The position numbers and the translations under genes were made by a program. The notes under the pieces were generated by a model, which saw only the letters and a list, made by a program, of their open reading frames with translations, was not told the origin of the DNA and did not search any database. Source: Actinomycetes bacterium (GTDB lineage: Bacteria > Actinomycetota > Actinomycetes > S36-B12). Taken from it: 64,000 nucleotides of DNA. The stretch is taken from assembly GCA_024641635.1 (NCBI GenBank), contig JAHECS010000003.1, positions 62,001 through 126,000 on the forward strand, written 5' to 3'. Of this stretch, positions 1 through 64,000 are shown piece after piece (the first letter of the stretch is position 1; every line of letters begins with the position of its first letter).

Positions 1-247
1 TGACCATGGTGCGGGTGTCGCGCGTGACGTCGACGCCGATGATCGCGCGCTCGGCTCCCGATCGGACCAACGGCGCATCCGACGCAACCCGATGGCTACC
101 GAGCATCGAGGCGTAGGCGACCGCCTCGACCAGATTCGTCTTGCCCTGGCCGTTCTGCCCGACGAACGTCGTGACGCCTGGCGTCAGGCTGATATCCGCG
201 GACTCATACGACCGGAAGTCGGTGAGTCGCAGCCCCGCCACCCACAC
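1..247 (-). CDS. recF: RecF, DNA replication/repair SMC-like ATPase (N-terminal part, cut by window edge)
   Basis: RecF loads RecA at gapped DNA. Reading leftward from a GTG at 245-247, the first 82 residues are visible and run off the window edge. They begin [19 protein letters not shown] and contain the Walker A loop GQNGQGKTN, followed by the LVEAVAYAS helix typical of RecF. The gene starts 5 bases after the dnaN stop, the usual dnaN-recF coupling. The GTG is chosen because it gives the normal RecF N-terminus and no other start lies between it and dnaN. Identity is secure; the C-terminal part is not seen. Confidence 0.93.
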
Positions 248-252
248 GCGAC

Positions 253-1383
253 TCAGCCGGTGAGCCGGACGGGCATCAGGAGGTACTTGTAGTCGTCGAT
301 GGACTGCTGCTCCTTGTCGACCGCCGTGAGAACGGCAGGTCGGGTCGCCTGAGTGAAGGAGAACCGGGTCGACTCCGATCCGGTGGCGGCAAGGCCGTCG
401 AGCAGGTAGGCGGGGTTGAAGGCGATGTCGATCGCGTCGCCCTCGAGACCGCACTCGATGGCCTCGACGGCCTGGGCGTCGTCTCCGGCCCCGGCACGCA
501 GGGTCAGCTCCGAGCCCTCGAATGCCAGGCGCACGGGGGTGTTGCGCTCCGCGACGAGGGCGACACGCTTCACGGCGTCCATCAGCATGGCCGTCTCGAC
601 AGTGGCGATCGCAGCCGACTCGGTCGGGAGCAGCGATCGGTACTTGGGGAACTCGCCGTCGAGCAGCCGGGTCGTCGTCCGGCGACCGTGACCCTCGAAG
701 CCGATGAGGCCCTCACCCGCGCCACCCGACGAGAGTGCGATGACGACGTCATCCACGTCTGCGAGCGACTTGGCGGTGTCCGCGAGCGTTCGTGCCGGGA
801 CCAGGGCATGCGCCGAGATCGCCGGACTCTGCGGGCTCCAGGCGAACTCGCGTACGGCCAGGCGGTAGCGATCCGTGGCTGCAAGCACGATGCCGGCACC
901 CTCGATCTCCATGCGTATGCCCGTGAGCGTCGGCAGGGTGTCGTCACGCCCCGCTGCGATGGCGACCTGGGCGACGGCGGCCGCGAAGGCAGGTCCGGAC
1001 ACCTCACCGGAAGCGGTCGGCATGACAGGCAGTTGCGGGTAGTCCTCGACAGGCAGGGTCGGCAGGGTGAACGACGACCGCCCACAGGTGATCGAGATCC
1101 TCGTGCCCTCGCTCTCGATGGTGACCGGAGCCGGCGGCAGGGAACGGGCGATATCAGCGAGGAGGCGACCAGACACCAGGGCGACACCCTCGGTGGCGAC
1201 ATCCGCGTCGATCTCGACGCGTCCGGAAACCTCGTAGTCGAAGCTGCTCAGGGTCAGGCCGTCGTCGCTCGCCGACAGGACGAGTCCGGCGAGGACCGGA
1301 AGGGAAGGTCGGGAGGGCAAAGTCCGTGCCGCCCATGCAACCGAGTCCGCGAGCACGTCGCGCTCGACCCGTAGCTTCACCAT
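253..1383 (-). CDS. dnaN: DNA polymerase III beta sliding clamp
   Basis: DnaN forms the ring-shaped clamp that tethers the replicative polymerase to DNA. The 376-residue product has the normal family length and three repeated clamp domains. It starts [20 protein letters not shown] and ends with the family-typical LLMPVRLTG. It lies between oriC and recF, reading away from dnaA in the same direction, as in most actinobacteria. The ATG at 1381-1383 directly borders the oriC region. No disruption is seen. Confidence 0.97.
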
Positions 1384-1880
1384 GTCCTCCAGTTCACCAG
1401 ATGAGGCGTCAGTCTTACAGGAAACAACGCGCTTGGCCTAGCAGGGTCCGAACCCGGGTGTTGGAGGAGGCGTCGGACTATCCACTGAAGGCAGGCTGGT
1501 TGTGGTTCGTCATCGATCATGCAGGTAGGTGTAGTCATCGTCATAGGTCCTGTGGACACGGTGGATAACTGAGCTTTCCGCTGGGTGACAGGCGTGTCGC
1601 CACCAGCAGGGGCTGGGGACAGACGGGGGCGGTCCTGTGGGCGTCTGTGGACGACCGACGCACGTCGATGATGCCTGCCGCCCGAGTCGGTCGTCTGTCC
1701 CCAGTCGCGGTGGATGGAGGGGTACGTATGAGCACGTTTATCCACAGGATGTACACGTCATGGGGAAAGCACCCGCCCTGGACGGTGGGACCAGCCCGAA
1801 CCGAGAAGTTATCCACAAGTGTGGACAGTGTGGGGACAGACTGATCAACCGAGATAAGTGTGACAGGAGAGTCACACGGG
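1384..1880. other. oriC: Chromosomal replication origin (oriC), dnaA-dnaN intergenic region
   Basis: This 497-base gap between dnaA and dnaN holds no convincing gene. Two perfect TTATCCACA boxes lie at 1738-1746 and 1809-1817. Near-matches, by the strand that reads as the box, are CTATCCACT 1478-1486 (+), GTGTCCACA 1551-1559 (-), TTATCCACC 1560-1568 (-), CTGTCCCCA 1614-1622 (-), TCGTCCACA 1646-1654 (-), CTGTCCCCA 1695-1703 (+), CTGTCCACA 1820-1828 (-) and CTGTCCCCA 1831-1839 (-). GC-rich box variants in both orientations are known from actinobacterial origins. No strong AT-rich unwinding element is obvious by eye. Confidence 0.9.
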
Positions 1881-3317
1881 TCACATGGTTCGGGGTTGAG
1901 ACTTGATCCGGCTGGTGAGATCGGTGACCTGGTTGAACAGGCTGCGGCGCTCGGCCATGAGCTGCCGGATCTTCCGGTCGGCGTGCATCACGGTGGTGTG
2001 GTCGCGCCCACCGAATGCCTGACCGATCTTGGGCAGGGACAGGTCCGTCAGCTCGCGGCACAGGTACATGGCGATCTGACGGGCAGTGACGAGCACACGT
2101 GACCGGCTGGAGCCGCACAGGTCGTCGACGGTGACACCGAAGTACTGGGCTGTGGCGGCCATGATCTGCGCCGCGGTGATCTCGGGTCCGGTGTCCGAGG
2201 GCAGCAGGTCCTTGAGCACGACCTCCGTGATCGCGAGGTCCACGGGCTGGCGATTCAGGGATGCGAACGCGGTGACGCGGATGAGGGCGCCCTCCAACTC
2301 CCTGATGTTGCTGGAGATCTTGGAGGCGATGAACTCGAGTACCTCCGGGGGAGCGACCAAGCGCTCCTGGAGGGTCTTCTTGCGGAGGATCGCGATCCTG
2401 GTCTCGAGGTCCGGGGGCTGGACGTCGGTGATGAGGCCCCACTCGAACCGCGAGCGCATGCGGTCCTCGAAGTCCGGCAGCTGCTTCGGTGGCAGGTCGG
2501 ACGTGACGACGATCTGCTTGTTCGCGTTGTGCAGGGTGTTGAAGGTATGAAAAAACTCTTCCTGGGTCTGGACTTTCCCGCTAAGGAACTGGATGTCGTC
2601 GACGAGGAGCACATCCACATCGCGATAGCGGCGCTGGAAGCTCGCAGCCTTGTCGTCACGGATGCTGTTGATGAACTCGTTGGTGAACTCCTCCGAGCTC
2701 ACGTAGCGGACACGGGTGCCCTTGTAGAGAGTGCGCGTGTAATGGCCGATCGCGTGGAGGAGGTGCGTCTTCCCGAGACCCGAGCCGCCGTAGATGAACA
2801 GCGGGTTGTAGGCACGGGCCGGCTGCTCCGCGACGGCGACCGCCGCCGCGTGGGCGAAGCGGTTGCTGGAGCCGATGACGAAGGTCTCGAAGGTGTACTT
2901 GTCGTTGAGCCGGCCGTCCTCGCTGCGGGTGCCGGGCGAGCCGGTGCCGGGTCGAGGGGAGTCGTCGCGCCGCTCCGCGACCGGAGGGGGCTGACCCTGG
3001 CTGTCGGCGTACGTGGCGTCGGCCACCTCGTCGGTGGTCTCATCGAGCGCGGGGTCGATGGACGGGTCGACCGTGACGGCCAGTCGGATCTCGCGGCCGA
3101 GGGTCGCCGACAGGGCCTCGACGACCATCGGCCGTAGTCGCGTCTCGAGGACGTCCTTCGTGAACTCGTTGGGGGCAGCGATGAGCGCGGTGTCCTCGAC
3201 CAGGCCCATGGGCCTGGTGAGGTTGACGAAGGCGCGTTGCTGAGGAGTCAGGCTGCCGTCGGCGAGGCTGCTGATGGCAGTGGCCCACACTTCGGCGAGG
3301 TCCCCGGACGTGTCCAC
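1881..3317 (-). CDS. dnaA: DnaA, chromosomal replication initiator ATPase
   Basis: DnaA binds the boxes in oriC and opens the origin. The frame contains Walker [11 protein letters not shown], Walker [10 protein letters not shown] and the DNA-binding signature [15 protein letters not shown] near the C-terminus. I place the start at the GTG 3315-3317 (478 residues, [18 protein letters not shown]). It follows AAGGGG and gives a normal domain I. An upstream ATG at 3381-3383 would add 22 residues, but it lies inside the proposed -10 box of the dnaA promoter. Identity is certain; the start is inferred. Confidence 0.95.
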
Positions 3318-3339
3318 GTATCCCCTTCGTGTCAGCAAT

Positions 3340-3360
3340 CTGTCCACATGATTATCCACA
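3340..3360. promoter_or_regulatory. Two DnaA boxes in the dnaA 5' leader
   Basis: CTGTCCACA (3340-3348) and a perfect TTATCCACA (3352-3360) sit between the proposed dnaA promoter and the GTG start. DnaA boxes at this position commonly mediate autoregulation of dnaA. Their place in the leader rather than in the coding sequence depends on accepting the 3317 start. Confidence 0.6.
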
Positions 3361-3378
3361 GGTACGAGTCGCTCGGCG

Positions 3379-3408
3379 ACCATAGCCAGATTGTCGGGAC
3401 TCCGACAA
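3379..3408 (-). promoter_or_regulatory. Predicted dnaA promoter
   Basis: On the minus strand, TTGTCG (3403-3408) and TATGGT (3379-3384) are separated by 18 bases, a good housekeeping sigma match. A perfect 7-base inverted repeat, TTGTCGG-GACT-CCGACAA (3391-3408), overlaps the -35 element and could be an operator. Transcription would begin near 3372, inside or past the upstream in-frame ATG. Confidence 0.55.
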
Positions 3409-3454
3409 GTGCGTCTCCACAGCCGGTCGGGGAAGGGCGGTGGGAGTGGCCGGT

Positions 3455-3484
3455 TTGACCGTGCTCATGGCGGGTCCGTAGTCT
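3455..3484 (+). promoter_or_regulatory. Predicted rpmH promoter
   Basis: TTGACC (3455-3460) and TAGTCT (3479-3484) are separated by 18 bases, about 67 bases upstream of the rpmH start. It would drive rpmH-rnpA-yidD-yidC, divergently from dnaA. Confidence 0.5.
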
Positions 3485-3551
3485 TGGACGTCCTGCCACC
3501 GAGCGATCGGGGCGGATTCGACTTCCCCGCACACTGTCCAGGAGCCAGACC

Positions 3552-3686
3552 ATGAAGCGCACGTTCCAGCCCAACACCCGCCGGCGGGCCAAGACCCACG
3601 GTTTCCGGGCCCGGATGCGGACGCGCGCCGGTCGCTCCATCCTCGCCGCCCGCCGCACCAAGGGCCGCGAGCGACTGTCTGCCTGA
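3552..3686 (+). CDS. rpmH: Ribosomal protein bL34
   Basis: This 44-residue, strongly basic protein of the large ribosomal subunit begins [20 protein letters not shown] and ends GRERLSA. These are the universally conserved L34 features, and the length is normal. It is divergent from dnaA and 6 bases upstream of rnpA, the canonical origin order. It is below usual gene-calling length but unambiguous from sequence. Confidence 0.97.
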
Positions 3687-3692
3687 TCAGGC

Positions 3693-4037
3693 ATGCTCCC
3701 GCCGGCCAATCGGATGCGGGCCGCGGCTGATTTCACCACCACCACCCGTCGCGGTCGCAAGGTGACGCGCGGGACGGTGGTCGTCTACCTGGACGTCGAC
3801 CCCGACGACACGCGCACTCCGTTGGCCGGACTCATCGTCGGCAAGGCCGTCGGAGGGTCCGTGGCACGTCATCGTGCCGCCCGCCGGATTCGTGCCGCCC
3901 TCGCTCCGGTGCTCCACGACCTCCCCCGAGGCGGTCGAGTGGTCGTGCGGGCGCTCAAGGGGTCGGACACCGACCCGCAGCTGGCCGACTCGGTGCGCGC
4001 GGCGATCGCGTCCGCGAGGGCTCGGAGCAGCACGTGA
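3693..4037 (+). CDS. rnpA: Ribonuclease P protein component
   Basis: RnpA is the basic protein subunit that assists RNase P RNA in 5' processing of tRNA precursors. The 114-residue product begins MLPPANRMRAAADF and holds the RNR-like segment around GGSVARHRAARRIRAAL, where VGKAVGGSVARHRAARR replaces the common VSKKVGNAVVRNRVKRR. Length is normal. It sits directly after rpmH, and its TGA overlaps the yidD start. Confidence 0.94.
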   Translation: MLPPANRMRAAADFTTTTRRGRKVTRGTVVVYLDVDPDDTRTPLAGLIVGKAVGGSVARHRAARRIRAALAPVLHDLPRGGRVVVRALKGSDTDPQLADSVRAAIASARARSST

Positions 4038-4405
4038 TGGCGTCGGCAACGCGTCGGGCAGGGAATCACGTGCTCTGGGCCTGGGATCACTCGATCGGCT
4101 GGCTCCTCATGTGGGCACTCATCCTGCCGATCCGCGGCTACCAGATCCTGATCTCGCCGCTGACTCCCCCGACCTGCCGCTTCCACCCGAGCTGCTCGGC
4201 GTATGCGGTGGAGTCGTTGCGGACCCACGGAGCGATCAAGGGATTCATCCTCGGGACCTGGCGGGTGCTCAGGTGCAACCCGTGGAACAGTGGTGGACTG
4301 GACCCCGTACCGTCGCGCGGCCGCTGGAAGCCGGACGTGCTGGCGGACGGCGAACAACGGCATGGAACGATGAGCTCTCACGGTTCCTCGGGCACGAACG
4401 TCTAG
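4037..4405 (+). CDS. yidD: YidD, membrane protein insertion efficiency factor
   Basis: YidD is a small amphipathic protein thought to help YidC-mediated membrane insertion. The hallmark stretch RGYQILISPLTPPTCRFHPSCSAYA, followed by AIKGFILGTWRVLRCNPW, is complete, including the conserved cysteines. The product is 122 residues with a longer C-terminal tail than E. coli YidD. The ATG at 4037-4039 overlaps the rnpA stop (TGATG). A GTG one codon earlier is possible, but the overlapping ATG fits coupling better. Confidence 0.93.
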   Translation: MASATRRAGNHVLWAWDHSIGWLLMWALILPIRGYQILISPLTPPTCRFHPSCSAYAVESLRTHGAIKGFILGTWRVLRCNPWNSGGLDPVPSRGRWKPDVLADGEQRHGTMSSHGSSGTNV

Positions 4406-4423
4406 GAAGGCCTCCCACCCGAC

Positions 4424-5389
4424 ATGTTCATTCTCGACTGGCTGAAGGACGGCGTGAGCTGGATCCTCGTCCAGTTCCACCAGATCCTCAGCAACGTCCT
4501 GGGCATGAACCCGGACAGTGGCTGGACGTGGGCCTTCGCCATCGTCGGGCTCGTCATCGTCATCCGCATCGTCCTCATCCCGCTGTTCGTGAAGCAGATC
4601 AAGGCACAGCGGGGCCTGCAGCTGATCCAGCCGCAGATGAAGGAGATCCAGAAGAAGTACGCCGGCGACAAGGAACGTCAGTCGCAAGAGATGATGAAGC
4701 TGTACAAGGAGACGGGCACGAACCCGCTCTCCTCGTGCCTGCCGATCATCTTGCAGGCGCCGATCTTCTTCGCCCTCTTCGGTGTGCTCCAGGGCGTGGC
4801 CCAGTACAACCCGGCGGATCCGAACTACGTCCCGCCAGGCGTTTTCTCGTGGGATCAGTACGCGGGTCTGGCCGCCTCGATGCACGATGCGCAGATCTTC
4901 GGTGTGCCGTTGTACGCCACGTTCATGCACGCCGACGAGACGCCCAACCCGATCAACACCCGAATCCTGGCGCTGGTGATGATCGCGCTGATGACCACGA
5001 CGACGTTCATCACGCAGCGCCAGTTGATCGTCAAGAACAGTGCGCCGGACAACCCGATGGTGCGCCAGCAGAAGATCCTGCTCTACGTGTTCCCGGTGAT
5101 CTTCGCGGTCTCCGGCATCAACTTCCCGATCGGTGTGCTCATCTACTGGTTCACCACGAACCTGTGGTCGATGGGTCAGCAGTTCTGGGTGATCCGCAAC
5201 AACCCCCAACCCGGCACCCCAGCCTTCGAGGCCAGGGAGGCGCGCCGGGCGGCCAAGGCGGCTCGCAAGGGAGCCCCGGCGATCGAGTCGATCCCGGACG
5301 AGTCTGGGGAAGTTACCGACACTGAGTCGGGAACACCGGAGCGGCAGCAGCCGAAGCGGACCTCGAGAAGCCAACGCAAGAAGAAGTGA
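4424..5389 (+). CDS. yidC: YidC/Oxa1 membrane protein insertase
   Basis: YidC inserts and folds inner-membrane proteins, alone or with SecYEG. The 321-residue protein lacks the large periplasmic domain of Gram-negative YidC, as is usual in actinobacteria. Visible features are the first TM helix around residues 36-56 (WAFAIVGLVIVIRIVLIPLF), the cytoplasmic coiled coil with KYAGDKERQSQEMMKLYKETG, the segment NPLSSCLPIILQAPIFFALF, and a basic tail ending RTSRSQRKKK. It is cotranscribed after yidD. Confidence 0.95.
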   Translation: MFILDWLKDGVSWILVQFHQILSNVLGMNPDSGWTWAFAIVGLVIVIRIVLIPLFVKQIKAQRGLQLIQPQMKEIQKKYAGDKERQSQEMMKLYKETGTNPLSSCLPIILQAPIFFALFGVLQGVAQYNPADPNYVPPGVFSWDQYAGLAASMHDAQIFGVPLYATFMHADETPNPINTRILALVMIALMTTTTFITQRQLIVKNSAPDNPMVRQQKILLYVFPVIFAVSGINFPIGVLIYWFTTNLWSMGQQFWVIRNNPQPGTPAFEAREARRAAKAARKGAPAIESIPDESGEVTDTESGTPERQQPKRTSRSQRKKK

Positions 5390-5443
5390 CCTTCCTCGTG
5401 CCGAGGATGGCCCCGGCACCGGACCTGACAACGGAGAGATGCG

Positions 5444-5962
5444 ATGAGTGATGCCGTGGAGACCGTGGACACCACGGACGAGACCCGCTTGACCGGGGCC
5501 CAACTGCTCGAGAAGGAGGGTGACGCGGCCGCGGACTATCTCGAGGGCCTGCTCGACATCGCCGACCTCGACGGGGACATCGACATCGACGTCGAGGGGA
5601 ATCGGGCGATGGTGTCGGTCGTGGAGGCCTCGGCCGGAGAGCTCGGCCACCTTGTGGGGGACGACGGTCGGGTGCTCGACTCGCTCCAGGAGCTGACCCG
5701 GCTGGCCGCCACCCGCGAGACGGGTGAGCGGTCACGCCTCATGCTCGACGTCGCGGGCCATCGGGCGGCCCGGCGTGAGCAGCTCGTGGTGATCGCCAAG
5801 GAGGCGGTCGCGGAGGCGCAGCGGACAGCCGCGCCGGTGCGCCTTGATCCGATGAGCCCCTTTGAGCGCAAGGTCGTGCACGACGCCGTGGCCGAGGCCG
5901 GCCTCATCAGCGAGTCCGAGGGGGACGAGCCCGCTCGTCGTGTGGTCATCCGGACGGCCTGA
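5444..5962 (+). CDS. jag: Jag/KhpB, KH-R3H RNA-binding protein
   Basis: This 172-residue single-strand nucleic acid binder has a KH domain in the middle (about residues 40-105, including GHLVGDDGRVLDSLQELTRL) and an R3H domain at the C-terminus, with LDPMSPFERKVVHDAVAE near residue 135 and RRVVIRTA at the end. Jag is nearly always next to yidC, as here. In Gram-positive bacteria KhpB/Jag partners KhpA in RNA binding and cell-division control; this role is inferred from the family. The stop lies 2 bases before rsmG. Confidence 0.92.
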   Translation: MSDAVETVDTTDETRLTGAQLLEKEGDAAADYLEGLLDIADLDGDIDIDVEGNRAMVSVVEASAGELGHLVGDDGRVLDSLQELTRLAATRETGERSRLMLDVAGHRAARREQLVVIAKEAVAEAQRTAAPVRLDPMSPFERKVVHDAVAEAGLISESEGDEPARRVVIRTA

Positions 5963-5964
5963 CC

Positions 5965-6630
5965 ATGGTTTCCCGTGAAACATCGGGACCTGCGCCAGAC
6001 CTGCCTGCGTGGCTGGCCCCCGCTGGCGCGAGCCTGACGGCTTTCGCGGATCTGCTGGCGGACGTGGGAGTGGCTCGCGGCCTGATCGGACCTCGCGAGG
6101 TGCCCCGCCTGTGGCAGCGCCACCTGCTCAACTGCGCCGTGGTCGCGAACCCGGATGAGGGACTCGTTCCCGCCGGCTGCCGCGTTGCGGACGTCGGCTC
6201 CGGAGCTGGCCTCCCCGGTCTTGTCTGGGCTATCGCCCGCGCCGACATCACGGTCGTACTGATCGAACCGCTGCTCCGACGCAGCACGTTCCTCACCGAG
6301 GCGGTCGACGAACTCGGGCTGGGCGATCGGGTCCTGGTGTGGCGTGGCCGTGCCGAGGATGCTGCCGACACGATCCCGGCCGTGGACGTTGTGACCGCGC
6401 GGGCGGTGGCGCCGATGGAGCGGCTTCTTGGCTGGACTGTTCCGCTGCTCACCGAGGGTGGCCGGCTGGTTGCCTTGAAGGGCAGCAGTGCGGCCAAGGA
6501 GGTCGAGGACGCACGGACCGCGGCGTCCGACGCGGGACTGTCGGATCTCGAGGTGCTCCAGGTGGGTGCCGGCGTCGTCGACCCAACGACCACCGTCGTG
6601 GTGGGGGTGCGCCGTAGGATGAGCGGGTGA
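5965..6630 (+). CDS. rsmG: RsmG, 16S rRNA 7-methylguanosine methyltransferase
   Basis: RsmG (GidB) methylates a conserved guanine in 16S rRNA using SAM. The 221-residue protein carries the SAM-binding motif VADVGSGAGLPGL near residue 75 and the downstream RAVAPMERLLGW and GGRLVALKG segments of the family. The first codons ATG GTT TCC CGT GAA ACA lie within a parS-like site, giving the N-terminus MVSRET. The TGA overlaps a GTG that opens the next small ORF. Confidence 0.94.
   Translation: MVSRETSGPAPDLPAWLAPAGASLTAFADLLADVGVARGLIGPREVPRLWQRHLLNCAVVANPDEGLVPAGCRVADVGSGAGLPGLVWAIARADITVVLIEPLLRRSTFLTEAVDELGLGDRVLVWRGRAEDAADTIPAVDVVTARAVAPMERLLGWTVPLLTEGGRLVALKGSSAAKEVEDARTAASDAGLSDLEVLQVGAGVVDPTTTVVVGVRRRMSG
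5967..5982. promoter_or_regulatory. parS: parS-like centromere site 1
   Basis: GGTTTCCCGTGAAACA matches the bacterial parS consensus TGTTTCACGTGAAACA at 14 of 16 positions. It lies over the rsmG start codon. Its reverse complement is identical over 15 bases to the second site near parA. It is expected to nucleate ParB for origin segregation. Confidence 0.8.
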
Positions 6631-6770
6631 CCCAGCCTCCCGTCTCCGTTGTGAGGACGGACCAGCACAGGGAGCCGGCGGGCCTGGGTTGGCCCCCCGA
6701 GACGACTGAGGATGTTTCACGGGAAACTGCCGCGGATGCTGCGCCCGTGGGCCTGGGCTGGCCCGTATGA
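6627..6770 (+). CDS. Small coupled ORF between rsmG and parA (detached ParA N-terminal extension?)
   Basis: A GTG overlapping the rsmG stop (GTGA) opens a 47-codon frame ending VGLGWPV. Its TGA overlaps the parA ATG (ATGA). It encodes DVSRETAADAAPVG across the second parS site and carries the pentapeptide GLGWP at both ends. ParA of other actinobacteria often has an N-terminal extension containing VSRET in frame with the ATPase. Here the frame differs by one base. It may be a real leader peptide, a frameshifted extension, or simply sequence constrained by parS. Confidence 0.5.
   Translation: MTQPPVSVVRTDQHREPAGLGWPPETTEDVSRETAADAAPVGLGWPV
6713..6728. promoter_or_regulatory. parS: parS-like centromere site 2
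   Basis: TGTTTCACGGGAAACT matches the parS consensus at 14 of 16 positions and lies 38 bases upstream of the parA ATG. It shares TGTTTCACGGGAAAC with site 1 in inverted orientation, so both depart from the perfect palindrome at the same central base. Confidence 0.82.
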
Positions 6771-7576
6771 CCCCGGCAACGCGGATCATCACCGTTGCCA
6801 ACCAGAAGGGCGGCGTCGGCAAGACCACGAGCACGGTCAACATCGCCGCGGCGATCGCTCAAGCGGGACACTCCGTGCTGGTCATCGACATGGATCCCCA
6901 GGGCAACGCTTCGACGGCCCTCGGCGCGACGCATCACGAGGGGGTACCGAGTGTCTACGAGGTGCTCTCCGGCGATCTCGCCCTGGTAGACATCCTGCAG
7001 GAGTGCCCTGACATACCGGGCCTGTGGACCGCGCCGGCCACCATCGACCTCGCCGGGGCGGAGATCGAGCTGGTGGCCCTGGTGGCGCGGGAGTACCGGT
7101 TGGCGCGGGCGATCGATGCGCTCCTCGCGACGCGGCACTTCGACTACCTGTTCCTTGACTGCCCGCCCAGCCTCGGACTGCTCACCTTGAACGGCCTGGT
7201 GGCGGCGCGTGAGGTGCTGCTGCCGATCCAGTGCGAGTACTACGCCCTCGAGGGGCTCTCTCAGCTGCTACGGACGATCGACATGGTGCGGACCCACCTC
7301 AATCCGTCACTTGTGGTCAGCGCCATCCTGCTGACCATGTACGACGGCCGCACACGACTCGCGTCCCAGGTCGCCAACGAGGTCCGGACGCATTTCGGCG
7401 CGCAGGTGCTCGACACCGTCATCCCGCGGTCGGTTCGGGTGTCCGAGGCACCGTCATACGGACAGTCGGTGGTGACCTACGACCCCACCTCCTCGGGTGC
7501 CTTGGCCTACCGCGAGGCGGCCGCACAAGTGGTGTCGCTTGTACACAACAATACACATAGTTATCCACAGACATAA
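6767..7576 (+). CDS. parA: ParA, chromosome-partitioning ATPase
   Basis: ParA is the Walker-type ATPase that drives ParB-parS complexes apart. The 269-residue protein begins MTPATRIITVANQKGGVGKT, which includes the deviant Walker A KGGVGKTT. It has DMDPQGNAS and FLDCPPSLGLLTLNGL downstream. It lacks the long N-terminal extension found in mycobacterial ParA, but an out-of-frame counterpart is encoded just upstream. The last codons include a perfect DnaA box. It pairs with parB 50 bases downstream. Confidence 0.95.
   Translation: MTPATRIITVANQKGGVGKTTSTVNIAAAIAQAGHSVLVIDMDPQGNASTALGATHHEGVPSVYEVLSGDLALVDILQECPDIPGLWTAPATIDLAGAEIELVALVAREYRLARAIDALLATRHFDYLFLDCPPSLGLLTLNGLVAAREVLLPIQCEYYALEGLSQLLRTIDMVRTHLNPSLVVSAILLTMYDGRTRLASQVANEVRTHFGAQVLDTVIPRSVRVSEAPSYGQSVVTYDPTSSGALAYREAAAQVVSLVHNNTHSYPQT
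7561..7569 (+). promoter_or_regulatory. Isolated perfect DnaA box at the parA 3' end
   Basis: TTATCCACA lies in the last codons of parA, at the start of an AT-rich patch (about 7545-7615) that runs to parB. It is outside oriC. Whether DnaA binds it, and whether it affects parB expression, is unknown. Confidence 0.45.
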
Positions 7577-7626
7577 ACCTACAAAAGGTATATTTCGAGC
7601 AAGTTTTCCCCGAAAGGACGGATGAC

Positions 7627-8586
7627 GTGTCGGCACCGAAGCGCGGTCTGGGCAGGGGTCTGGGTGCGCTCATCCCGCCGTCACCCCCGGGTGGGTCGAC
7701 GGAGCTCCGCGACGTCGAGAGCCAGGGTCAGCCCCCGGGCGACGTGCCGGGCCTGGTGCCGGGCGCGGTCTACGCCGAGATCCCCATCGACCTCGTGCTG
7801 CCGAACCCGCGTCAGCCGCGAACGGTGTTCGACGAGGACGCCCTGGCCGAGCTCGTCTTCTCCATCCGCGAGATCGGTCTTCTCCAGCCCATCGTCGTGC
7901 GTCGAACCGAGGGTGATGCCTTCGAGCTGATCGCCGGAGAGCGCCGCCTGCGCGCTTCGCGGGAGGCCGGACTGGGCGTCATCCCTGCGATCATCCGGGA
8001 CACCGACGACGACGCGATGCTGCGCGACGCCCTGCTGGAGAACCTGCACAGGGCCGATCTGAACCCGTTGGAGGAGGCAGCGGCCTACCAGCAGCTGCTC
8101 TCGGACTTCGGCTGCACCCAGGACGAGCTCGCCCGTCGCATCGGACGGTCACGCCCCCAGGTGTCGAACACCCTGCGACTGCTCAAGCTCCCGCCCGACG
8201 TCCAGCGCAGGGTGGCTGCTGGAGTCATCAGCGCGGGCCATGCCCGAGCCCTCCTGTCGCTCGACGACACGGCCGCGATGGAGGCCCTGGCCACCCGGAT
8301 CGTCGCCGAGGGCCTGAGCGTCCGGGCGGTCGAGGAGATCATCATCGTGGGCGATGCCGACGGCCGGCGGCGCAGGTCATCCCCTCGCACACGGGTCTCC
8401 CGGCCCCGCGACCCGGAACTGGCCGATGCGCTGGCCGAGCTGGCGTCGAGTGTCGCCGACGCACTCGACACCCGCGCTGGCATCGACGGGTTCGGCACGG
8501 CGAGGTCCCGCGGGCGGCTGGTCGTCGAATGCGCTGACGTCGAGGACCTGCGGCGGATCGCGGAGCTGATCAGCTCGATCGGCTGA
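7627..8586 (+). CDS. parB: ParB, parS-binding CTPase partition protein
   Basis: ParB binds parS and spreads along DNA as a CTP-dependent clamp. The 319-residue product opens with MSAPKRGLGRGLGALIP, the ParA-interacting motif. It has the CTP-binding ParB/Srx segment (LIAGERRLRASREAGL and LENLHRADLNPLEEA) near residues 95-150. A helix-turn-helix (TQDELARRIGRSRPQVSNTLRLL) follows near residue 165, then a C-terminal dimer domain. GTG start at 7627 with GAAAGGA upstream. Its 3' end overlaps the convergent ligase gene by 17 bases. Confidence 0.96.
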   Translation: MSAPKRGLGRGLGALIPPSPPGGSTELRDVESQGQPPGDVPGLVPGAVYAEIPIDLVLPNPRQPRTVFDEDALAELVFSIREIGLLQPIVVRRTEGDAFELIAGERRLRASREAGLGVIPAIIRDTDDDAMLRDALLENLHRADLNPLEEAAAYQQLLSDFGCTQDELARRIGRSRPQVSNTLRLLKLPPDVQRRVAAGVISAGHARALLSLDDTAAMEALATRIVAEGLSVRAVEEIIIVGDADGRRRRSSPRTRVSRPRDPELADALAELASSVADALDTRAGIDGFGTARSRGRLVVECADVEDLRRIAELISSIG

Positions 8587-9517
8587 CCGCTGCCGTCACG
8601 AGCTCGGCGGTCAGGGCTCCCAGCGACTCCTCGGCGGCGCCCAGCGCCTGGGGGAACAGCGACGTCTCGGTCATCCCGGGTGCGACGTTCACCTCGAGGA
8701 ACCACGGCACGCCCTCGGCATCCACGATGAGGTCCGTGCGGGACCAGTCGCGAAGCCCGAGCAGCAGGTGCACGTTCAGCGCGACCGCCTGGGCCCGCTC
8801 GGCGGTCTCGTCGCTGAGTCGGGCTGGGCAGAAGAACTCGGTCGTGCCGGCGGTGTAGCGCGCCGCGTAGTCGTACAGCTCGCCCGGAGGCACGATCTCC
8901 ACTCCGGACAGGGCCAGCAGGTCGTCGTCGCGCTCGAACACGCCGATCGCTACCTCGGTGCCCGACACGTATCGCTCCATGAGGACGACGTCGCCGTAGG
9001 CGAACGCGCCGACCATGGCCGCCGGCAGCTCCTCGGCCGTGTGCACGATCGCGGTTCCGAGAGACGACCCGCCTCGCGTGGGCTTGACCACCAGGGGCAG
9101 GCCCAGCTGCTCCACCACGGCGTCCAGCACGGCAGGCGCGCCGAGCTCTCGAAACGTCGACTGCGGCATGGCCACGCACGGAGGCGTGCTCAGGCCCGCC
9201 TGGACGGCGAGCTCCTTGGCCACCGGCTTGTCGAAGGCCAGACGGCTGGCCGCGGCTCCCGAGCCGACGAACGGGATGCCCAGTGACTCGAGGACGTCTC
9301 GCAGCGCGCCGTCCTCACCGGCAGCGCCGTGCAGCAGGGGGACGATGCAGTCGGGCCGATGCTGGCGCAGCCGGTCGAGCAGGAGGCCGTCGACGTCATG
9401 CTCGGCCACCTCCCAGCCGGGCTGGTCCGTCCGAAGGGCCTCGGCGACCCGGCGGCCTGAGCGCAGGGAGACGTCCCGCTCGGCGGACAGTCCGCCGGAC
9501 AGCACCAGAACGTGCAT
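8570..9517 (-). CDS. ddl: D-alanine--D-alanine ligase family ATP-grasp enzyme
   Basis: The 315-residue ATP-grasp protein has the ligase signatures LHGAAGEDGALRDVLESLGIPFVGSG, KPTRGGSSLGT (ATP binding) and FLEVNVAPGMTETSLFP (metal/substrate loop). The family joins two D-alanines for peptidoglycan precursors. The ATG at 9515-9517 is preferred because TAGGAG lies 5 bases upstream; a GTG two codons earlier is possible. It follows the aminotransferase gene in the same direction. It could be a second paralogue beside a housekeeping ligase elsewhere in the genome. Confidence 0.85.
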   Translation of the reverse strand: MHVLVLSGGLSAERDVSLRSGRRVAEALRTDQPGWEVAEHDVDGLLLDRLRQHRPDCIVPLLHGAAGEDGALRDVLESLGIPFVGSGAAASRLAFDKPVAKELAVQAGLSTPPCVAMPQSTFRELGAPAVLDAVVEQLGLPLVVKPTRGGSSLGTAIVHTAEELPAAMVGAFAYGDVVLMERYVSGTEVAIGVFERDDDLLALSGVEIVPPGELYDYAARYTAGTTEFFCPARLSDETAERAQAVALNVHLLLGLRDWSRTDLIVDAEGVPWFLEVNVAPGMTETSLFPQALGAAEESLGALTAELVTAAVSRSS

Positions 9518-9525
9518 CTGCACTC

Positions 9526-10824
9526 CTACAGGAGATCCGGGGCAGGCACGCTCGTCCCGGTGACGGGAGCGAGACCGTGCGCCGTGCCGAAGGTGTGGAC
9601 CAGTTCAAGCTCGGTCTCGATGACGGCGGCGAGCCGGCGGACCCCCTCGCGGATCCGATCGGGCTCGGGATAGCAGTAGGACAGGCGCAGGTTCTGACGT
9701 CCGTCGCCGTCGGCGTAGAAGCCCGTTCCGGGAACGTACGCGACGAGGTTCGCGACCGCGCGGGGCAGCATGGCGGTGGCGTCCAGGCCCTCCGGGAGGG
9801 TCAGCCACGAGTAGAACCCCCCCGCGGGGATCGTCCACGTGGTGCCGTCGGGCATCAGTGCCTGCAGCGACTCCAGCAGGGCGTCGCGACGCTCGCGGTA
9901 GACCTCCTGGAAGGTCTTGATCTGCTCTCGCCACGGCTGCGTGGCGAGGTACTCGGACACGGTCAGCTGCGCGTAGTTGCTCGGGCACAGGACTGCCGCC
10001 TCGGCGGCCAGCACGAGCTTCTCGCGGACACCGTGGGGCGCGACGGCCCATCCGACACGAAGCCCCGCTGCGATGGTCTTGGAGAAGGAACCGAGGTAGA
10101 TGACCCCGTCCGCGTCGTCGGCGCGGATGGCACGGGGAGGCTCGCCCTCGAACCCGAGAAGGCCGTAGGGGTCATCTTCGAGCAGGGCGATCCCGGCGGA
10201 CTGGGCGATGGCGAGGATCTCGCTGCGTCGTGCAGGGCCCTGCGTGACACCGGCGGGGTTGTGGAAGCTGGGAATCGTGTAGATCAGCTTGATGCGCTTG
10301 CCTGCGGCGCGAACGGTGGTGATCGCCTCCGAGAGCGCCGCGGGGACGAGCCCCTCATCATCCATGGCGACATGCACGATCTCGCACTCGTACGCGCGGA
10401 AGACGCCGAGCGCGCCGACGTAGGAGGGCGCCTCCACGAGCACGACGTCGCCTGGGTCGCAGAAGACCCGCGTCACCAGGTCCAGCGCCATCTGGGACCC
10501 CGTGGTCACGACGATGTCATCGGGATGGGCGACGACGCCCACCTCGCCGATGACCTCCAGGATCTGCTCGCGCAGGGTGACGTCGCCCTGCCCGGAGCCG
10601 TACTGCAGTGCCGTCGCACCTCGTTCGACAAGGAGTCGCTCGGCAGTGGCGGTGAGCATGTCGATCGGGAGGGCCTGGACGTACGGCATGCCGCCGGCCA
10701 GCGAGACGACCTCGGGCCGGGATGCCACGGCGAAGAGGGCCCGGATCTCCGACGCCCTCATCGCGTTGGCGCGGCTGGCGTACGAATCCACCCAGGGATC
10801 CAGCCGGGATCCACCCGTCGTCAT
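9526..10824 (-). CDS. PLP-dependent aminotransferase, fold type I (MocR/2-aminoadipate aminotransferase-like, no HTH)
   Basis: The 432-residue class I/II aminotransferase has EVVSLAGGMPYVQALP near the N-terminus, ALQYGSGQGDVTLREQI, YTIPSFHNPAGVTQ and the PLP-lysine region VIYLGSFSKTIAAGLRVGW. This resembles LysN/2-aminoadipate or valine-pyruvate-type transaminases. The substrate cannot be told from sequence. The start ATG 10822-10824 follows GGAGGTGA at ideal distance; an upstream in-frame start at 10854 is less likely. Only 8 bases separate it from the ligase start, suggesting an operon and possibly a D-amino-acid or cell-wall link (inference). Confidence 0.82.
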   Translation of the reverse strand: MTTGGSRLDPWVDSYASRANAMRASEIRALFAVASRPEVVSLAGGMPYVQALPIDMLTATAERLLVERGATALQYGSGQGDVTLREQILEVIGEVGVVAHPDDIVVTTGSQMALDLVTRVFCDPGDVVLVEAPSYVGALGVFRAYECEIVHVAMDDEGLVPAALSEAITTVRAAGKRIKLIYTIPSFHNPAGVTQGPARRSEILAIAQSAGIALLEDDPYGLLGFEGEPPRAIRADDADGVIYLGSFSKTIAAGLRVGWAVAPHGVREKLVLAAEAAVLCPSNYAQLTVSEYLATQPWREQIKTFQEVYRERRDALLESLQALMPDGTTWTIPAGGFYSWLTLPEGLDATAMLPRAVANLVAYVPGTGFYADGDGRQNLRLSYCYPEPDRIREGVRRLAAVIETELELVHTFGTAHGLAPVTGTSVPAPDLL

Positions 10825-10907
10825 ACCGCTCACCTCCGACCTGAACCGCGTCACGCGCAGGGGGCGGTGACCTGCCTAGAGTAGGGGCTAGCGAAGGAGG
10901 CTCCGAC

Positions 10908-11006
10908 ATGCGGCGTGCGCTGGGTCTGCTCGGCCTCATCGGCCTGGGAGTGCTGCTGGGCTTCCTCGTCCGCCTGCTCTGGCCACGGCGGACCCCGACT
11001 AGGTAG
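10908..11006 (+). CDS. Predicted 32-residue single-span membrane protein
   Basis: A strong Shine-Dalgarno GAAGGAGG is followed 7 bases later by an ATG and 32 codons: two arginines, a 20-residue hydrophobic stretch rich in Leu and Gly (ALGLLGLIGLGVLLGFLVRL), then the basic tail LWPRRTPTR. It is divergent from the aminotransferase, and its last 8 bases overlap the convergent cwlM-like gene. The ribosome binding site and clean N-in/C-in charge pattern argue that it is real. No family is recognised. Confidence 0.55.
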   Translation: MRRALGLLGLIGLGVLLGFLVRLLWPRRTPTR

Positions 11007-12045
11007 GGGCGCAGAACCTGGTGAGTGCCTCGGCCAGGCCGTCCGCCACCGTGTGCTGGAAGGACGTGCTCGTGAGCCTCCTGGCGTCGGCGGGGTTCGA
11101 CAGGTAGCCGAGCTCGACGCGGACCGCGGGCATCCTGGTCAGGCGAAGGAGGTCCCAGGTGCGGGGATGCGTGTGGCAGTCCAGCAGGTCCGTTCGCGAG
11201 ACGAGCTCCTCCTGGACCCGCTCGGCAAGGAGCCGCCCGCTCGGTGAGTGCACCCCGCCGCGTGGATCACCGAAGTAGTAGGTGACGAGCCCGTTGGGCT
11301 CCGGACTGCTGGCGCGGTCGACGTGCAGGGAGAGCACGAGGTCAGCGCCGACGTCGTTCGCGAACTGGGCCCGGGCAGGGTCGTCGGGGAAGGCGCCGCC
11401 GTCGATGCGTGCTGGGCGAGTGAGCAGGACCTGGGTGCCCAGCGCAGCCAGCCGTCCCTCGACCCGGACCGCGATGGCATGGCAGAGATCCGCGTCCACG
11501 GCGTCGCCAGGATCGATCACCACGACCTTGTCCGCGACCCCGGACTGCAGTTCGGACATCGTCACCTGTTCGCGCAGCAGCGCCGCATTGCCGCCGGAGA
11601 TGGTGCGCACGAGGCGGTCGAATGCGCGGAACGTGTCGGGGCCGCACGTCCCGTCGGACGTGACGCCGACCCCCTTCTGGAACTCGCGCAGGGCGGCGTC
11701 TGTCTGAGCCCCGAAGAGACCGTCGGGCCGTCCGGAGGCGAAGCCGAGCTGGTTCAGCCGGCGTTGCAGCTCGGTGACGTCGTCGCCGGCCATGAGGTGA
11801 CCCGGAATGTAGGACAGCACGCGGTCGCCGAGCTGCCAGCGCGCCTCCTCGAGTCGCCTGAAGGTGTGCGGACCGACGACGCCGTCGACGGTGATTCCTC
11901 GCTCCTGCTGGAAGGCGCGAACAGCCCGGTCGAGCTCGTCGTCGAACGCGTCCGGATCAGGCGCGTTCGTGTCACACAGTCCGAGGTGCGCGAGCCGCGC
12001 GCGCACCTCCGCGACGGCCGCCCCGGTGTCCCCGCGGCGGAGCAC
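10999..12045 (-). CDS. cwlM: CwlM-like protein: two peptidoglycan-binding domains plus degenerate amidase_3 domain
   Basis: The product has 348 residues from the GTG 12043-12045, 4 bases after the trxA stop. Two PG_binding_1 repeats (residues 1-150; VDGVVGPHTFRRL and GLFGAQTDAALREFQ) precede an N-acetylmuramoyl-L-alanine amidase domain. The first zinc histidine motif DPGHGG is DPGDAV here. SLHVD and the glutamate of VRVELGYLSN remain. In mycobacteria CwlM lies beside trxA/trxB and acts as a regulator of MurA rather than as a hydrolase. The altered metal site fits that role, but activity is untested. Confidence 0.85.
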   Translation of the reverse strand: MLRRGDTGAAVAEVRARLAHLGLCDTNAPDPDAFDDELDRAVRAFQQERGITVDGVVGPHTFRRLEEARWQLGDRVLSYIPGHLMAGDDVTELQRRLNQLGFASGRPDGLFGAQTDAALREFQKGVGVTSDGTCGPDTFRAFDRLVRTISGGNAALLREQVTMSELQSGVADKVVVIDPGDAVDADLCHAIAVRVEGRLAALGTQVLLTRPARIDGGAFPDDPARAQFANDVGADLVLSLHVDRASSPEPNGLVTYYFGDPRGGVHSPSGRLLAERVQEELVSRTDLLDCHTHPRTWDLLRLTRMPAVRVELGYLSNPADARRLTSTSFQHTVADGLAEALTRFCAPT

Positions 12046-12049
12046 GTGG

Positions 12050-12370
12050 CTACAAGTAGGGGGCGAGGTCGGCGAGCAGGGCGGCCTTGGGCTTGGCACC
12101 GATGATCGTCTTGACGATCTGCCCGCCCTGGTACACGTTCATCGTGGGGATCGAGGTGATGCCGTACGAGGCGGCGGTGTGCGGGTTCTCGTCGACGTTG
12201 AGCTTGGCCACGACGACACCGTCGTTCTCGGACGCGATCTGCTCGAGGATGGGAGCGATCATCTTGCACGGACCGCACCACTCCGCCCAGAAGTCGACGA
12301 TGACCGGCTTGTCGCTCATCAGGACGTCGTCCGCGAAGCTCGCGTCGGTGACCTGCTTGGTGGCTCCCAT
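12050..12370 (-). CDS. trxA: Thioredoxin
   Basis: The 106-residue thioredoxin contains the active site WAEWCGPCK near residue 31 and the conserved cis-proline segment GITSIPTMNVYQGG. It reduces protein disulfides in the cytoplasm using electrons from the adjacent thioredoxin reductase. It lies between trxB and the cwlM-like gene in the same direction, the classic origin-proximal actinobacterial arrangement. Confidence 0.97.
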   Translation of the reverse strand: MGATKQVTDASFADDVLMSDKPVIVDFWAEWCGPCKMIAPILEQIASENDGVVVAKLNVDENPHTAASYGITSIPTMNVYQGGQIVKTIIGAKPKAALLADLAPYL

Positions 12371-12420
12371 GGTGGATCTCCTACTGGTCGGAACGGGTGT
12401 CGTCGGTGCGTTGGCTCAGG

Positions 12421-13353
12421 CTACTCGCTGGACGCGAGGAACCGCTCCGCGTCGAGCGCGGCTGCGCAGCCGGATCCGGCTGCCGTGATGGCTTGACGGT
12501 ACGTGTGGTCGACGAGGTCGCCGCAGGCGAAGACGCCGTCCACGTTGGTGGCCGTGCTCCTGCCCTGAACGACGACGTAGCCCTCGTCGTCGAGGTCGAC
12601 CTGGCCCTTGACCAGCTCCGAGCGCGGGTCGTGCCCGATGGCCACGAACAGGCCGGTCACCGGAAGTTCACGGCTCGCTCCCGTGACAGTGTCCGTGAGC
12701 ACGATGCCGGACACCTTGTCGTCGCCGACGACGTCCTCGACGGTGCTGTTCCAGGCGAAGCGCAGCTTGTCGTTCGCGAAGGCCCGCTCCTGCATGATCT
12801 TGCTGGCGCGCAGGGAGTCGCGCCTGTGCACGAGCGTGACGGTGTCGGCGAACCGGGTGAGGAAGGTGGCCTCCTCGATCGCGGAGTCTCCGCCGCCGAC
12901 GACAGCGATGTCCTGACCCCGGAAGAAGAAGCCGTCGCAGGTGGCACACCACGAGACGCCGTGGCCGGAGAGACGCTTCTCGTTGGGGAGGCCGAGCTCG
13001 CGGTAGGCCGATCCCATGGCCAGGATGACCGCCCGCGCCTGATGAGTGGTGCCGGCGCCGTCGACCACGGTCTTCACGTCGCCGGAGAGGTCCATGCTGA
13101 CGATGTCGTCGGTGATGAGTTCGGCACCGAACCGCACGGCCTGGGCTCGGATCTGCTCCATGAGCTGCGGGCCCATGATCCCGTCGGTGAAGCCCGGGAA
13201 GTTCTCGACCTCGGTGGTGTTCATGAGGGCGCCGCCCGCCGTCACCGAGCCCTCGAAGACGAGGGGGGCGAGCTGGGCGCGGGCAGCGTAGACGGCTGCC
13301 GTGTAGCCCGCCGGGCCCGAGCCGACGATGATGACGTTGCGGATCTCGCTCAC
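12421..13353 (-). CDS. trxB: Thioredoxin reductase (NADPH)
   Basis: The 310-residue flavoprotein has the FAD-binding [19 protein letters not shown] at the N-terminus, the redox-active CATCDG near residue 135, the NADPH-binding [15 protein letters not shown], and the C-terminal [21 protein letters not shown]. Length is standard for the low-molecular-weight type. It regenerates the TrxA encoded 50 bases downstream. In many actinobacteria trxB/trxA transcription responds to SigR or related sigma factors; no such promoter was identified here. Confidence 0.97.
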
Positions 13354-13456
13354 GAGACGCCCTTTCGGAAGTGCAGTCGGATACCTATGGGGGTATTCCC
13401 CACTCGCGGGAACGATCCTACGGTCCCGGGCATTCCCCGGCGCTGCGGTGGGTCGG

Positions 13457-14329
13457 CTAGCGCATGACTCGCAGGGAGATCTTCATCCTGACGTCGCAGT
13501 CCCGGTCGATGACCCAGACCTCGAGGTTCGTGGCCGCGAGGGCTGCGGTCTCGGGATCGGAGGCCTCGGTAGCCGCGGCCTCCGCGACCGGATCGGCGGC
13601 GACGACCACGCCGGCGTCCTGCCCCTCGAAGGTGGAACGGTCGACGATGAGGGCCGTGGAGTCCTCCTCGGCGGTGAGCTTGGTGATGCAGTCGCGCAGG
13701 CTCTCCGGCGACGACAGGAAGCCGTCGGCCGGGGCATCGGGCATCGGAACCTCGTCCGGCGCCGGCTCGGAGGCTGCCTCGGCGGGCGAGGGCATGGCGT
13801 CGAACGCCTGCAGGACCTCGGACACCTGGGTGCTGAGCGCCGAGGGCGTGTAGTCGGTCTTGGAGTCGACCAGGCGCAGGGCGGGCGGCACCATCCCGGC
13901 GAAGGACATCATGGCCGGCGCTGCCAGGGCCTCGGGCGCGGCGACGGCCTCGGCCACGCCGGCGGAGTCCTCCGCGGCCGTGTCGACCTTCTGCTGGCTG
14001 GTCGGCACGGCGTCGCCAGCGACCACCGCACCTCCTGAGCCGTCGTTCTGGAAGGCGGTGACCGCCACGCCGACGGCGAGGACGGCGACCGATGCCGCGA
14101 CGAGTCCGCCCCCCCAGCGCAGGAGTCTCGACGGACGGCGGGCCGGACCGGCGGGAAGCTCGGCGGCCAGGGAGTCGGTGATCCGGTGCCATACCCAGTC
14201 GGGCATGGGCTCGGCAGCCACGTCGGGCCGGAGGAAGTCGAGGTCGTGCAGGGCCCGGGTGACCCTGTCGAGGTCTGCCGGGTCGATGTCATCGTCCACG
14301 TCGCGCGGATGGTCCGGCTCGTCAGCCAT
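13457..14329 (-). CDS. Membrane-anchored anti-sigma factor for SigM
   Basis: The 290-residue protein overlaps the sigM 3' end by 8 bases. It has an acidic cytoplasmic N-terminus with [17 protein letters not shown], a basic cluster RRPSRLLRW, one TM helix ([21 protein letters not shown], about residues 91-111) and an extracytoplasmic domain of about 175 residues. This matches the position and topology of the mycobacterial SigM anti-sigma factor. No classical HxxxCxxC zinc motif is visible. The function is inferred from context and topology. Confidence 0.78.
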
Positions 14330-14939
14330 GCTGGGTTCGACCTCCTTCCGGGTCTACGACGGGGTTCGGCGAGTCCAGGTTCCGTAGGAAGGCGAGCCGT
14401 TTGGCCAGCTTGCCGCGTCCGCGGAAGCAGCGGCTCTTGACCGTGCCCTCGGGGATCCCCAGCTTCAGGGAGGCCTCCTCGATGGACCAGCCCTCCACGT
14501 CGACGAGGATGACGGCCGCTCGCTGATCCTCCGGAAGCTCGGACAACGCCTGGACCACGACCAGCTGGATCTCCCGCTGACCCATCTGGTCCGTGGGGTC
14601 GGCCACCACGGCTCCGGGCAGTGACTCGTCGTCATCGGGGAGGGTGGAGGTGGGTCGGGCCTTCCGGCGACGCAGCCGATCGAGGCTGGCGTTGACGACG
14701 ATGCGGTGGAGCCAGGTCGTCACCGCCGAGTCGCCGCGGAACTGCTCGGCGCGTCGGTAGGCGGAGATGAGTGCGTCCTGGAGGGCGTCGGCCGCCTCCT
14801 CTGGGTCCCCGGTCGTGCGCAGGGCCACGGCCCACAGCCGGTCCCGGTGTCGGCGAACCAGCTCCTCGAACGCACCCTGATCGCCGGCGACATGCGCGGC
14901 GAGCAGGTCCGCGTCGCTGCGCGGGTCCGAGGTGGTCAC
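14322..14939 (-). CDS. sigM: SigM-type ECF RNA polymerase sigma factor
   Basis: The 205-residue ECF sigma factor has region 2 (GDQGAFEELVRRHRDRLWAVALR, DALQDALISAYRRAEQFRGD, TWLHRIVVNASLDRLRR) and region 4 (ALSELPEDQRAAVILVDVEGWSIEEASLKLGIPEGTVKSR). It precedes its anti-sigma gene and follows murJ and the pseudokinase gene, the conserved sigM locus. The start is a GTG; TAGGCT (minus strand, 14946-14951) lies 6 bases upstream, consistent with a leaderless transcript. Confidence 0.9.
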   Translation of the reverse strand: MTTSDPRSDADLLAAHVAGDQGAFEELVRRHRDRLWAVALRTTGDPEEAADALQDALISAYRRAEQFRGDSAVTTWLHRIVVNASLDRLRRRKARPTSTLPDDDESLPGAVVADPTDQMGQREIQLVVVQALSELPEDQRAAVILVDVEGWSIEEASLKLGIPEGTVKSRCFRGRGKLAKRLAFLRNLDSPNPVVDPEGGRTQHG

Positions 14940-14956
14940 GGATCGAGCCTAGGGGG

Positions 14957-16492
14957 TCAGCCGCTGACGACCGCGCTCCTCACGCCGCCCTGGTACAGGC
15001 CGGTCCCCTCGTCCACCGCCGGGGGCACCCGGGTGAACCACACGAGCACGTAGCGACCGGTGACGGGCCGCGGGGCGCGGATGTCGATCCGATCCCTCGT
15101 GGCGAAGGCCGACGCCAGCGGGGTCCAGAGCGCCGGGTCGGACAGGATGCGGTCGGCCACCTTGACGTCGATGTTGCTGCCGCGCCCGACGAGGTTCAGC
15201 GACACCTGCTGGACGTCCTGGGGCTGCCCGAGATCGAGGATGAGCCCCACGCCCTCCTTGCCGTCCAGGTCGGCAGTCGTGTACTGGGAGGTGAGCCAGG
15301 CGGTGTCCGGATCGTCGTCGTTGACGGTGGCCGCGAGCTCCTCGCTCTCGCGGCCCTTGCGCTTGTCCGGCTTGCCGTTGCCGTTGTCGTCGCCGAAGGG
15401 GTCGTAGGACCTGAACCTCGTGATGGGGAACGTCTGCTCGATCGTGCTTCCGGACAGGTCGTCCACCGGGCGGGCCGGACTCGTCAGCATCTCGGCGAGA
15501 TCCGGGCCCTTGGCGTCGGCCGCGCCGACGTCGCTCGTGAGCAGCTGCCAGCCCGACCAGCTGATGCCGGCGACGAGTGCGACGGCCAGCACCACGGCGA
15601 CCAGTCGTCCGGTCCAGACCAGGACCCGGCGTCCCCAGCTCCGGCGGCCCGAGGAGGGCGTGACCCGGATCGTCGTCGTCGTGACGGGAGCGATGTGGTC
15701 GAGAGCGGCGCCCACCATGGTGGCGAAGGACCCCGGGTCGGACACGCGAGCAACCCCTCGTGCGCGGGCGGCGGTGACGACCGACCGGGCGACGACATCG
15801 TCGACGCTTCGGGGTACGGCGGCGCGCACCTGCGACGGAGGCAGCACGACGTCACCGGCTCGCGGAGCGGCGGGGGCGGAGACCGGCGCGTCACCCGGCC
15901 AGTAGCCGGTGGTCAGGAGGTAGACGAGCGCCCCGAGGGCGTCGACATCAGCGGCCTTGCGGTCGGGCAGGTCGGGCAGGGTGCCGAAGAGCGCAGCGTC
16001 CACCGCCAGTCCGCGCACCCGGACCTCGCCTGCGTCGGTGATGAAGACGCTGGACGGCCTCAACCGGCCGTGGCTGACGTTCGCCTCCGTTCCCGCAGCG
16101 ACCGCGCGTGCGACCTCGGCCACCATCGACAGTGCCTCAGGGGCGGCGAACGGGGTCCCGTTGCGATCCTGCAGGGTGCGCTCGAGGTTCCGGCCGGAGG
16201 CCCACTCGCTGACGACGGCGACGCGCGCCGGGTCCGTTCGGGTCGCTGGCAGGTCGAGGATGTCCAGCACGCGCAGGAGTCGACGGTCGTCGACCAGAGC
16301 GGCCGCCTGCGCCGCCCCGATCACCGCAGGGCAGCGCGGGTCGTCTGCGGGCAGGACCCGCACTGTGACGGGTCGATCGAGGACGACGTCGTACCCGTGC
16401 CACAGGTACACATCGCCCTCGCCGCTGAGACCCGGGTCCTGGGCGACCAGATCCTGCAGGTGGTAGCGACCGAGCTGCTCGGTGGCCCTCAT
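14957..16492 (-). CDS. Membrane pseudokinase with extracellular discoidin-like domain (MviN-associated)
   Basis: The 511-residue protein starts at an ATG overlapping the murJ stop (ATGA). Residues 1-285 have a Ser/Thr kinase fold without catalytic residues: the ATP-binding lysine position reads TVRVLP, the HRD loop reads SHGRLRPSSVFI, and the DFG position reads VRGLAVD. One TM helix (VVLAVALVAGISWSGWQLL) follows. The extracellular domain of about 190 residues resembles galactose-binding/discoidin domains. In mycobacteria equivalent domains are fused to MurJ (MviN), where the pseudokinase is phosphorylated by PknB and recruits FhaA; a comparable role is inferred. Confidence 0.85.
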   Translation of the reverse strand: MRATEQLGRYHLQDLVAQDPGLSGEGDVYLWHGYDVVLDRPVTVRVLPADDPRCPAVIGAAQAAALVDDRRLLRVLDILDLPATRTDPARVAVVSEWASGRNLERTLQDRNGTPFAAPEALSMVAEVARAVAAGTEANVSHGRLRPSSVFITDAGEVRVRGLAVDAALFGTLPDLPDRKAADVDALGALVYLLTTGYWPGDAPVSAPAAPRAGDVVLPPSQVRAAVPRSVDDVVARSVVTAARARGVARVSDPGSFATMVGAALDHIAPVTTTTIRVTPSSGRRSWGRRVLVWTGRLVAVVLAVALVAGISWSGWQLLTSDVGAADAKGPDLAEMLTSPARPVDDLSGSTIEQTFPITRFRSYDPFGDDNGNGKPDKRKGRESEELAATVNDDDPDTAWLTSQYTTADLDGKEGVGLILDLGQPQDVQQVSLNLVGRGSNIDVKVADRILSDPALWTPLASAFATRDRIDIRAPRPVTGRYVLVWFTRVPPAVDEGTGLYQGGVRSAVVSG

Positions 16493-18267
16493 GCCCGTCC
16501 TCCGCGGCCTGTGACGCGTCCGGCGACGCGGCGCACCATCGACAGTACGTCGCCGACCTCTCGCACCCGCATGGCCCACGCCGCCATGACGAAGACGATC
16601 ACGCCGACGATCGACGTGACGATGACGCTGAGGAGAAGGTCACCGCGGACCTGCCACGTCACCGGTGCCAGCGTCGCCGGGGAGAGGACGAGGGCCGCGG
16701 CGCCCAGCATCGCCCCACCGGCGATGCCACCGGCCACCACCAGCCGGACGAGGGTCCACGCGGTGCGCCCGCTCTCCAGGGTGCCGAGTCGACGGGCCAG
16801 GAGGAACCACGCGACGATCAGTGCGAACCAGTACGCCAGCGAGTAGGCGAGCGCGAGCATGGCCACCTGCTGGCCACCGCCCTCGAAGAGGTGGAACAAC
16901 GGGAAGGCCAGAGCCAGCAGCACCGCGCTGAACGCGACAGTCACGAAGAACGGCGTGCGCGTGTCCTCCACGGCGTAGTAGCCGCGCAGCAGGATGTAGA
17001 AGAGGGTGAACGGGAGCAGGCCGATCATGAACACGGACACGATGACGCCCATGACCGCCGCCTGGGATGCCGTTGCCGCTCCGTAGCCGAACAGCAGGAT
17101 GGAGAGCGAGGCACCGTTCACCATCAGGATGGCCGCGATCGGGACCATGAGCACGGCGACCACCCGCATGGTCCGAGCGATATCCGTGCCCACCTGGCGG
17201 AGCCGGCCGTCGTGTGCGACACGACTGAGCGCCGGAAGCATCGCGGTCACGATCGAGATGGTGATCACGCTGTGCGGGAGCATGAAGACCAGGTGCGCCT
17301 TCTGGTAGGTCGTCAGGCCCGCTGCCACCGCGTCGACGTCACTGGAGTTGACGTTCGCCTGGGTGGCGAGGCGCGTGATGAAGACGTAGGTGATCTGGTT
17401 GACGAGGACCAGGCCGATGGTCCACGCGGCCAGCCAGCCAGCCTTCCCTAGCCCAGCGCCGCGCCAGTCGAACCTCGGGCGCCATGCGTACCCGGACCTC
17501 CACAGCACCGGAACCAGGATGACCGCCTGGGCGACGACGCCCAGCGTCGTTCCCACACCGAGGAGGAGCACCTGCGATGTCGTGAGCTCTCCGTCCGCGG
17601 CTGCCGACGTCCCGGCGACCCAGATGAACAGGGCGAAGGTGGCGATCGACACGGCGTTGTTGGCGATGGGCGCGAACATGGGCGCCCCGAATCGCCCCCG
17701 CGAGTTGAGCACCTGGCTGAGCATCGTGTAGACGCCGTAGAAGAAGATCTGCGGCAGGCACAGCCGCGCGAACGCCACAGCGAGGTCGTACGCGTCTGCG
17801 GGGTAGTCGTCAGGCGTGTAGAGATCGACGATCCACGGCGCCGCGACCACGGCGACGACCGACATGGCCAGGAGGATCGAGCCGACGAGGGTGAGAAGGC
17901 GATCGGCGTAGGCCTTGCCGCCGTCGGCGTCCTCCTTCATGCGGCGTACGAGCTGCGGGATGAACACGGCGTTCAGCGCGCCGCCGATGACGAGGATGTA
18001 GACGATGTTCGGGAGCGAGTTGCCCAGCGAGAAGGCGTCGGCAACGAGGTAGAAGCCCAGCGCCGCGGTCATCGCGATGTCGCGCAGGACGCCGGTGACC
18101 CGCGAGACCACGGTCCCTGCCGCCATCAGGCTGCTGTTGCGGGCCAACGTTCCGCCCGCGACCGACGGCGGGTTCGCGGCGACGTCCCCGGCCTGCAGCT
18201 CTCGGCCGGCCTCGGCCACCTCGACGCCGACCTCGAGGGCCTGCGTGTCGTCGGGCTCGCTGCTCAT
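16489..18267 (-). CDS. murJ: MurJ, lipid II flippase
   Basis: MurJ moves lipid II across the membrane for peptidoglycan synthesis. The 592-residue protein has a 55-residue polar N-terminus, then the MATE/MVF fold of about 14 TM helices. Family-typical segments are RVTGVLRDIAMTAALG, NSLPNIVYILVIGGALNAVFIPQLVR and MLPHSVITISIVTAMLPALSR. It ends in a basic cytoplasmic tail. It lies 4 bases after the DUF6049-type gene and overlaps the pseudokinase gene, suggesting one envelope operon. Confidence 0.94.
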   Translation of the reverse strand: MSSEPDDTQALEVGVEVAEAGRELQAGDVAANPPSVAGGTLARNSSLMAAGTVVSRVTGVLRDIAMTAALGFYLVADAFSLGNSLPNIVYILVIGGALNAVFIPQLVRRMKEDADGGKAYADRLLTLVGSILLAMSVVAVVAAPWIVDLYTPDDYPADAYDLAVAFARLCLPQIFFYGVYTMLSQVLNSRGRFGAPMFAPIANNAVSIATFALFIWVAGTSAAADGELTTSQVLLLGVGTTLGVVAQAVILVPVLWRSGYAWRPRFDWRGAGLGKAGWLAAWTIGLVLVNQITYVFITRLATQANVNSSDVDAVAAGLTTYQKAHLVFMLPHSVITISIVTAMLPALSRVAHDGRLRQVGTDIARTMRVVAVLMVPIAAILMVNGASLSILLFGYGAATASQAAVMGVIVSVFMIGLLPFTLFYILLRGYYAVEDTRTPFFVTVAFSAVLLALAFPLFHLFEGGGQQVAMLALAYSLAYWFALIVAWFLLARRLGTLESGRTAWTLVRLVVAGGIAGGAMLGAAALVLSPATLAPVTWQVRGDLLLSVIVTSIVGVIVFVMAAWAMRVREVGDVLSMVRRVAGRVTGRGGRA

Positions 18268-18271
18268 GCGC

Positions 18272-20395
18272 CTACCGTTCCAGATCCGGGGCGGTTCGCT
18301 CGAGACGCGCCTTGCGGATCCGACGGGTCACGCCGACGATCACGAACACCACGATCGCCAGGAAGGCGGCGGCGACGACCCATGCGGCCGCCCTCGCGTA
18401 CGCGGTGGAGGCCACGGTGATCATTGCCGGGTCGCCGTAGTCGACACCGTCGGGATTGAGCAGCTGGACGCTGACCGTCAGCGGGTCCCCGCCGATGACC
18501 CGTGCATCGATGTCGACGCTCGCGAGCTTCCCGGGCTCGATCCGAATCCCGGTGAGGGGCTGTGAGGACAGTCGCAGCGGTGGTCGCCCCTTGAGGACGA
18601 CGCCGACCGTCACGGATCGGTCCAGGTCGTTGCTGATCGTGATCGGCACCTTGCCGTTGTCGCCGGAGAAGGTGATGGTGCCCTCGGACAGGACGCGGAC
18701 GCGCCCCGTCTCCTCACTCAGGCGGGTCCGGATGGTGGCGAGCAGCTGGTCGCCGGTCTTCGGACTCGACCGCCAGGCTGCTGACTCGGCCCGCAGCAGC
18801 GCCTCGGAGAACGGTTCGGTGATGCCAGTCGGGTTGTCGATGGCCGCGGTGAACGCGTCCAGGTCGGCGCTCGTGCGCGCGATCCGGGCAACGTAGTCGG
18901 GGTCCAGCTCGGCGTCCCGGGCGCGATCTCCGTATCCCCCGCGCTGTCGGCTCGTCGATGGCGCCGGCGACTCGAGGAGCTCGGTGAGGGTGCGGGACGC
19001 GAGCCACGGTGCCGTCCGCGTCGCCCGGAGCAGTGGCGAGACCAGCGACGCGGTCGCCTGCCAGCGTGTGGACGGGGGTGCGACGACGAACGCGCGAGAG
19101 CGCTGGTCGGGTGGGAGTGTCTGGGACAGCACGCTCGTCTCGGCCAGGAAGCGCTGGCGAGCCAGGATCACGTCGGAGGCGCTCCGCTGCGGCAGGGACA
19201 GGGTGCGGGTGAGCCCGGGGTCGGTGAGGACGGCTCGGATCGCGCCGACCGATGTGGGCAGGGCCGCTGTGGCGAGGCCCTCGGTCGGGATCGTCTCGTC
19301 GGTAGGAGGCATGGCGTCGGCGGACAGCACGATGGTGGTGACACCGGCCGAGGCGAGGACGTTGAGGGACGGTCGGTCGACGCGGCCGAAGGGCGCCCAG
19401 TACAGGCCGCCGGGTACGGGAACGCCCAGCGCCGCCGTGGCGATCCCGGGTCCGCGGGTCACGGCGCGGACGACGTCGTTCGACATCCCGCCGCGGGTCA
19501 CCGCGGAAGCGTCGATGTCGGCGTAGGGAAGGGAGCGGATGCCCCGGATCCTGGTGGCCTGGGCGAGGGTGTCGAGCCATGCGCGGGCCTGTGACTCGCG
19601 GTTGCCCAGCACCAGGGCACCGTCCTGCCGGACCTGGTACCCCTCGGCCATCGCGGACGCGGTCTGGAGGAGGGCGGGATCGGCGAACCACGACACGGTC
19701 GACCGGTGCTGCATGCCGATCTCGACGAGCCGCTCCAGCCGGCCGCCGGGTGACAGCTCCTCGGGGGTCCGATTGTTCAGCAGGATTCCGTCGACGGTGC
19801 GGGCCGGCCAGTCGGCCAGCGGCCACAGCCACACGAGGTCGATGGGGGTCACCTCGGATCCCGTCGGGAACCAGGGCAGGAACGTCCGCAGAACGCCCTT
19901 CCTCGTATCGAACTCGTCGACGCCGTCCTCGCGTCCTACGGCGTCGACGCCGATGACGTACGCCCCCGCGGAGGTGAAGCCGATGGCCGAGATGGGCACG
20001 GTGAGGGTGAACGATCGACGGCCACCGGGCGGCAGTTCAGGCGCGACGAGCGTGCGCGTTCCGGGCAGGGGGACGTCGGCAGGCTCGCCGTCCGGGGGGT
20101 CGAGTCCGGCATCGAAGACCGCGACGACCTCTCGCCGAGCCGGCAGAGGCGTCGACGAGCGGCGCAGCTGGACGCTCACGTCCTTGATGGAGTTGCGGGA
20201 CGAGCTGATGACCCGGCCCTTGATCCGGAGGGTGCCGTCGTCCTTGGGCGTGAGTGGGGACAGGGAGTCGATCACGATGCGCACGGACGGGAGGGCCTGG
20301 TCCTCGGTGGGTGCGGCCGAGGCCGAGGCGGAGAGACCCGCCAGCAGCAGCCCTGCGGCCGCGAGCAGCGCGCCCAGGCGGATCGTTCGGATCAC
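18272..20395 (-). CDS. DUF6049-type secreted, membrane-anchored protein of unknown function
   Basis: The 707-residue protein has an N-terminal signal peptide ([21 protein letters not shown]) and a large extracellular region. A C-terminal TM helix follows ([21 protein letters not shown]) with a short basic tail [17 protein letters not shown]. Its place between the Nudix gene and murJ matches the conserved actinobacterial protein corresponding to mycobacterial Rv3909. The function is unknown; position and topology suggest an envelope role with MurJ. The start overlaps the Nudix gene stop. Confidence 0.82.
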
Positions 20396-20877
20396 GCGAT
20401 CCCGCCGGCACTGCCCCCGGGTCCTGCTCCCGCCAGGGCCTCGTGGACGCGCTCGAGCAGGCGTCGCTCGTCTGCGTACCTGAGCCGGTCGGCCACCTCG
20501 TCGAGGGGGACCCAGGCGACTTCGACGACCTCGGCGTCCTCGTCGGAGAGCGCGCCTCCGCAGGCGTCAAGCAGGAAGTGGTGCACGGTCTTGTGGATGC
20601 GCTGGTTGTCCGCCATGAACCAGAAGTCGATGGTGCCCAGGCTCGCCACGATGACCCCGCGGATCCCCGTCTCCTCGAACACCTCGCGCACGGCGGCGTC
20701 CTCCGCGGTCTCGCCCTTCTCGATGTGTCCCTTGGGCAAGGACCAGACGAGGTGGCCCTGCCGGTCCCGGCGGGCGATGAGGGCGGCCCGGGGCTGGTCG
20801 CCGTGCCGGTCCAGCACCAAGCCCCCCGCCGACGTCTCCTCCACCCGTCGGGGAGACGGCTTCCGGGGACGGGACAT
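20392..20877 (-). CDS. Nudix hydrolase (MutT4-like)
   Basis: The 161-residue protein carries the Nudix box [23 protein letters not shown], complete for metal and nucleotide pyrophosphate hydrolysis. The ATG 20875-20877 is chosen over a TTG 30 bases upstream that would overlap the divergent promoter region. Its location beside the DUF6049-type gene and pcnA matches mutT4 of other actinobacteria. The substrate is not predictable, though this subgroup includes diadenosine polyphosphate and oxidised-nucleotide hydrolases. Confidence 0.88.
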
Positions 20878-20922
20878 ACCGGCAGGATAGGCCAGCGCCC
20901 GGGACAACTACGCTCTGCTGGC

Positions 20923-22398
20923 GTGGGCTCCGCATCCGAACCGAGGCGTCCGGTGACCGAAGCGCAGCGCCGGGCGGTCGCCGAGCTGGCTCCGTACGCC
21001 CCCCTCCTGACAGGGCTGGGTGATCGTTTCGCCGAGCGGGGCCACGAGCTCTCCCTTGTCGGCGGACCGGTACGCGATGCCCTCCTGGGACGGCTGTCGA
21101 CCCGCTCGGGTGCGGCCGCTGCCGACCTCGACTTCACGACGGACGCGCGCCCCGGGGACGTGCTGGCGATGCTCGAGGGGTTCGCGGAGTCGACGTGGGA
21201 CGTCGGGATCAGGTTCGGCACCGTAGGAGCCCGTATCCATGGGCGTGAGGTCGAGATCACGACCTATCGCGCCGAGGAGTACGACCCCGAGTCGCGCAAG
21301 CCCTCCGTGGACTTCGGGCACTCCCTGGAGGGGGATCTCCACCGTCGGGACTTCACCATCAACGCGATGGCGATCCGGCTGCCGGAGCTCACCTTCGTCG
21401 ACCTCTACGAGGGCCAGGCCGACCTCGACCGAGGACTGATCAGGACGCCCGGGACGGCACACGACTCGTTCATGGACGACCCGCTGCGGATGATGAGGGC
21501 GGCGCGCTTCTCTGCGCAGCTCGGCTTCGCCGTTGCCGACGACGTCGTCGAGGCCATGGCGCGGCAGGCCGAACGACTGACCATCGTCTCGGCGGAGCGC
21601 ATCCGCGAGGAGCTCATGAAGATAGTCATGTCGCCGGATCCGCGTCGTGGCCTGACCCTGCTCGTCGATACCGGGTTGGCGGACCACGTCATTCCCGAGC
21701 TGCCGCTGCTGCGTCTTGAGGAGGACGAGCACCATCACCACAAGGACGTGTACGAGCACACGCTGACGGTGCTCGAGCAGGCCATGGTGCTCGAGGACGC
21801 GCATGAGCCAACATCCGGGCCCGACCCGGCTCTGCGGCTCGCCGCGCTGCTGCATGACATCGGCAAGCCCCGCACCAGGCGATTCGAGTCCGACGGCCGG
21901 GTCTCCTTCCACCACCACGAGGTGGTGGGGGCGCGCATGACCCGCAAGCGCATGCAGGCGCTGCGCTTCTCGAACGAGATGACCGACGACGTCTCACGTC
22001 TCGTGGAGCTGCACCTGCGCTTCCACGGCTACGGCACGGGCGAATGGACCGACTCGGCCGTTCGACGCTACGTGCGCGATGCCGGCCCGCTGCTCCCGAG
22101 GCTGCACAAGCTCACCCGGGCTGACTCCACGACTCGGAACCGACGTCGTGCGGTGGCGCTGCAGAGGTCGTACGACTCGCTGGAGAAGCGGATCGCCGAG
22201 CTGGCCCAGGAGGAGGAGCTGGCCTCCGTGCGACCCGACCTCGACGGTCGGGCGATCATGGGGATCCTCGGGATTCCTCCCGGCCCGGTGGTCGGCGAGG
22301 CCTACCAGTTCCTCCTGGACCTGCGGCTGGATCGAGGCCCGATGGAGCCGGCCCTCGCGGAGGAGGCGCTGCGGTCGTGGTGGGCGGCTCGCGCCTAG
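20923..22398 (+). CDS. pcnA: CCA-adding tRNA nucleotidyltransferase with HD domain
   Basis: The 491-residue class II nucleotidyltransferase has LVGGPVRDALLGR, the catalytic ADLDFTTDARP, and the template segment RRDFTINAMAI. The DDPLRMMRAARFSAQLGF region is typical of CCA enzymes. A C-terminal HD phosphohydrolase domain contains AALLHDIGKPRT and FHHHEVVGARMTRK. It matures tRNA 3' ends. The GTG at 20923 is preceded by TACGCT at 20909-20914, compatible with leaderless initiation; a GTG at 20953 is an alternative start. The stop shares CTAG with the convergent next gene. Confidence 0.93.
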   Translation: MGSASEPRRPVTEAQRRAVAELAPYAPLLTGLGDRFAERGHELSLVGGPVRDALLGRLSTRSGAAAADLDFTTDARPGDVLAMLEGFAESTWDVGIRFGTVGARIHGREVEITTYRAEEYDPESRKPSVDFGHSLEGDLHRRDFTINAMAIRLPELTFVDLYEGQADLDRGLIRTPGTAHDSFMDDPLRMMRAARFSAQLGFAVADDVVEAMARQAERLTIVSAERIREELMKIVMSPDPRRGLTLLVDTGLADHVIPELPLLRLEEDEHHHHKDVYEHTLTVLEQAMVLEDAHEPTSGPDPALRLAALLHDIGKPRTRRFESDGRVSFHHHEVVGARMTRKRMQALRFSNEMTDDVSRLVELHLRFHGYGTGEWTDSAVRRYVRDAGPLLPRLHKLTRADSTTRNRRRAVALQRSYDSLEKRIAELAQEEELASVRPDLDGRAIMGILGIPPGPVVGEAYQFLLDLRLDRGPMEPALAEEALRSWWAARA

Positions 22399-23624
22399 GC
22401 GCTCGACGAGGGTGATGCGGCTGCCCGTGACCCGAGCAGCAGCTGAGCCAGGGTCACGAGGCCGGCGACCAGCGCCGCGACCCACAGGACCGTGGAGACC
22501 GCGAGCAGGTCGCTGAACAGCAGGACGGCGATCCCGAGGGCGTAGATGAGCCACCTCGCGTAGCCGAGCATGTCGACGCTCATCGGGCCCGGGCGGCCGT
22601 CCGAGAGGCGTCCGCCGAGGTCGGCGAGCCCGTTGGTTACGCGGCCGCGAATGACCAGCGCCGGCGTCGTGCGGCCACCGAACCAGCCTGCGACCGCGAC
22701 GAGCACGCCCAGGACGAGGGTCGCCTGGGCGCCGGCGACCAGGTACTCGAGCATCGTGGCCCAGAAGACGTCCGCGGCCGGCCCCCACGGGGTGCCTGAC
22801 AGCTGGTTGACGAACTGCGCCTTGGCCGCGTCGATCGCCATGAGCACGAGGAACCCGGACACGAGAAGGACGATGCCGGTCGCGACGACGATCCGGGCCC
22901 TTCTGCGTGCCAGGGCGATGGCGAGCGCGAACATGGCCGCGATGATCAGTGGGAACCAGCGCAGGATCGGTGCCGTGAGCCCGTAGATCGTTCGCAGCTG
23001 GGCAAGTCCGGGTGCCTCGGCGAGAACCACCTGGCGGTCCGTGTCAGGAATGGTGATGTTGGCGGCCGCCGTGATCCCGCTGTCCACGAGGTACTGCTGG
23101 ATCGCCTGCAGGGCCTGGGACGTGTCGAGCACGAGGTTGTCGCCGTCGAGCTTCACGATGCCGCCGTCACGGCCCTCGAGGACGAGGACGACACCCCGCT
23201 GCGCGGTCGTGTTGAGGCTGATCCAGACCGTCCGGAACTGGTCCGAGTCGACGAACTTGGTCACCAGCTCACCGATGAGACTGTTGATCCCGGAGGCGAT
23301 GGGCGCGGCCAGCTGGTCGGTGAATCCGGCGCTGGGGAAGAGATTCCCGAGCAGGGTCTGCACCTGGTTCTCCGTGTCCACCTGCTCGATCACGCGCGTG
23401 GTGACCGCATCGGACAGCGCCGCCCTCACCTCGGGCTGGTCGATGAGCGGGCCGACGGTCGCGATGTAGCGGTCCGCGTCGACGACGGTCCGGTTCCCCC
23501 AGTGCCCGACGAGGGCGGGGATGGTGAGGACCGCTGCGATGATGAAGATGAGCAGGGAGGCGATGGACCGCGCGCCCCAGCGACGCTCGCGGGCCGGTGC
23601 CTCGGTTGTCGACTGGTCGGTCAT
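22395..23624 (-). CDS. Multi-pass membrane protein, unknown function
   Basis: The 409-residue protein has an N-terminal TM helix (SIASLLIFIIAAVLTIPALVG) and an extracytoplasmic domain of about 180 residues (DADRYIATVGPLIDQPEVRAALSDAVTTRVIEQVD). Four or five TM helices follow, and it ends SRAAASPSSSA. The IATVGPLIDQPEVRAAL motif recurs in actinobacterial hypothetical membrane proteins. No enzymatic motif is seen. Its ATG overlaps the stop of the MFS gene, so the two are probably cotranscribed. Confidence 0.72.
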   Translation of the reverse strand: MTDQSTTEAPARERRWGARSIASLLIFIIAAVLTIPALVGHWGNRTVVDADRYIATVGPLIDQPEVRAALSDAVTTRVIEQVDTENQVQTLLGNLFPSAGFTDQLAAPIASGINSLIGELVTKFVDSDQFRTVWISLNTTAQRGVVLVLEGRDGGIVKLDGDNLVLDTSQALQAIQQYLVDSGITAAANITIPDTDRQVVLAEAPGLAQLRTIYGLTAPILRWFPLIIAAMFALAIALARRRARIVVATGIVLLVSGFLVLMAIDAAKAQFVNQLSGTPWGPAADVFWATMLEYLVAGAQATLVLGVLVAVAGWFGGRTTPALVIRGRVTNGLADLGGRLSDGRPGPMSVDMLGYARWLIYALGIAVLLFSDLLAVSTVLWVAALVAGLVTLAQLLLGSRAAASPSSSA

Positions 23625-24925
23625 GGGGTTCCCTCCGGTGTCGTCGCCCGGACTCTACGGGGACTGAGTCGCTGATACCACGCAGCCGCGGCGACGAGCA
23701 GGAGTCCGGTGCACGCGTACAGGATGGGGGCCTCGCCATCGGTCGGCGAGACCAGCGCCATGAGGACGATGCCGGCGACGAGGCAGACGTTCACGATCAT
23801 GTCGAACAGCGCGAAGACCCGGCCCAGGTGGTCGTCGGGGATGAAGCGCTGGACGAGCGTGTCCGAGCAGACCTTCACCGACTGGCCGGCGAACCCCAGG
23901 CTGAGGCCGCCGATCAGCAGCGCCGCGAACGACGGCACGTGGGCAGCGACGATGACGGCGGCGATCCCGCCGATGCCCGCCTGCAGCAGCGCGAAGACGG
24001 ACCAGGCCACCGCGCCCCAGCGACGACTTGCTGCCGGGGTGAGGATGGCTCCGACGAGCGCCCCCACCGCGGCAGCCGCGGTGAGGACGGCGAACTGCCC
24101 GAGTGCCGCGTCGGCTTCGCTCATCGGGTGGAAGGTGGTGCGGATGAGAAGAAGGCCGCCGGCGGTGAGCACGCCGAAGGCCAGTCGATGCACGCCCACG
24201 ACGGCGATGGCGCGCCCCGCCTGCTGGTGGACCCGCAGCTCCCTGACGCCGCTCACGAGCCCGAGGGCCACGCCCCGGAAGGTGTCCGCCGGGCGATGCC
24301 CCTCGGGGCCGAGTCGGTCCACGGCGATGAGGGCTGCGACCACCGCTGCGAGTCCGTACGACACGGCGGCGCCGCCGAGCACGATCATGCTCCCTCGGTC
24401 ACCTCCGCCGACCAGTCCTCGGAGGGCGATCCCGACGACCCCGCCGATCGCGGCCATGATCGTTCCGGAGGTCGGGGTCAGCGCGTTGGCGGTGACCAGG
24501 TCCCGGCCGGAGACGACGTGCGGGAGTGACGCCGAGAGCCCGGCCAGCACGAAGCGACCGATGCCGAGGACGACGAGGACCGCGAGCCCCAGGCCCGGTC
24601 CGTCGTTGCCCGCGGCCACGAGCACGATCACCGGGACGGTGAACAGCGCCTTGACGATGTTGGCTCGGACGAGGACGGTGCGCCGGCGCCACCGGTCGAG
24701 GAACACTCCCGCGAACGGCCCGATGACGGAGTAGGGCAGCAGCAGGATGGCGAACGCCGCCGCGACCTTGACGGCGTCCGGCTGCCGCTCGGGGGAGAAC
24801 AGGACGAACGTCGCGAGGGCTGCCTGGAGCAGGCCGTCGCCGAACTGGGCGATGAGGCGGACGCCGAAGAGTCGGCGGAAGTCGCGGCCGGCCAGCACCT
24901 CGCGCAGAGCGGGCATGGCCACCAT
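23621..24925 (-). CDS. Major facilitator superfamily transporter
   Basis: The predicted protein of 434 residues has about 12 TM helices. It opens with LAGRDFRRLFGVRLIAQFGDGLLQAALATFV and carries the MFS loop signature FAGVFLDRWRRRTVLVRANI between TM2 and TM3. This resembles efflux-type MFS proteins; the substrate is unknown. The ATG 24923-24925 lies 7 bases after TAGCGT (24933-24938, minus strand), suggesting leaderless initiation; a GTG at 24952 is the upstream alternative. It is separated from ino1 by a strong hairpin. Confidence 0.8.
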   Translation of the reverse strand: MVAMPALREVLAGRDFRRLFGVRLIAQFGDGLLQAALATFVLFSPERQPDAVKVAAAFAILLLPYSVIGPFAGVFLDRWRRRTVLVRANIVKALFTVPVIVLVAAGNDGPGLGLAVLVVLGIGRFVLAGLSASLPHVVSGRDLVTANALTPTSGTIMAAIGGVVGIALRGLVGGGDRGSMIVLGGAAVSYGLAAVVAALIAVDRLGPEGHRPADTFRGVALGLVSGVRELRVHQQAGRAIAVVGVHRLAFGVLTAGGLLLIRTTFHPMSEADAALGQFAVLTAAAAVGALVGAILTPAASRRWGAVAWSVFALLQAGIGGIAAVIVAAHVPSFAALLIGGLSLGFAGQSVKVCSDTLVQRFIPDDHLGRVFALFDMIVNVCLVAGIVLMALVSPTDGEAPILYACTGLLLVAAAAWYQRLSPRRVRATTPEGTP

Positions 24926-24955
24926 GGTGGTGACGCTACCGTCCGCCTTCACCGC

Positions 24956-25013
24956 CGAGGCCGCACCCCAGCGTCACGACCGTCGAGCGGTGTGACGCCG
25001 AGGTGCGGCCTCG
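24956..25013. terminator. Long hairpin between ino1 and the MFS gene
   Basis: A 12-base perfect stem (CGAGGCCGCACC 24956-24967 with GGTGCGGCCTCG 25002-25013) continues through GCGTCAC/GTGACGC and ACCG/CGGT to a 5-base loop TCGAG. It lies 10 bases after the ino1 stop on the minus strand and has no U tract. It is probably a GC-type terminator. Confidence 0.6.
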
Positions 25014-25023
25014 AGGGTTGGGG

Positions 25024-26106
25024 TCAGCGCTCGATGCTGCCGGCGATGAAGTCCTCGACGGCCTGCTTCGCGGCGCTGTCCGAGTACTGGACGGGCGGTG
25101 ACTTCATGAAGTAGCTCGAGGCGGACAGGATCGGGCCGCCGATGCCGCGGTCCATCGCGATCTTGGCTGCGCGGACCGCGTCGATGATCACGCCGGCGCT
25201 GTTCGGGGAGTCCCACACCTCGAGCTTGTACTCGAGGTTCAGTGGTGCGTCGCCGAAGGCGCGACCCTCGAGCCGGACGAACGCCCACTTGCGGTCGTCG
25301 AGCCATGCGACGTAGTCGCTCGGGCCGATGTGAACGTTGCGCGCGCCCATGTCGTGCGAGGACACCTGGGAGGTGACGGCCTGCGTCTTGGAGATCTTCT
25401 TGGACTCGAGGCGGTCCCGCTCGAGCATGTTCATGAAGTCCATGTTGCCGCCGACATTCAGCTGGTAGGTGCGATCGAGGATGACACCGCGGTCCTCGAA
25501 CAGCTTGGCCATGACGCGGTGCGTGATGGTCGCGCCCACCTGGCTCTTGATGTCGTCGCCGACGATCGGCAGGCCGGCGTCCTCGAACTTCTTGGCCCAT
25601 TCGGGGGTCCCGGCGATGAAGACGGGGAGGGCGTTGACGAATCCGCAGCCGGCGTCGATCGCGCACTGGGCGTAGAACTTCGCGGCGGCCTCGGAGCCGA
25701 CGGGCAGGTAGCACACGACGATGTCCACCTGAGCGTCCTTGAGCGCCTGGACGACGTCGACCGTCTCGGCCTCCGACTCCACGACCATCTCGCGGTAGTA
25801 CTTGCCGAGGCCGTCGAGGGTGTTGCCTCGCTGCACGGTCACGCCGGTCTGGGGCACGTCGGCGAACTTCAGCGTGTTGTTCTCCGAGGCGCCGATGGCG
25901 TCGGCGAGATCGAGGCCGACCTTCTTGCCGTCGACGTCGAACGCGGCGACGAACTCCACGTCACGGACGTGGTACTCGCCGAACTGGACGTGCATGAGGC
26001 CCGGCACGAAGTCGGCCGGGTCGGCGTCCTTGTAGTACTCGACGCCCTGGACGAGCGAAGATGCGCAGTTGCCGACGCCAACGATGGCGACACGAACCGA
26101 ACCCAT
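25024..26106 (-). CDS. ino1: Inositol-3-phosphate synthase
   Basis: This enzyme converts glucose-6-phosphate to 1L-myo-inositol 3-phosphate, the precursor of phosphatidylinositol, mycothiol and related actinobacterial metabolites. The 360-residue protein shows the NAD-binding [54 protein letters not shown] and [13 protein letters not shown], all typical of the short actinobacterial form. Its start overlaps the stop of the PadR gene by one base, so the two form an operon, as elsewhere in the phylum. Confidence 0.96.
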
Positions 26107-26735
26107 TAGTGCTCCTTGTTGTCTGTGGAACCGTTGATTGTTGAAGGTGTGTCAGTGGGCGGGGCCTGATCGACGGCGACCGCGTGCTCGTTGCTGATGA
26201 GCTCGTTGAGCCAGCGGACCTCGCGCTCGGCTCCGTCGAGGCCGTGCTGCTGCAGCTGGAGGGTGTAGGCGTCGACGCGCTCGCGGCTGCGGGTCAGCGA
26301 GTCCCTCAGCGAGTCGACCCGCTCCTCGAGGCGCGAGCGGCGGCCCTCGAGGATGCGCAGTCGGACCCGGGCCTCGGTGCGGCCGAAGAAGGCCAGGTGG
26401 GCGGCGAAGCCCTCGTCCTCCCAGGCCTCCGGCCCGGGCTGGTTGGTCCAGGTGGCGAACTCCTCCTTGCCGTCCGCGCTGATGGCGTAGACGACGCGGG
26501 CCCGCCGCGCCGAGAGCGGCGGTGCGGAGGACTCGGTGGCCGGGGTGACGTCGACCTCGTCGATGAGCCCCCGGCCCTGGAGCCGGCGCAGGCACGGGTA
26601 GAGGGAGCCGTACGACAGCGCCCGGAAGGGCCCGAGGACGGCGGCGAGGCGCTTGCGGAGCTCATAGCCGTGCAGCGGGCCATCGGAGAGGACACCGAGG
26701 ACGGCGAACTCGAGCACGTCGTGGCGCTTCGCCAT
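26106..26735 (-). CDS. PadR-family transcriptional regulator
   Basis: The 209-residue regulator has an N-terminal winged helix ([23 protein letters not shown] and [19 protein letters not shown]) and a C-terminal helical dimerisation region with [24 protein letters not shown]. It is fused by coupling to ino1. The divergent upstream region contains a perfect palindrome, ATATCGA-C-TCGATAT, likely its operator. The effector is unknown. It probably represses itself and ino1 and perhaps the divergent gene (inference). Confidence 0.9.
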
Positions 26736-26790
26736 GAGGCCCTCCGGATCCCTGTGTCGCGGCTATCTCAAGCCGATAACTCATTACAAC

Positions 26791-26805
26791 ATATCGACTC
26801 GATAT
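26791..26805. promoter_or_regulatory. Predicted PadR operator palindrome
   Basis: A perfect palindrome, ATATCGA-C-TCGATAT, sits in an AT-rich patch between the divergent PadR-ino1 operon (start 26735) and the DUF5318 gene (start 26846). PadR proteins bind AT-rich palindromes beside their own genes. Confidence 0.6.
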
Positions 26806-26845
26806 ATCAAAACGGCCAGCATCGGGCCATCTAGACTTTCGACCC

Positions 26846-27364
26846 ATGGCTGCGCCCAGGAAGTCGGCGATCCGCGGGACGATCGCCCGCGGCGCACCGG
26901 CTGCTGCCCGCCGTCGACCCTCGAGCGGTCCCCCGCCGGTCGCCGAGCCGGTCGACCACCCGGATCGACCGAGGTCCGTCGTCGACCACGCGCTGCAGCG
27001 TCGAGCCGCCCTCCAGCGGCTCTTCGGGGGGCGTGGCCTCGACTCCGACCTCTGCGACGCGGATCCCTACCTGCTGAAGGCCGCCAGGTTCCACGGCGAG
27101 CCCGCCGGGCAGGGCTGCCCCGCCTGCCGCGACGAGGGCCTCGTCACGGTCACCTACGTCTACGGCGACGAGCTCGGTCCCTACTCGGGCCGGATCCGCA
27201 AGGCGGAGGAACTCCCCTCGATGTCCTTCTCCTTCGGTGCCTTCTCCGTCTACGTGGTCGAGGTCTGCCAGCGCTGCCACTGGAACTTCCTTCTCACGAC
27301 GTACGTCCTAGGCGACGGCGTGCCGCGACGGGCGCTGCCCACCCCTCGTGATCTCCTTGACTAG
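26846..27364 (+). CDS. DUF5318 family protein with zinc-ribbon-like cysteines
   Basis: The 172-residue protein has a basic, low-complexity N-terminus (about 45 residues), then the conserved DUF5318 core VVDHALQRRAALQRLF with DADPYLLKAARFHGEP. Two cysteine pairs (CPACRDEG and CQRCHWN) suggest a zinc site. The function is unknown. It is conserved immediately upstream of the ponA-type PBP gene across actinobacteria. TAGACT (26832-26837) lies 8 bases before the ATG, consistent with a leaderless mRNA. Confidence 0.85.
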   Translation: MAAPRKSAIRGTIARGAPAAARRRPSSGPPPVAEPVDHPDRPRSVVDHALQRRAALQRLFGGRGLDSDLCDADPYLLKAARFHGEPAGQGCPACRDEGLVTVTYVYGDELGPYSGRIRKAEELPSMSFSFGAFSVYVVEVCQRCHWNFLLTTYVLGDGVPRRALPTPRDLLD

Positions 27365-27428
27365 TCACCTCCCCTCGGTCTGACCCGGCTCTCTCCGGGG
27401 GGCTTCCCCCTGCGACGTGAGGAACCCC

Positions 27429-29591
27429 GTGTCCGAGTCCCGACGCAAGCCCGCCCAGCGAGGCAGTGCACGGCGCACGCGGGCCGCGGCGCGGCCGGAA
27501 CGGCACTGGGTGCGCTGGACCGTCATCACGGTCCTCGTCGTGCTGGCGCTCGGCGTGGCAGTCTTCGCGTTCCTGCTGGCTCGGACCAGCGTCCCGACGC
27601 CGAACGAGATCGCCACGAGCGAGGCCACGATCGTCTACTGGTCGGACGGAACGACGGAGTTGGGCCGGCTGGGTGAGTCCACGCGGCGAAGCGTCGCCCT
27701 GGACGACGTCCCCCTCGACGTGCAGCAGGCCATCCTGTCCGCCGAGGACCGCAGCTTCTACGAGCACGGCGGAGTCTCGCCCATCGGCATCGGGCGCGCG
27801 GTCTGGAACAACGTCACGGGCGGCTCGACGCAGGGCGGGTCGACGATCACCCAGCAGTACGCCAAGAACGCCTTCCTGACGCAGGAGCGCTCGTGGGACC
27901 GCAAGGTCAAGGAGGCACTGCTGGCCATCAAGCTGGAGACCGTGGTCTCCAAGGACGAGATCCTCGAGAACTACCTCAACACCATCTACTTCGGTCGCGG
28001 CGCCTACGGCATAGAGGCGGCGGCCATCGCGTACTTCGGCGTCCCCGCCAGCGAGCTCACGCTCGACCAGGGCGCCGTCCTCGCGGCGATCATCAAGTCC
28101 CCCAGCGGGCTCGCTCCGGAGGAGGACCTCCCCGCGCTCGAGGGCCGGTGGGAGTACGTCCTCGACGGCATGGTGGAGCAGGGGTGGCTGACGCCGAAGC
28201 AGCGTCGGGCGGCCGAGTTCCCCAAGATCAAGAAGATCAAGGCCAAGAACCGCCTCGGCGGACAGACCGGCTTCCTGCTCACCATGGTCGAGCAGCAGCT
28301 GAGTGACCTCGGCTTCGACGAGACGGAGATCCAGCGAGGCGGCCTGCGCATCACCTCGACCTTCGACCGGAAGGCCCAGCGGGCCGCCACCGCAGCCGTG
28401 AAGAAGGTCGGACCCTCGTCCGGCACGGACGGCCTGCGGATCGGGCTGGCGTCCGTCCGGCCCGGCACGGGGGAAGTGGTCGCCATCTACGGCGGCGCCG
28501 ACTTCATCGACGACCAGATCAACAACGCCACTCGTCAGTTCGCCCAGGCCGGATCGACGTTCAAGCCCTTCGCCCTCGCTGCGGCCACCGAGCAGGAGGT
28601 GCCGATGTCGTCGGTCTGGAACGGTGACTCCCCCTCCACGGTCGACGGCTACACGTTCTCGAACTACGGCGACAAGTCATACGGCCCGGTGACCCTCCTG
28701 CAGGCCACGGAGAACAGCATCAACTCGGCGTACGTCGAGCTGGAGTCCCAGATCGGCGTCGAGTCCGTTGCCGACGCCGCCGTCCGTGCCGGCGTCCCGA
28801 AGGACACGCCTGGCATGGACCTTGCCGACCTCAACCTCACGTTCGTGCTCGGGACGGCGTCACCGTCCGGGCTGGACATGGCGAACGCCTACGCCACCTT
28901 CGCCGCGCGCGGCCAGATGGCCGGGACGTCGGTGGTGCTCCGGGTCGTGGGCCCGAACGACGGCCTGCTCTACGAGTACCAGCCCAGAACCAGCAGCGCC
29001 TTCGACAGCGACGTCGCCGACACCGTGACCTACGGGCTCAACCGTGTCGTCACCAACGGCACCGGCTCGACGGCACTTGCCCTCGGCCGCCCGGCCGCCG
29101 CCAAGACCGGCACCACCGACGACAACAAGAGCGCCTGGTTCGTCGGCTACACCCCCCAGCTGTCGACGGCCGTGCTCATGGCGAAGGAGGACGCGGCGGG
29201 CCTGCCGGTGTCGCTGTCCGGGACGGGCGGACTGTCCACGGTCACGGGCGGCTCGTACCCCGCGGCGATCTGGACGGCGTACATGACCGCGGCGCTGGAG
29301 GGGCTGCCCGTCGAGGACTTCCCTGAGCCGCCCGCCGCGGCCCTGGCCCCGCCGGAGGACTGCCCCGGCTCCATCGCGAACGAAGGGGACCCGGTGCCCG
29401 TCGGCTGCCCGACGCCGCAGGTGATCCCGGAGTTCTCGAACGAGCCAAGCCCGGTGGCTACACTTCCGGTCGACCCGTCCGCCCTGCCCGAGCCAACGGA
29501 GAGCCAGTCGCCCGACGACGCGCTCTTCACCCCCACCCCGGAGCCGACGGGGAATCCCGTGGAGCCGACCGAGGAGGCCCGACCCGAGTGA
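27429..29591 (+). CDS. ponA: Class A penicillin-binding protein (bifunctional transglycosylase/transpeptidase)
   Basis: The 720-residue enzyme polymerises and crosslinks peptidoglycan. A short basic cytoplasmic tail precedes a TM helix (WTVITVLVVLALGVAVFAFLL). The GT51 domain contains SAEDRSFYEHGGVSPIGIGRA and GGSTITQQYAKN. The transpeptidase domain has the serine motif GSTFKPFAL near residue 377, the second-motif serine in ENSINSAYVEL, and KTGTTDD near 558. A Pro/Thr/Glu-rich tail follows. The GTG 27429 is preferred because GAGG lies 6 bases upstream; a GTG at 27417 is possible. Confidence 0.93.
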   Translation: MSESRRKPAQRGSARRTRAAARPERHWVRWTVITVLVVLALGVAVFAFLLARTSVPTPNEIATSEATIVYWSDGTTELGRLGESTRRSVALDDVPLDVQQAILSAEDRSFYEHGGVSPIGIGRAVWNNVTGGSTQGGSTITQQYAKNAFLTQERSWDRKVKEALLAIKLETVVSKDEILENYLNTIYFGRGAYGIEAAAIAYFGVPASELTLDQGAVLAAIIKSPSGLAPEEDLPALEGRWEYVLDGMVEQGWLTPKQRRAAEFPKIKKIKAKNRLGGQTGFLLTMVEQQLSDLGFDETEIQRGGLRITSTFDRKAQRAATAAVKKVGPSSGTDGLRIGLASVRPGTGEVVAIYGGADFIDDQINNATRQFAQAGSTFKPFALAAATEQEVPMSSVWNGDSPSTVDGYTFSNYGDKSYGPVTLLQATENSINSAYVELESQIGVESVADAAVRAGVPKDTPGMDLADLNLTFVLGTASPSGLDMANAYATFAARGQMAGTSVVLRVVGPNDGLLYEYQPRTSSAFDSDVADTVTYGLNRVVTNGTGSTALALGRPAAAKTGTTDDNKSAWFVGYTPQLSTAVLMAKEDAAGLPVSLSGTGGLSTVTGGSYPAAIWTAYMTAALEGLPVEDFPEPPAAALAPPEDCPGSIANEGDPVPVGCPTPQVIPEFSNEPSPVATLPVDPSALPEPTESQSPDDALFTPTPEPTGNPVEPTEEARPE

Positions 29592-31039
29592 CGATGGCGC
29601 CACGGCGATCCGACGCCGCTCGGCGTGCGAGGCCGGTCGTGCATCCCGCGACGGAGGATCCGGTCGTCGCGAGCATGACCGGCGCCATCGGCGGACCCCT
29701 CGGCGAGTGGTCACTGCGCGGAACGTCCTGGTGGACCCCGCTGCGCGTCGTGACCGTGCTGGCCACGCTGGCCTACGTCCTGGGGATGCTCCTGGACTAC
29801 TCGTGCAGCGCGGACAACTGGACGACCCCTGGCAACTACGAGCACCTGTGCTACTCGGACATCCCGCCGCTGTACTCCCTGCGGGGCTTCGCGGACGGAC
29901 TGCTGCCCTACCTGCAGGCGATGCCAAGCGGCCAGCACCTGGAGTACCCGGTGCTCACCGGTGGCTTCATGCAGGTCGCCGCCATGGTCACCACGGCGAT
30001 CGACAGCCTCCTTCAGGTCGAGAACAGGACGTCGCTGTTCTACTTCGTCAACGCCGTTCTCCTGTTCATCCCCTTCATCACGACCGTCATCGCGACCGGC
30101 CTCGTGGTGCGACGGCGGCCGTGGGACGCGGCGATGGTGGCCCTCGCGCCCACGATGATCCTCGCGGCGACGATCAACTGGGACCTCATCCCGCTTGCGT
30201 TCATCGGACTTGCCCTGCTGGCGTGGTCGCGTCGTCACCCGCTGGTGGCCGGCCTGCTGCTGGGCCTGGCCGTGGCGGCCAAGTTCTACCCGGTGATCCT
30301 GCTCGGTGGATTCCTCGTCCTCGCGATCCGGACGGCCCGGTGGCGTGCCGTCGGGCTGCTCGTCGCGGGCACCGCCGCCGCCTGGGCCGTCGTCAACGTC
30401 CCGGTCATGCTGGCCAACTCCGAGGGCTGGTCGTACTTCTACCGGTTCAGCCAGCAGCGCGGCGAGGACTTCGGCTCGATCTGGTTCGCGCTGACGCAGG
30501 CAGGGCTGCCCTCGGTGCCGGACGAACGGCTCAACCTGGTCGCCACCGGCCTCTTCGCGCTGCTGTGCCTCGGCATCGGGTGGCTGGCGCTGGCCGCACC
30601 GCAGCGCCCGAGGCTGGCCAGCCTCCTCTTCCTCATCGTGGCCGCGTTCGTCCTCACCAACAAGGTCTACTCGCCGCAGTACTCGCTGTGGCTGATCCCG
30701 CTGGCCGTGCTCGCGCGGCCGCGCTGGCGCGACTTCCTCATCTGGCAGGCCGGCGAGGTCGTCTACTTCCTGGCCATCTGGTGGTTCCTCGTCGGCTACG
30801 GGGTCGACGACGTGTCGGCGCTCACCGGGCAGGAGTACTCGGTGGCCATCCTCATCCGCGTGCTCACCACGGCCTATCTCGCTGCCATGGTCGTGCAGGA
30901 CGTGCTCACACCGCGCTACGACGTCGTCCGGTCGGACGGCTTCGAGGAGGATCTCGATGACCCCGGTGGCGGGGTGTTCGACGACGCCCCGGACCGGGTC
31001 ACTCTAGGCCGAGGACGGCGTCGAACCGGGACGTCGTGA
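29588..31039 (+). CDS. GT87-like polyprenol-dependent membrane glycosyltransferase
   Basis: The 483-residue integral membrane protein begins at a GTG overlapping the PBP stop. It has about 10 TM helices and the early extracellular loop with YSDIPPLYSLRGFADG and HLEYPVLTGGFMQ, typical of the GT-C glycosyltransferase 87 family found next to ponA in actinobacteria (mycobacterial Rv0051 position). It probably glycosylates a cell-envelope product; donor and acceptor are unknown. The 3' end overlaps the convergent racemase-like gene by 41 bases. Confidence 0.82.
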   Translation: MTMAPRRSDAARRARPVVHPATEDPVVASMTGAIGGPLGEWSLRGTSWWTPLRVVTVLATLAYVLGMLLDYSCSADNWTTPGNYEHLCYSDIPPLYSLRGFADGLLPYLQAMPSGQHLEYPVLTGGFMQVAAMVTTAIDSLLQVENRTSLFYFVNAVLLFIPFITTVIATGLVVRRRPWDAAMVALAPTMILAATINWDLIPLAFIGLALLAWSRRHPLVAGLLLGLAVAAKFYPVILLGGFLVLAIRTARWRAVGLLVAGTAAAWAVVNVPVMLANSEGWSYFYRFSQQRGEDFGSIWFALTQAGLPSVPDERLNLVATGLFALLCLGIGWLALAAPQRPRLASLLFLIVAAFVLTNKVYSPQYSLWLIPLAVLARPRWRDFLIWQAGEVVYFLAIWWFLVGYGVDDVSALTGQEYSVAILIRVLTTAYLAAMVVQDVLTPRYDVVRSDGFEEDLDDPGGGVFDDAPDRVTLGRGRRRTGTS

Positions 31040-32165
31040 AGCGCACCTCGGCCGCCATCTTGTCGCCGACCGCCGGGATCATGGTGCCCTTCGGAAGCCA
31101 GACGAGCGACACGTGCTGGTGCGGCGGCTCGGCGAACCACCGCTGCTTGCCGGCCCAACGGAACGGGGACAGAGCCCGTCCGGCCGCGTCGAGCGCTCCA
31201 CTTCCTGCCGTCACGACGCGCTGACGCACGTTCGCTGCGGGAGTGGGGGCGGACAGGCCGATGCCGTGCGACGTTCCCCCTGACACGACGACGAGCGTGC
31301 CGTCCTTCGGGCCTGTCCGCTGGCGGTAGCCAACGTGCGTCCCGGTGGGCAGCGGATGGACGGCCAGCACGGTTCCCGCCGCGTGGAGGGCACTGCGGTT
31401 CCCGAGCCACAGCCGGGTGCCGATGCGGGCGCGAACCGTGACGTCGGGGAGGGACGAGACGACCGCGCCCATCTCGGCGTCGTCGAGGTGCGAGACCCAC
31501 AGCCGGCACTCCGGCGAGTTGTGACCGGACCAGACCTCCGTCTCCGCCTGCCACAAGCCTGCCCAGCGGACCACTTCGCGGACCTTGGCCGTGCCGAGGC
31601 CTGCGCCGCGGGGGTCGACCTCGTCGGCGGGAGGCGCCAGGGGCAGGTGCAGTGCGAGTCCCTCGACGAGCACCCGGCCCATGGCGAAGGCCTCTCGCAC
31701 CTCGGCATCCGCGAGGACGCGCAGCAGCTCGCCCTCGTCGAACCCGAAGCGGTGCATGGACGTCTGGGCCTCCAGGACGACGCGCACCGATCCGTGACCG
31801 GTGGCAAGCGCGAGCAGGGCCTCCCTGGACGCGACCGTCCGGATCACCCGCCCGGCGTGCAGCTGCTGGCCGACCCGCCACCAGGCTTCCGTCGCGAAGG
31901 AGTCGCGTGGATCGAACGGCTCCAGGACGATGATGTCGAAGGTGCCGTACTCGGCGACCTCGTCCACCTCGAAGACGCTGCCCACGGCGACCGTGTCAGC
32001 ACCGAGCCGGATGGACTCGTCGGCGAGGAGTCGCTGCCCGAGCCCGTAACCGTTCCCCTTGATCACGGGTACCAGCGGTGCCCCAGCGGTCCGCCGCACG
32101 GTGTCCCACACGACGTCCTGGTGGTCGCGCCACTTCTCGGCGTTGATGCTCACCGCGAAGGCCAT
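30999..32165 (-). CDS. Alanine racemase-like fold type III PLP enzyme
   Basis: The 388-residue protein begins MAFAVSINAEKWRDHQ and has the PLP-lysine segment PVIKGNGYGLGQRL in an alanine racemase N-terminal barrel. The C-terminal half is divergent: the usual VGYGDG region reads THVGYRQRTGPKDG. The start ATG 32163-32165 follows GAGGAGGGG. It is 2 bases from femAB, so the pair is probably cotranscribed and may supply or modify amino acids for peptidoglycan bridges. Racemase activity is likely but not proven. Confidence 0.75.
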   Translation of the reverse strand: MAFAVSINAEKWRDHQDVVWDTVRRTAGAPLVPVIKGNGYGLGQRLLADESIRLGADTVAVGSVFEVDEVAEYGTFDIIVLEPFDPRDSFATEAWWRVGQQLHAGRVIRTVASREALLALATGHGSVRVVLEAQTSMHRFGFDEGELLRVLADAEVREAFAMGRVLVEGLALHLPLAPPADEVDPRGAGLGTAKVREVVRWAGLWQAETEVWSGHNSPECRLWVSHLDDAEMGAVVSSLPDVTVRARIGTRLWLGNRSALHAAGTVLAVHPLPTGTHVGYRQRTGPKDGTLVVVSGGTSHGIGLSAPTPAANVRQRVVTAGSGALDAAGRALSPFRWAGKQRWFAEPPHQHVSLVWLPKGTMIPAVGDKMAAEVRFTTSRFDAVLGLE

Positions 32166-32167
32166 CG

Positions 32168-33319
32168 CTATCCCCTCCTCGACTGGTATGTCTGGAAGCC
32201 CTTGGCCCACATGGGCCGCAGGACGAAGTCCCACTCGCCTGCGTACTCCTGGGCGTAGCCACCCGTACCCACCTTGAACTGTACGAGCCCGAAGAGGTGG
32301 TTCTCGGGATCGAGGGTGTCGGCGATGCCGCGCAGGTCGTAGACGTCGCAGCCCGAGTCGTGGGCATCGCTGATCATGCGCCACTGCAGGGCGTTCGAGG
32401 GTCGGACATCGCGATCCGCCGTCGTGGATGCCCCGTACGAGTACCAGGCATGTCCGCCCACCCGGACCATGAGCGTGGCCGCGGCCACATGGCCGTCGTG
32501 GTGGGCGAGGTGCAGGCTCAGCCTCTCCTCATGCGCGTTCAGGGCGTCCCACATCCGCTCGAAGTAGGCCAGCCCGCGGGGCGTGAAGTGGTCGCGGTGG
32601 GCCGTCTCGACGTAGACCGGATGGAAGGCGGCCAGATCGTCCCGGCCGCCCCGTGTCACGGTGACGCCGGATTTCTCCGCCTTCCGGATGTTGCGACGCC
32701 ACAGCTGGTTGAACCCCGCGAAGACGTCGTCCAGCGTCCGGCCCGCAAGCGGCACCTGGAACACGTACCTGGGCTGCACGTCCCCGAACCCCGCACCGGT
32801 GGCGCGGGGTTGAGTCCAGCCGGAGGCCGACAGTCGCTCGACGGCCTTCGCCCCGGCGGACGAGTGCCAGTCGGCGAGCACCTCGCTCAGGTGCCGAGGC
32901 GCGGTCGTTGCCCCACCAGACCGTTCCGCCATCGCTGCCTTGACCGTGTCGGCGTTCCATCGGCGCAATGCGACCGGAGGACCCATCTTGACCTGGAACG
33001 CGCCCTCGCTGCGGCAGTGGTCGAGCAGCGGTCCGAGCCACTCGTCGAGTCCGATCCCCGGATGCTCGACCCTCAGCCAGTCGATGTCGGGCCCCTCCGG
33101 AAGGTACGCGAGCGACCTCTGCTTGAGGCGCGGGACAGGCCGGTACAGGACGAGTCCCGCGCCGACGAGCCGTGAGCCGAGGAACCAGCCGAGTGACTGG
33201 GCGCGCCAGCCGGGCTTCACGTCGCCCCATTCGGGCAGCTGCAGGAAGGACACCGAGGGCCGGCCGGCGACCCAGGCCCGGTGCTGATCGGCGGTGATCA
33301 CCCGAACGGACAGGGTCAT
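32168..33319 (-). CDS. FemAB-type peptidyltransferase (peptidoglycan bridge formation)
   Basis: The 383-residue protein has two GNAT-like subdomains of the FemABX fold, with FLQLPEWGDVKPGWRAQSLGW near the N-terminus. The coiled region FNQLWRRNIRKAEKSGVTV and the C-terminal YDLRGIADTLDPENHLFGLVQFKVGTGG are typical. FemABX enzymes add amino acids to lipid II stem peptides from aminoacyl-tRNA. The start overlaps the xthA stop (ATGA). The acceptor and added amino acid cannot be read from sequence. Confidence 0.87.
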   Translation of the reverse strand: MTLSVRVITADQHRAWVAGRPSVSFLQLPEWGDVKPGWRAQSLGWFLGSRLVGAGLVLYRPVPRLKQRSLAYLPEGPDIDWLRVEHPGIGLDEWLGPLLDHCRSEGAFQVKMGPPVALRRWNADTVKAAMAERSGGATTAPRHLSEVLADWHSSAGAKAVERLSASGWTQPRATGAGFGDVQPRYVFQVPLAGRTLDDVFAGFNQLWRRNIRKAEKSGVTVTRGGRDDLAAFHPVYVETAHRDHFTPRGLAYFERMWDALNAHEERLSLHLAHHDGHVAAATLMVRVGGHAWYSYGASTTADRDVRPSNALQWRMISDAHDSGCDVYDLRGIADTLDPENHLFGLVQFKVGTGGYAQEYAGEWDFVLRPMWAKGFQTYQSRRG

Positions 33320-34104
33320 GAGGGGTCCGTCAGGTCCACGACGACAGGGGCGTGATCGGACGCGCCCTTGCCCTTGCGTGCCTCCCTGTCGATCCACGCA
33401 TCGCTGACGCGCGTGCTGAAGGCGGCGTTGGCGTAGACGAGGTCGATCCGCATGCCCCAGCCGCGATGGAAGGCTCCGTTGCGGTAGTCCCAGAAGGTGT
33501 ACGGCTCGCCCTTGAGCGCCCTGGGCATCACATCGGTCAACCCGGTCTGGCGAAGGGCCGCGAGCGACTCGCGCTCGGCCGGGGTGACGTGGGTCGAGTC
33601 GGCGAACAACGAGATGTCCCACACGTCGCTGTCGGCGGGGGCGACGTTGAAGTCCCCGATGACAGCGAGGGGGGTGTCCGGCTCGGCCGCGAGCTCGGAG
33701 GCCACGGTCCGGTTCAGGGCGTCGAACCAGTCCAGCTTGTACGCGTAGTGATCGTGCCCGGGCTCGCGGCCGTTGGGCACGTACACACTCCACAGGCGCA
33801 CCCCGCCGCACGTGGCGCCCACGGCGCGGGGCTCCACGACACCGTCGAAGGGCGGCTGCCCGTCGAGATCCAGCGTGACGTCGGACAGGCCGACGCGACT
33901 GAGCAGGGCCACGCCGTTCCAGCGGCCGTTGCCGTGCGCGACTGCCTCGTATCCGAGCGCCTGGATCGGCAGGTGCGGGAAGGCGTCACTCGTGCACTTC
34001 AGCTCCTGCAGGGCCACGACGTCGGGCGACGCGGTCTCCAGCCAGGCGAGCAGCCTGTCGAGCCGGGCCGTGACGGAGTTGATGTTCCACGTGGCGATCC
34101 GCAC
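33316..34104 (-). CDS. xthA: Exodeoxyribonuclease III
   Basis: The 262-residue enzyme of the endonuclease/exonuclease/phosphatase family begins MRIATWNINSVTARLDRLLAWL. It has the metal-binding glutamate in DVVALQELKCT, the catalytic VIGDFNVAPADSDVWD, and the C-terminal GKGASDHAPVVVDL. It acts as an AP endonuclease/3' exonuclease in base excision repair. It heads the leftward xthA-femAB-racemase cluster with ATGA coupling. Confidence 0.94.
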   Translation of the reverse strand: MRIATWNINSVTARLDRLLAWLETASPDVVALQELKCTSDAFPHLPIQALGYEAVAHGNGRWNGVALLSRVGLSDVTLDLDGQPPFDGVVEPRAVGATCGGVRLWSVYVPNGREPGHDHYAYKLDWFDALNRTVASELAAEPDTPLAVIGDFNVAPADSDVWDISLFADSTHVTPAERESLAALRQTGLTDVMPRALKGEPYTFWDYRNGAFHRGWGMRIDLVYANAAFSTRVSDAWIDREARKGKGASDHAPVVVDLTDPS

Positions 34105-34140
34105 GTGACGAACCCTAGTCGCGGCTGGACCCAGTAGCCG

Positions 34141-35748
34141 CTATCGGCGGCGGGCTGCGACGGGCACGAGCAGGAGTCCGAGGCCGACGAGCAGGAGGCT
34201 CGCGGTCAGCAGGGCGTGTGTGTCCATCCCCGTGCTGACGAGGTCCTCGTCCGGCGTGTTGCCTGCCAGCGCGAGGCAGTACAGCGAGACGAAGGACCGG
34301 GTGATGTCGATGCTGCTGACGCCGTTGGTGAGGAGCACCTGAACCTTCTGGTCGGCCAGGCGCGGGATCCCCGCGAGGGCGTCCTTGTCGCCGGTGGTGC
34401 AGAAGTCGCGGAGGGCGCCCGTGATGGTGCCCGGATCCACCGGACCGGAGGTTGGTTCAGGCGTGGCGTCGGGCGTGGAGCCCGGCGTGCTCTCAGGTGT
34501 CGCTGCAGGCGTCGAGGTGGCGGACCCAGAGCTCGAGGGTGCCGGTGTCACGGGTGCGGTGGGGGTGCCGGAGGGGTTGGGGGTGAGGGTGGCCACGGGT
34601 GCGGTGGGGGTGGCGGAGGGGTTGGGGGTGAGGGTCACCTCCGGCAAGCTCGTCGTCGGTGTGGCACTCGGCGACGGCGGCCGGATCGGCGGCACGACGA
34701 TGATGGGCGGCTCGGGCTTGACCGGCGGCTCGGGCGGCTCGATCGGGGGAAGGGTCGGATTGCCCGGGTTCTCGACGACCTGGCATCCGTTCCTGAGCAG
34801 CGCCTCCCCTGCTGGCCAGTTGACTCCATCCGTCACGCCGTCGACTGGAGGGATGACGTCACCCCAGCCCTGCTGCGGGTAGAGGGGCCCGGTGTGGCTG
34901 AGGTGCCCGGAGTTCTCGATCGAGTTCACGCTCACCGTGATGAGCGTGTAGGGGTTGTCGACCGACGTGGTGGCGTGGCAGATGGTGACCTTGTCCGCGC
35001 TGAAGGGGTCGGCGCTGTCGGCGACCGATGTGCTCGCGTTCCCGGAAGGTGAGGGGGATGCACTCGACGGGGCCACGGGCTGAAGTCCGGTGTCCGGGGT
35101 GGCCAGAGATGGAAGATCGCTGGTCGGGGTGGCCAGCGGAAGGGTCGTCACGCTCGGGTCGGATCGCATCGACCTCGTGCCGCCAGCGCTGACGCAGGAG
35201 ATGACCGACTCGATGGGCGACCCCTGGCCGGTCACGTACTCGCCCGGTTCCGGCTTGTTGTAGACGACCGGAACCCCCGCCGTGCCGACGATCACGTTGC
35301 TGTAGCGCCAGTTCCCCGGTGGGCCGGTGAACGGCAGCGAGGAGGCGGGCAGGACGTAGCTCTCGGCGTTGTCGAGTCGTGCCTTCCAGCAGATGTCGCC
35401 GAAGCCCAGGCGTCGCCACGTCGAAGGCGCGCCGAAGTCGGTGCCGGGCGATGCGACCTTCACGCGGCCATCGCCGGAGGTGGCGACGACGACGAGGGCT
35501 AGCGGGGCTCCGGACGTGGTGACGAACTGGAGCTGTCGCGGCTCCGGGCCGCGCTGGATCCGGATCTCGTCCGGCTGGAGCTGCTTGACCGGCGGAGGCA
35601 CGTACGGGTCCGCGGCGACGAGCTCGGTGGTGTCGGCCGCCGGCACGACCGCTGGTACGGCCACGGCCACGGGGAGTGCCAACGGAAGCGGTGCGAGGGC
35701 AAGGACGGCGACGCCGATGCCGCGCATCGCGCGTTGCCCCCGGGCCAT
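34141..35748 (-). CDS. Secreted Pro/Thr-rich surface protein with LVSTG sorting signal
   Basis: The 535-residue protein has a signal peptide (GVAVLALAPLPLALPVAVA) and a globular N-terminal half. An ICHATTSVDNPYTLITVSVNSI domain seen in many actinobacterial exported proteins follows, then a Pro/Ser/Thr stalk and a C-terminal helical segment (DFCTTGDKDALAGI onward). The end is LVSTGMDTHALLTASLLLVGLGLLLVPVAARRR-type: five-residue motif, hydrophobic helix, basic tail. This is the tripartite sortase signal with LVSTG instead of LPxTG. The start follows GAAGGAGAGAG. The sortase gene lies just upstream. Confidence 0.8.
   Translation of the reverse strand: MARGQRAMRGIGVAVLALAPLPLALPVAVAVPAVVPAADTTELVAADPYVPPPVKQLQPDEIRIQRGPEPRQLQFVTTSGAPLALVVVATSGDGRVKVASPGTDFGAPSTWRRLGFGDICWKARLDNAESYVLPASSLPFTGPPGNWRYSNVIVGTAGVPVVYNKPEPGEYVTGQGSPIESVISCVSAGGTRSMRSDPSVTTLPLATPTSDLPSLATPDTGLQPVAPSSASPSPSGNASTSVADSADPFSADKVTICHATTSVDNPYTLITVSVNSIENSGHLSHTGPLYPQQGWGDVIPPVDGVTDGVNWPAGEALLRNGCQVVENPGNPTLPPIEPPEPPVKPEPPIIVVPPIRPPSPSATPTTSLPEVTLTPNPSATPTAPVATLTPNPSGTPTAPVTPAPSSSGSATSTPAATPESTPGSTPDATPEPTSGPVDPGTITGALRDFCTTGDKDALAGIPRLADQKVQVLLTNGVSSIDITRSFVSLYCLALAGNTPDEDLVSTGMDTHALLTASLLLVGLGLLLVPVAARRR
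34550..34639 (-). repeat. Two 45-base tandem repeats in the surface-protein stalk
   Basis: Units 34550-34594 and 34595-34639 differ at only a few bases and encode two near-identical 15-residue repeats, ATLTPNPSGTPTAPV and VTLTPNPSATPTAPV. Such Pro/Thr stalk repeats often vary in number between strains. Confidence 0.8.
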
Positions 35749-35819
35749 CTCTCTCCTTCGAACCGTCGATACGAGCGTCACGGTAGTGGACGCCCTGCGA
35801 AGGGGCGCGGTTCCGACCG

Positions 35820-36875
35820 TCAGTCGAGCAGCGTGGCGAACACGATCAGGCGGCGGTCATTGATCCCTGGGGGGTCGCACGTGGTCAGGGTGAGGGTGGG
35901 CTGTCCGGTTCCGAGGGGATCGACGCCGAGGACCCACGTGGCATCCGGGTCCACCAGCTCGGACCGGTCGACCGCGTAGATGTGTCGCACGCCGGTCCGA
36001 TCCGTGACGCGGACCCGGTCGCCGGCCCGCAGCTCGTCCAGCTTCAGGAAGGGCGAGCCCCATCCGGTGCGGTGCCCTGCGACGGCGAAGTTGCCTTGGG
36101 CGCCAGGTTCGGAGGTGGTCGGGTAGTGGCCGGGTCCGCGACTCAGGTCGGCCGCGGTGACATCCGGTCCGACGTACAGCGTGCGGTCGGTGACGGGTGC
36201 GGGCGACCCGGGCCGCTGGAACTCCAGCTTGGCCAGAGGCTCCGGCGTGAACACCGGGTCAGGGGCCGGAAGGGACGACCCGGACTCGACCTCGCCGGCC
36301 AGCGCCGACGTCGCCACGGGGGCCCCTGACTCACCGTCCGCTGCCGCCGCGAACGACTCGGAGGCAGACGGGTCGCTCGGGTCCTCAGCGCCCGATACGG
36401 ACTGGGGGGCGCCGACCAGGGGTGCATCCCATGCCTCTGCGGCCTCCGCCTGCCCGACCTCGAAGGCGGCGTCCGAAGCCGTCGTGCCGACCATGGCCAC
36501 CAGCGCGGTCGCAGCACCGAGGGCGACCATCGTCCAGCCGAGGAGCGCACGGGGACCCGTGCCTGCCGAGACGTCGGTCGAAGGCACCTGACGAACGACG
36601 GCCACAGCGGCGGCCGTGGCGACGAGCAGGGTGGCCGCGGCTGCCCACGACGGTGCGTCGACGGCGATCGTGCCCAGGCTCGTGAGGGCGGCGAGCGGGA
36701 GCAGCCAGACGAGCCGGATCCGTCGGTTCAGGACCGCGAAGGCGGTGACCGCGGCCAGGACGAGGAGCGCCCACCAGCGGTCCGACGGGCCGAGGAGGCG
36801 CGACGCCAACCAGGGAAGGGCGGCCGCCATCGCCACCTGCGCCGACAGCAGGACGGAGTGCCGACGCGACGCCAC
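35820..36875 (-). CDS. Sortase with polytopic N-terminal membrane domain
   Basis: The C-terminal 140 residues form a sortase domain with the catalytic histidine in NFAVAGHRTGWG (about residue 268), the cysteine in TLTTCDPPG (about 333) and arginine in NDRRLIVFATL (about 341), closest to class E by the TLTTC form. The N-terminal 130 residues have about five TM helices, unlike the single anchor usual for sortases, followed by an acidic Ala/Ser linker. It is upstream of the LVSTG protein, probably its dedicated substrate. The start GTG 36875 has GGGAGGT 5 bases upstream. Confidence 0.85.
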   Translation of the reverse strand: MASRRHSVLLSAQVAMAAALPWLASRLLGPSDRWWALLVLAAVTAFAVLNRRIRLVWLLPLAALTSLGTIAVDAPSWAAAATLLVATAAAVAVVRQVPSTDVSAGTGPRALLGWTMVALGAATALVAMVGTTASDAAFEVGQAEAAEAWDAPLVGAPQSVSGAEDPSDPSASESFAAAADGESGAPVATSALAGEVESGSSLPAPDPVFTPEPLAKLEFQRPGSPAPVTDRTLYVGPDVTAADLSRGPGHYPTTSEPGAQGNFAVAGHRTGWGSPFLKLDELRAGDRVRVTDRTGVRHIYAVDRSELVDPDATWVLGVDPLGTGQPTLTLTTCDPPGINDRRLIVFATLLD

Positions 36876-37005
36876 CACCGACCTCCCACGGCCCCGCGCC
36901 CGCCTGCCGGACGCCCGATTTCCCCGCAAGTATGCGCTCGGGCTACCCTTGGGGCCGCTTCCGCGGGGCCGCAAGGCGCTGTGGACGGCACGCAAACACC
37001 CTCCT

Positions 37006-37024
37006 GCCACGGAGAGACCGTGGC
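37006..37024 (+). promoter_or_regulatory. Hairpin in the rpsF leader
   Basis: GCCACGG-AGAGA-CCGTGGC forms a 7-base stem 28 bases before the rpsF ATG. S6:S18-binding leader structures are known upstream of rpsF in many bacteria. Whether this hairpin is one of them is unverified. Confidence 0.3.
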
Positions 37025-37052
37025 CGCCTAGTCCGAAGGAGGTGGGTTGTAC

Positions 37053-37361
37053 ATGCGTCGCTATGAGGTCATGGTCATCCTCGACCCCGATCTGGAAGAA
37101 AAGACCATCGCTCCCAGTCTGGAGGCGTTCCTCAACGTCGTCCGGGCAGACGGTGGCACGGTCCACAACGTGGACGTGTGGGGCCGTCGTCGCCTCGCCT
37201 ACGAGATCAACCACAAGGCCGAGGGCATCTACGTCCTCGTCCACGTCACGGCTTCGGTCGATTCCGTCAAGGAGCTGGACCGCCAGCTGTCCCTCAACGA
37301 GGCCGTCATGCGCACCAAGGTGATGCGCGCGGAGGAGCCGAGCCCGGTGGGAGCCGAGTAG
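37053..37361 (+). CDS. rpsF: Ribosomal protein bS6
   Basis: The 102-residue small-subunit protein begins [16 protein letters not shown] and contains [23 protein letters not shown], the S6 core. The ATG 37053-37055 is chosen over a TTG two codons upstream because GAAGGAGGT then sits at a workable distance and the N-terminus matches family practice. Its stop overlaps the ssb GTG. First gene of the rpsF-ssb-rpsR-rplI operon. Confidence 0.95.
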
Positions 37362-37837
37362 TGGCCGCCGGCGATGTCAACATCACTGTGGTGGGCAACC
37401 TCGTGGCCGATCCCGAGCTGCGATTCACCCCCAGTGGTGCCGCTGTGGCGAACTTCCGCGTCGCGTCCACCCCGCGCATTCTCGACAAGGCGACGAATGA
37501 GTGGAAGGACGGCGAGTCGCTGTTCATCACGTGCAACGTGTGGCGTCAGTACGCCGAGAACGTCGCCGAGTCCCTGACCAAGGGCATGCGCGTGATCGTC
37601 ACAGGGCGGCTCAAGCAGCGGTCATACGAGACACGTGAGGGCGAGAAGCGAACCGTCGTCGAGCTGGATGTCGACGAGGTCGGACCCGCGCTGAAGAGTG
37701 CGACCGCCAAGGTCAACCGCGTCCAGCGCGAAGGCGGCGGATTCGGCGGCGGCAGCTCGTCGTCGGCCCAGGCCGATGATCCGTGGTCGTCCAGCCCCTC
37801 CGGGGGCGGCGCAGGCTTCGACGAGCCCCCCTTCTAG
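37361..37837 (+). CDS. ssb: Single-stranded DNA-binding protein
   Basis: The 158-residue SSB begins at a GTG overlapping the rpsF stop. It has the OB fold ([61 protein letters not shown]). A Gly/Ser-rich linker follows, ending in the acidic tip GFDEPPF that binds replication partners. It coats single-stranded DNA during replication and repair. Confidence 0.95.
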
Positions 37838-37900
37838 CAGGACCAACCCCCAAGACACCTTCGGTGCCCCAGGCACCAACCCTGACAGGAGCAAGACGAG

Positions 37901-38167
37901 ATGGCACGAGATTCCAAGGGCCGGCAGTCGTCGGCACGCAACAAGGACAAGATGGTCAAGGCGAAGGCCTGCCAGTTCTGCAAGGACGGCGTGAAGGGCA
38001 TCGACTACAAGGACACGAACCTGCTCCGCAAGTTCATCTCCGATCGCGGCAAGATCCGCGCGCGTCGCGTGACCGGCAACTGCACGCAGCACCAGCGCGA
38101 CATCGCGATGGCCGTCAAGAACGCGCGCGAGATGGCGCTCCTCCCCTACACGTCCACCGCGCGCTGA
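37901..38167 (+). CDS. rpsR: Ribosomal protein bS18 (cysteine-containing form)
   Basis: The 88-residue protein has the S18 core [24 protein letters not shown]. It carries CQFC near residue 24 and a further cysteine in NCTQHQRD, so it is the zinc-binding (C+) paralogue. Actinobacteria often encode a second, cysteine-free S18 under zinc control elsewhere. It lies between ssb and rplI. Confidence 0.94.
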
Positions 38168-38190
38168 CGCCAGGAAGAACAGGAACACCG

Positions 38191-38637
38191 ATGAAGCTCA
38201 TCCTCACGCAGGACGTCCCCGGACTCGGCGCCCCCGGCGACGTGGTCGAGGTCAAGGACGGCTACGGCCGCAACTACCTCATGCCACGCGGGTTCGCCAT
38301 CGCCTGGACGCGCGGCGGCGAGAAGCAGGTCACGCAGATCAAGCGCGCCCGCAAGGTGCGCGAGGTCCGGGACCTCGGCCACGCGAACGAGATCAAGCAG
38401 GCCCTCGAGGCCATGACGATCACCATGCCGGCGCACGCAGGTGACACCGGCCGGCTCTTCGGATCGATCACGTCCGCCGACGTGGCCGACGCCGTCAAGG
38501 CCGCAGGCGGACCGGTGCTCGACAAGCGCAAGGTCGCGCTCGCGAGCCCGATCAAGACGGTCGGCACGCACTCGGCCACCGTCGAGGTGCACCCCGATGT
38601 GACCGCCACCGTGACCCTCGAGGTCGTGGCGGGCTAG
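38191..38637 (+). CDS. rplI: Ribosomal protein bL9
   Basis: The 148-residue protein begins [36 protein letters not shown], the L9 N-terminal signature. It has the long connecting helix and C-terminal domain ending [16 protein letters not shown]. It closes the rpsF operon and is followed by a strong terminator. Confidence 0.96.
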
Positions 38638-38650
38638 ACCCGAAATCGAC

Positions 38651-38677
38651 GAGGGGCCGCCCTATGGGCGGCCCTTC
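38651..38677 (+). terminator. Terminator after rplI
   Basis: GGGCCGCCC-TAT-GGGCGGCCC (38654-38674) is a perfect 9-base stem extended by outer pairs and followed by TTCGTGCTT. It lies 13 bases after the rplI stop. Confidence 0.8.
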
Positions 38678-38797
38678 GTGCTTGCTGGGCACGGGTTCAG
38701 TTGCCGCAAATCGCCTCGGTGTGTTCGGCCCCCTCACGGTTCGGCGCCAGTAGAGTCCTTGATCGGGGGTTCCGACCCGCTCACAGGAGGAGAGACC

Positions 38798-39214
38798 GTG
38801 TCGTTCACGGAGTCCGTTCGCACCTGCTTCAACAAGTTCGGCACGTTCGATGGCCGCGCCGGCAGGTCCGAGTTCTGGTGGTTCTACCTGTTCATCCTCC
38901 TCGTCGGCCTCGTCGGCTACATCCCGATCCTCGTCCTCACCCTCATCGGTGCGGCGTCGTCCGACGGAGACGGCGGGGCGATCGGCGGGATCTTCGCGGT
39001 TCTCTCCGTGATCCTGTGGATCGTGTGGATCATCCTCGTCATCGCTCTTTACATCCCCCTGCTGGCCGTGGGCTCACGTCGGCTCCATGACCGTGGGCAG
39101 TCGGGGTGGCTTCAGCTGCTGTACCTCGTTCCGTGCGGCAGCCTCGTGCTGATCGTCTTCTTCGCTCTCGAGGGAACCCCCGGCGACAACATGTACGGAC
39201 CCAAGCCCGCCTAG
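38798..39214 (+). CDS. DUF805 family membrane protein, copy 1
   Basis: The 138-residue protein starts at a GTG with CAGGAGGAGAG upstream. It has the DUF805 signature GRAGRSEFWWFYLF, four predicted TM helices and the RRLHDRGQSGW motif before the last helix. It ends GTPGDNMYGPKPA. The family is of unknown function. First of three consecutive paralogues. Confidence 0.88.
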   Translation: MSFTESVRTCFNKFGTFDGRAGRSEFWWFYLFILLVGLVGYIPILVLTLIGAASSDGDGGAIGGIFAVLSVILWIVWIILVIALYIPLLAVGSRRLHDRGQSGWLQLLYLVPCGSLVLIVFFALEGTPGDNMYGPKPA

Positions 39215-39238
39215 CTTCGCCCCACCAAGGAGGACCAG

Positions 39239-39595
39239 ATGGACTTCTCAACTGCAGTCAAGAAGGGCTTTGAGAACATCGGAAACGTCGAGGGACGTTC
39301 CGGCCGCGCGGAGTTCTGGTGGTTCATCCTCGCCGTGTGGGTCATCGAGGTGGTCGTGCTCACGCTGGTGAACCTCGTCTTCAACGGCGGGGCGCTGGGA
39401 AACATCGTCTGGTTCCTCGTCTGGATCGTCGGCTTCGCTGCCGTGCTGTCGGTGGCCATCCGGCGTCTGCATGACGTGGGCCAGACGGGCTGGCTCGTCC
39501 TGCTCTGGATCATCCCCTGCATCGGCCTCGTGCTCATCTACTTCTGGGTCCAGCCGTCCCAGGGAGACAACCAGTACGGTCCGCCGCCGGCCTGA
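39239..39595 (+). CDS. DUF805 family membrane protein, copy 2
   Basis: The 118-residue paralogue has GRSGRAEFWWFILAVW, RRLHDVGQTGW and the ending PSQGDNQYGPPPA. It starts 24 bases after copy 1 with AAGGAGG upstream of its ATG. It is shorter than the flanking copies because the loop between TM2 and TM3 is reduced. Function unknown; probably cotranscribed with its neighbours. Confidence 0.88.
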   Translation: MDFSTAVKKGFENIGNVEGRSGRAEFWWFILAVWVIEVVVLTLVNLVFNGGALGNIVWFLVWIVGFAAVLSVAIRRLHDVGQTGWLVLLWIIPCIGLVLIYFWVQPSQGDNQYGPPPA

Positions 39596-39623
39596 TCCGG
39601 GACATCCGATCGGGGAGGCTGAG

Positions 39624-40145
39624 ATGGGATTCACGCAGGCGATCAAGCACAACTTCGCGCACTACGTGGACTTCAAGGGCCGGGCGCAGCGATCGCAGTT
39701 CTGGTGGTGGTACCTGTTCCTGGTCCTCGTGCAGGCCGTCCTCGGCGTCGTGGACAGCGCCCTGGGCCTTCAGCTGGGCCGGTCCGAGACGGATGTCATG
39801 GTCGGGGACACCACGCTGCCGCTGGTGAACCAGGGCGCTGGCGTGCTTCAGTCCCTCTTCTGGCTGGTGGTCCTGCTGCCTACGCTGGGAGTCGCGGTTC
39901 GGCGCCTCCACGACACCGGCCACTCGGGCTGGTGGATCGTGTGGCCGATCGTCGCGTACGCCGTAGCGGGAATCGCCATCGCCATTGCCATCGCGATCGA
40001 GGCCGGACCGTTCGCCCTGGCCCTCCTGGGCCTCGGCTTCCTTGTCGGCGCAGTCCTGGCCGTCGTCCTGCTGGTCTTCTACATCAAGAAGGGGACCTCG
40101 GGACCGAACAGGTTCGGGGCGGACCCGTTGGGGCAGACCGCCTAG
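39624..40145 (+). CDS. DUF805 family membrane protein, copy 3
   Basis: The 173-residue paralogue is the longest of the three. It has GRAQRSQFWWWYLFLV, an inserted loop (GLQLGRSETDVMVGDTTLPL) between TM1 and TM2, RRLHDTGHSGWW, an extra hydrophobic segment and the ending GTSGPNRFGADPLGQTA. GGGGAGG lies upstream of the ATG. The stop shares CTAG with the convergent phosphatase gene. Confidence 0.87.
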   Translation: MGFTQAIKHNFAHYVDFKGRAQRSQFWWWYLFLVLVQAVLGVVDSALGLQLGRSETDVMVGDTTLPLVNQGAGVLQSLFWLVVLLPTLGVAVRRLHDTGHSGWWIVWPIVAYAVAGIAIAIAIAIEAGPFALALLGLGFLVGAVLAVVLLVFYIKKGTSGPNRFGADPLGQTA

Positions 40146-40666
40146 GCACCCAGACGTCCACCGAGGAGGTCGTCGACGATCCCGTCGGCGGCCTTCTCGA
40201 TCATCTGCAGCACCTCCGCGAATCCCTCCGGCCCGCCGTAGTAGGGGTCCGGCACCGCCAGATCGGGGTGCGGCTCCGGGAGGTCGGAGAGGGCAGGGTC
40301 GAAGGACCGCATCATCCTCAGCGCTGGGGACGCCCCGCTACGGGCGAGCATCCGCTGGAGGTCGCGGTAGTTGGCCTCGTCCATGGCGAGGAGCAGGTCG
40401 ATGTCGTCGAGCCAACTGGCGCTGATCTGGCGCGCCACGTGGTCATGGTCGTAGCCCGCCGCATCGAGGGTGGAGAGGGCTCGAGGATCCGCTCCGTGCC
40501 CGAGGTGCCAGTCCCCGGTTCCCGCCGAATCCACGCACACGCTGGCGGTCAGCCCTGCTGCCTCGATCCGGGTGCGGAGGACGGCCTCGCCGATGGGTGA
40601 TCGGCAGATGTTGCCGAGGCAGACCACGGTGATGCGGTAGCGGGTGGGCGTGTCGTCCGGCGTCAT
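40142..40666 (-). CDS. Low-molecular-weight protein-tyrosine phosphatase
   Basis: The 174-residue phosphatase has the P-loop VCLGNICRSP (CX5R) near residue 16 and the general-acid motif DPYYGGPEGF near residue 140. It dephosphorylates tyrosine in signalling or polysaccharide regulation; the target is unknown. It is convergent with the DUF805 cluster and divergent from dnaB, so there is no operon partner. Confidence 0.92.
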   Translation of the reverse strand: MTPDDTPTRYRITVVCLGNICRSPIGEAVLRTRIEAAGLTASVCVDSAGTGDWHLGHGADPRALSTLDAAGYDHDHVARQISASWLDDIDLLLAMDEANYRDLQRMLARSGASPALRMMRSFDPALSDLPEPHPDLAVPDPYYGGPEGFAEVLQMIEKAADGIVDDLLGGRLGA

Positions 40667-40690
40667 GGCCGACAGGCTACCGACGAGTTT

Positions 40691-40832
40691 TCATCCACAG
40701 CCTTGGGACGGTGTCCGGCCCGCTCGCACGAGGGGATCGATCCACCGGCCTTCTCAAGATCCCCAGACTGTCCCCAAGCGGCCAGCAGGCTTGAGGCCCA
40801 CTGTCCCCAAGTCGTGCACAGGGTCATCCACA
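40691..40832. promoter_or_regulatory. DnaA-box-like cluster upstream of dnaB
   Basis: The gap between the phosphatase and dnaB genes contains TCATCCACA at 40691-40699 and 40824-40832, and ACTGTCCCCAAG at 40767-40778 and 40800-40811. CTGTCCCCA is the same 9-mer that occurs three times in oriC. The sites may bind DnaA and link dnaB expression to initiation, or titrate DnaA. Confidence 0.45.
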
Positions 40833-40962
40833 GGCTTCGTGGACACCGGCGACCCGGCTGCCTACGTTACGCAGGGCGAGGCGATGTCACACCCGCCGTG
40901 TATCCAAGGAGTGCGGGCGGCACCCGTCGCCGCGTCGGACCAGGTTGAGTGGAGGGGGCTCG

Positions 40963-42318
40963 GTGAGCATCGCGGAGCTGCACCCCAGCGAGGCGCCCGG
41001 AGCCGACCGCACCCCGCCCAATGATGTCGCCGCCGAGCAGTCCGTGCTCGGTGCGATGCTGCTCAGCAAGGACGCCATCGCCGACGTCGTCGAAGTGCTG
41101 CGCGAGGGTGACTTCTACCGACCCGCGCACCAGGTCGTCTACTCCGCCGTGCTCGATCTGTACGGCCGCGGGGAGCCCGCCGACGCGGTCACGGTTGCCG
41201 CGGACCTGACCCGCACGGGTGACATCGGGCGCGTGGGCGGGGCGCAGTACCTGCACACCCTTGTCTCGATGGTGCCGACCGCGGCCAACGCGAGCTACTA
41301 CGGCCGCATCGTGCGCGAGCAGGCCATCCTCAGGCGCCTGGTGGAGGCCGGCACCCGCATCGTGTCGATGGGATACACGGGCACCGGCGATGTCGACGAC
41401 ATGGTCGACCGCGCCCAGGCCGAGGTCTACGACGTCACGGACCGCCGCACGAGTGAGGACTACGCACCGCTCAGCGACATCATGGGCGACGCCCTCAACG
41501 AGATCGAGGCGATCTCCAACCGCGGCGGCGAGATGGTCGGCGTGCCCACCGGATTCACCGAGCTCGACAAGCTGACCAACGGTCTTCACCCCGGGCAGCT
41601 CGTCATCGTCGCGGCGAGGCCGGCCATCGGCAAGTCGACCCTCGGCGTGGACATCGCCCGTGCTGCGTCGATCAAGCACGGCCTTGCCAGCGTCATCTTC
41701 TCCCTGGAGATGAGCCGCAACGAGATCGTCATGCGACTGCTCTCGGCGGAGGCGCAGGTACCGCTGCATCACATGCGTTCCGGAACGATGAGCGACGCGG
41801 ACTGGTCGAAGCTGGCCAGCAAGATGGGCGTGGTGAGCGAGGCCCCGCTGTTCATCGACGACTCGCCGAACATGACGCTGATGGAGATCCGGGCCAAGTG
41901 CCGGCGGCTGAAGCAGCGGCACGACCTCCGGCTCGTCGTCGTCGACTACCTGCAGCTCATGACGAGCGGCAAGCGGGTCGAGAGCAGACAGCAGGAGGTC
42001 TCGGAGTTCTCACGATCGCTGAAGCTGCTGGCCAAGGAGCTCGCGGTGCCGGTCATTGCCATCAGCCAGCTGAACCGTGGTCCCGAGCAGCGCGTCGACA
42101 AGAAGCCGATGCTGTCCGACCTTCGCGAATCCGGTTCGCTCGAGCAGGACGCGGACATGGTCGTCCTGCTGCATCGCGAGGACGCCTACGAGCGCGAGTC
42201 CCCGCGTGCGGGTGAGGCGGACTTCATCGTGGCGAAGCACCGCAACGGGCCGACGCAGACCGTGACCGTCGCCTTCCAGGGTCACTACTCGCGCTTCGTG
42301 GACATGGCCCAGATCTGA
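40963..42318 (+). CDS. dnaB: Replicative DNA helicase DnaB
   Basis: The 451-residue hexameric helicase has the N-terminal domain (PPNDVAAEQSVLGAMLLSKDAIADV) and the RecA-like domain with Walker A ARPAIGKSTLG and Walker B LRLVVVDYLQLM. DLRESGSLEQDADMVVLLHRE follows. No intein interrupts it, unlike several mycobacterial dnaB genes. The GTG 40963 has GGAGGGGG upstream; a TTG 18 bases earlier is less likely. Confidence 0.96.
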   Translation: MSIAELHPSEAPGADRTPPNDVAAEQSVLGAMLLSKDAIADVVEVLREGDFYRPAHQVVYSAVLDLYGRGEPADAVTVAADLTRTGDIGRVGGAQYLHTLVSMVPTAANASYYGRIVREQAILRRLVEAGTRIVSMGYTGTGDVDDMVDRAQAEVYDVTDRRTSEDYAPLSDIMGDALNEIEAISNRGGEMVGVPTGFTELDKLTNGLHPGQLVIVAARPAIGKSTLGVDIARAASIKHGLASVIFSLEMSRNEIVMRLLSAEAQVPLHHMRSGTMSDADWSKLASKMGVVSEAPLFIDDSPNMTLMEIRAKCRRLKQRHDLRLVVVDYLQLMTSGKRVESRQQEVSEFSRSLKLLAKELAVPVIAISQLNRGPEQRVDKKPMLSDLRESGSLEQDADMVVLLHREDAYERESPRAGEADFIVAKHRNGPTQTVTVAFQGHYSRFVDMAQI

Positions 42319-42363
42319 TCGACCACGGCGCGGATCCGGCAAGGGTCGTCAGCGCTGCGATCG

Positions 42364-43308
42364 TCAATGTCCGCCGACGCCGGTGATGCGGGGCTCGAAG
42401 GTCCGGCCGCGATCCGTGGAGTAGTAGACGGTGGTGCCGGCCAGCACGGCGACCTGATCCCCGGCGGCGGTGAGGCCCATAGGCACCCCGTCGACGGATG
42501 CGCCCTGTGTCCAGGTCCGTCCGTCGTCGTCGGATGCATACATCGTTCCATCAGGTCCCGCGCCGTAGAGGGCGTCCTCGCTCCAGGCGAGCAGGGCGAG
42601 GAGCGGCGCATTGTCGAGCGGTGTGAATGACTGCCCACCGTCATCGCTCGTGACGGGACCGTCCGCGGTCGTGGCAACGACGGTGCGCGGATTGACCGGG
42701 GAGACGGCGACGTCGTAGAGAGGCGGGGTGCCGAGGTCGACCCAGGTGTCTCCACCGTCGTCGGATCTCATCAGGGCTCCATCGTGCGCGGACAGACCGA
42801 TGACGGTGCCTCCCGATGCGGCGAGTCGGTGGAAGTCGACCTCACCGGACAGGGACTGGCTGGTCCAGGTGCGGCCCTGGTCGACCGACGCCAAGAGACC
42901 GAGGTCCGCTGGTGCCTGCATCCCTTCGCCGGGGTGTCCCGATGCGAGCCATCTGTTCCCCGCCCGTGCCAGACCCATGACATCGAACCGATCGGCCGAC
43001 ACCTGGGTCGGCGACTGACCGGGGTCCTGTCGGAAGAGTCCCTGGTGGGTGCCCAGCATCAGGGATCCGCCGTCCAGGACGAGATTGTGAACGTGATCGG
43101 CGAGGTCCCCTGCATCCACGGTGGCCTCCGTGGTCGTCGGGCGGTTCTGCGACGTCGGTGGGGGCGCAGCTGACGAGCCGTCGGCTTGAGTGGAGGTATC
43201 CGTCGTCGCGCACGCGGTGAGGAGGGCGGTTGTCGCCAGCAGGGCTGCGATGGACCTCACCCACTGCTCGCGCGTCCTACCGGACACCGTGTACGCACTG
43301 GTGGTCAA
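42364..43308 (-). CDS. Sialidase/BNR-repeat-like lipoprotein beside the multicopper oxidase
   Basis: The 314-residue protein has a lipoprotein signal peptide ending LLTAC (lipid-bearing cysteine near residue 33). A beta-propeller follows with repeated Asp-box-like motifs: SVDQGRTWT, RSDDGGDTWV, TSDDGGQSF, ASDDDGRTWT and STDRGRTFE. Such F510-type glycosylhydrolase-like proteins occur beside copper genes in actinobacteria. No catalytic site is evident. It is probably cotranscribed with the oxidase gene upstream on the minus strand. Confidence 0.78.
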   Translation of the reverse strand: MTTSAYTVSGRTREQWVRSIAALLATTALLTACATTDTSTQADGSSAAPPPTSQNRPTTTEATVDAGDLADHVHNLVLDGGSLMLGTHQGLFRQDPGQSPTQVSADRFDVMGLARAGNRWLASGHPGEGMQAPADLGLLASVDQGRTWTSQSLSGEVDFHRLAASGGTVIGLSAHDGALMRSDDGGDTWVDLGTPPLYDVAVSPVNPRTVVATTADGPVTSDDGGQSFTPLDNAPLLALLAWSEDALYGAGPDGTMYASDDDGRTWTQGASVDGVPMGLTAAGDQVAVLAGTTVYYSTDRGRTFEPRITGVGGH

Positions 43309-43399
43309 GGTGCACTCCCTGGGGTTGCGGCCATCTGGCTCGGATCGGATTCATAGTCGACGAACGAGGATCGGGCATTCACGATACGTCTGGCCTGAC

Positions 43400-44893
43400 T
43401 CATGCGACGTAGTCGAGGCGTGTCATCATCCCGGCCTCGGCGTGGTAGGCGTTGTGGCAGTGGACCATCCACGAGCCGGGGTTGTCTGCCAGGAGGTCGG
43501 CGTTCACCCCGCCCATCGCGGGAACGAGGACGGTGTCCTTGCGCGGACCCAGCCCCCCGGCCGGTCCGAGCTGGAAGCTGTGGCCGTGAACGTGCAGCGG
43601 ATGACTCATCATGGACATGTTCCTGATGCGCAGGCGTCCGGTCTGGCCGCGCCGGATCGTCAGGGGTGTGGTCCTGTCGTAGGTGGTGCCGTTGATGGTC
43701 CACTCGTAGGGGGCCATGGACCCGGACAGGAGAACGTCCTGCACCGAGGCAGCGTCGTCGGTCGGCAGCGCGGTTCCGGGAGCGGCGCGGAGCGAGTCGA
43801 CCGTCACTGGGTAGCCCTGGAGACCACCCGGACGGAAGGAGTCCGGTGGCACGGGTCCGGACCCGGTGCGGATCAGTGCTCGAGCCACGCCGCCGCCCCC
43901 GTCGGGCTCGGCGACCAGCGGGAAGACGCCGTCGGCCAGCGTGACGAGGACGTCGTAGCGCTCCCCCATGCCGATCCGCAGCGAGGAGGCGACGACGGGC
44001 AGCACGGAGAATCCGTCGGTGTGCGTCACCGTGAGGTCGTGCCCCTCGAGTGCGACCGTGAAGACGGTGTCGGCGGAGGCGTTGACGATGCGGATGCGGA
44101 CGCGCTCACCGGGTCTGGCGGGAAGGGTGTCGGGGTCAGTGGGCGCGCGCCCGTTGACGAGGTACAGCGGATACGAGACGTCGCCTCCGGCGCCGTGGGT
44201 TCCGCCCATCATGCCGCCCATGCCGTCGTGGCCCATCATGCCGCCCATGCTGTCGTGACCCCCGGAGCCCGACGAGGCGCCAGCGGCCCTGAGGTCCGCC
44301 AGGATCGCGTCCGGGCTCGGCCCGATCCCGTCGGTCCAGTCGTCGAGCACGACGACCCACTCATGGTCGTAGCCACCTGGTTCGGCGGGATCGTCGACGA
44401 TGAACGCTGAGTAGAGGCCGCGATCCATCTGGAGCCCGTGGTGCGGATGGAACCAGTGGGTCCCGGAGTTGGGGACGACGAAGTCGAAGGTGAAGGTCTC
44501 TCCCGGAAGGGTCTCGGGGGTCGTGACTCCCGGAACCCCGTCCATGTCGTTGCGGATCGCCAGGCCGTGCCAGTGGACACTGGAGGCGGTCGGAAGCCGG
44601 TTGCTGAACGCGACCTTCACGCGGTCCCCCGCGACTGCCCTCAATGGCGTACCCGGGATCGAGTCGCCGTAGGCCCACGTGTCGACGACCGTTCCGCCGA
44701 GGTCGACCGAGACGGGTTGTGCCACCAGTGTGAACGAGCGGGTCGCGCCTGCGGACGCCGCCGGAGTGACCGGAGTCGTAGCGGAGGGGGTGCTCCTGGA
44801 GTCTGCGCCGGTCCCGCTGGCGCAGGAGGCGATACCCGTTGCCATGCCGGCAATACCGAGGGCAGACACGAACTGCCGGCGCGTCATCGACAT
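43400..44893 (-). CDS. Tat-exported multicopper oxidase (CueO/laccase-like)
   Basis: The 497-residue oxidase begins MSMTRRQFVSALGIAGMATG, a Tat-type signal with TRRQF. All four copper-binding motifs are intact: HWHG, HWFHPHHG, HPLHVHGHSF and HCHNAYHAEAGMM. The last two hold the type 1 Cys, His and Met ligands. A His/Met-rich loop (HDSMGGMMGHDGMGGMMGG) interrupts domain 2, as in Cu(I)-oxidising CueO. It probably detoxifies copper outside the cell. The start has CAGGAG upstream, and a paired operator lies in the divergent gap. Confidence 0.92.
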   Translation of the reverse strand: MSMTRRQFVSALGIAGMATGIASCASGTGADSRSTPSATTPVTPAASAGATRSFTLVAQPVSVDLGGTVVDTWAYGDSIPGTPLRAVAGDRVKVAFSNRLPTASSVHWHGLAIRNDMDGVPGVTTPETLPGETFTFDFVVPNSGTHWFHPHHGLQMDRGLYSAFIVDDPAEPGGYDHEWVVVLDDWTDGIGPSPDAILADLRAAGASSGSGGHDSMGGMMGHDGMGGMMGGTHGAGGDVSYPLYLVNGRAPTDPDTLPARPGERVRIRIVNASADTVFTVALEGHDLTVTHTDGFSVLPVVASSLRIGMGERYDVLVTLADGVFPLVAEPDGGGGVARALIRTGSGPVPPDSFRPGGLQGYPVTVDSLRAAPGTALPTDDAASVQDVLLSGSMAPYEWTINGTTYDRTTPLTIRRGQTGRLRIRNMSMMSHPLHVHGHSFQLGPAGGLGPRKDTVLVPAMGGVNADLLADNPGSWMVHCHNAYHAEAGMMTRLDYVA

Positions 44894-44985
44894 AGCCCGC
44901 TCCTGTCCTGTCGTCAGCGCGCTCCGTTTGCGCACCAGGATGAAGGATCGGTGCCGTCCGATGATGGGTCGGGTCAGAACGGATG

Positions 44986-45041
44986 AAGGTTTGGTCAAGA
45001 TGCTGACGAGCGGGATGACCCAGCGGTCTTGATCAAACCTT
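44986..45041. promoter_or_regulatory. Predicted response-regulator operator between the oxidase and two-component operons
   Basis: AAGGTTTGGTCAAGA (44986-45000) and TCTTGATCAAACCTT (45027-45041) form an inverted repeat matching at 14 of 15 positions with a 26-base spacer. Each arm contains two direct heptamers 11 bases apart, such as CTTGATC at 45028 and 45039. This spacing is typical of OmpR-family DNA binding. It lies midway between the divergent start codons. Confidence 0.7.
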
Positions 45042-45130
45042 GATCGGCACGGGTTGTGGCGCACATCGAACTCGCGGACTATGGGAGGCGGACGCGAGCA
45101 TGCGTCCACCAGGCAAGGGAGGTGCCAGCC

Positions 45131-45400
45131 ATGATGGGTTGGTACAACGACGGCTGGGGCGCAGCCGGCATGACCGGCATGTTCTTCATGGTGATCTTCT
45201 GGGCGAGTCTGATCGGGCTTGCCGTATGGGTCATCGCACGCATGACCCGCAAGGAGCAGACCCACCCAGCCGTGCTGGAGCCGGCCCGCGCCATTCTCGA
45301 TCGTCGCTTCGCCTCGGGAGAGATCGATGCCCAGGCGTATGCCGAGGCACGTCGGGTTCTGGACTCGCCGGGATCTGCCGCGCGCACCGAGTCGACCTGA
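45131..45400 (+). CDS. SHOCT-like small membrane protein
   Basis: The 89-residue protein has a His-free, Met/Gly/Trp-rich N-terminus (MMGWYNDGWGAAGMTGMFF) and one TM helix (FMVIFWASLIGLAVWVIARM). The C-terminal SHOCT-type helical pair is AILDRRFASGEIDAQAYAEARRVL. GGGAGG lies upstream of the ATG. Such proteins often accompany copper oxidases and two-component genes; the molecular role is unknown. First gene of the operon with the response regulator 16 bases downstream. Confidence 0.82.
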   Translation: MMGWYNDGWGAAGMTGMFFMVIFWASLIGLAVWVIARMTRKEQTHPAVLEPARAILDRRFASGEIDAQAYAEARRVLDSPGSAARTEST

Positions 45401-45416
45401 TGGGGGCACTGGGTTC

Positions 45417-46115
45417 GTGAGCGCGACGTTGCACGTGCTCGTCGTCGACGACGAGGTACCGCTGACGCAGGTGATCGGCAGCTATCTGGAGCAGGAGGGC
45501 TTCACCCTTGCCGTCGCGCACACCGGGCCGGATGCCATCGAGATCGCCCGGGCGGACCGGCCCGACCTCATCGTTCTCGACGTGATGCTGCCCGGGATCG
45601 ACGGGATCGAGGTATGCCGCCAGATCCGTCAGTTCTCGGACGCCTACATCATCATGCTGACCGCCCGAGATGAGGAGGTCGACAAGGTTCTGGGACTGTC
45701 CATGGGAGCGGATGACTACCTCGTCAAGCCCTTCTCGCCGCGAGAGCTGATCGCCCGAATCCGGGCCATGCTCCGACGGCCCCGCACCTCCGGCGGTGGG
45801 CCGGCCGGCTCCCCGCCCCTGACGGTCGGTCGACTGGCCCTCGATCGGGATGCGCGAACTGTCTCCGTCGCTGGCGAGAACGTCGACCTGACCCGAACAG
45901 AATTCGACGTCCTTGCAGCCCTGGCCTCCCGTCCCCGTTCGGCTCTCACCCGTCGCCAGATCATCGACTCGGCCTGGGGAAGGGACTGGTTCGGTGATGA
46001 GCACGTCGTCGACGTGCACGTGGCCCACCTGCGTATCAAGCTGGGCGACGACGCCAACGAGCCGACCTACATTCGAACGGTCCGCGGCGTCGGGTACGGC
46101 ATGGGCACGGGATGA
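45417..46115 (+). CDS. OmpR-family response regulator (copper cluster)
   Basis: The 232-residue regulator has a receiver domain with the acidic pocket VVDDE and phospho-acceptor LIVLDVMLPGIDG near residue 55, and the lysine of DYLVKPFSPREL. It ends with a winged-helix DNA-binding domain (RTEFDVLAALASRPRSALTRRQII, VDVHVAHLRIKLGDD, YIRTVRGVGYGMG). It overlaps the kinase gene by 4 bases. It probably binds the paired CTTGATC sites upstream of its operon and the oxidase gene (inference). Confidence 0.92.
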   Translation: MSATLHVLVVDDEVPLTQVIGSYLEQEGFTLAVAHTGPDAIEIARADRPDLIVLDVMLPGIDGIEVCRQIRQFSDAYIIMLTARDEEVDKVLGLSMGADDYLVKPFSPRELIARIRAMLRRPRTSGGGPAGSPPLTVGRLALDRDARTVSVAGENVDLTRTEFDVLAALASRPRSALTRRQIIDSAWGRDWFGDEHVVDVHVAHLRIKLGDDANEPTYIRTVRGVGYGMGTG

Positions 46116-47215
46116 CGCCGCGCCGCCCGACGCTGGCCTCCCGGCTGATGCTCGCCCAGGTCCTTGTGGTCGGTACCGGCGCCGTCACCCTGGTGATCGC
46201 CGCGCTCCTCGTTGCGCCGGGACTGTTCCACGAGCACCTCGTCGATGCCGGCATCGACTCCGCGGAAGCCCAGCTGCACGCTGAGGAGGCCTTCGCTTCC
46301 TCGTTCGGGATCTCCGTCGCCGTCGCCGCGGGTGCCGCGCTCATCTGCGCGGGCCTGGTGTCGTGGTTCTTCGTGCGCCGGGTGTCCGGACCCGTCGAGG
46401 AACTCGCGAAGTCCGCAGAGGTCGTGGCTGCAGGTCGCTACGACGTCGACGTTCCTGATGCGACCTTCAGCCGAGAGCTGCACCAGCTGTCGGAGTCCTT
46501 CACCCATCTGGCACAGCGCCTTTCGGATGCCGAGAGCACCCGCTCCCGTCTCCTCGCGAATCTCGCCCACGAGCTGCGTACCCCGTTGGCGACCCTCGAG
46601 GCGTACATCGATGGCATGGAGGACGACGTCGTTCCGGATACCGCGGCCAACTGGACCACGATGCGGGACCAGGTGGACCGCCTCCGCAGGCTGGCCAGGG
46701 ACCTCCGCGAGTCCGCCGCGGCGGAGGAGCACGCGATCGACCTCGACCTCGAGCGCATCGACGCGCGAACGGTCGCGAGGGCGGCGGTGGCCGGCGCCGC
46801 TCCCCGGTTCCACGCAAAGGGGGTGACGCTGGACCGAGACGAGCAGGACACGGAGTGCTGGATCGTTGCCGACTCCGTCCGACTGCAGCAGGTCCTCGCC
46901 AACCTGCTCGACAACGCCCTTCGTCACACCCGGGTGAGCGGGCGCGTACGCGTCTTGACGCGGATGGACGCCGCCCATGTGCGCATCGAAGTCGAGGACG
47001 ACGGCGAGGGTGTCCCGCCGGAGCAGCTGGACAGGATCTTCGATCGCTTCTACCGGGTCGACGCCTCCCGCCACAACGTCGATGGAAGTGGCAGCGGTCT
47101 CGGGTTGACGATCGCGCGGGCGATCGTGGCTGAGCACGGGGGCTCCGTCGATGCGGCGAGCGACGGTTCCGGGAAGGGCGCGACCTTCACTGTGGTGCTT
47201 CCGCGATCAGGCTAG
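46112..47215 (+). CDS. Sensor histidine kinase (copper cluster)
   Basis: The 367-residue kinase has two TM helices flanking a very short extracytoplasmic loop of about 35 residues (FHEHLVDAGIDSAEAQLHAEEAF, rich in His and acidic residues). A HAMP domain, the H-box LLANLAHELRTPLATL near residue 150, and the HATPase motifs NLLDNALRH, DDGEGVPPE and GSGSGLGLTIAR follow. The His/Glu-rich sensor loop and gene neighbours suggest metal sensing, probably copper (inference). Confidence 0.92.
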   Translation: MTPRRPTLASRLMLAQVLVVGTGAVTLVIAALLVAPGLFHEHLVDAGIDSAEAQLHAEEAFASSFGISVAVAAGAALICAGLVSWFFVRRVSGPVEELAKSAEVVAAGRYDVDVPDATFSRELHQLSESFTHLAQRLSDAESTRSRLLANLAHELRTPLATLEAYIDGMEDDVVPDTAANWTTMRDQVDRLRRLARDLRESAAAEEHAIDLDLERIDARTVARAAVAGAAPRFHAKGVTLDRDEQDTECWIVADSVRLQQVLANLLDNALRHTRVSGRVRVLTRMDAAHVRIEVEDDGEGVPPEQLDRIFDRFYRVDASRHNVDGSGSGLGLTIARAIVAEHGGSVDAASDGSGKGATFTVVLPRSG

Positions 47216-47293
47216 GTCGCGCACGAGCGGGTGCTGGCCGGGCCGGTCGCCGGCGTCGGGTGGATCGACTGGATCGGGAGCGTCGCCGATCTG

Positions 47294-48292
47294 TCAGGTG
47301 GGGGGCGACACGCGCACGAAGTCACCGCCGGAGTGCATCGACTCGATGACTGCCTCGGCCACGAGCGCCGCCTGGAGTCCGTCGCGGGCCGTGGGCAACG
47401 GGCTGCGTTCGCCCCGCACCAGCGAACCCACCCAGGCCTGGTTCTGCAGGCGGTAGGCGTCAGCGAACCGGGGCCGCCAGTCTGCCGCGTAGGCGTGCCC
47501 CTGGGTGAGCGCCTCCGCCCGCTCGATGCGATGCGGCTCGGACAGGCTGGCCGTGCTCCGGGAGCCGACGATCTCGCACCGGACGTCGTAGCCGTACCGG
47601 GCGTTGAGGAACACGTCGACCGTTGACAGGACGCCGTCGCCGGTGCGCAGGAGCATGAGCTGGGGGTCCTGCCGGTCGGTCACGTCGGGGGACTGCCTGG
47701 GCGCAAGCCACGCGACCTCCACCACGGGTGAGTCCAGCAGCCACGGCACGATGTCGAAGTCGTGGATGGCGGATCCGGTGACCGTGAACTCCGAGCTGCC
47801 GAGAACGGCGCTGACCGAGCGCCCGGTGCTGTGCACCATCAGGGCCACGCCCAGCGCGCCCCCGCCGAGCAGGTCCTTGAGCTCGACGTAGCCTGGGTCG
47901 AAGCGCCGCATGAACCCGACGGAGACCAGCGGGTCGCCGCCGCCGACCAACGCGGATTCGGCCTCCACGACACGGGCGCATTCCGCCGACGTCGGGGCCA
48001 GCGGCTTCTCGCACAGCACGGGCTTGCCGACCTCGAGGCAGGCCAGGACGTACTCGACGTGGGTGGCATCGCTCGACGCGACGAGGACCGCATCGACGTC
48101 GTCGGAAGTGATGAGGGCGTGTGCATCAGCCAGGACCCTCGCTCCCGGGATGCCGTCCGCGACGGCCTGTGCGCGCGGGACGTCGGTGTCGGCGAGCACC
48201 GTCACCTCGGCTCCGGGGACGTGGGCGTTCAGGATCGCCGCGTGGTCGGCGCCCATGATCCCCGTGCCGATCACGCCCACCCGCAGCGTCAT
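47294..48292 (-). CDS. Gfo/Idh/MocA family NAD-dependent oxidoreductase (inositol 2-dehydrogenase-like)
   Basis: The 332-residue protein begins with the Rossmann fold VGVIGTGIMGADHAAIL. It has the catalytic EKP motif in GKPVLCEKPLAPTSAEC and VGFMRRFDPGY, and the conserved HDFDIVPWLL. These features are closest to actinobacterial inositol 2-dehydrogenases. No inositol genes are adjacent, but a second family member and an aldolase lie at 62-64 kb. Substrate assignment is tentative. It is convergent with the kinase gene and divergent from the aminotransferase gene. Confidence 0.8.
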   Translation of the reverse strand: MTLRVGVIGTGIMGADHAAILNAHVPGAEVTVLADTDVPRAQAVADGIPGARVLADAHALITSDDVDAVLVASSDATHVEYVLACLEVGKPVLCEKPLAPTSAECARVVEAESALVGGGDPLVSVGFMRRFDPGYVELKDLLGGGALGVALMVHSTGRSVSAVLGSSEFTVTGSAIHDFDIVPWLLDSPVVEVAWLAPRQSPDVTDRQDPQLMLLRTGDGVLSTVDVFLNARYGYDVRCEIVGSRSTASLSEPHRIERAEALTQGHAYAADWRPRFADAYRLQNQAWVGSLVRGERSPLPTARDGLQAALVAEAVIESMHSGGDFVRVSPPT

Positions 48293-48399
48293 GAGACCTC
48301 CTCGACTGTGGTGTGGCGCGCATCCCGCCGCACGATCGTCACTGTGGCAGGCAAGGCCTGCTCACGTCGGAGAACAACGGAATCCGTCGCCATTTGCCC

Positions 48400-48428
48400 T
48401 TTTCAGTCCCGTTTTCGCCGTGTAGGAT
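48400..48428 (+). promoter_or_regulatory. Possible promoter for the class III aminotransferase gene
   Basis: TTTTCA (48400-48405) and TAGGAT (48423-48428) are separated by 17 bases, 40 bases upstream of the ATG. The -10 matches well and the -35 poorly. Confidence 0.35.
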
Positions 48429-48467
48429 GCGCGGAACGACGAATACGGCGACCTACTTGGAGAACCC

Positions 48468-49886
48468 ATGACTGCCGACGCCCCTGCCACCCCCTGGCCC
48501 GCGCACGACCCCGCCACCTGGCGGCACGTGCCGGCCACCTCCACGCCCGTCGATCAGGGCCGTGTCGAGGAGCTCATGAAGGCAGAGTGGGAGCGGTTCG
48601 CCGCCACGACCCCGGGGTCGGCGGAGCACAACGTTCGGGCGAGCAAGTCCCTGCCGCTGGGCGTGACCTCCTCCTTCCAGCACTGGGACCCGTACCCCAT
48701 CTCGGTCGCGTCGGCCCGTGGGGCGTGGCTCACCGACGTCGACGGTCGTCAGCTGCTCGACCTGTCGATGGGCTTCGGCGCCATGCTCGTCGGCCACCTC
48801 AATCCGACGATGGTGGCCAAGGTCACCGAGGCCTTGGAGAAGACCGGCACGCTCTTCGTCACGCCGTCGCCCACGGCCACCGAGGTGGCCGAGCGCTTCC
48901 AGCAGCGCTTCGGACTCGACCGCCTGCGCTTCACGAACTCCGGCACCGAGGCGACGATGTATGCCGTCCGGACGGCCCGCGCCGTCACCGGGCGCAAGGC
49001 CATCGTCAAGATCGAGGGCGGCTACCACGGTGGCTACGACGCCCTGTCGGTCTCGGTCAAGCCGGCCGTCGCCGAGGCAGGCCCGGAGGAGGCGCCGATC
49101 CCGGTGACCCCCTTCGACGTTGAGGCGGGCACCGTTCATGTCGTTCCCTACAACGATCTCGCGCGGTTGCAGGCGATCCTCGCCGAGCACAAGGACGAGA
49201 TCGCGGCGGTCGTCATGGAGCCGGTCCTCGAGAACATCTCCATCGTGCTGCCGGACGCGGGCTATCTGGCCGGCGTGCGTGCGGCCTGTGACGAGACCGG
49301 CGTCCTGCTGGTGTTCGACGAGGTCAAGACCGGCCTGACCGCCGGATACGCCGGCGCCTCGCAGCGGCTGGGCGTCACCCCCGACCTCGTCACCCTCGCC
49401 AAGAGCATCGGCGGTGGCCTCCCCCTCGCAGCCTTCGGCGGCAAGGCAGAGGTCATGGCCGCCGTCACCGACGGACGCATGGCGCACTTCGGCACCTACA
49501 ACGGCAATCCGCTCGTCATGGCGGCAGCGGCCGCGGTCGACGAGGTCTGCACGGTGGAGGCCCTGGCCGCAGCGGAGGAGGTCAACGTCGGCGCGATGGC
49601 GAAGCTCGACGCTCTTATCACGCAGTACGAGCTCCCGGCACACACCGTCGGCTTCGGTGTCAAGGGCGCTGTCACCTGGGCGACCGCACCGGTTCGCAAC
49701 TACCGTGACTACAAGAGGACCGACTTCGGCGTCGCGGAGCTGAGCTGGCTGTGGGGCGTCAACCGCGGCATCCTCACTCCTCCCGGGCTTGACGAGCAGT
49801 GGCTGGTCTCGTTGGCGCACACCCCGGCCGACATGGACCTTCTGGTCGGCGAGTTCGCCGAGCTGGCCGAGGCGCTGCGCGCCTGA
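48468..49886 (+). CDS. Class III PLP aminotransferase (glutamate-1-semialdehyde aminomutase-like)
   Basis: The 472-residue fold type I enzyme has the PLP lysine in VTLAKSIGGGLPLAAFGG near residue 313, VFDEVKTGLTAGY, RFTNSGTEATMYAVRTARA and GTYNGNPLVMAAA. This arrangement resembles HemL. The usual heme gene neighbours are absent and the N- and C-termini are longer than HemL, so a paralogue acting on another amino acid or semialdehyde is more likely. GGAG lies upstream of the ATG. It is convergent with the stress-protein gene. Confidence 0.82.
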   Translation: MTADAPATPWPAHDPATWRHVPATSTPVDQGRVEELMKAEWERFAATTPGSAEHNVRASKSLPLGVTSSFQHWDPYPISVASARGAWLTDVDGRQLLDLSMGFGAMLVGHLNPTMVAKVTEALEKTGTLFVTPSPTATEVAERFQQRFGLDRLRFTNSGTEATMYAVRTARAVTGRKAIVKIEGGYHGGYDALSVSVKPAVAEAGPEEAPIPVTPFDVEAGTVHVVPYNDLARLQAILAEHKDEIAAVVMEPVLENISIVLPDAGYLAGVRAACDETGVLLVFDEVKTGLTAGYAGASQRLGVTPDLVTLAKSIGGGLPLAAFGGKAEVMAAVTDGRMAHFGTYNGNPLVMAAAAAVDEVCTVEALAAAEEVNVGAMAKLDALITQYELPAHTVGFGVKGAVTWATAPVRNYRDYKRTDFGVAELSWLWGVNRGILTPPGLDEQWLVSLAHTPADMDLLVGEFAELAEALRA

Positions 49887-49890
49887 CCGC

Positions 49891-50706
49891 TCAGTCCAGG
49901 TTCACGTCACGCGCGAGCAGTACCGAGCAGTCGGCGTGGTGGGCGATCGTGCTCGCCACGGATCCCACGGTGATGCGCCGCATGCCGGTGAGTCCCTTGG
50001 TGCCCAGTGCCACGAGGTCGGGTCGACGATGATCGACCTCGGCCATGAGCACGTATCTGGCGTTGACGAAGACGGCCCTCGGGTTCGGGTCGATCACGCT
50101 GGTCTCGACGTCGGCGCCTGCAATGCCGAGCGCTTCAGCGGCCGTGTTGACCTCGTCGACGATGTCCTCGCCCGCTTCGGCGACGCCGAGCACGGCGACG
50201 TGACGGCCCCTGATCCACGGCAGCCCGATGAGCGCGTTGACCATGGCGCGCGCGTGCCCGGAACCGTCGACGCACGCGACCACGGTACGGACGGGGTCGG
50301 GTGCTCGGGCGATGACGAGAGGGGTGGTCGGGCAGCACAGCAGCCATTCCGCGGTACTGCCGAGATGCATCGCCTTGAGGATCCCGCGGCCTCGCGCGCC
50401 GATCACGGTGAGGTCGGCGCCGGTGAGCTGGCACAGCACCTGCCGGGGGTCGAACGCGGTCGTCAGGTGGCGGACCGGCCCGATGCCGGAGCCTTCGGCC
50501 GGCACGCGCGGGGACTCGGAGGCGTACTCGTGGAGCGGAGGATGCGACAGCCAGGAGTCCATGTCCGGCCCGGCAGCCGTGACGGTGACGACGTCGACGC
50601 CCCACCCGTCCCACTCCTGGGCGGTGACCCATCGCCACGCGACATCCGCCCCGACGGAATGGTCGTCGCCGAAGGCCAGCACGTGCTCGGGCCGAGGGCT
50701 GGTCAC
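49891..50706 (-). CDS. Universal stress protein, tandem UspA domains
   Basis: The 271-residue protein has two Usp domains. The first half contains GADLTVIGARGRGILKAMHLGSTAEWLL, a near-complete GX2GX9G(S/T) ATP motif. The second contains VVACVDGSGHARAMVNALIG and LVALGTKGLTGMRRITVGSVASTIAHHADCSVLLA. Tandem Usp proteins bind ATP and act in stress or dormancy in actinobacteria. It is divergent from a two-component system. Confidence 0.88.
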   Translation of the reverse strand: MTSPRPEHVLAFGDDHSVGADVAWRWVTAQEWDGWGVDVVTVTAAGPDMDSWLSHPPLHEYASESPRVPAEGSGIGPVRHLTTAFDPRQVLCQLTGADLTVIGARGRGILKAMHLGSTAEWLLCCPTTPLVIARAPDPVRTVVACVDGSGHARAMVNALIGLPWIRGRHVAVLGVAEAGEDIVDEVNTAAEALGIAGADVETSVIDPNPRAVFVNARYVLMAEVDHRRPDLVALGTKGLTGMRRITVGSVASTIAHHADCSVLLARDVNLD

Positions 50707-50865
50707 ACCTCAGTGTCGACCTCCCATCGGCGGGGAAGCAATCGATGGACCGGCGGCTGGCGTAGGGTCATGGACGTGTCCCATGACGATCGGGGTGTGT
50801 GACAGGTGACAGTCCGTGAACGCCGGGCGGCCGGCGCCCACGGCCGTCGGGATTGAGTGGGAGGC

Positions 50866-51552
50866 ATGGTGCGTACGGTTTTGGTCGTCGAGGACGACGA
50901 GGCGATCCGTCTCGTGCTCCGCACGAACCTCGAGGACGACGGGTACCGGGTGCTCGAGGCTGGAACCGCGGAGCAGGGCCTCATCCTCATGCTCGACGAG
51001 CGGGTCGACGTCGTCCTGGTCGACCTGCGTCTTCCCGGCATCCAGGGCCTCGATCTCGTCCGCAGCCTCCGAGCAACCAGCCAGGTGCCGATCATCATCG
51101 TGACGGCTCAGACCGACAGCCACGACGTCGTGGCCGGGCTCGAGGCGGGAGCCGATGACTACGTGACGAAGCCCTTCGTCGCGAAGGAACTGATGGCGCG
51201 GATTCGGACCCAGCTGCGTCGCGCCAACCCGATCGAGGAGGAAGAGGATTCGCCGACACTGGTCTGCGGCCCCATCGAGCTGCGCCCGGAGTCGGCAGAG
51301 GTCCTGCGAAACGGGGAGCCCCTCCCCGTGTCGCGCATCGAGTTCTACGTCCTCGCCGAGCTGATCGGCGCGCGCGGCCGCGTCCTGAGCCGCGACTACC
51401 TGCTCCGCAAGGTGTGGGGGTACGGCAACGCCGGTGACGGCCGGGTGGTGGACAACCTCATCTATCGCCTGCGCAGCAAGATCGAGGAGGATCCGGCGAC
51501 CCCGCAGCTGCTGACCACGGTGCGTGGGTTCGGCTACCGGATGAAGGCGTGA
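50866..51552 (+). CDS. OmpR-family response regulator (second system)
   Basis: The 228-residue regulator has the receiver VLVVEDDEAIRLVLRTNL, phospho-acceptor VVLVDLRLPGIQG, and lysine DYVTKPFVAKEL. It ends with a winged helix (SRIEFYVLAELIGARGRVLSRDYLLRKVWGYG, VDNLIYRLRSKIEED, VRGFGYRMK). The form resembles MtrA. The start is ambiguous between ATG 50866 and GTG 50869 or 50857. It heads the RR-kinase-GerMN gene set. Confidence 0.9.
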   Translation: MVRTVLVVEDDEAIRLVLRTNLEDDGYRVLEAGTAEQGLILMLDERVDVVLVDLRLPGIQGLDLVRSLRATSQVPIIIVTAQTDSHDVVAGLEAGADDYVTKPFVAKELMARIRTQLRRANPIEEEEDSPTLVCGPIELRPESAEVLRNGEPLPVSRIEFYVLAELIGARGRVLSRDYLLRKVWGYGNAGDGRVVDNLIYRLRSKIEEDPATPQLLTTVRGFGYRMKA

Positions 51553-51574
51553 CGGGGCTGCGCCACATGGACTC

Positions 51575-52909
51575 ATGAGACTCGGGCTCCGCGCACGAGT
51601 GGCCGTCGCCTTCGCGGTGCTGTCCCTCATGGTCGCCGGCACCGTGTCGATCACCACCTACGCCTTCGCGTCCTGGTACCTGATCTCGCAGCGAGAGACC
51701 ACCGCCCTCACCCGCGCAGCGCTCGACTCCCGGGCCACCGGCGCCTCCCTCAGCGACGGCCTCGACCCCAGTGCGGCCCTGAGCCAGATTCCGTCGGTCG
51801 GCACGTCCCAGCCGATGATCCGGGTGGGCTCCACCTGGTACACCTCATCCGTCACGGTCCCGCCCGGAGACCTCTCCGCCGAGCTCCTGTCGATGGCCGC
51901 GGACGGGGGCGCCAGCCAGCGTTCGTCCATCGCCGGGGATCCCTACTACGTCGTCGCGATTCCCATCGAGGACGCGATGTACGTGGAGGTGTTCCCCCTG
52001 CGCGACCTGCACCAGACGCTGACGTGGGGTGGCTGGATCCTCGTCCTGCTGACCGTGGTGGCGGGTGTCTTCGGCGCGCTCATCGGCTTCTCGACCGTTG
52101 GCAGGATCCTCGGTCCGGTGCGGCGCCTGGGCGCCGGAGCCCGCCGCATCGCCGGTGGGGAGCTCGGAACCCGGATCGACCTCACCGGTGACCCTGACCT
52201 GGATCCGATCGCAGACTCGTTCAACGACATGGCCGAGGCGGTTCAGGTTCGGATCGCACGCGAGCGCCGGTTCAGCGGCAACGTCAGTCACGAGCTCCGG
52301 TCCCCCCTCACCTCGGTACTGGGCACGGCGGAACTGCTGGAGGCCCGAAGGGAGAACCTTCCTGAACGGGAGGCCGGCCTGGTGACGGTGCTCACGGCGC
52401 AGGTTCGCCGGATGGCGCAGATGCTCCTCGACCTCCTCGAGATCAGTCGGATCGGATCCGACGATCCACCGCAGTGGGAGACGGCCCCGATCGCCGATCT
52501 GTGCCGCGAGGTTGTCGAGGCGCGAGGCATCGACCCCGGCCTCGTCGTGGGGGACGAGCCGGTCGTGCGAACCGATGCACGGCGTTTCGAGAGGATCGTC
52601 GGGAACCTCGTCGACAACGCGAAGCACCACGGTGGCGGTCTGGTGCGGGTCCTCATCCAGCGCGAGCCGACGACGGTCAGGATCCTGGTGGACGATGCCG
52701 GGCCGGGTGTGGACGAGGCACTGCGCGAGCGGCTCTTCGAGCCGTTCGCCCGCGGCAGCGCAGCGAGCAGGACCGAGGGTGCCGGCTTGGGGCTGGCGAT
52801 CGCGCTCGAGCAGACGCACATCCTCGGTGGCAGCCTGTGGGTGGAGTCTGCGCCCGAGGGAGGGGCCCGGTTCGTGGCGGAGCTGCCGGCCGGACTGGGC
52901 TCGACATGA
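51575..52909 (+). CDS. Sensor histidine kinase (MtrB-like architecture)
   Basis: The 444-residue kinase has TM1 (VAVAFAVLSLMVAGTVSITTYAF), an extracytoplasmic sensor of about 115 residues (to about residue 150), and TM2 (WILVLLTVVAGVFGALIGF). A HAMP domain, the H-box FSGNVSHELRSPLTSVL near residue 240, and HATPase motifs NLVDNAKHHGG, DDAGPGVDE and GAGLGLAIALEQ follow. Its stop overlaps the lipoprotein start (ATGA), recalling the mtrA-mtrB-lpqB set. The signal is unknown. Confidence 0.9.
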   Translation: MRLGLRARVAVAFAVLSLMVAGTVSITTYAFASWYLISQRETTALTRAALDSRATGASLSDGLDPSAALSQIPSVGTSQPMIRVGSTWYTSSVTVPPGDLSAELLSMAADGGASQRSSIAGDPYYVVAIPIEDAMYVEVFPLRDLHQTLTWGGWILVLLTVVAGVFGALIGFSTVGRILGPVRRLGAGARRIAGGELGTRIDLTGDPDLDPIADSFNDMAEAVQVRIARERRFSGNVSHELRSPLTSVLGTAELLEARRENLPEREAGLVTVLTAQVRRMAQMLLDLLEISRIGSDDPPQWETAPIADLCREVVEARGIDPGLVVGDEPVVRTDARRFERIVGNLVDNAKHHGGGLVRVLIQREPTTVRILVDDAGPGVDEALRERLFEPFARGSAASRTEGAGLGLAIALEQTHILGGSLWVESAPEGGARFVAELPAGLGST

Positions 52910-53592
52910 GGCGTGGAGTGGACATGAGGAGGAAGGTCGCGTGGGTCGGCGCCCTGCTCTGCGTCGTCGGCCTTGCCTCGTGCGGGGTGCCGCTGCAGAC
53001 CACGGCCGAACCCATCCCCCCGGACGTCATCCCCTCCCCGGTGTCCGTGCCGTCGCCGTCTCCGTCGCCCTCCCCGTCGTCGCTGTCGTCGGCGTCACCA
53101 TCCTCGGAGGCCGAGCCCATCTCGCGCCTGCGTCTGTGGTTCGTCCAGGACGAAGGCCTCGCCGCCGTCGAGTCGAGCCTGCCGAGTGGAAGCAGCCCGG
53201 ACTACGTCATCGTCGCCCTGGCAGCAGGCCCGACGCCGGAGCAGGTGGATCAGGGCCTGAGGACGATTGCGCGTGATCCCCTGACCGGCCAGCCGCTGGC
53301 ATCGATCGCCCCGCCGGCGGCTGAGAGCCCAGCCGCCTCCGGCCCGCCCGTGTTCGACAACACCCCTGGGCCGGTCACGGTCCAGCTCAGCAAGGCATTC
53401 ACCGCACTGCCCCCGGGGGAGCAGGTTCTCCTCCTCGGGCAGGTGGTGCTGTCCCTCACGGGGGCCGGCGAGTCCTCGGTCGCATTCGTCGATGCCGCGG
53501 GCGCCCCCGTGGCTGTGCCGCTTCCCGACGGACGGCTGCTCGACGTTCCTGCCCGCGCGCGGGACTACGCGCCTCTCATCGTGCGTCCGTAG
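52906..53592 (+). CDS. GerMN-domain lipoprotein (short LpqB-like partner)
   Basis: The 228-residue lipoprotein has the signal peptide and lipobox LCVVGLASCGVPL, a Pro/Ser linker of about 35 residues, and a GerMN domain (SRLRLWFVQDEGLAAVESSLP, LSKAFTALPPGEQVLLLGQVVLSLT). LpqB, the partner of MtrB, adds a propeller to such a domain; here only the GerMN part is present. The start could be the ATG 52906 overlapping the kinase stop or the ATG 52924. It probably modulates the adjacent kinase (inference). Confidence 0.8.
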   Translation: MRRGVDMRRKVAWVGALLCVVGLASCGVPLQTTAEPIPPDVIPSPVSVPSPSPSPSPSSLSSASPSSEAEPISRLRLWFVQDEGLAAVESSLPSGSSPDYVIVALAAGPTPEQVDQGLRTIARDPLTGQPLASIAPPAAESPAASGPPVFDNTPGPVTVQLSKAFTALPPGEQVLLLGQVVLSLTGAGESSVAFVDAAGAPVAVPLPDGRLLDVPARARDYAPLIVRP

Positions 53593-53649
53593 GCGGTTGC
53601 GGGACCTCCTGCCCTACTGACTCTGAGCGGTCTGGGTCAGCGTGGAGAG

Positions 53650-56328
53650 GTGACCGCTGTGCTCGACCGCGAGGTCCCCCTGCACGGCAAGGCCGTGCAT
53701 GAGGTCGTCCTGTTCCTCGGGACGGACCTCGACCGAGGCCTGTCCTTCGACGAGGCTCGCCAGCGGCAGGAGCGGTTCGGCCCCAACGTGCTCCCGCCGA
53801 ACCGGCGGCACGGACCCCTCGTGCGCTTCCTTCTCCAGTTCCACAACCCGCTCGTGTACGTGCTGCTGGCCGCGGGCGCCGCGACCCTGGCGATCGGCCA
53901 TCTCGTCGACGCAGCGGTGATCGTGGTCGTCGTCCTGGTCAATGCCGTCATCGGGTACGTGCAGGAGTGGCGGGCCGGTCAGGCGCTCGAGGCCCTCGCA
54001 GCCGCGACCCGCACCGAGGCCACAGTGGTGAGGGAAGGCGAGGCCATGCGCCTGGACTCGCGCGACATCGTCCCCGGCGATGTCGTTCAGGTCGAGGCAG
54101 GGGACAAGGTGCCGGCCGACCTCAGGCTCACGCGGGTGAAGGACCTCCACGTCGACGAGTCATCCCTGACAGGTGAGTCGGTGCCCGTCGAGAAGGGCCT
54201 ATCGCTCCTGCCGGTCGACACGTCGCTGGGTGACCGCTTGAACATGGCCTACTCGAGCACGTTGGCCACGGCGGGATCGGGCACGGGCGTTGTCGTGGCC
54301 ACGGGAGTCGAGACCGAGATCGGCCGGATCCACCAGCTGGTGGGTCAGGCCGAGGGGGTTCAGACGCCGCTCACCCGCAAGCTGGCCCGCTTCAGCCGCT
54401 GGCTCACCGTCGTGATCCTGGGCCTTGCCGTGTTCACCTTCGCCATCGGTCTCCTGCGGGGCGAGGACGCGGCGGAGATGATGCTCGCCGCGGTGGCGCT
54501 GTCCGTGAGCGCGATCCCTGAGGGCTTGCCCGCCGCCGTCACGATCACCCTCGCCATCGGGGTCTCCCGCATGGCTCGCAGGCACGCGATCATCCGGCAG
54601 CTGCCCGCCGCGGAGACGCTGGGCAGCACCACGGTGATCTGCACGGACAAGACGGGCACCCTGACCGAGAACCGCATGACGGTGCAGTTCGTGTACGCGC
54701 ATGGGCAGGTGCACGAGGTCGGGAGCGGACGTGCGGAGCACGTTGGCCCGTGCCTGCAGGCCGGGGTGCTCTGCAACAACGCCGACCTCGCGGTGGACGA
54801 GGAGGGCAGGACCGTCGGCATTGGCGACCCCACGGAGGTGGCGCTGCTGCTTGCCGCGTCCAGCCGCGACGTCCTCGTCGACGACGATCACTGGACGCGG
54901 ATCGACGAGCTGCCCTTCTCCTCTGATCTGCGGCTCATGGCGACCCTGCACCAGGAGGCGGACCGGGGGACCTGTGCGGTCTGGGTCAAGGGCGCGGTCG
55001 AGCAGGTTCTCGATCTCTGCGTGGTCGAGCGCGATGAGGACGGCGGGGAGCGGCCCGTCGAGCGTGACCGCATCGAGCGACACGTGCGGGCGTTCGGGGA
55101 GAAGGCCCTTCGGGTGCTCGCCTTCGCCGTCGCCGAGGTTCCGAGGGGCTGGTCCTTCGAGGGCAACCGGCTGAGGGATCTGCGCATGACCTTCCTTGGC
55201 CTGCAGGCCATGGCCGACCCGCCGCGTCCGGAGGCCATCCGCGCTGTCGCCGCCTGCCGAAGTGCCGGCATCGAGGTGAAGATGATCACCGGTGACCATG
55301 CCCACACCGCTCGCGCGATCGCCCGCCAGATCGGACTGGCGGCCGGCGCCGATGGTGAGCCGAACGTCCTCGAGGGCCTCGAGATGCAGCGACTCAGCGG
55401 GTCGGACCTGGCCGAACGCGTGGACCGGGCCGACGTCCTTGCGCGTGTGTCAGCAGCGCAGAAGCTGGAGGTGGTCGAACTGCTCCAGCGGCGAGGTCAC
55501 GTCGTCGCGATGACGGGAGACGGCGTCAACGATGCCCCCGCCCTCAAGCAGGCGGACATCGGCGTCGCCATGGGGCGGGGCGGGACGGAGGTGGCCAAGG
55601 AGGCCTCCGCGATGGTCCTCACGGACGACGACTTCGCCTCGGTGGAGGCGGCTGTCGAAGAGGGCCGCAGCGTCTTCGACAACCTGACCAAGTTCATCAT
55701 CTGGACACTTCCGACCAGCTTGGGTGAGGCCCTGGTCGTGCTGTCCGCCATCGTTCTCGGTGCCGTGCTCCCGGTCATGCCGGTCCAGATCCTGTGGATC
55801 AACATGACGACGGCCGTCGCGCTCGGACTCATGCTCGCCTTCGAGCCGGCTGAGCCCGGCATCATGGACCGCCCGCCGAGGGCGCCCGACCAGCCCATCC
55901 TCACCGCCGTCCTGGTGCGGCGCATCGTCCTCGTCGGCGCGTTGATGCTCGTCGGCGCCTTCGGAGCGTATGAGATGGCGCTGGGGTCCGGCCTGTCCGT
56001 GGAGGCGGCACGCACGATCGTCGTCAATGCCTTCGTGGCGATGGAGATCGGCTACCTGCTCAACTGTCGTGCACTCGATCGCTCAGTCCTCAGCGTGGGG
56101 CTGCTCACCAACCGCCCCCTTCTGCTGGGCGTGGGAATCATGATCACCCTGCAGCTCCTGCTGACGTACCTGCCGGTGCTTCAGACGGTGTTCCGGACGG
56201 AGCCGATGTCGTGGGTGGCGTGGGCGGGCGTGGTGATCCTCGGCGTGGTGGTCTTCCTGGTGGTCGGGATCGACAAGTGGCTCGTCGCTCGCCGGCTCAG
56301 GTCTGCAGCTGGCCGCGCACCACGCTGA
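53650..56328 (+). CDS. P2-type cation-transporting ATPase
   Basis: The 892-residue pump has an N-terminal cation-ATPase domain, actuator motif LTGESVPVEKG, and ion-binding helix M4 IPEGLP near residue 295. The phosphorylation site DKTGTLTENRM lies near 336 and the hinge MTGDGVNDAPALKQADIG near 620. Ten TM helices are predicted. PEGLP and overall form fit Ca2+ or Na+/K+-type P2 ATPases rather than heavy-metal P1B pumps, as no CPx or HMA motif is seen. The ion is not determined. It starts at a GTG 57 bases after the GerMN gene. Confidence 0.92.
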   Translation: MTAVLDREVPLHGKAVHEVVLFLGTDLDRGLSFDEARQRQERFGPNVLPPNRRHGPLVRFLLQFHNPLVYVLLAAGAATLAIGHLVDAAVIVVVVLVNAVIGYVQEWRAGQALEALAAATRTEATVVREGEAMRLDSRDIVPGDVVQVEAGDKVPADLRLTRVKDLHVDESSLTGESVPVEKGLSLLPVDTSLGDRLNMAYSSTLATAGSGTGVVVATGVETEIGRIHQLVGQAEGVQTPLTRKLARFSRWLTVVILGLAVFTFAIGLLRGEDAAEMMLAAVALSVSAIPEGLPAAVTITLAIGVSRMARRHAIIRQLPAAETLGSTTVICTDKTGTLTENRMTVQFVYAHGQVHEVGSGRAEHVGPCLQAGVLCNNADLAVDEEGRTVGIGDPTEVALLLAASSRDVLVDDDHWTRIDELPFSSDLRLMATLHQEADRGTCAVWVKGAVEQVLDLCVVERDEDGGERPVERDRIERHVRAFGEKALRVLAFAVAEVPRGWSFEGNRLRDLRMTFLGLQAMADPPRPEAIRAVAACRSAGIEVKMITGDHAHTARAIARQIGLAAGADGEPNVLEGLEMQRLSGSDLAERVDRADVLARVSAAQKLEVVELLQRRGHVVAMTGDGVNDAPALKQADIGVAMGRGGTEVAKEASAMVLTDDDFASVEAAVEEGRSVFDNLTKFIIWTLPTSLGEALVVLSAIVLGAVLPVMPVQILWINMTTAVALGLMLAFEPAEPGIMDRPPRAPDQPILTAVLVRRIVLVGALMLVGAFGAYEMALGSGLSVEAARTIVVNAFVAMEIGYLLNCRALDRSVLSVGLLTNRPLLLGVGIMITLQLLLTYLPVLQTVFRTEPMSWVAWAGVVILGVVVFLVVGIDKWLVARRLRSAAGRAPR

Positions 56329-56998
56329 TGGCGCTGTGCCCGGCGTCGCCGTCGAAGTGCTCGACAGAGACATCGACCACCGGGAACGCATCGACCGCCA
56401 TGCCGGCCGGCAGGGGGAACGTCGCCTCGCTGCCAGGGTTCATGGTGCCGATCGCGACCATGGTCGTGGCGTCCGGCGTCGCCATCCACACCTCGTAGTA
56501 GCCGTCGTCGACGTCGGGCAGTCCGGGGACGTCCACGTGGAGGATCGGCCCAGCCGTGGTCTGCTCCACCTCAGCCGAGCCGGAGAAGCCCGAGTCGTCG
56601 ATCGGCCCCAGGCTGGCGCTGGCCAGCAGGTCCGCCGAGCCGGTTCCGCTGGTGACCCCTGCGGTGACGACCACGCCGACGAGGACGCCGGCAACCGCGG
56701 CCGCGCCCGCCAGCAGCCAGGGCGCGGCACGTCGCCGACGGCTCGGTGCTGCGGCCAGGCTCGTCACGTTCGACAGGGAGTCCATCCCGAGCTCGGAGGT
56801 GATGGCCTCCCACACGGCCGGCGGCGGGTCGGTGGGCCGGTCGGCCTCCGTGATGCCGCGAGCGGAGGTCACGACCGCGCTCAGCTGGTCGAGCCGGCTC
56901 TGGCATCGGGGGCACGACTGAAGGTGCGCCTCGTCCGAGGCACTGGCGGGCTCGCCGAGCGCGATGATCGAGAGTTCGTCGTCGTCACAGTGCAGCAC
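56297..56998 (-). CDS. rskA: RskA-like membrane anti-sigma factor
   Basis: The 233-residue protein has an N-terminal zinc-type anti-sigma domain, with HLQSCPRCQSRLDQL giving the HxxxCxxC motif. One TM helix (WLLAGAAAVAGVLVGVVVTAG) and an extracellular RskA C-terminal domain (GYYEVWMATPDATTMVAIGTM, FPVVDVSVEHFDGDAGHS) follow. It overlaps the sigma gene by 14 bases. In mycobacteria RskA restrains SigK and is degraded by regulated proteolysis; the same mechanism is inferred. Confidence 0.9.
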   Translation of the reverse strand: MLHCDDDELSIIALGEPASASDEAHLQSCPRCQSRLDQLSAVVTSARGITEADRPTDPPPAVWEAITSELGMDSLSNVTSLAAAPSRRRRAAPWLLAGAAAVAGVLVGVVVTAGVTSGTGSADLLASASLGPIDDSGFSGSAEVEQTTAGPILHVDVPGLPDVDDGYYEVWMATPDATTMVAIGTMNPGSEATFPLPAGMAVDAFPVVDVSVEHFDGDAGHSAISVVRGQLQT

Positions 56999-57596
56999 CG
57001 TCCACCTCCAATCTCGTTCGAAGCCGGTCGAGTGACCGGCGGATATGGCTCTTCACGGTGCCCAGCGGCAGGTCCAGCAGCCCGGAGATCTGGGCGTGGG
57101 TCAGGTCCTGGAAGAAGGCCAGCTCGATGATCTTCCGCTGCGGCTGGCCGAGCCGCTCGAGCTCGTCGGCCAGCAGCACGCGGTCGACGATGAAGTCCGA
57201 CGGCGGCTCCGCCGGGTCCTCAGTGGTCGCGAGCGCGGCAGCCGACATGCGTCGGTCCTCCCGCGACCGCTCCTCCCAGTGATCGGCGACGCGCCGACGG
57301 GTGATGGTCATGAGCCATCCGGGAAGGGAGCCCTTGGCCGGGTCGTAGCCGTGCCGGCCACGCCAGGCGCTCACGAAGACGGCCTGCGTGATGTCTGCCG
57401 CGTCCGCCGAGTTGCCCGTCGATCGCAGGGCGACCGCGTGGACGAGTCCGGACCACCGCTGGTAGGCGACGGCCAGGGCCTGGTCGTCGCCGGCCTGAAA
57501 GCGAGCCGCGACGACGTCGTCGCCGTCCTCCCGCACGCGCTGCTCCCCGGTGTCCGTTGTCGACCGCCGTACGGAGGCCGCAACCTCAGTATGCAC
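56985..57596 (-). CDS. sigK: SigK-like ECF RNA polymerase sigma factor
   Basis: The 203-residue ECF sigma factor has region 2 (ALAVAYQRWSGLVHAVALRSTGNSADAADITQAVFVSAWRGR and WLMTITRRRVADHWEERSRED). Region 4 is LERLGQPQRKIIELAFFQDLTHAQISGLLDLPLGTVKSHIRRSLDRLR. The GTG 57594-57596 is chosen because AAGGAGA lies 6 bases upstream. Pairing with an RskA-type anti-sigma factor and divergence from a fasciclin gene matches the mycobacterial sigK/mpt70-mpt83 theme. Confidence 0.88.
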   Translation of the reverse strand: MHTEVAASVRRSTTDTGEQRVREDGDDVVAARFQAGDDQALAVAYQRWSGLVHAVALRSTGNSADAADITQAVFVSAWRGRHGYDPAKGSLPGWLMTITRRRVADHWEERSREDRRMSAAALATTEDPAEPPSDFIVDRVLLADELERLGQPQRKIIELAFFQDLTHAQISGLLDLPLGTVKSHIRRSLDRLRTRLEVDGAAL

Positions 57597-57639
57597 AGTC
57601 GGTCTCCTTGGTCGGTGCAGAGGTGGTGCTCTGCCCCTT

Positions 57640-57667
57640 CTTCGGCCACTCGCCGCGGATTGGATGC
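57640..57667 (-). promoter_or_regulatory. Predicted autoregulated promoter of the sigK-rskA operon
   Basis: On the minus strand GCATCC (57662-57667) and CCGAAG (57640-57645) are separated by exactly 16 bases. The mycobacterial SigK consensus is, to my knowledge, CCATCC-N16/17-CCGAAT. The start codon lies 43 bases downstream. Confidence 0.7.
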
Positions 57668-57722
57668 AGTCCGGGGGGAGGAATTCCGGCTCTGGCGGGC
57701 CGGCCCATGAGGAAATGGAGGG

Positions 57723-57743
57723 TTCTTCAAGAAAATTGAAGAA
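57723..57743. promoter_or_regulatory. AT-rich inverted repeat upstream of the fasciclin promoter
   Basis: TTCTTCAA and TTGAAGAA form perfect 8-base arms around GAAAA. This is very AT-rich for the genome and lies between the two divergent SigK-type promoters. It may bind an additional regulator. Confidence 0.4.
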
Positions 57744-57757
57744 AGTTCGGCGCGATT

Positions 57758-57785
57758 GCATCCACATGGCCATCTACCCCGGAAG
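57758..57785 (+). promoter_or_regulatory. Predicted SigK-type promoter of the fasciclin gene
   Basis: GCATCC (57758-57763) and CGGAAG (57780-57785) are separated by exactly 16 bases. This differs from the sigK operon promoter hexamers by a single base. The ATG is 61 bases downstream. Confidence 0.68.
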
Positions 57786-57846
57786 TAGGGGTAACAACCG
57801 CCCACCGGGGGCGGGGCCCGGCTCGGGCGGACAGAAGGAGAAGCAC

Positions 57847-58485
57847 ATGCGTACGTCGATCAAGCGGGTGGCCGCACTCAGCGCCGCCGCCCTCATCGGT
57901 GCCACCACCCTCGTGGCCGCCCCTGCGGCACAGGCTGCTGATGGCGAGATGTCCCTCGCCTCCGTTCTCAAGGTGGGTTCGGCCAAGTTCGACAAGAACG
58001 GCAAGGACTACGACATCGTGACGAAGGCCGCGGAGGCCGTTCTCGCCGCGAAGCCGGACTCCAACGTCAAGCTGCTCGCGGACGGCTCGGTTGCCCTGAC
58101 GGCCTTCATCCCCAACGACCAGGCCTTCATGAACCTCGCCTCGGCGCTCAAGGGCAAGACTGTCCGCACGGAGGCTGGTGCGTTCAAGACGGTCGCCGGC
58201 CTGGGCATCGACACCGTCGAGACCGTCCTGCTGTACCACGTCGTTCCGGGCTCGACGATCATGTCGACCGACGCCCTCAAGGCCAACGGAGCTCGGCTGA
58301 AGACCGGCGTCGACGGCAAGGTCATCCGGGTCAAGGTGACCAAGACCCCGTCGATCATCCTGGGCGACTACGCACCGAAGCTGAAGAACCCCCGCGTCAT
58401 CCTGTCCCAGGTGGACATCAACAAGGGCAACATGCAGGTCGCGCACGGCATCAACGCCGTGCTCCTGCCCATCGCGGCTGGCTGA
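57847..58485 (+). CDS. Secreted fasciclin (FAS1) domain protein
   Basis: The 212-residue protein has a Sec signal peptide (VAALSAAALIGATTLVAAPAAQA) and one FAS1 domain: VKLLADGSVALTAFIPNDQAF (H1 region), VETVLLYHVVPGSTIMSTDAL, and VAHGINAVLLP (H2 region). FAS1 proteins mediate adhesion; mycobacterial MPT70 and MPT83 are SigK-controlled. This copy has no lipobox and no anchor, so it is probably released like MPT70. GGAG lies upstream of the ATG. A strong terminator follows. Confidence 0.9.
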   Translation: MRTSIKRVAALSAAALIGATTLVAAPAAQAADGEMSLASVLKVGSAKFDKNGKDYDIVTKAAEAVLAAKPDSNVKLLADGSVALTAFIPNDQAFMNLASALKGKTVRTEAGAFKTVAGLGIDTVETVLLYHVVPGSTIMSTDALKANGARLKTGVDGKVIRVKVTKTPSIILGDYAPKLKNPRVILSQVDINKGNMQVAHGINAVLLPIAAG

Positions 58486-58500
58486 TTCGCGCGCAACAGC

Positions 58501-58533
58501 AGGAGGCCCCCCGACACCGTCGGGGGGCCTCCT
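58501..58533. terminator. Bidirectional terminator between fasciclin and esterase genes
   Basis: AGGAGGCCCCCCGAC (58501-58515) pairs perfectly over 15 bases with GTCGGGGGGCCTCCT (58519-58533), with a 3-base loop. It lies between two convergent genes and can serve both strands. Confidence 0.85.
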
Positions 58534-58549
58534 CGCGCGTGCGGCCGGA

Positions 58550-59320
58550 CTACCTGGCCAGCGGAAGCCAGGCGAGCACGTCCTGGATCTGCCGGTCCCA
58601 GTAGTCCCAGTCGTGGTCGCCCGACCCGAAGCGGGTCGTGACGGGCACACCGGCCGACTCGGCCCGCTCGACGAAGTACAGACTCGAGGGATACAGGTGA
58701 TCCTCGGTCCCACAGCCCACATAGAGCGAGGGCAGCTCCTTCGGCTGGGCCGTGGCGACAAGCTGGGCGAGGTCGTCCGTGGTCCCCTCTGTCGGCCCGT
58801 CGCCGAACACCCGCTGCATGAGGGCGGCGAACTCAGGGTCGGCGCGCTCACTGGGATGGCTGAGGGCCAGGGCACCGGACAGGCTTGCTGCCGCAGCGAA
58901 GCGCTCGGGCTGGCGCAGCGCCCACTTCATCGCCCCGTAGCCGCCCATCGAGAGCCCAGCGACGAACGTGTCCTCCCGCCGGGTCGAGGTCCGGAAGAAG
59001 CCGTTGACGATGGCGGGAAGCTCCTCGGACAGGAATGACCAGAACGGCAGTCCCTGGGCTTCGTCCGAGTAGAAGCTGTGGTGCACCTGCGGCATCACCA
59101 CGGCGAGGCCCAGGGGCGCGACGTACCGCTCGATCGAGGTGCGTCGGGTCCAGATGGTGTCGTCGTCGGTCAGCCCATGCAGCAGGTACAGGACCGGGAC
59201 GTCGCTATGGACCGAGCCGCCCAGCCCGATCTGCCGGGTTGTCTGCTGCGGCAGGATCACCGTCATCGAGGTGGACAGCGCGAGCGTGTCCGAGAAGAAG
59301 TCGCATCGCAGCAGGGCCAT
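58550..59320 (-). CDS. Esterase D/antigen 85-type alpha/beta hydrolase
   Basis: The 256-residue hydrolase has PVLYLLHGLTDDDTIWTRRTSIERYV with the oxyanion region. The nucleophile motif AGLSMGGYGAMKWAL has its serine near residue 123. The aspartate lies in YVGCGTEDHLYPSS and the catalytic histidine in SGDHDWDYWDRQI. This matches the EstA/S-formylglutathione hydrolase group (tributyrin esterase type). No signal peptide is seen, so it is probably cytoplasmic. The natural substrate is unknown. Confidence 0.87.
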   Translation of the reverse strand: MALLRCDFFSDTLALSTSMTVILPQQTTRQIGLGGSVHSDVPVLYLLHGLTDDDTIWTRRTSIERYVAPLGLAVVMPQVHHSFYSDEAQGLPFWSFLSEELPAIVNGFFRTSTRREDTFVAGLSMGGYGAMKWALRQPERFAAAASLSGALALSHPSERADPEFAALMQRVFGDGPTEGTTDDLAQLVATAQPKELPSLYVGCGTEDHLYPSSLYFVERAESAGVPVTTRFGSGDHDWDYWDRQIQDVLAWLPLAR

Positions 59321-59390
59321 GCAGGGAGGCTAGGCGCCTGCGGGTCCCTCTGAACAGGCTGCCTCGGCAGAACGTGCTTAGACTGACGTG

Positions 59391-60290
59391 ATGTTGTCCC
59401 TGGCGTCCCTCGCTGCACTGGCGGGGGCTCACGGCGACGCTCTCGGCCACGCCACTGGTCCCCTCCGCATCGCGGAGCGGACGTTCGACGTCGACACACG
59501 ACCGGTGATCATGGGAACGGTCAACCTGTCTCGTGATTCGACGTACCGCGAGAGCGTCGCCGTCTCCGCGGACTCGGCGGTGAGGAAGGCCCGGGTCATG
59601 GCCGCATCGGGGGCCGACGTCGTCGACTTCGGTGCCGAATCCAGTACAGCGCGCGCGGCTCGGGCCGACGCTGCCACCCAGATCCGCTCGCTGATCCCCG
59701 TGATCGAGAGGGTCGTCAAGGACGACATCCTCGTCTCCGTCGAGACCTACGAGCCGGCGGTCGTCGAGGCGGCACTCGCCGCGGGTGCGAGTGTCCTCAA
59801 CATGACGGGAGTGCAGCACGAGGATCACATGCTGGACCTGGCGGCCGAGGCTGGCGCCACGGTCATCCTGTGCTACGCCGGCGGAGCCAACGTCCGCGAG
59901 ATCGTCGACCTGCCCATCGATGGGGACCCCGTGCCGGGGCTGATCGAGCACTTCACCGCGCGCATCGACCACGCCCGCTCCCGGGGTGTGGATCGCATCG
60001 TCATCGATCCCGGGATGGGCTTCTACTACGGCAACCTGACGGCCCCGGACGTCCGGGCCCGTCACCAGGCGCGGGTGATCCTCAACGGATTCCGCCTGCG
60101 CACGCTGGGCGTCCCGCTGTGCAACGCACTCCCGCACGCCTTCGACCTCTTCGAGGAGGAGTTCCGCACAGCGGAGGCGTTCTACGCGGTCCTCGCGATG
60201 CTCGGCGGCACCGGAGTCCTCCGGACCCACGAGGTTCCGAGGGTGCGAGCGGTGGTCAGCGCGATGGAGTCACTGTCCGTCGAGGCGTGA
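59391..60290 (+). CDS. Divergent dihydropteroate synthase-like (pterin-binding fold) protein
   Basis: The 299-residue TIM-barrel protein keeps the DHPS skeleton: RPVIMGTVNLSRDS near residue 38, GADVVDFGAESSTA near 74, ILVSVETYEP near 113, SVLNMTG near 134, DPGMGFYYG and a final LRTHEVPRV. Key DHPS features differ. The ESTRP loop is ESSTA, SVDT is SVET, the Asn-Asp pair is Asn-Met, and the lysine after DPGxGF is replaced. It is therefore probably not the folate enzyme. TAGACT at 59379-59384 suggests a leaderless mRNA. Confidence 0.75.
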   Translation: MLSLASLAALAGAHGDALGHATGPLRIAERTFDVDTRPVIMGTVNLSRDSTYRESVAVSADSAVRKARVMAASGADVVDFGAESSTARAARADAATQIRSLIPVIERVVKDDILVSVETYEPAVVEAALAAGASVLNMTGVQHEDHMLDLAAEAGATVILCYAGGANVREIVDLPIDGDPVPGLIEHFTARIDHARSRGVDRIVIDPGMGFYYGNLTAPDVRARHQARVILNGFRLRTLGVPLCNALPHAFDLFEEEFRTAEAFYAVLAMLGGTGVLRTHEVPRVRAVVSAMESLSVEA

Positions 60291-60307
60291 CACCCCGTCG
60301 CCGGAAC

Positions 60308-61957
60308 TCACCTGCGGACGAGGATGGGCTTGGTCATCGTCGCGACCGCGTAGGTGGACGCCTGATCGGTGCTCGGGGTGTAGACGGCCTTGAGCACGTA
60401 CGATCCCGGCGCCACTCGGTACCGCATCCGCCACAGCCGCGTGGCCTTGCCCGTTGCCTTCACCGATCGAGCCTTGGCGATCACCTTGACCTCGACGCCG
60501 GTGGCCGAGACCAGGCTGATGCGTACCCGCCCGCGGACGGCGGCATCGCTGAACCTGACGGTGTAGCGACGAACGGTCCCGCGCTTGACCCGCTTGGGCC
60601 CGGTGAGCTTCGCCGTGACACCGGCGGCGACGGTGACCGTCTGGCCGCCCGACACGGCGGGCGGGGGCGGCGTCGGCGGCAGTCCGTCGATCGCCTGGAC
60701 GTTGCTGGCCGCCGCTGACGCGGACGTGCCGTTGAGATTGATCGCCTTGACGAGCACGCGCATCCGCTTGCCTGCGTCGTCGGAGGTGATGACGTACGAG
60801 GACGCCGTCGCGTTGGCGATGTCGCTGCACGACGACGCGTCCGCGGTCTCGCAGCGCTGCCACTGGTAGGTGTAGCTCGTGGGCAGCCACGACCAGGTTC
60901 CGTTCGTGACAGTCAGGGTCTGCCCCACCGCCGTGCTCGTCCCTGTGATGGCTGCGGGTCCCGTCGACACCGGCACGACCCCGGTCAGGACTCGGGCGAG
61001 CCGGTTGCCGTCGGCCTGGGTGAACCAGATGTTGCCGTCGGCAGCGCTGGTGATGCCGCTGGGCGAGGACCCGGGGGTGCCGATCGCGTACGAGGAGATC
61101 GAGCCCGATGTGGTGATGCGGCCGACCCGATTGACGCCGGGCATGGTGAACCACAGGGCCTTGTCGGCCCCGGCGACGATCTGACCGGGCTTGGCTCCCG
61201 CGTACGGGAGCGCGAACTCGCCCAGGAGTCCCTTGGGCGTGATCCGGCCGATCCGGTCGCCCGCGGTCATCGTGAACCACAGGTTGCCGTCCGGTCCGGC
61301 GACGATGCCGGTCGGCTGCGAGCCGGGTGCCTGAAGCGGGTAGGTGCTGACGACGCCGGTCGGCGTGATCCGCCCGATCGCGTTGCCCTTGGTCAGGGTG
61401 AACCACAGGTTGCCGTCCGGCCCGGCAGCGATACCCGTCGGCCCGGAGTCCTTGGCCAGCGAGAACTCGGTGATCGACCCAGCGGTGGAGATGCGCGCGA
61501 CGCGGTCGGCGGCGAACTGCGTGAACCAGAGGTTGCCGTCCTGCCCGCTGGCGATGCCCCGGGGCTTGGCGTCCTTGGTCGGCAGCGGATAGCCGGCAAC
61601 GGCTCCGGTGGCGGGCGTGACGGCGCTGACCTCGTTGCTTGTCTCCTCGGTCATCCACATCCGCTTGTCCGACCCCAGCGCGATGGCCGTCGGGCCGGGG
61701 TTGCTGGACCCGCCCTTGAGCACGGTCGAGATCTTTCCGTCGAGGCCCGCCTTGCTGAGCAGAGCGCTCCCGCCCTGAGTGATCCACAGCGTGCCGTCGG
61801 CCGCGGACGCGAGAGCGCCGGGTGCCGAAGCGGCGTCCGGGAACGTGAATTCGGTGATGTCGCCGGTGGCTGCTGAGGCGGGCGGCGCCACGAGGAGCAT
61901 CGAGCCGATGAGGCCGGAGACGAGGAGGGCGGACGGGACGGAACGTGCGAAACGCAT
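60308..61957 (-). CDS. Secreted Vgb-like seven-bladed beta-propeller protein
   Basis: The 549-residue protein has a signal peptide (VPSALLVSGLIGSMLLVAPPASA). Seven propeller repeats of about 42 residues follow, marked by DGTLWIT, DKRMWMT, DGNLWFT (three times), DKALWFT and DGNIWFT. An Ig-like domain (GTWSWLPTSYTYQWQRCETADASSC) and a C-terminal beta domain come last. The propeller resembles streptogramin lyase Vgb, but the whole protein contains no histidine, so Vgb-type catalysis is not supported. It is probably a binding or structural exoprotein. Confidence 0.82.
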   Translation of the reverse strand: MRFARSVPSALLVSGLIGSMLLVAPPASAATGDITEFTFPDAASAPGALASAADGTLWITQGGSALLSKAGLDGKISTVLKGGSSNPGPTAIALGSDKRMWMTEETSNEVSAVTPATGAVAGYPLPTKDAKPRGIASGQDGNLWFTQFAADRVARISTAGSITEFSLAKDSGPTGIAAGPDGNLWFTLTKGNAIGRITPTGVVSTYPLQAPGSQPTGIVAGPDGNLWFTMTAGDRIGRITPKGLLGEFALPYAGAKPGQIVAGADKALWFTMPGVNRVGRITTSGSISSYAIGTPGSSPSGITSAADGNIWFTQADGNRLARVLTGVVPVSTGPAAITGTSTAVGQTLTVTNGTWSWLPTSYTYQWQRCETADASSCSDIANATASSYVITSDDAGKRMRVLVKAINLNGTSASAAASNVQAIDGLPPTPPPPAVSGGQTVTVAAGVTAKLTGPKRVKRGTVRRYTVRFSDAAVRGRVRISLVSATGVEVKVIAKARSVKATGKATRLWRMRYRVAPGSYVLKAVYTPSTDQASTYAVATMTKPILVRR

Positions 61958-62078
61958 GGTGAAGGACTCCAGGCATGTCGGGGGAAGTACCTCCATGCTG
62001 GGCCAATCCGCCCGCCGAGCGTGGGAACGACGGGTTGCAGGCGTGTCGTACCGTGACGGTCGGGTACGCCTCAGTCGC

Positions 62079-63230
62079 TCAGCCGTGGGGCTGCTCGGCT
62101 CGCCCGCTGGCCTGCGAGCGCAGGGCGGCGTCGAAGACACGATGGGCGTCCAGGGCCTCTCCGACCGTGGCCGTCCCGAAGCGGTTCCCCAGGGCGCCGG
62201 CCCGCTCGGCGAGGTAGGAGGCCCACATCTGCATCAGTGCGTCGGAGAAGCCGAACTCGAAGATCCCACCCGAGATGGTCGGCCAGGACGACAGGTTTCC
62301 GGGCTGGACCTCCTCCCACACCTGTTCGCCGTCGCGCAGAGCGAACCTCTGCATCGTGGCGGGTGTCCTCGTGCTGAACCGCACGCCTCCGTCCATGCCC
62401 AGCGCCTCGAAGGACCACGAGTTCATCTGGCCAGGGGCGATCCGGCGCGTCTCCCACAGCATCGTGAATCGCCGGTCCTCTGGCGACGGCCCACCCGGGA
62501 CCCGGCAGGCCAGCAGGGCGTTGTCCCAGGTGTCGCACGGCACGGCGGCTCCGTCCGGACCTGGTCGTTCCGTCACGACGTTGTCGAGGAGCGCATAGAC
62601 CGACTCGGGCCGGAAGCCCAGTCGCAGGGGGACATGCGCAACGTGCACGCCCAGGTCGCCCATGACGCCGATCTCACCGCAGGTCTCCACGCGCCGCTTC
62701 CAGTTGATCGACTTGGTGCGGTCGATGTCCGACGAGTGCGCGAACTGCGACCGGACCTCGAGGATGTCTCCCAGGGCGCCGGAGGACACGTACGAGAAGG
62801 CTCGCAGGGCGCCGGGGAAGAACGGGAACTCGCTGGAGACGCGCACGAAGCTCGACGAGCCGTCCACCGCGGCGGCGATCCGCGCAGCGGCGGGCAGGTC
62901 GATCCCGAACGGCTTCTCGCCGAGGAAGTCCCGTCCGGCACCTGCCGCGGCGATGTAGAGCTCCTCGTGCAGGTCATGCGGCACCGCGAGGTACAGAACG
63001 TCGATGCGGTCGTCCTCGACGAGCGGGCGCCAGTCCTCGGCGAACGTCTCGACGGTCGACACCCGTCGGAACCACTCACGGGCTGCGGGGTTGGGGTCGG
63101 CCACGGCCACGATCTCGGGAGCCGACGGATGGTCGACGAGCTGGGACCAGCGCCCGCACACCGCTGCGAGCTCGCGTCCCATGAGCCCGCACCCGACGAC
63201 GCCGATGCGGACCGGCGCCACCGAGCTCAT
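62079..63230 (-). CDS. Gfo/Idh/MocA family oxidoreductase (sugar or inositol catabolism)
   Basis: The 383-residue protein has the Rossmann motif IGVVGCGLMGRELAAVCG, the catalytic FLGEKPFGIDLPAAARI, and VRVSSEFPFFPGALRAFSY. GEIGVMGDLGVHVAHVPLRLGF contains the conserved Asp and His. Its start overlaps the stop of the aldolase gene (ATGA), so they share an operon. In actinobacterial inositol clusters, proteins of this type lie beside such an aldolase. The substrate is inferred as inositol-related. Confidence 0.82.
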   Translation of the reverse strand: MSSVAPVRIGVVGCGLMGRELAAVCGRWSQLVDHPSAPEIVAVADPNPAAREWFRRVSTVETFAEDWRPLVEDDRIDVLYLAVPHDLHEELYIAAAGAGRDFLGEKPFGIDLPAAARIAAAVDGSSSFVRVSSEFPFFPGALRAFSYVSSGALGDILEVRSQFAHSSDIDRTKSINWKRRVETCGEIGVMGDLGVHVAHVPLRLGFRPESVYALLDNVVTERPGPDGAAVPCDTWDNALLACRVPGGPSPEDRRFTMLWETRRIAPGQMNSWSFEALGMDGGVRFSTRTPATMQRFALRDGEQVWEEVQPGNLSSWPTISGGIFEFGFSDALMQMWASYLAERAGALGNRFGTATVGEALDAHRVFDAALRSQASGRAEQPHG

Positions 63231-64000
63231 GCCGTGCCGGCCAGGACCGCTGCCGCCGTCCCTGCGTCCGCGCCGTCGTGCAGCATCGACATGAGGGCGC
63301 GCGTCATCCCGGCGGGATTGGGGTGCTGGATGATGTTGCGGCCGTAGACGATTCCAGCTGCCCCCTGCTCGAGCACCACCTGCGTGCGTCGCAGCAGTTC
63401 GTCGTCCTCGACGCGACCGCCACCACGGACGAGGACGGGGATGCCCGAGGCGGTCTGGATGACCTCGTGGTACTGGCTGGCGTCGTCGCAGGGGTCGGCC
63501 TTGATCACGTCGGCACCGAGCTCCACCGCCTGCCGCACCACCGGAATGATCCGGTCGAGGTCGCCGTTCACCTCGTAGCCGCCGGTGGCGCTCTCCTTCA
63601 TGACCAGGGGCTCGACCATCAGCGGCATGCCATACCGCTCACAGTCCACCTTCGCGTTCAGCACGGCCCGCAGGCAGGCCTCGCGGACCTGCGGGCGGCC
63701 GGGGAGCTCGAACAGGTTGACCACGACGCAGGCAGCGTCGAGCTTGACCCCGGCCAGGCCGGGGCTGGGCAGGGTGAGGTCGTACATGTGGTCGGGGAGC
63801 GGGGCCCCGTACACGTTGGCCACGTCGGTGCGCAGCACCAGCGCCGGTCGCTCTCGGCCGCCCTGCTGCTGCAGCAGCCGGGCCTGACCGATCGTGAGCT
63901 GGATCGCGTCGGGTCGGGCGGCCACGAGCGTGCTCACCGCGGCGGGCAGGTCCTCGATGCCTTGGAGGAAGGACTTCTCCCCGAAGAAGCCGTGGTCGAC
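63227..64000 (-). CDS. DhnA-type class I aldolase family protein (5' end beyond window)
   Basis: The visible 257 residues are in frame from the window edge: VDHGFFGEKSFLQGIEDLPAA, continuing ...AIQLTIGQARLLQQQ. They contain YGMPLMVEPL, GADVIKADPCDDASQYHEVI with the Schiff-base lysine, and the phosphate-binding end IPVLVRGGGRVEDDELLRRT, AAGIVYGRNIIQHPNP. Related proteins occur in actinobacterial inositol catabolic clusters. The start codon is outside the window. Confidence 0.82.
   Translation of the reverse strand, partial: VDHGFFGEKSFLQGIEDLPAAVSTLVAARPDAIQLTIGQARLLQQQGGRERPALVLRTDVANVYGAPLPDHMYDLTLPSPGLAGVKLDAACVVVNLFELPGRPQVREACLRAVLNAKVDCERYGMPLMVEPLVMKESATGGYEVNGDLDRIIPVVRQAVELGADVIKADPCDDASQYHEVIQTASGIPVLVRGGGRVEDDELLRRTQVVLEQGAAGIVYGRNIIQHPNPAGMTRALMSMLHDGADAGTAAAVLAGTA

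Follow-up and report, generated by a model that had tools for sequence, protein, structure and literature searches.

The usual picture of a sortase is a soluble domain held by a single membrane helix, a view that makes the way a sortase finds its membrane substrate hard to study. Class C (pilus) sortases, often encoded beside their substrates, have more than one TM helix, N- and C-terminal, whereas the sortase described here has no C-terminal helix; exosortases and archaeosortases are polytopic and process C-terminal sorting signals, but their fold is unrelated and their active site lies amid the helices, in contrast to the intact C60 domain that lies outside the helices in the present enzyme. 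An LVxTG signal has reportedly been found in a Gardnerella surface protein. The closest described systems are SrtE1 and SrtE2 of Streptomyces coelicolor, which act on the LAxTG signals of chaplins and resemble the present pair in the catalytic triad, an equivalent of Tyr229, the absence of proline at signal position two and an actinobacterial host (PMC5148588). Tyr229 of SrtE1 has been proposed to form a bond with the backbone amide at signal position two, and in vivo the enzyme depends on the stretch that precedes its helix; it is described with a single TM helix plus a cytoplasmic extension (~100-200 aa in homologues), whereas the sortase analysed here has four extra helices, and the signal is LAxTG in that system versus LVSTG in ours (PMC5148588). 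SrtE of Actinoplanes missouriensis, a long class E enzyme (792 aa) and the first of five sortase candidates listed, alone among these five is required for sporangia to form; its substrate candidates are placed there at separate loci, whereas the substrate considered here adjoins its sortase (PMC13251363).

The window, the whole stretch of 64,000 nucleotides that was analysed, covers positions 62001-126000 of contig C62 (GC 70%) in an actinomycete assembly of 3.06 Mb in 82 contigs, 96.9% complete. The sortase gene (35820-36875, reverse strand) is followed after a 71-base gap by the substrate gene (34141-35748, reverse strand), which runs in the same direction. The genes divergent from the pair are presumably rpsF-ssb-rplI-dnaB, and the gene after the substrate gene encodes an Exo_endo_phos domain (Pfam) and is one we take to be xthA. 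Promoter and terminator scans found none. We propose, with a probability of about two in three, that the two genes form a dedicated operon with a class E-like signal choice, in which the sortase carries a four-helix, lineage-specific docking module.

Our analysis of the 351-aa sortase, identified by its ORF and translation, its Pfam match and a ribosome site, places the start at GTG 36875; GTG 36878, in frame and directly 3' of a GGGAGG-like ribosome site, is also possible. The catalytic domain (residues 227-349; 35829-36197, reverse strand), placed by Pfam, residue positions and alignment to PDB chains, has Y251, H268, C333 and R342, and it exceeds the cut-offs for the C60 superfamily (PF04203, 100.1 bits against 26.6; TIGR01076, 49.2 against 39.35). 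The His-Cys-Arg domain is intact, as the first-pass annotation had stated, with H268, the TLTTC333 motif and R342 all present, and the C-to-R spacing of +9 equals that of Cys320 and Arg329 in SrtE1. Among the class models the best match is class E (NF033747 of NCBIfam), yet its 106.4 bits, over profile positions 85-205 of 211, fall below the cut-off of 160; for comparison, a Streptomyces toxytricini control scored 221.7 and two same-genus relatives 101.6 and 104.1. Alignment to 5cuw puts Y251 opposite SrtE1 Tyr229, within the loop that precedes the catalytic His; in that alignment the Tyr of a GHY motif stands 22 residues before the catalytic His, as 229 stands before 251, and GHY is also found in the window sortase. 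The single N-terminal TM helix of class E is not matched, five helices being predicted. Since the score is below the cut-off but the class E Tyr is present, we name the enzyme class E-like without assigning it to class E proper. The class scores also bear on a pilus-like function, in which the sortase would polymerise its partner or link it to another surface protein and not to peptidoglycan. In one relative (G004) the sortase is followed by two successive substrate paralogues, and the own genome has a substrate paralogue without a sorting signal; both would suit such a function, but class E is the best model, the class C pilus sortase model (NF033745 of NCBIfam) reaches 47.6 bits where the cut-off is 160, and no pilin-like motif was noticed, short of a systematic search; we regard it as highly improbable.

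Ahead of the catalytic domain, Kyte-Doolittle analysis gives five peaks (scores 1.47-1.97) and places all of them on the reverse strand: helix 1 at residues 7-25 (36801-36857), helix 2 at residues 31-49 (36729-36785), helix 3 at residues 55-73 (36657-36713), helix 4 at residues 76-94 (36594-36650) and helix 5 at residues 111-129 (36489-36545). Helix 5 is the counterpart of the ordinary single sortase anchor, and the class-wide matches that reach upstream start near it. Basic residues number two at the N-terminus and one, three, none and two in loops 1 to 4, with none in the 21 residues past helix 5, a pattern that fits an N-terminus inside and a sortase domain outside. An AlphaFold2 model from two sequences put helices on the same five stretches, and owing to its low confidence (mean pLDDT 45.8) it was used solely for helix positions. 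The linker that follows (residues 131-215; 36231-36485, reverse strand), predicted to be extracellular and delimited by residue count and alignment A3, has 15 D/E and no K/R in 85 residues and opens with a conserved juxtamembrane motif, DAAF-x-GQ-AAA-W. The five-helix build with a long acidic linker claimed in the first-pass annotation is therefore borne out, and topology prediction did not reduce it to one helix. A different domain layout, with only three or four helices spanning the membrane and helix 3 re-entrant, seems distinctly unlikely to us: helix 3 is among the weakest helices in relatives, and only three or four peaks exceed the threshold in G007 and G011, but the window protein has five, and five spans put the sortase domain outside and the basic residues inside.

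To judge how unusual this build is, helices ahead of the domain were counted in 88 distinct sortase frames, a survey that was HMM-based, drew on the best-scoring relatives with 1500-base flanks and is so biased, six scanned loci giving no frame. One helix was found in 70 frames, none in 7, two in 7 and at least three in 4, and the frames with at least three all come from the window lineage (G000, the own genome, and G007, G011 and G017); the two-helix frames of G004 and G025 also belong to it but are truncated. This agrees with the earlier claim that sortases are normally single-anchored and that this one is an exception. With the full sortase alignment as query, matches were obtained in 72 of 166 genomes of the order and 285 of 394 of the class, and among the matches listed outside the family the start was the sortase domain or, in a few (such as G179, G387, G465 and G508), near helix 5. 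Searched alone, the four-helix module gave matches in seven of the 85 family genomes, of which six lie within a sortase frame and one is marginal (G088, E 0.006, a 59-aa frame), and in 396 phylum genomes it gave two matches, the own genome and G696. The latter was rejected as a module carrier (E 3.8e-4), being a multi-helix frame of 789 codons that has no sortase motif.

The extra helices might be a mere bulky anchor of an ordinary class E-like pair, with no part in catalysis or substrate choice. We consider this doubtful, while giving it real weight. The catalytic domain looks normal, copies of the module show only 22-33% identity to the window's copy (alignment A2) and the fusion relatives described below do without it, but members of three genera retain the module, which occurs apart from a sortase only in the marginal G088 match among the 85 family genomes and has six invariant columns in A2 (Q13, P21, W35, A47, W57 and P60). 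The polytopic arrangement is real and unusual, but the chemistry is probably ordinary.

The substrate gene encodes a secreted protein, supported by its ORF, translation and ribosome site. The ORF is open to GTG 35781, the listed start, but the translation most likely begins at ATG 35748, which has GAAGGAG ahead of it. All of its features lie on the reverse strand. The hydrophobic core of a signal peptide (35656-35712, Kyte-Doolittle) is followed by an N-terminal domain (35173-35601) common to paralogues and substrate-sortase fusions, by a KVTICHAT...GWGDVIPP domain (34774-34998) also present in further proteins of the family that look exported, and by a Pro/Thr-rich stalk (34432-34746); neither domain has a Pfam match, and the whole protein had no match in Pfam or NCBIfam. 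The expandable Pro/Thr repeat that had been ascribed to the protein held up in part: the stalk is real, with 33 prolines and 23 threonines over 125 residues, but the clean repeat in it is one 45-bp tandem unit at 34549-34635, in 1.9 copies 97% alike. Next comes a pre-signal segment (34270-34350, alignment A1), VQVLLTNGVSSIDITRSFVSLYCLALA, kept before LxxTG in otherwise unlike substrates, then the LVSTG motif (34228-34242) and a C-terminal hydrophobic helix with an RRR tail (34144-34227; sequence and Kyte-Doolittle). The translation of 34141-35748 indeed has the predicted LVSTG-helix-RRR ending, reading LVSTG-MDTHALL...VPVAARRR before the stop with a helix KD of 2.45, so that the pentapeptide, hydrophobic helix, basic tail and exported protein of an LPxTG-like sorting signal are all found in it. 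A V-x-L-T-N-G-x-S segment ahead of the signal is common to the tails of otherwise unlike proteins in alignment A1, from which the tail of G010 was left out, and this segment may be part of what the sortase recognises.

LVSTG had been taken as a departure from LAxTG, a reading that the relatives do not favour. Their substrates carry LVDTG (G013 and G010) or LADTG (two different proteins in G004, two in G011, and one genome more, G007), and the sortase retains the class E Tyr. Given these LADTG and LVDTG orthologues and the retained Y251, LVSTG is best read as the LAxTG signal of class E with Val in place of Ala.

A search for sortases gave one match in the own genome. The accompanying search for substrates used an L[A/V/P/L]xTG plus RR codon-pair pattern, which is blind to TTG/TTA leucines, A/T-ending codons and lysine tails; it gave 46 hits (20 for a control pattern), of which 30 loci were translated and the other 16 read from their first 80 bases. 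Only the neighbour of the sortase has a sorting-signal-like ending, so the proposed scan for other LVSTG-like C-termini singles out the neighbour among these 46. Two hits with hydrophobic stretches (L127 and L131) were rejected as substrates, their chains running on for 510 and 188 residues, as was one at C66:28484, which on full reading is a protein with further hydrophobic stretches and no sorting-signal end. In a tail-profile search of the same genome the neighbour (E 2.4e-28) was the sole full match. A weak match on C43 (E 2.76) was spurious, lying on the strand opposite a gene that reads as what we presume to be ATP synthase beta. The same profile matched a C61 paralogue in the pre-signal half only (E 2.1e-5). 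This paralogue (L105:2949-5372, an 807-codon frame) has the pre-signal segment but stops early, without the LxxTG-helix and basic tail, and it is possibly degraded or secreted free.

The pair recurs in the genus. Identity to the window proteins among same-genus relatives is 53% for the substrate and 49-60% for the sortases, and judged from these sequences the conservation of both is beyond chance. The rpsF-xthA interval (34105-37046 in the window) was inspected in 12 of 14 genus genomes, with G003 and G008 left out (xthA split or without a close match). It holds the sortase, the substrate or both in six of the 12 (the own genome, G013, G004, G011, G007 and G010), is empty in G006 (145 bases), and holds other genes or frames in G001, G002, G005, G009 and G012, several of which we take to be toxin-antitoxin pairs. 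These differing contents indicate that the pair sits at a gene-turnover spot in an otherwise conserved neighbourhood. Sortase and substrate are adjacent and co-directed in G013, G004, G007 and G011, in varying order: the substrate is upstream of the sortase in G011 and G007 (in the latter its stop overlaps the sortase start), and in G004 the pair is spread over three contigs whose joining is inferred. No sortase was found in G010, where the contig ends within the substrate gene. With only one sortase found, a sole recognisable substrate beside it and a pair kept in same-genus relatives, the annotation's dedicated sortase-substrate pair stands.

Across the family, this sortase lineage occurs in 10 of 85 genomes (G000, G004, G007, G011, G013, G017, G025, G082, G083 and G086) and the substrate family in 8 (G000, G004, G010, G011, G013, G082, G083 and G086), a genome being counted for the latter if the match reaches the N-terminal domain or is cut by a contig end (G010). 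The two occur together in seven genomes (Fisher's test 1.9e-7, a value that is not a probability, given the relatedness of the genomes and the near identity of the three fusions). A tree built from 87 sortase domains places the window sortase on the Streptomyces side, with a 100/100 split separating it from 17 further sortases encoded in this family of genomes. Five same-genus sortases (99/90), two FnIII forms (86/70) and three fusions (85/72) form clades whose mutual order is not resolved. The ten lineage sortases need two label changes on the tree, as low a number arising in 0 of 500 shuffles, and one origin appears in 6% of bootstrap trees.

The FnIII forms come from two other genera (G025, L038:6542-9082; G017, L039:8029-10101) and have three FnIII repeats (Pfam) set between helices 4 and 5; those of G017 are flanked on both sides by basic clusters, which would place them inside the cell. 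In three near-identical genomes (G083, L101:3597-6584; G086, L102:878-3619; G082, L103) substrate and sortase domain are fused in one secreted frame, in the order substrate N-terminal and stalk regions, pre-signal segment, ELAATG and sortase domain. No helix lies between LAATG and the sortase domain, the top 19-residue KD after LAATG being 0.52. The last 259 codons of G083 and G086 differ by 24 synonymous and 8 non-synonymous changes, suggesting that the fusion frame is under selection; the G082 copy is split by a frame change within the repeat region. Fusion of the two domain kinds further supports the view that sortase and substrate work together, while the link with substrates of this type can do without the four-helix module, which the fusions lack. 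The fused protein is possibly a self-acting sortase. A wider and rather unlikely reading is that one actinobacterial family has rebuilt a class E-like sortase as substrate-bound machines: a polytopic one-partner form, a form with FnIII inside the cell by charge, and a secreted substrate-LAATG-sortase chain without a later helix that would possibly be cis-acting, self-cutting and single-use. Separately, G082 has a second sortase (L104:1-2025) with an NlpC/P60 protein (Pfam) ending in LADTG-helix-RRRR just upstream, another adjacent pair.

For the window pair we favour the docking-module reading, in which the substrate would be exported through Sec and then retained by its C-terminal helix and RRR tail. 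The extracellular sortase domain, to go by its conserved residues, would cut LVST|G via Cys333 with His268 and Arg342, and the product would be joined to a cell-wall precursor. Tyr251 may bond the backbone amide at signal position two as proposed for SrtE1 Tyr229; with such backbone bonding a non-proline residue, for example Ala or Val, can fit there. The extra four helices would form a lineage-specific membrane module before the usual single anchor. This module may dock the membrane segment and pre-signal motif of the substrate, or else the machinery of export or of lipid II, a role we infer with a poor structural model at hand. Docking would make the sortase serve its own operon partner and would replace the job of the SrtE1 cytoplasmic extension, whose requirement in vivo is the closest precedent.

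Among the open-access papers to which our search was confined, we found no polytopic C60 sortase. A polytopic, class E-like, substrate-dedicated sortase is therefore only provisionally an undescribed architecture, as the first-pass annotation had suggested it may be. The window pair would extend the LAxTG signal of class E-like sortases to L[A/V]xTG. One polytopic sortase with one recognisable substrate, together with its rearranged and fused relatives, would offer a direct test of the role that the sortase's membrane region plays in substrate choice.

Follow-up and report, generated by a model that had tools for sequence, protein, structure and literature searches.

In M. tuberculosis, the extracytoplasmic function (ECF) sigma factor SigK and its membrane anti-sigma factor RskA are tied to the fasciclin proteins MPT70 and MPT83, one of which is secreted and the other lipid-anchored. 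The RpoE-ChrR system of Azospirillum and Rhodobacter likewise ties an ECF system to a fasciclin gene; it has a sigma factor of a different group and a soluble, ChrR-type anti-sigma factor, as opposed to the membrane RskA type found at the locus described here. Previous work has established that RpoE-ChrR controls a fasciclin gene in Azospirillum (PMC10949492) and that the R. sphaeroides fasciclin gene RSP_1409 is induced in photooxidative stress (PMC7074977). In M. kansasii, SigK-type fasciclin genes are induced by light, and the trigger of the tuberculosis SigK-fasciclin antigens is still described as obscure (PMC9861118). The SigK-fasciclin link has also been published outside mycobacteria: SigK sites are reported to be conserved among Actinobacteria, and the minimal mpt83-sigK-rskA cassette of Yersinia enterocolitica has a sigma site upstream of its fasciclin gene (PMC7509140).

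The locus studied here lies within a 64-kb stretch of DNA (the window) from the draft genome of an actinobacterium; those of its relatives that have names are metagenome assemblies, recorded as Candidatus Nanopelagicales or just as Actinobacteria. Like the M. tuberculosis system, it combines an ECF sigma factor with a membrane RskA-type anti-sigma factor, has the promoter cores CATCC and CGAA, and involves one secreted and one lipid-anchored fasciclin protein, whose control is predicted in our system. It also resembles the Yersinia cassette in its compact set of fasciclin, sigma and anti-sigma genes (PMC7509140). Unlike in M. tuberculosis, however, the sigma factor belongs to another clade, the anti-sigma N-terminus is of another type, and the fasciclin gene is divergent from the sigma gene instead of residing at a distant locus. 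We believe, with a probability of about 0.86, that the intergenic region controls a small surface-protein regulon, autoregulated and under a SigK-related ECF sigma factor that would be held by the anti-sigma factor of its own operon, a reading that is based on sequence comparison.

Twin sites between the sigma factor operon and the fasciclin gene

Two 28-bp sites stand back to back in the intergenic region. On the minus strand, the putative promoter of the sigma/anti-sigma operon (57640..57667) reads GCATCC-AATCCGCGGCGAGTGG-CCGAAG from 57667 to 57640, with the -35 box at 57662-57667, a 16-bp spacer and the -10 box at 57640-57645. On the plus strand, the putative promoter of the fasciclin gene (57758..57785) reads GCATCC-ACATGGCCATCTACCC-CGGAAG from 57758 to 57785, with the -35 box at 57758-57763, again a 16-bp spacer, and the -10 box at 57780-57785. 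In both, a T immediately precedes GCATCC, and 1 of the 12 motif bases differs between them. The initial annotation had described two sites of identical spacing with a single-base difference, one turned towards the sigma/anti-sigma operon and the other towards the fasciclin gene; its coordinates, spacers and single difference were all correct, and the predicted orientation agrees with the gene order. From the end of the -10 box it is 44 bases to the GTG start of the sigma gene and 62 bases to the ATG of the fasciclin gene, and transcripts are expected to start at about 57630-57634 on the minus strand and about 57791-57795 on the plus strand, respectively. The site pattern occurs in the 64-kb window at these two places only, where 0.15 occurrences were expected and two were seen in 1 of 100 shuffles. 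A promoter scan for sigma-70 promoters found none, and an Rfam search returned nothing meaningful.

The divergent sigma/fasciclin arrangement is also present in genomes of the same genus, in genus g2 and in genome G064. Across 15 orthologous intergenic regions, GCATCC-N16-nnGA(A/T)(G/T) was found on 29 of 30 strands (shuffles: mean 0.09, maximum 4), and when spacings from 10 to 23 were scanned, the only matches besides those at 16 were two at 19. On the sigma side, GCATCC and a -10-like box at the same spacing occur in 16/16 related loci, and on the fasciclin side the orthologous site is present in all 15 readable loci; these counts are not independent because the loci are related. In a column-wise comparison, the two boxes are better kept than the rest of the intergenic region, and unbiased dyad counting came upon this motif again, in 13 of the 16 upstream regions (best shuffled motif, 4). 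The pair of sites is therefore not due to chance, since it is kept across relatives.

The fasciclin gene (57847..58485, plus strand) encodes a secreted FAS1 protein of 212 aa (PF02469; 41.1 bits against a cut-off of 22), with a signal peptide read from the sequence and no lipobox cysteine. A direct PDB sequence search with this protein alone gave no match; matches came from profile and fold searches. Its structure model adopts a FAS1 fold (pLDDT 68.6), and at this model confidence the fold search matched AstaP, fasciclin I, a fasciclin-like protein of R. sphaeroides and MPT70, the nearest solved relatives by both sequence profile and fold being carotenoid-binding FAS1 proteins.

Directly 5' of the fasciclin -35 box lies a further element, TTGAAGAAAGTTCGGCGCGATT (57736..57757, plus strand), which has the form TTGAAGAA-n4-CGGCGCGATT and which, together with GCATCC, is the same at 25 of 28 bases in the promoter of a second, unlinked fasciclin gene of the source genome. 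Generalised to TTGAMnAAnnTnTGRCGCGATT, it was found at 23 sites in 14 genomes (1 in the control), both at linked and unlinked fasciclin promoters and, in the genus, upstream of a whiB gene; besides the window, it was noted at loci L233, L240, L235, L246 and L251. Because the element is common to fasciclin and whiB promoters, it may be an activating element or a place where a further regulator, common to them, binds. A GC hairpin (CCGCCC-accgg-GGGCGG; 57798..57814, plus strand) opens the predicted fasciclin transcript and is found in most relatives, with 85.6% of cells paired, above slid controls, and 2 pairs with two-sided changes; as shuffles equalled this two-sided pair count in 72 of 500 cases, conservation of the hairpin as an RNA structure is suggestive only. 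A GC-rich inverted repeat (58500..58531), read from the sequence where the fasciclin gene and an esterase gene converge, is a probable terminator and was not reported by a terminator scan. Further along, the minus-strand gene at 60308-62032 encodes a large protein with matches to propeller models of the virginiamycin B lyase type, though its 256.9 bits fall far short of the 600-bit cut-off of the resistance-enzyme models; its product is probably a secreted propeller protein.

A sigma and anti-sigma pair related to SigK and RskA

The sigma gene (56985..57596, minus strand) encodes an ECF sigma factor of 203 aa with Pfam domains Sigma70_r2 and r4; it has a GTG start and, 7 bases upstream, AAGGAG as a good ribosome site. 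Against the NCBIfam SigK model NF007228 the protein scored 107.9 bits, below the cut-off of 226, whereas the true SigK of the same-genus genome G046 reached 270.3 bits. In a tree of 77 proteins, to which we give moderate weight because a quick method was used, M. tuberculosis SigK falls into a clade of 34 members (SH-aLRT 91) and the window sigma factor into a separate clade of 41 (SH-aLRT 97). G046, G052 and G053, all of the same genus, have members in both clades; no true SigK was found in the source genome. The initial annotation had named the gene sigK, an identification that lacks support, given the model score, the separate clade and the presence of a true SigK alongside in these three genomes: the window sigma factor is a cousin of tuberculosis SigK and not SigK itself. 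The window protein has no cysteine at all, including at the positions of SigK cysteines 133 and 183; we rejected this absence as a distinguishing mark because the true SigK of G046 also lacks both. A second ECF sigma gene in the window (14322-14939, minus strand) encodes a protein 29% identical to the one studied here.

The partner gene (56297..56998, minus strand) overlaps the sigma gene by 14 bp and encodes a membrane anti-sigma factor with one membrane helix, placed by hydropathy at about residues 93-113, and past it an RskA_C domain (PF10099; 45.3 bits, cut-off 29.4). The N-terminus, MLHCDDDELSIIALGEPASASDEAHLQSCPRC, has no match to RskA_N (PF22618), which is present in the true SigK partner of G046. 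In the ECF19 group, AS19-2 anti-sigma factors have the helix 1 and 2 consensus HLDPDQLALLA / GEPLDADERAHL, and the M. tuberculosis anti-sigma factor belongs to group AS19-1 (PMC7406223). Compared by eye with the published sequence, the stretch HCDDDELSIIALGEPASASDEAHL of the window protein resembles the AS19-2 consensus LALLA...GEPLDADERAHL, a likeness in the helix 1/2 motif to ECF19 systems with AS19-2 (PMC7406223), and the window sigma factor would best be described as ECF19-like, of the AS19-2 branch. An ALGE-type anti-sigma motif is present in 58 of 105 clade members and in 0 of 32 SigK partners. The zinc motif HxxxCxxC in the anti-sigma factor was also considered as a mark against a SigK system and rejected, since it likewise occurs in the partner of the true SigK of G046. 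At its 3' end the anti-sigma gene overlaps a convergent P-type ATPase-like gene (53650-56328) by about 32 bp (56297-56328).

For comparison, we derived true SigK promoters from genomes whose SigK is like that of M. tuberculosis (258.7 bits against the 4NQW chain). At true sigK loci the motif is CCATCC-N15-CCGAAT; the fasciclin genes of these genomes have CCATCC or a near variant, a spacer of 15 (8 cases) or 16 (2 cases), and CCGAAT. The window motif GCATCC-N16-CSGAAG thus has the cores CATCC and CGAA in common with the CCATCC-N15/16-CCGAAT of M. tuberculosis-type SigK but differs from it in the first base of the -35 box (G versus C), the last base of the -10 box (G versus T) and the usual spacer (16 versus 15). 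The label "SigK-type" that the initial annotation gave to the sites therefore holds in a broad sense only: they appear to be ECF-type promoters and are SigK promoter-like, with unlike edge bases and another usual spacing.

Three genomes carry both kinds of cassette, namely G046 (L164), G053 (L166) and G052 (L167), in which a window-type cassette is accompanied by a true SigK gene adjacent to one for a fasciclin lipoprotein. These true SigK loci are cassettes of the mpt83-sigK-rskA kind, and in G046 the order is molybdopterin oxidoreductase-fasciclin lipoprotein-sigK-rskA, with the fasciclin gene upstream of sigK on the same strand, as in Yersinia (PMC7509140). In contrast to cassettes of this order, the window has a divergent fasciclin gene, two promoters and a sigma factor of the other clade.

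Distribution of the site across genomes

Searching the source genome for the motif, as the initial annotation had suggested, as TGCATCC-N16/17-SGAAK gave five matches in 3.06 Mb: two are the window sites, a third is at the other fasciclin gene, and the remaining pair falls within the coding sequence of genes resembling dnaE2 and argJ. The search thus recovered three candidate promoters, those of the sigma operon and of both fasciclin genes. There are only two fasciclin genes in this genome, and the site is present at both. The unlinked one (L161, G000:C60), which has the site 39 bp upstream, encodes a lipoprotein, and together with the secreted window protein it parallels the MPT70/MPT83 pair. 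A broader scan with CCATCC or GCATCC was rejected as too loose, because it returned 18 sites when the reversed control already gave 6.

In 14 genomes of the genus, the pattern occurs at 34 sites, compared with 3 for the reversed pattern. By their coordinates, 20 of the 34 lie between the sigma and fasciclin genes, and 4 precede fasciclin genes that are unlinked; the remaining 10 are away from fasciclin or sigma genes, at least one of them in coding sequence. G043, too, has a fasciclin gene that is unlinked and has a site of its own. No site was found near those DUF4397 genes elsewhere in the genus that were inspected.

Sister genera have the sigma/anti-sigma pair at the end of an operon of the order DUF4397-sortase-sigma-anti-sigma, and in eight of the loci inspected (L281, L282, L283, L284, L285, L287, L288 and L292) the site is found at the operon head, about 1.75 kb upstream of the sigma gene. 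We accordingly rejected the idea that the motif is lost in relatives without a divergent fasciclin gene, many of which have it at this distance at the head of the longer operon. In Paractinoplanes (L121), one site precedes a divergent DUF4397-sortase pair and a second precedes a fasciclin gene 3' of the anti-sigma gene. Of about 100 loci of the window sigma clade, 22 have a linked fasciclin gene, and a site near the sigma gene was found in 19 of these, compared with 7 of the 78 that lack one. The three fasciclin-linked exceptions comprise two with a site at the fasciclin gene itself and L020, whose site has a weaker -10 box. In G035, G036, G068 and G071 the sigma factor is present and no recognisable site was found.

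The site thus occurs at sigma operons and at surface-protein genes across genera, and it is therefore a promoter widely common to both. From this association of site, sigma gene and surface-protein genes, we infer that the sites are very likely recognised by the ECF sigma factor encoded next to them.

Alternative readings and a model for the regulon

Could these instead be genuine SigK promoters beside a SigK orthologue, as the initial annotation proposed? The CATCC and CGAA cores and the similar spacing, the RskA-type C-terminus of the anti-sigma factor and the linked fasciclin gene are all in keeping with that view. We nevertheless regard it as improbable, given a score of 108 bits where the SigK model requires 226, the separate clade and the occurrence of both proteins in G046, G052 and G053, a window anti-sigma factor without the RskA_N domain that the true SigK partner of G046 possesses, and promoters whose edge bases are unlike those of SigK, for which the usual spacer is 15.

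It is more doubtful still that GCATCC serves as the operator of some DNA-binding regulator and not as a -35 element. In divergent loci, TGCATCC and its mirror GGATGCA do face each other as an inverted pair, as an operator might, yet among the 15 orthologous intergenic regions the distance from one -35 box to the other ranges from 23 to 156 bp, which argues for two separate promoter units instead of one operator, while that from box to GAA core is almost always 16; moreover, at unlinked fasciclin genes and operon heads a promoter-oriented box stands without a divergent partner. We see equally little likelihood that one promoter, or the pair, is driven by a different ECF sigma factor of this genome. 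The genome has more ECF genes, including the one at 14322-14939 in the window, and cross-recognition among ECF sigma factors is known, but the motif is accompanied across genera by the window sigma gene, the ECF gene analysed in most depth, and by genes for surface proteins.

Under our preferred reading, an autoregulated regulon of the adjacent SigK-related sigma factor, the anti-sigma factor from the same operon would hold the sigma factor at the membrane until a signal from outside relieves this restraint; the release is proposed by analogy with described systems. The freed sigma factor would then guide RNA polymerase to GCATCC-N16-nSGAAK and raise expression of its own operon, which may provide positive feedback as well as fresh anti-sigma factor, and of the fasciclin genes, both the divergent secreted one and the unlinked lipoprotein gene. 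The two near-identical, back-to-back promoters thus probably let one membrane-controlled sigma factor activate its own operon and the secreted fasciclin together. As to the signal, our guess is light or oxidative stress at the envelope, because of the analogous systems and because the nearest relatives of the window fasciclin are carotenoid-binding FAS1 proteins.

The initial annotation had presented the locus as a SigK-FAS1 link in a non-mycobacterial actinobacterium in the form of a compact divergent locus. The divergent locus is indeed there; the sigma factor is not SigK, and a link beyond mycobacteria had already been published (PMC7509140). A search that covered little of the subscription literature found no paper joining fasciclin, extracytoplasmic function sigma factor and Actinobacteria, and for the AS19-2 group the literature searched yielded no fasciclin, sortase or DUF4397 regulon or promoter. 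The apparent novelty lies in a parallel lineage of sigma factors, a second one beside SigK, whose anti-sigma factors are of the AS19-2 type and whose surface-protein regulon is tiny. We lean slightly towards a broader proposal, in which a SigK-like lineage with AS19-2-type anti-sigma factors runs a fasciclin/DUF4397/sortase surface regulon across Actinomycetota, in some genomes beside a true SigK-fasciclin cassette from which it would be separated by the outer -35 and -10 bases and by spacer length. The genomes with both cassettes are a natural test of promoter separation between two related sigma factors, and the compact two-promoter cassette of the freshwater relatives, with its regulon of few genes, offers an uncluttered setting in which to ask what signal releases the sigma factor and what role the fasciclins play.
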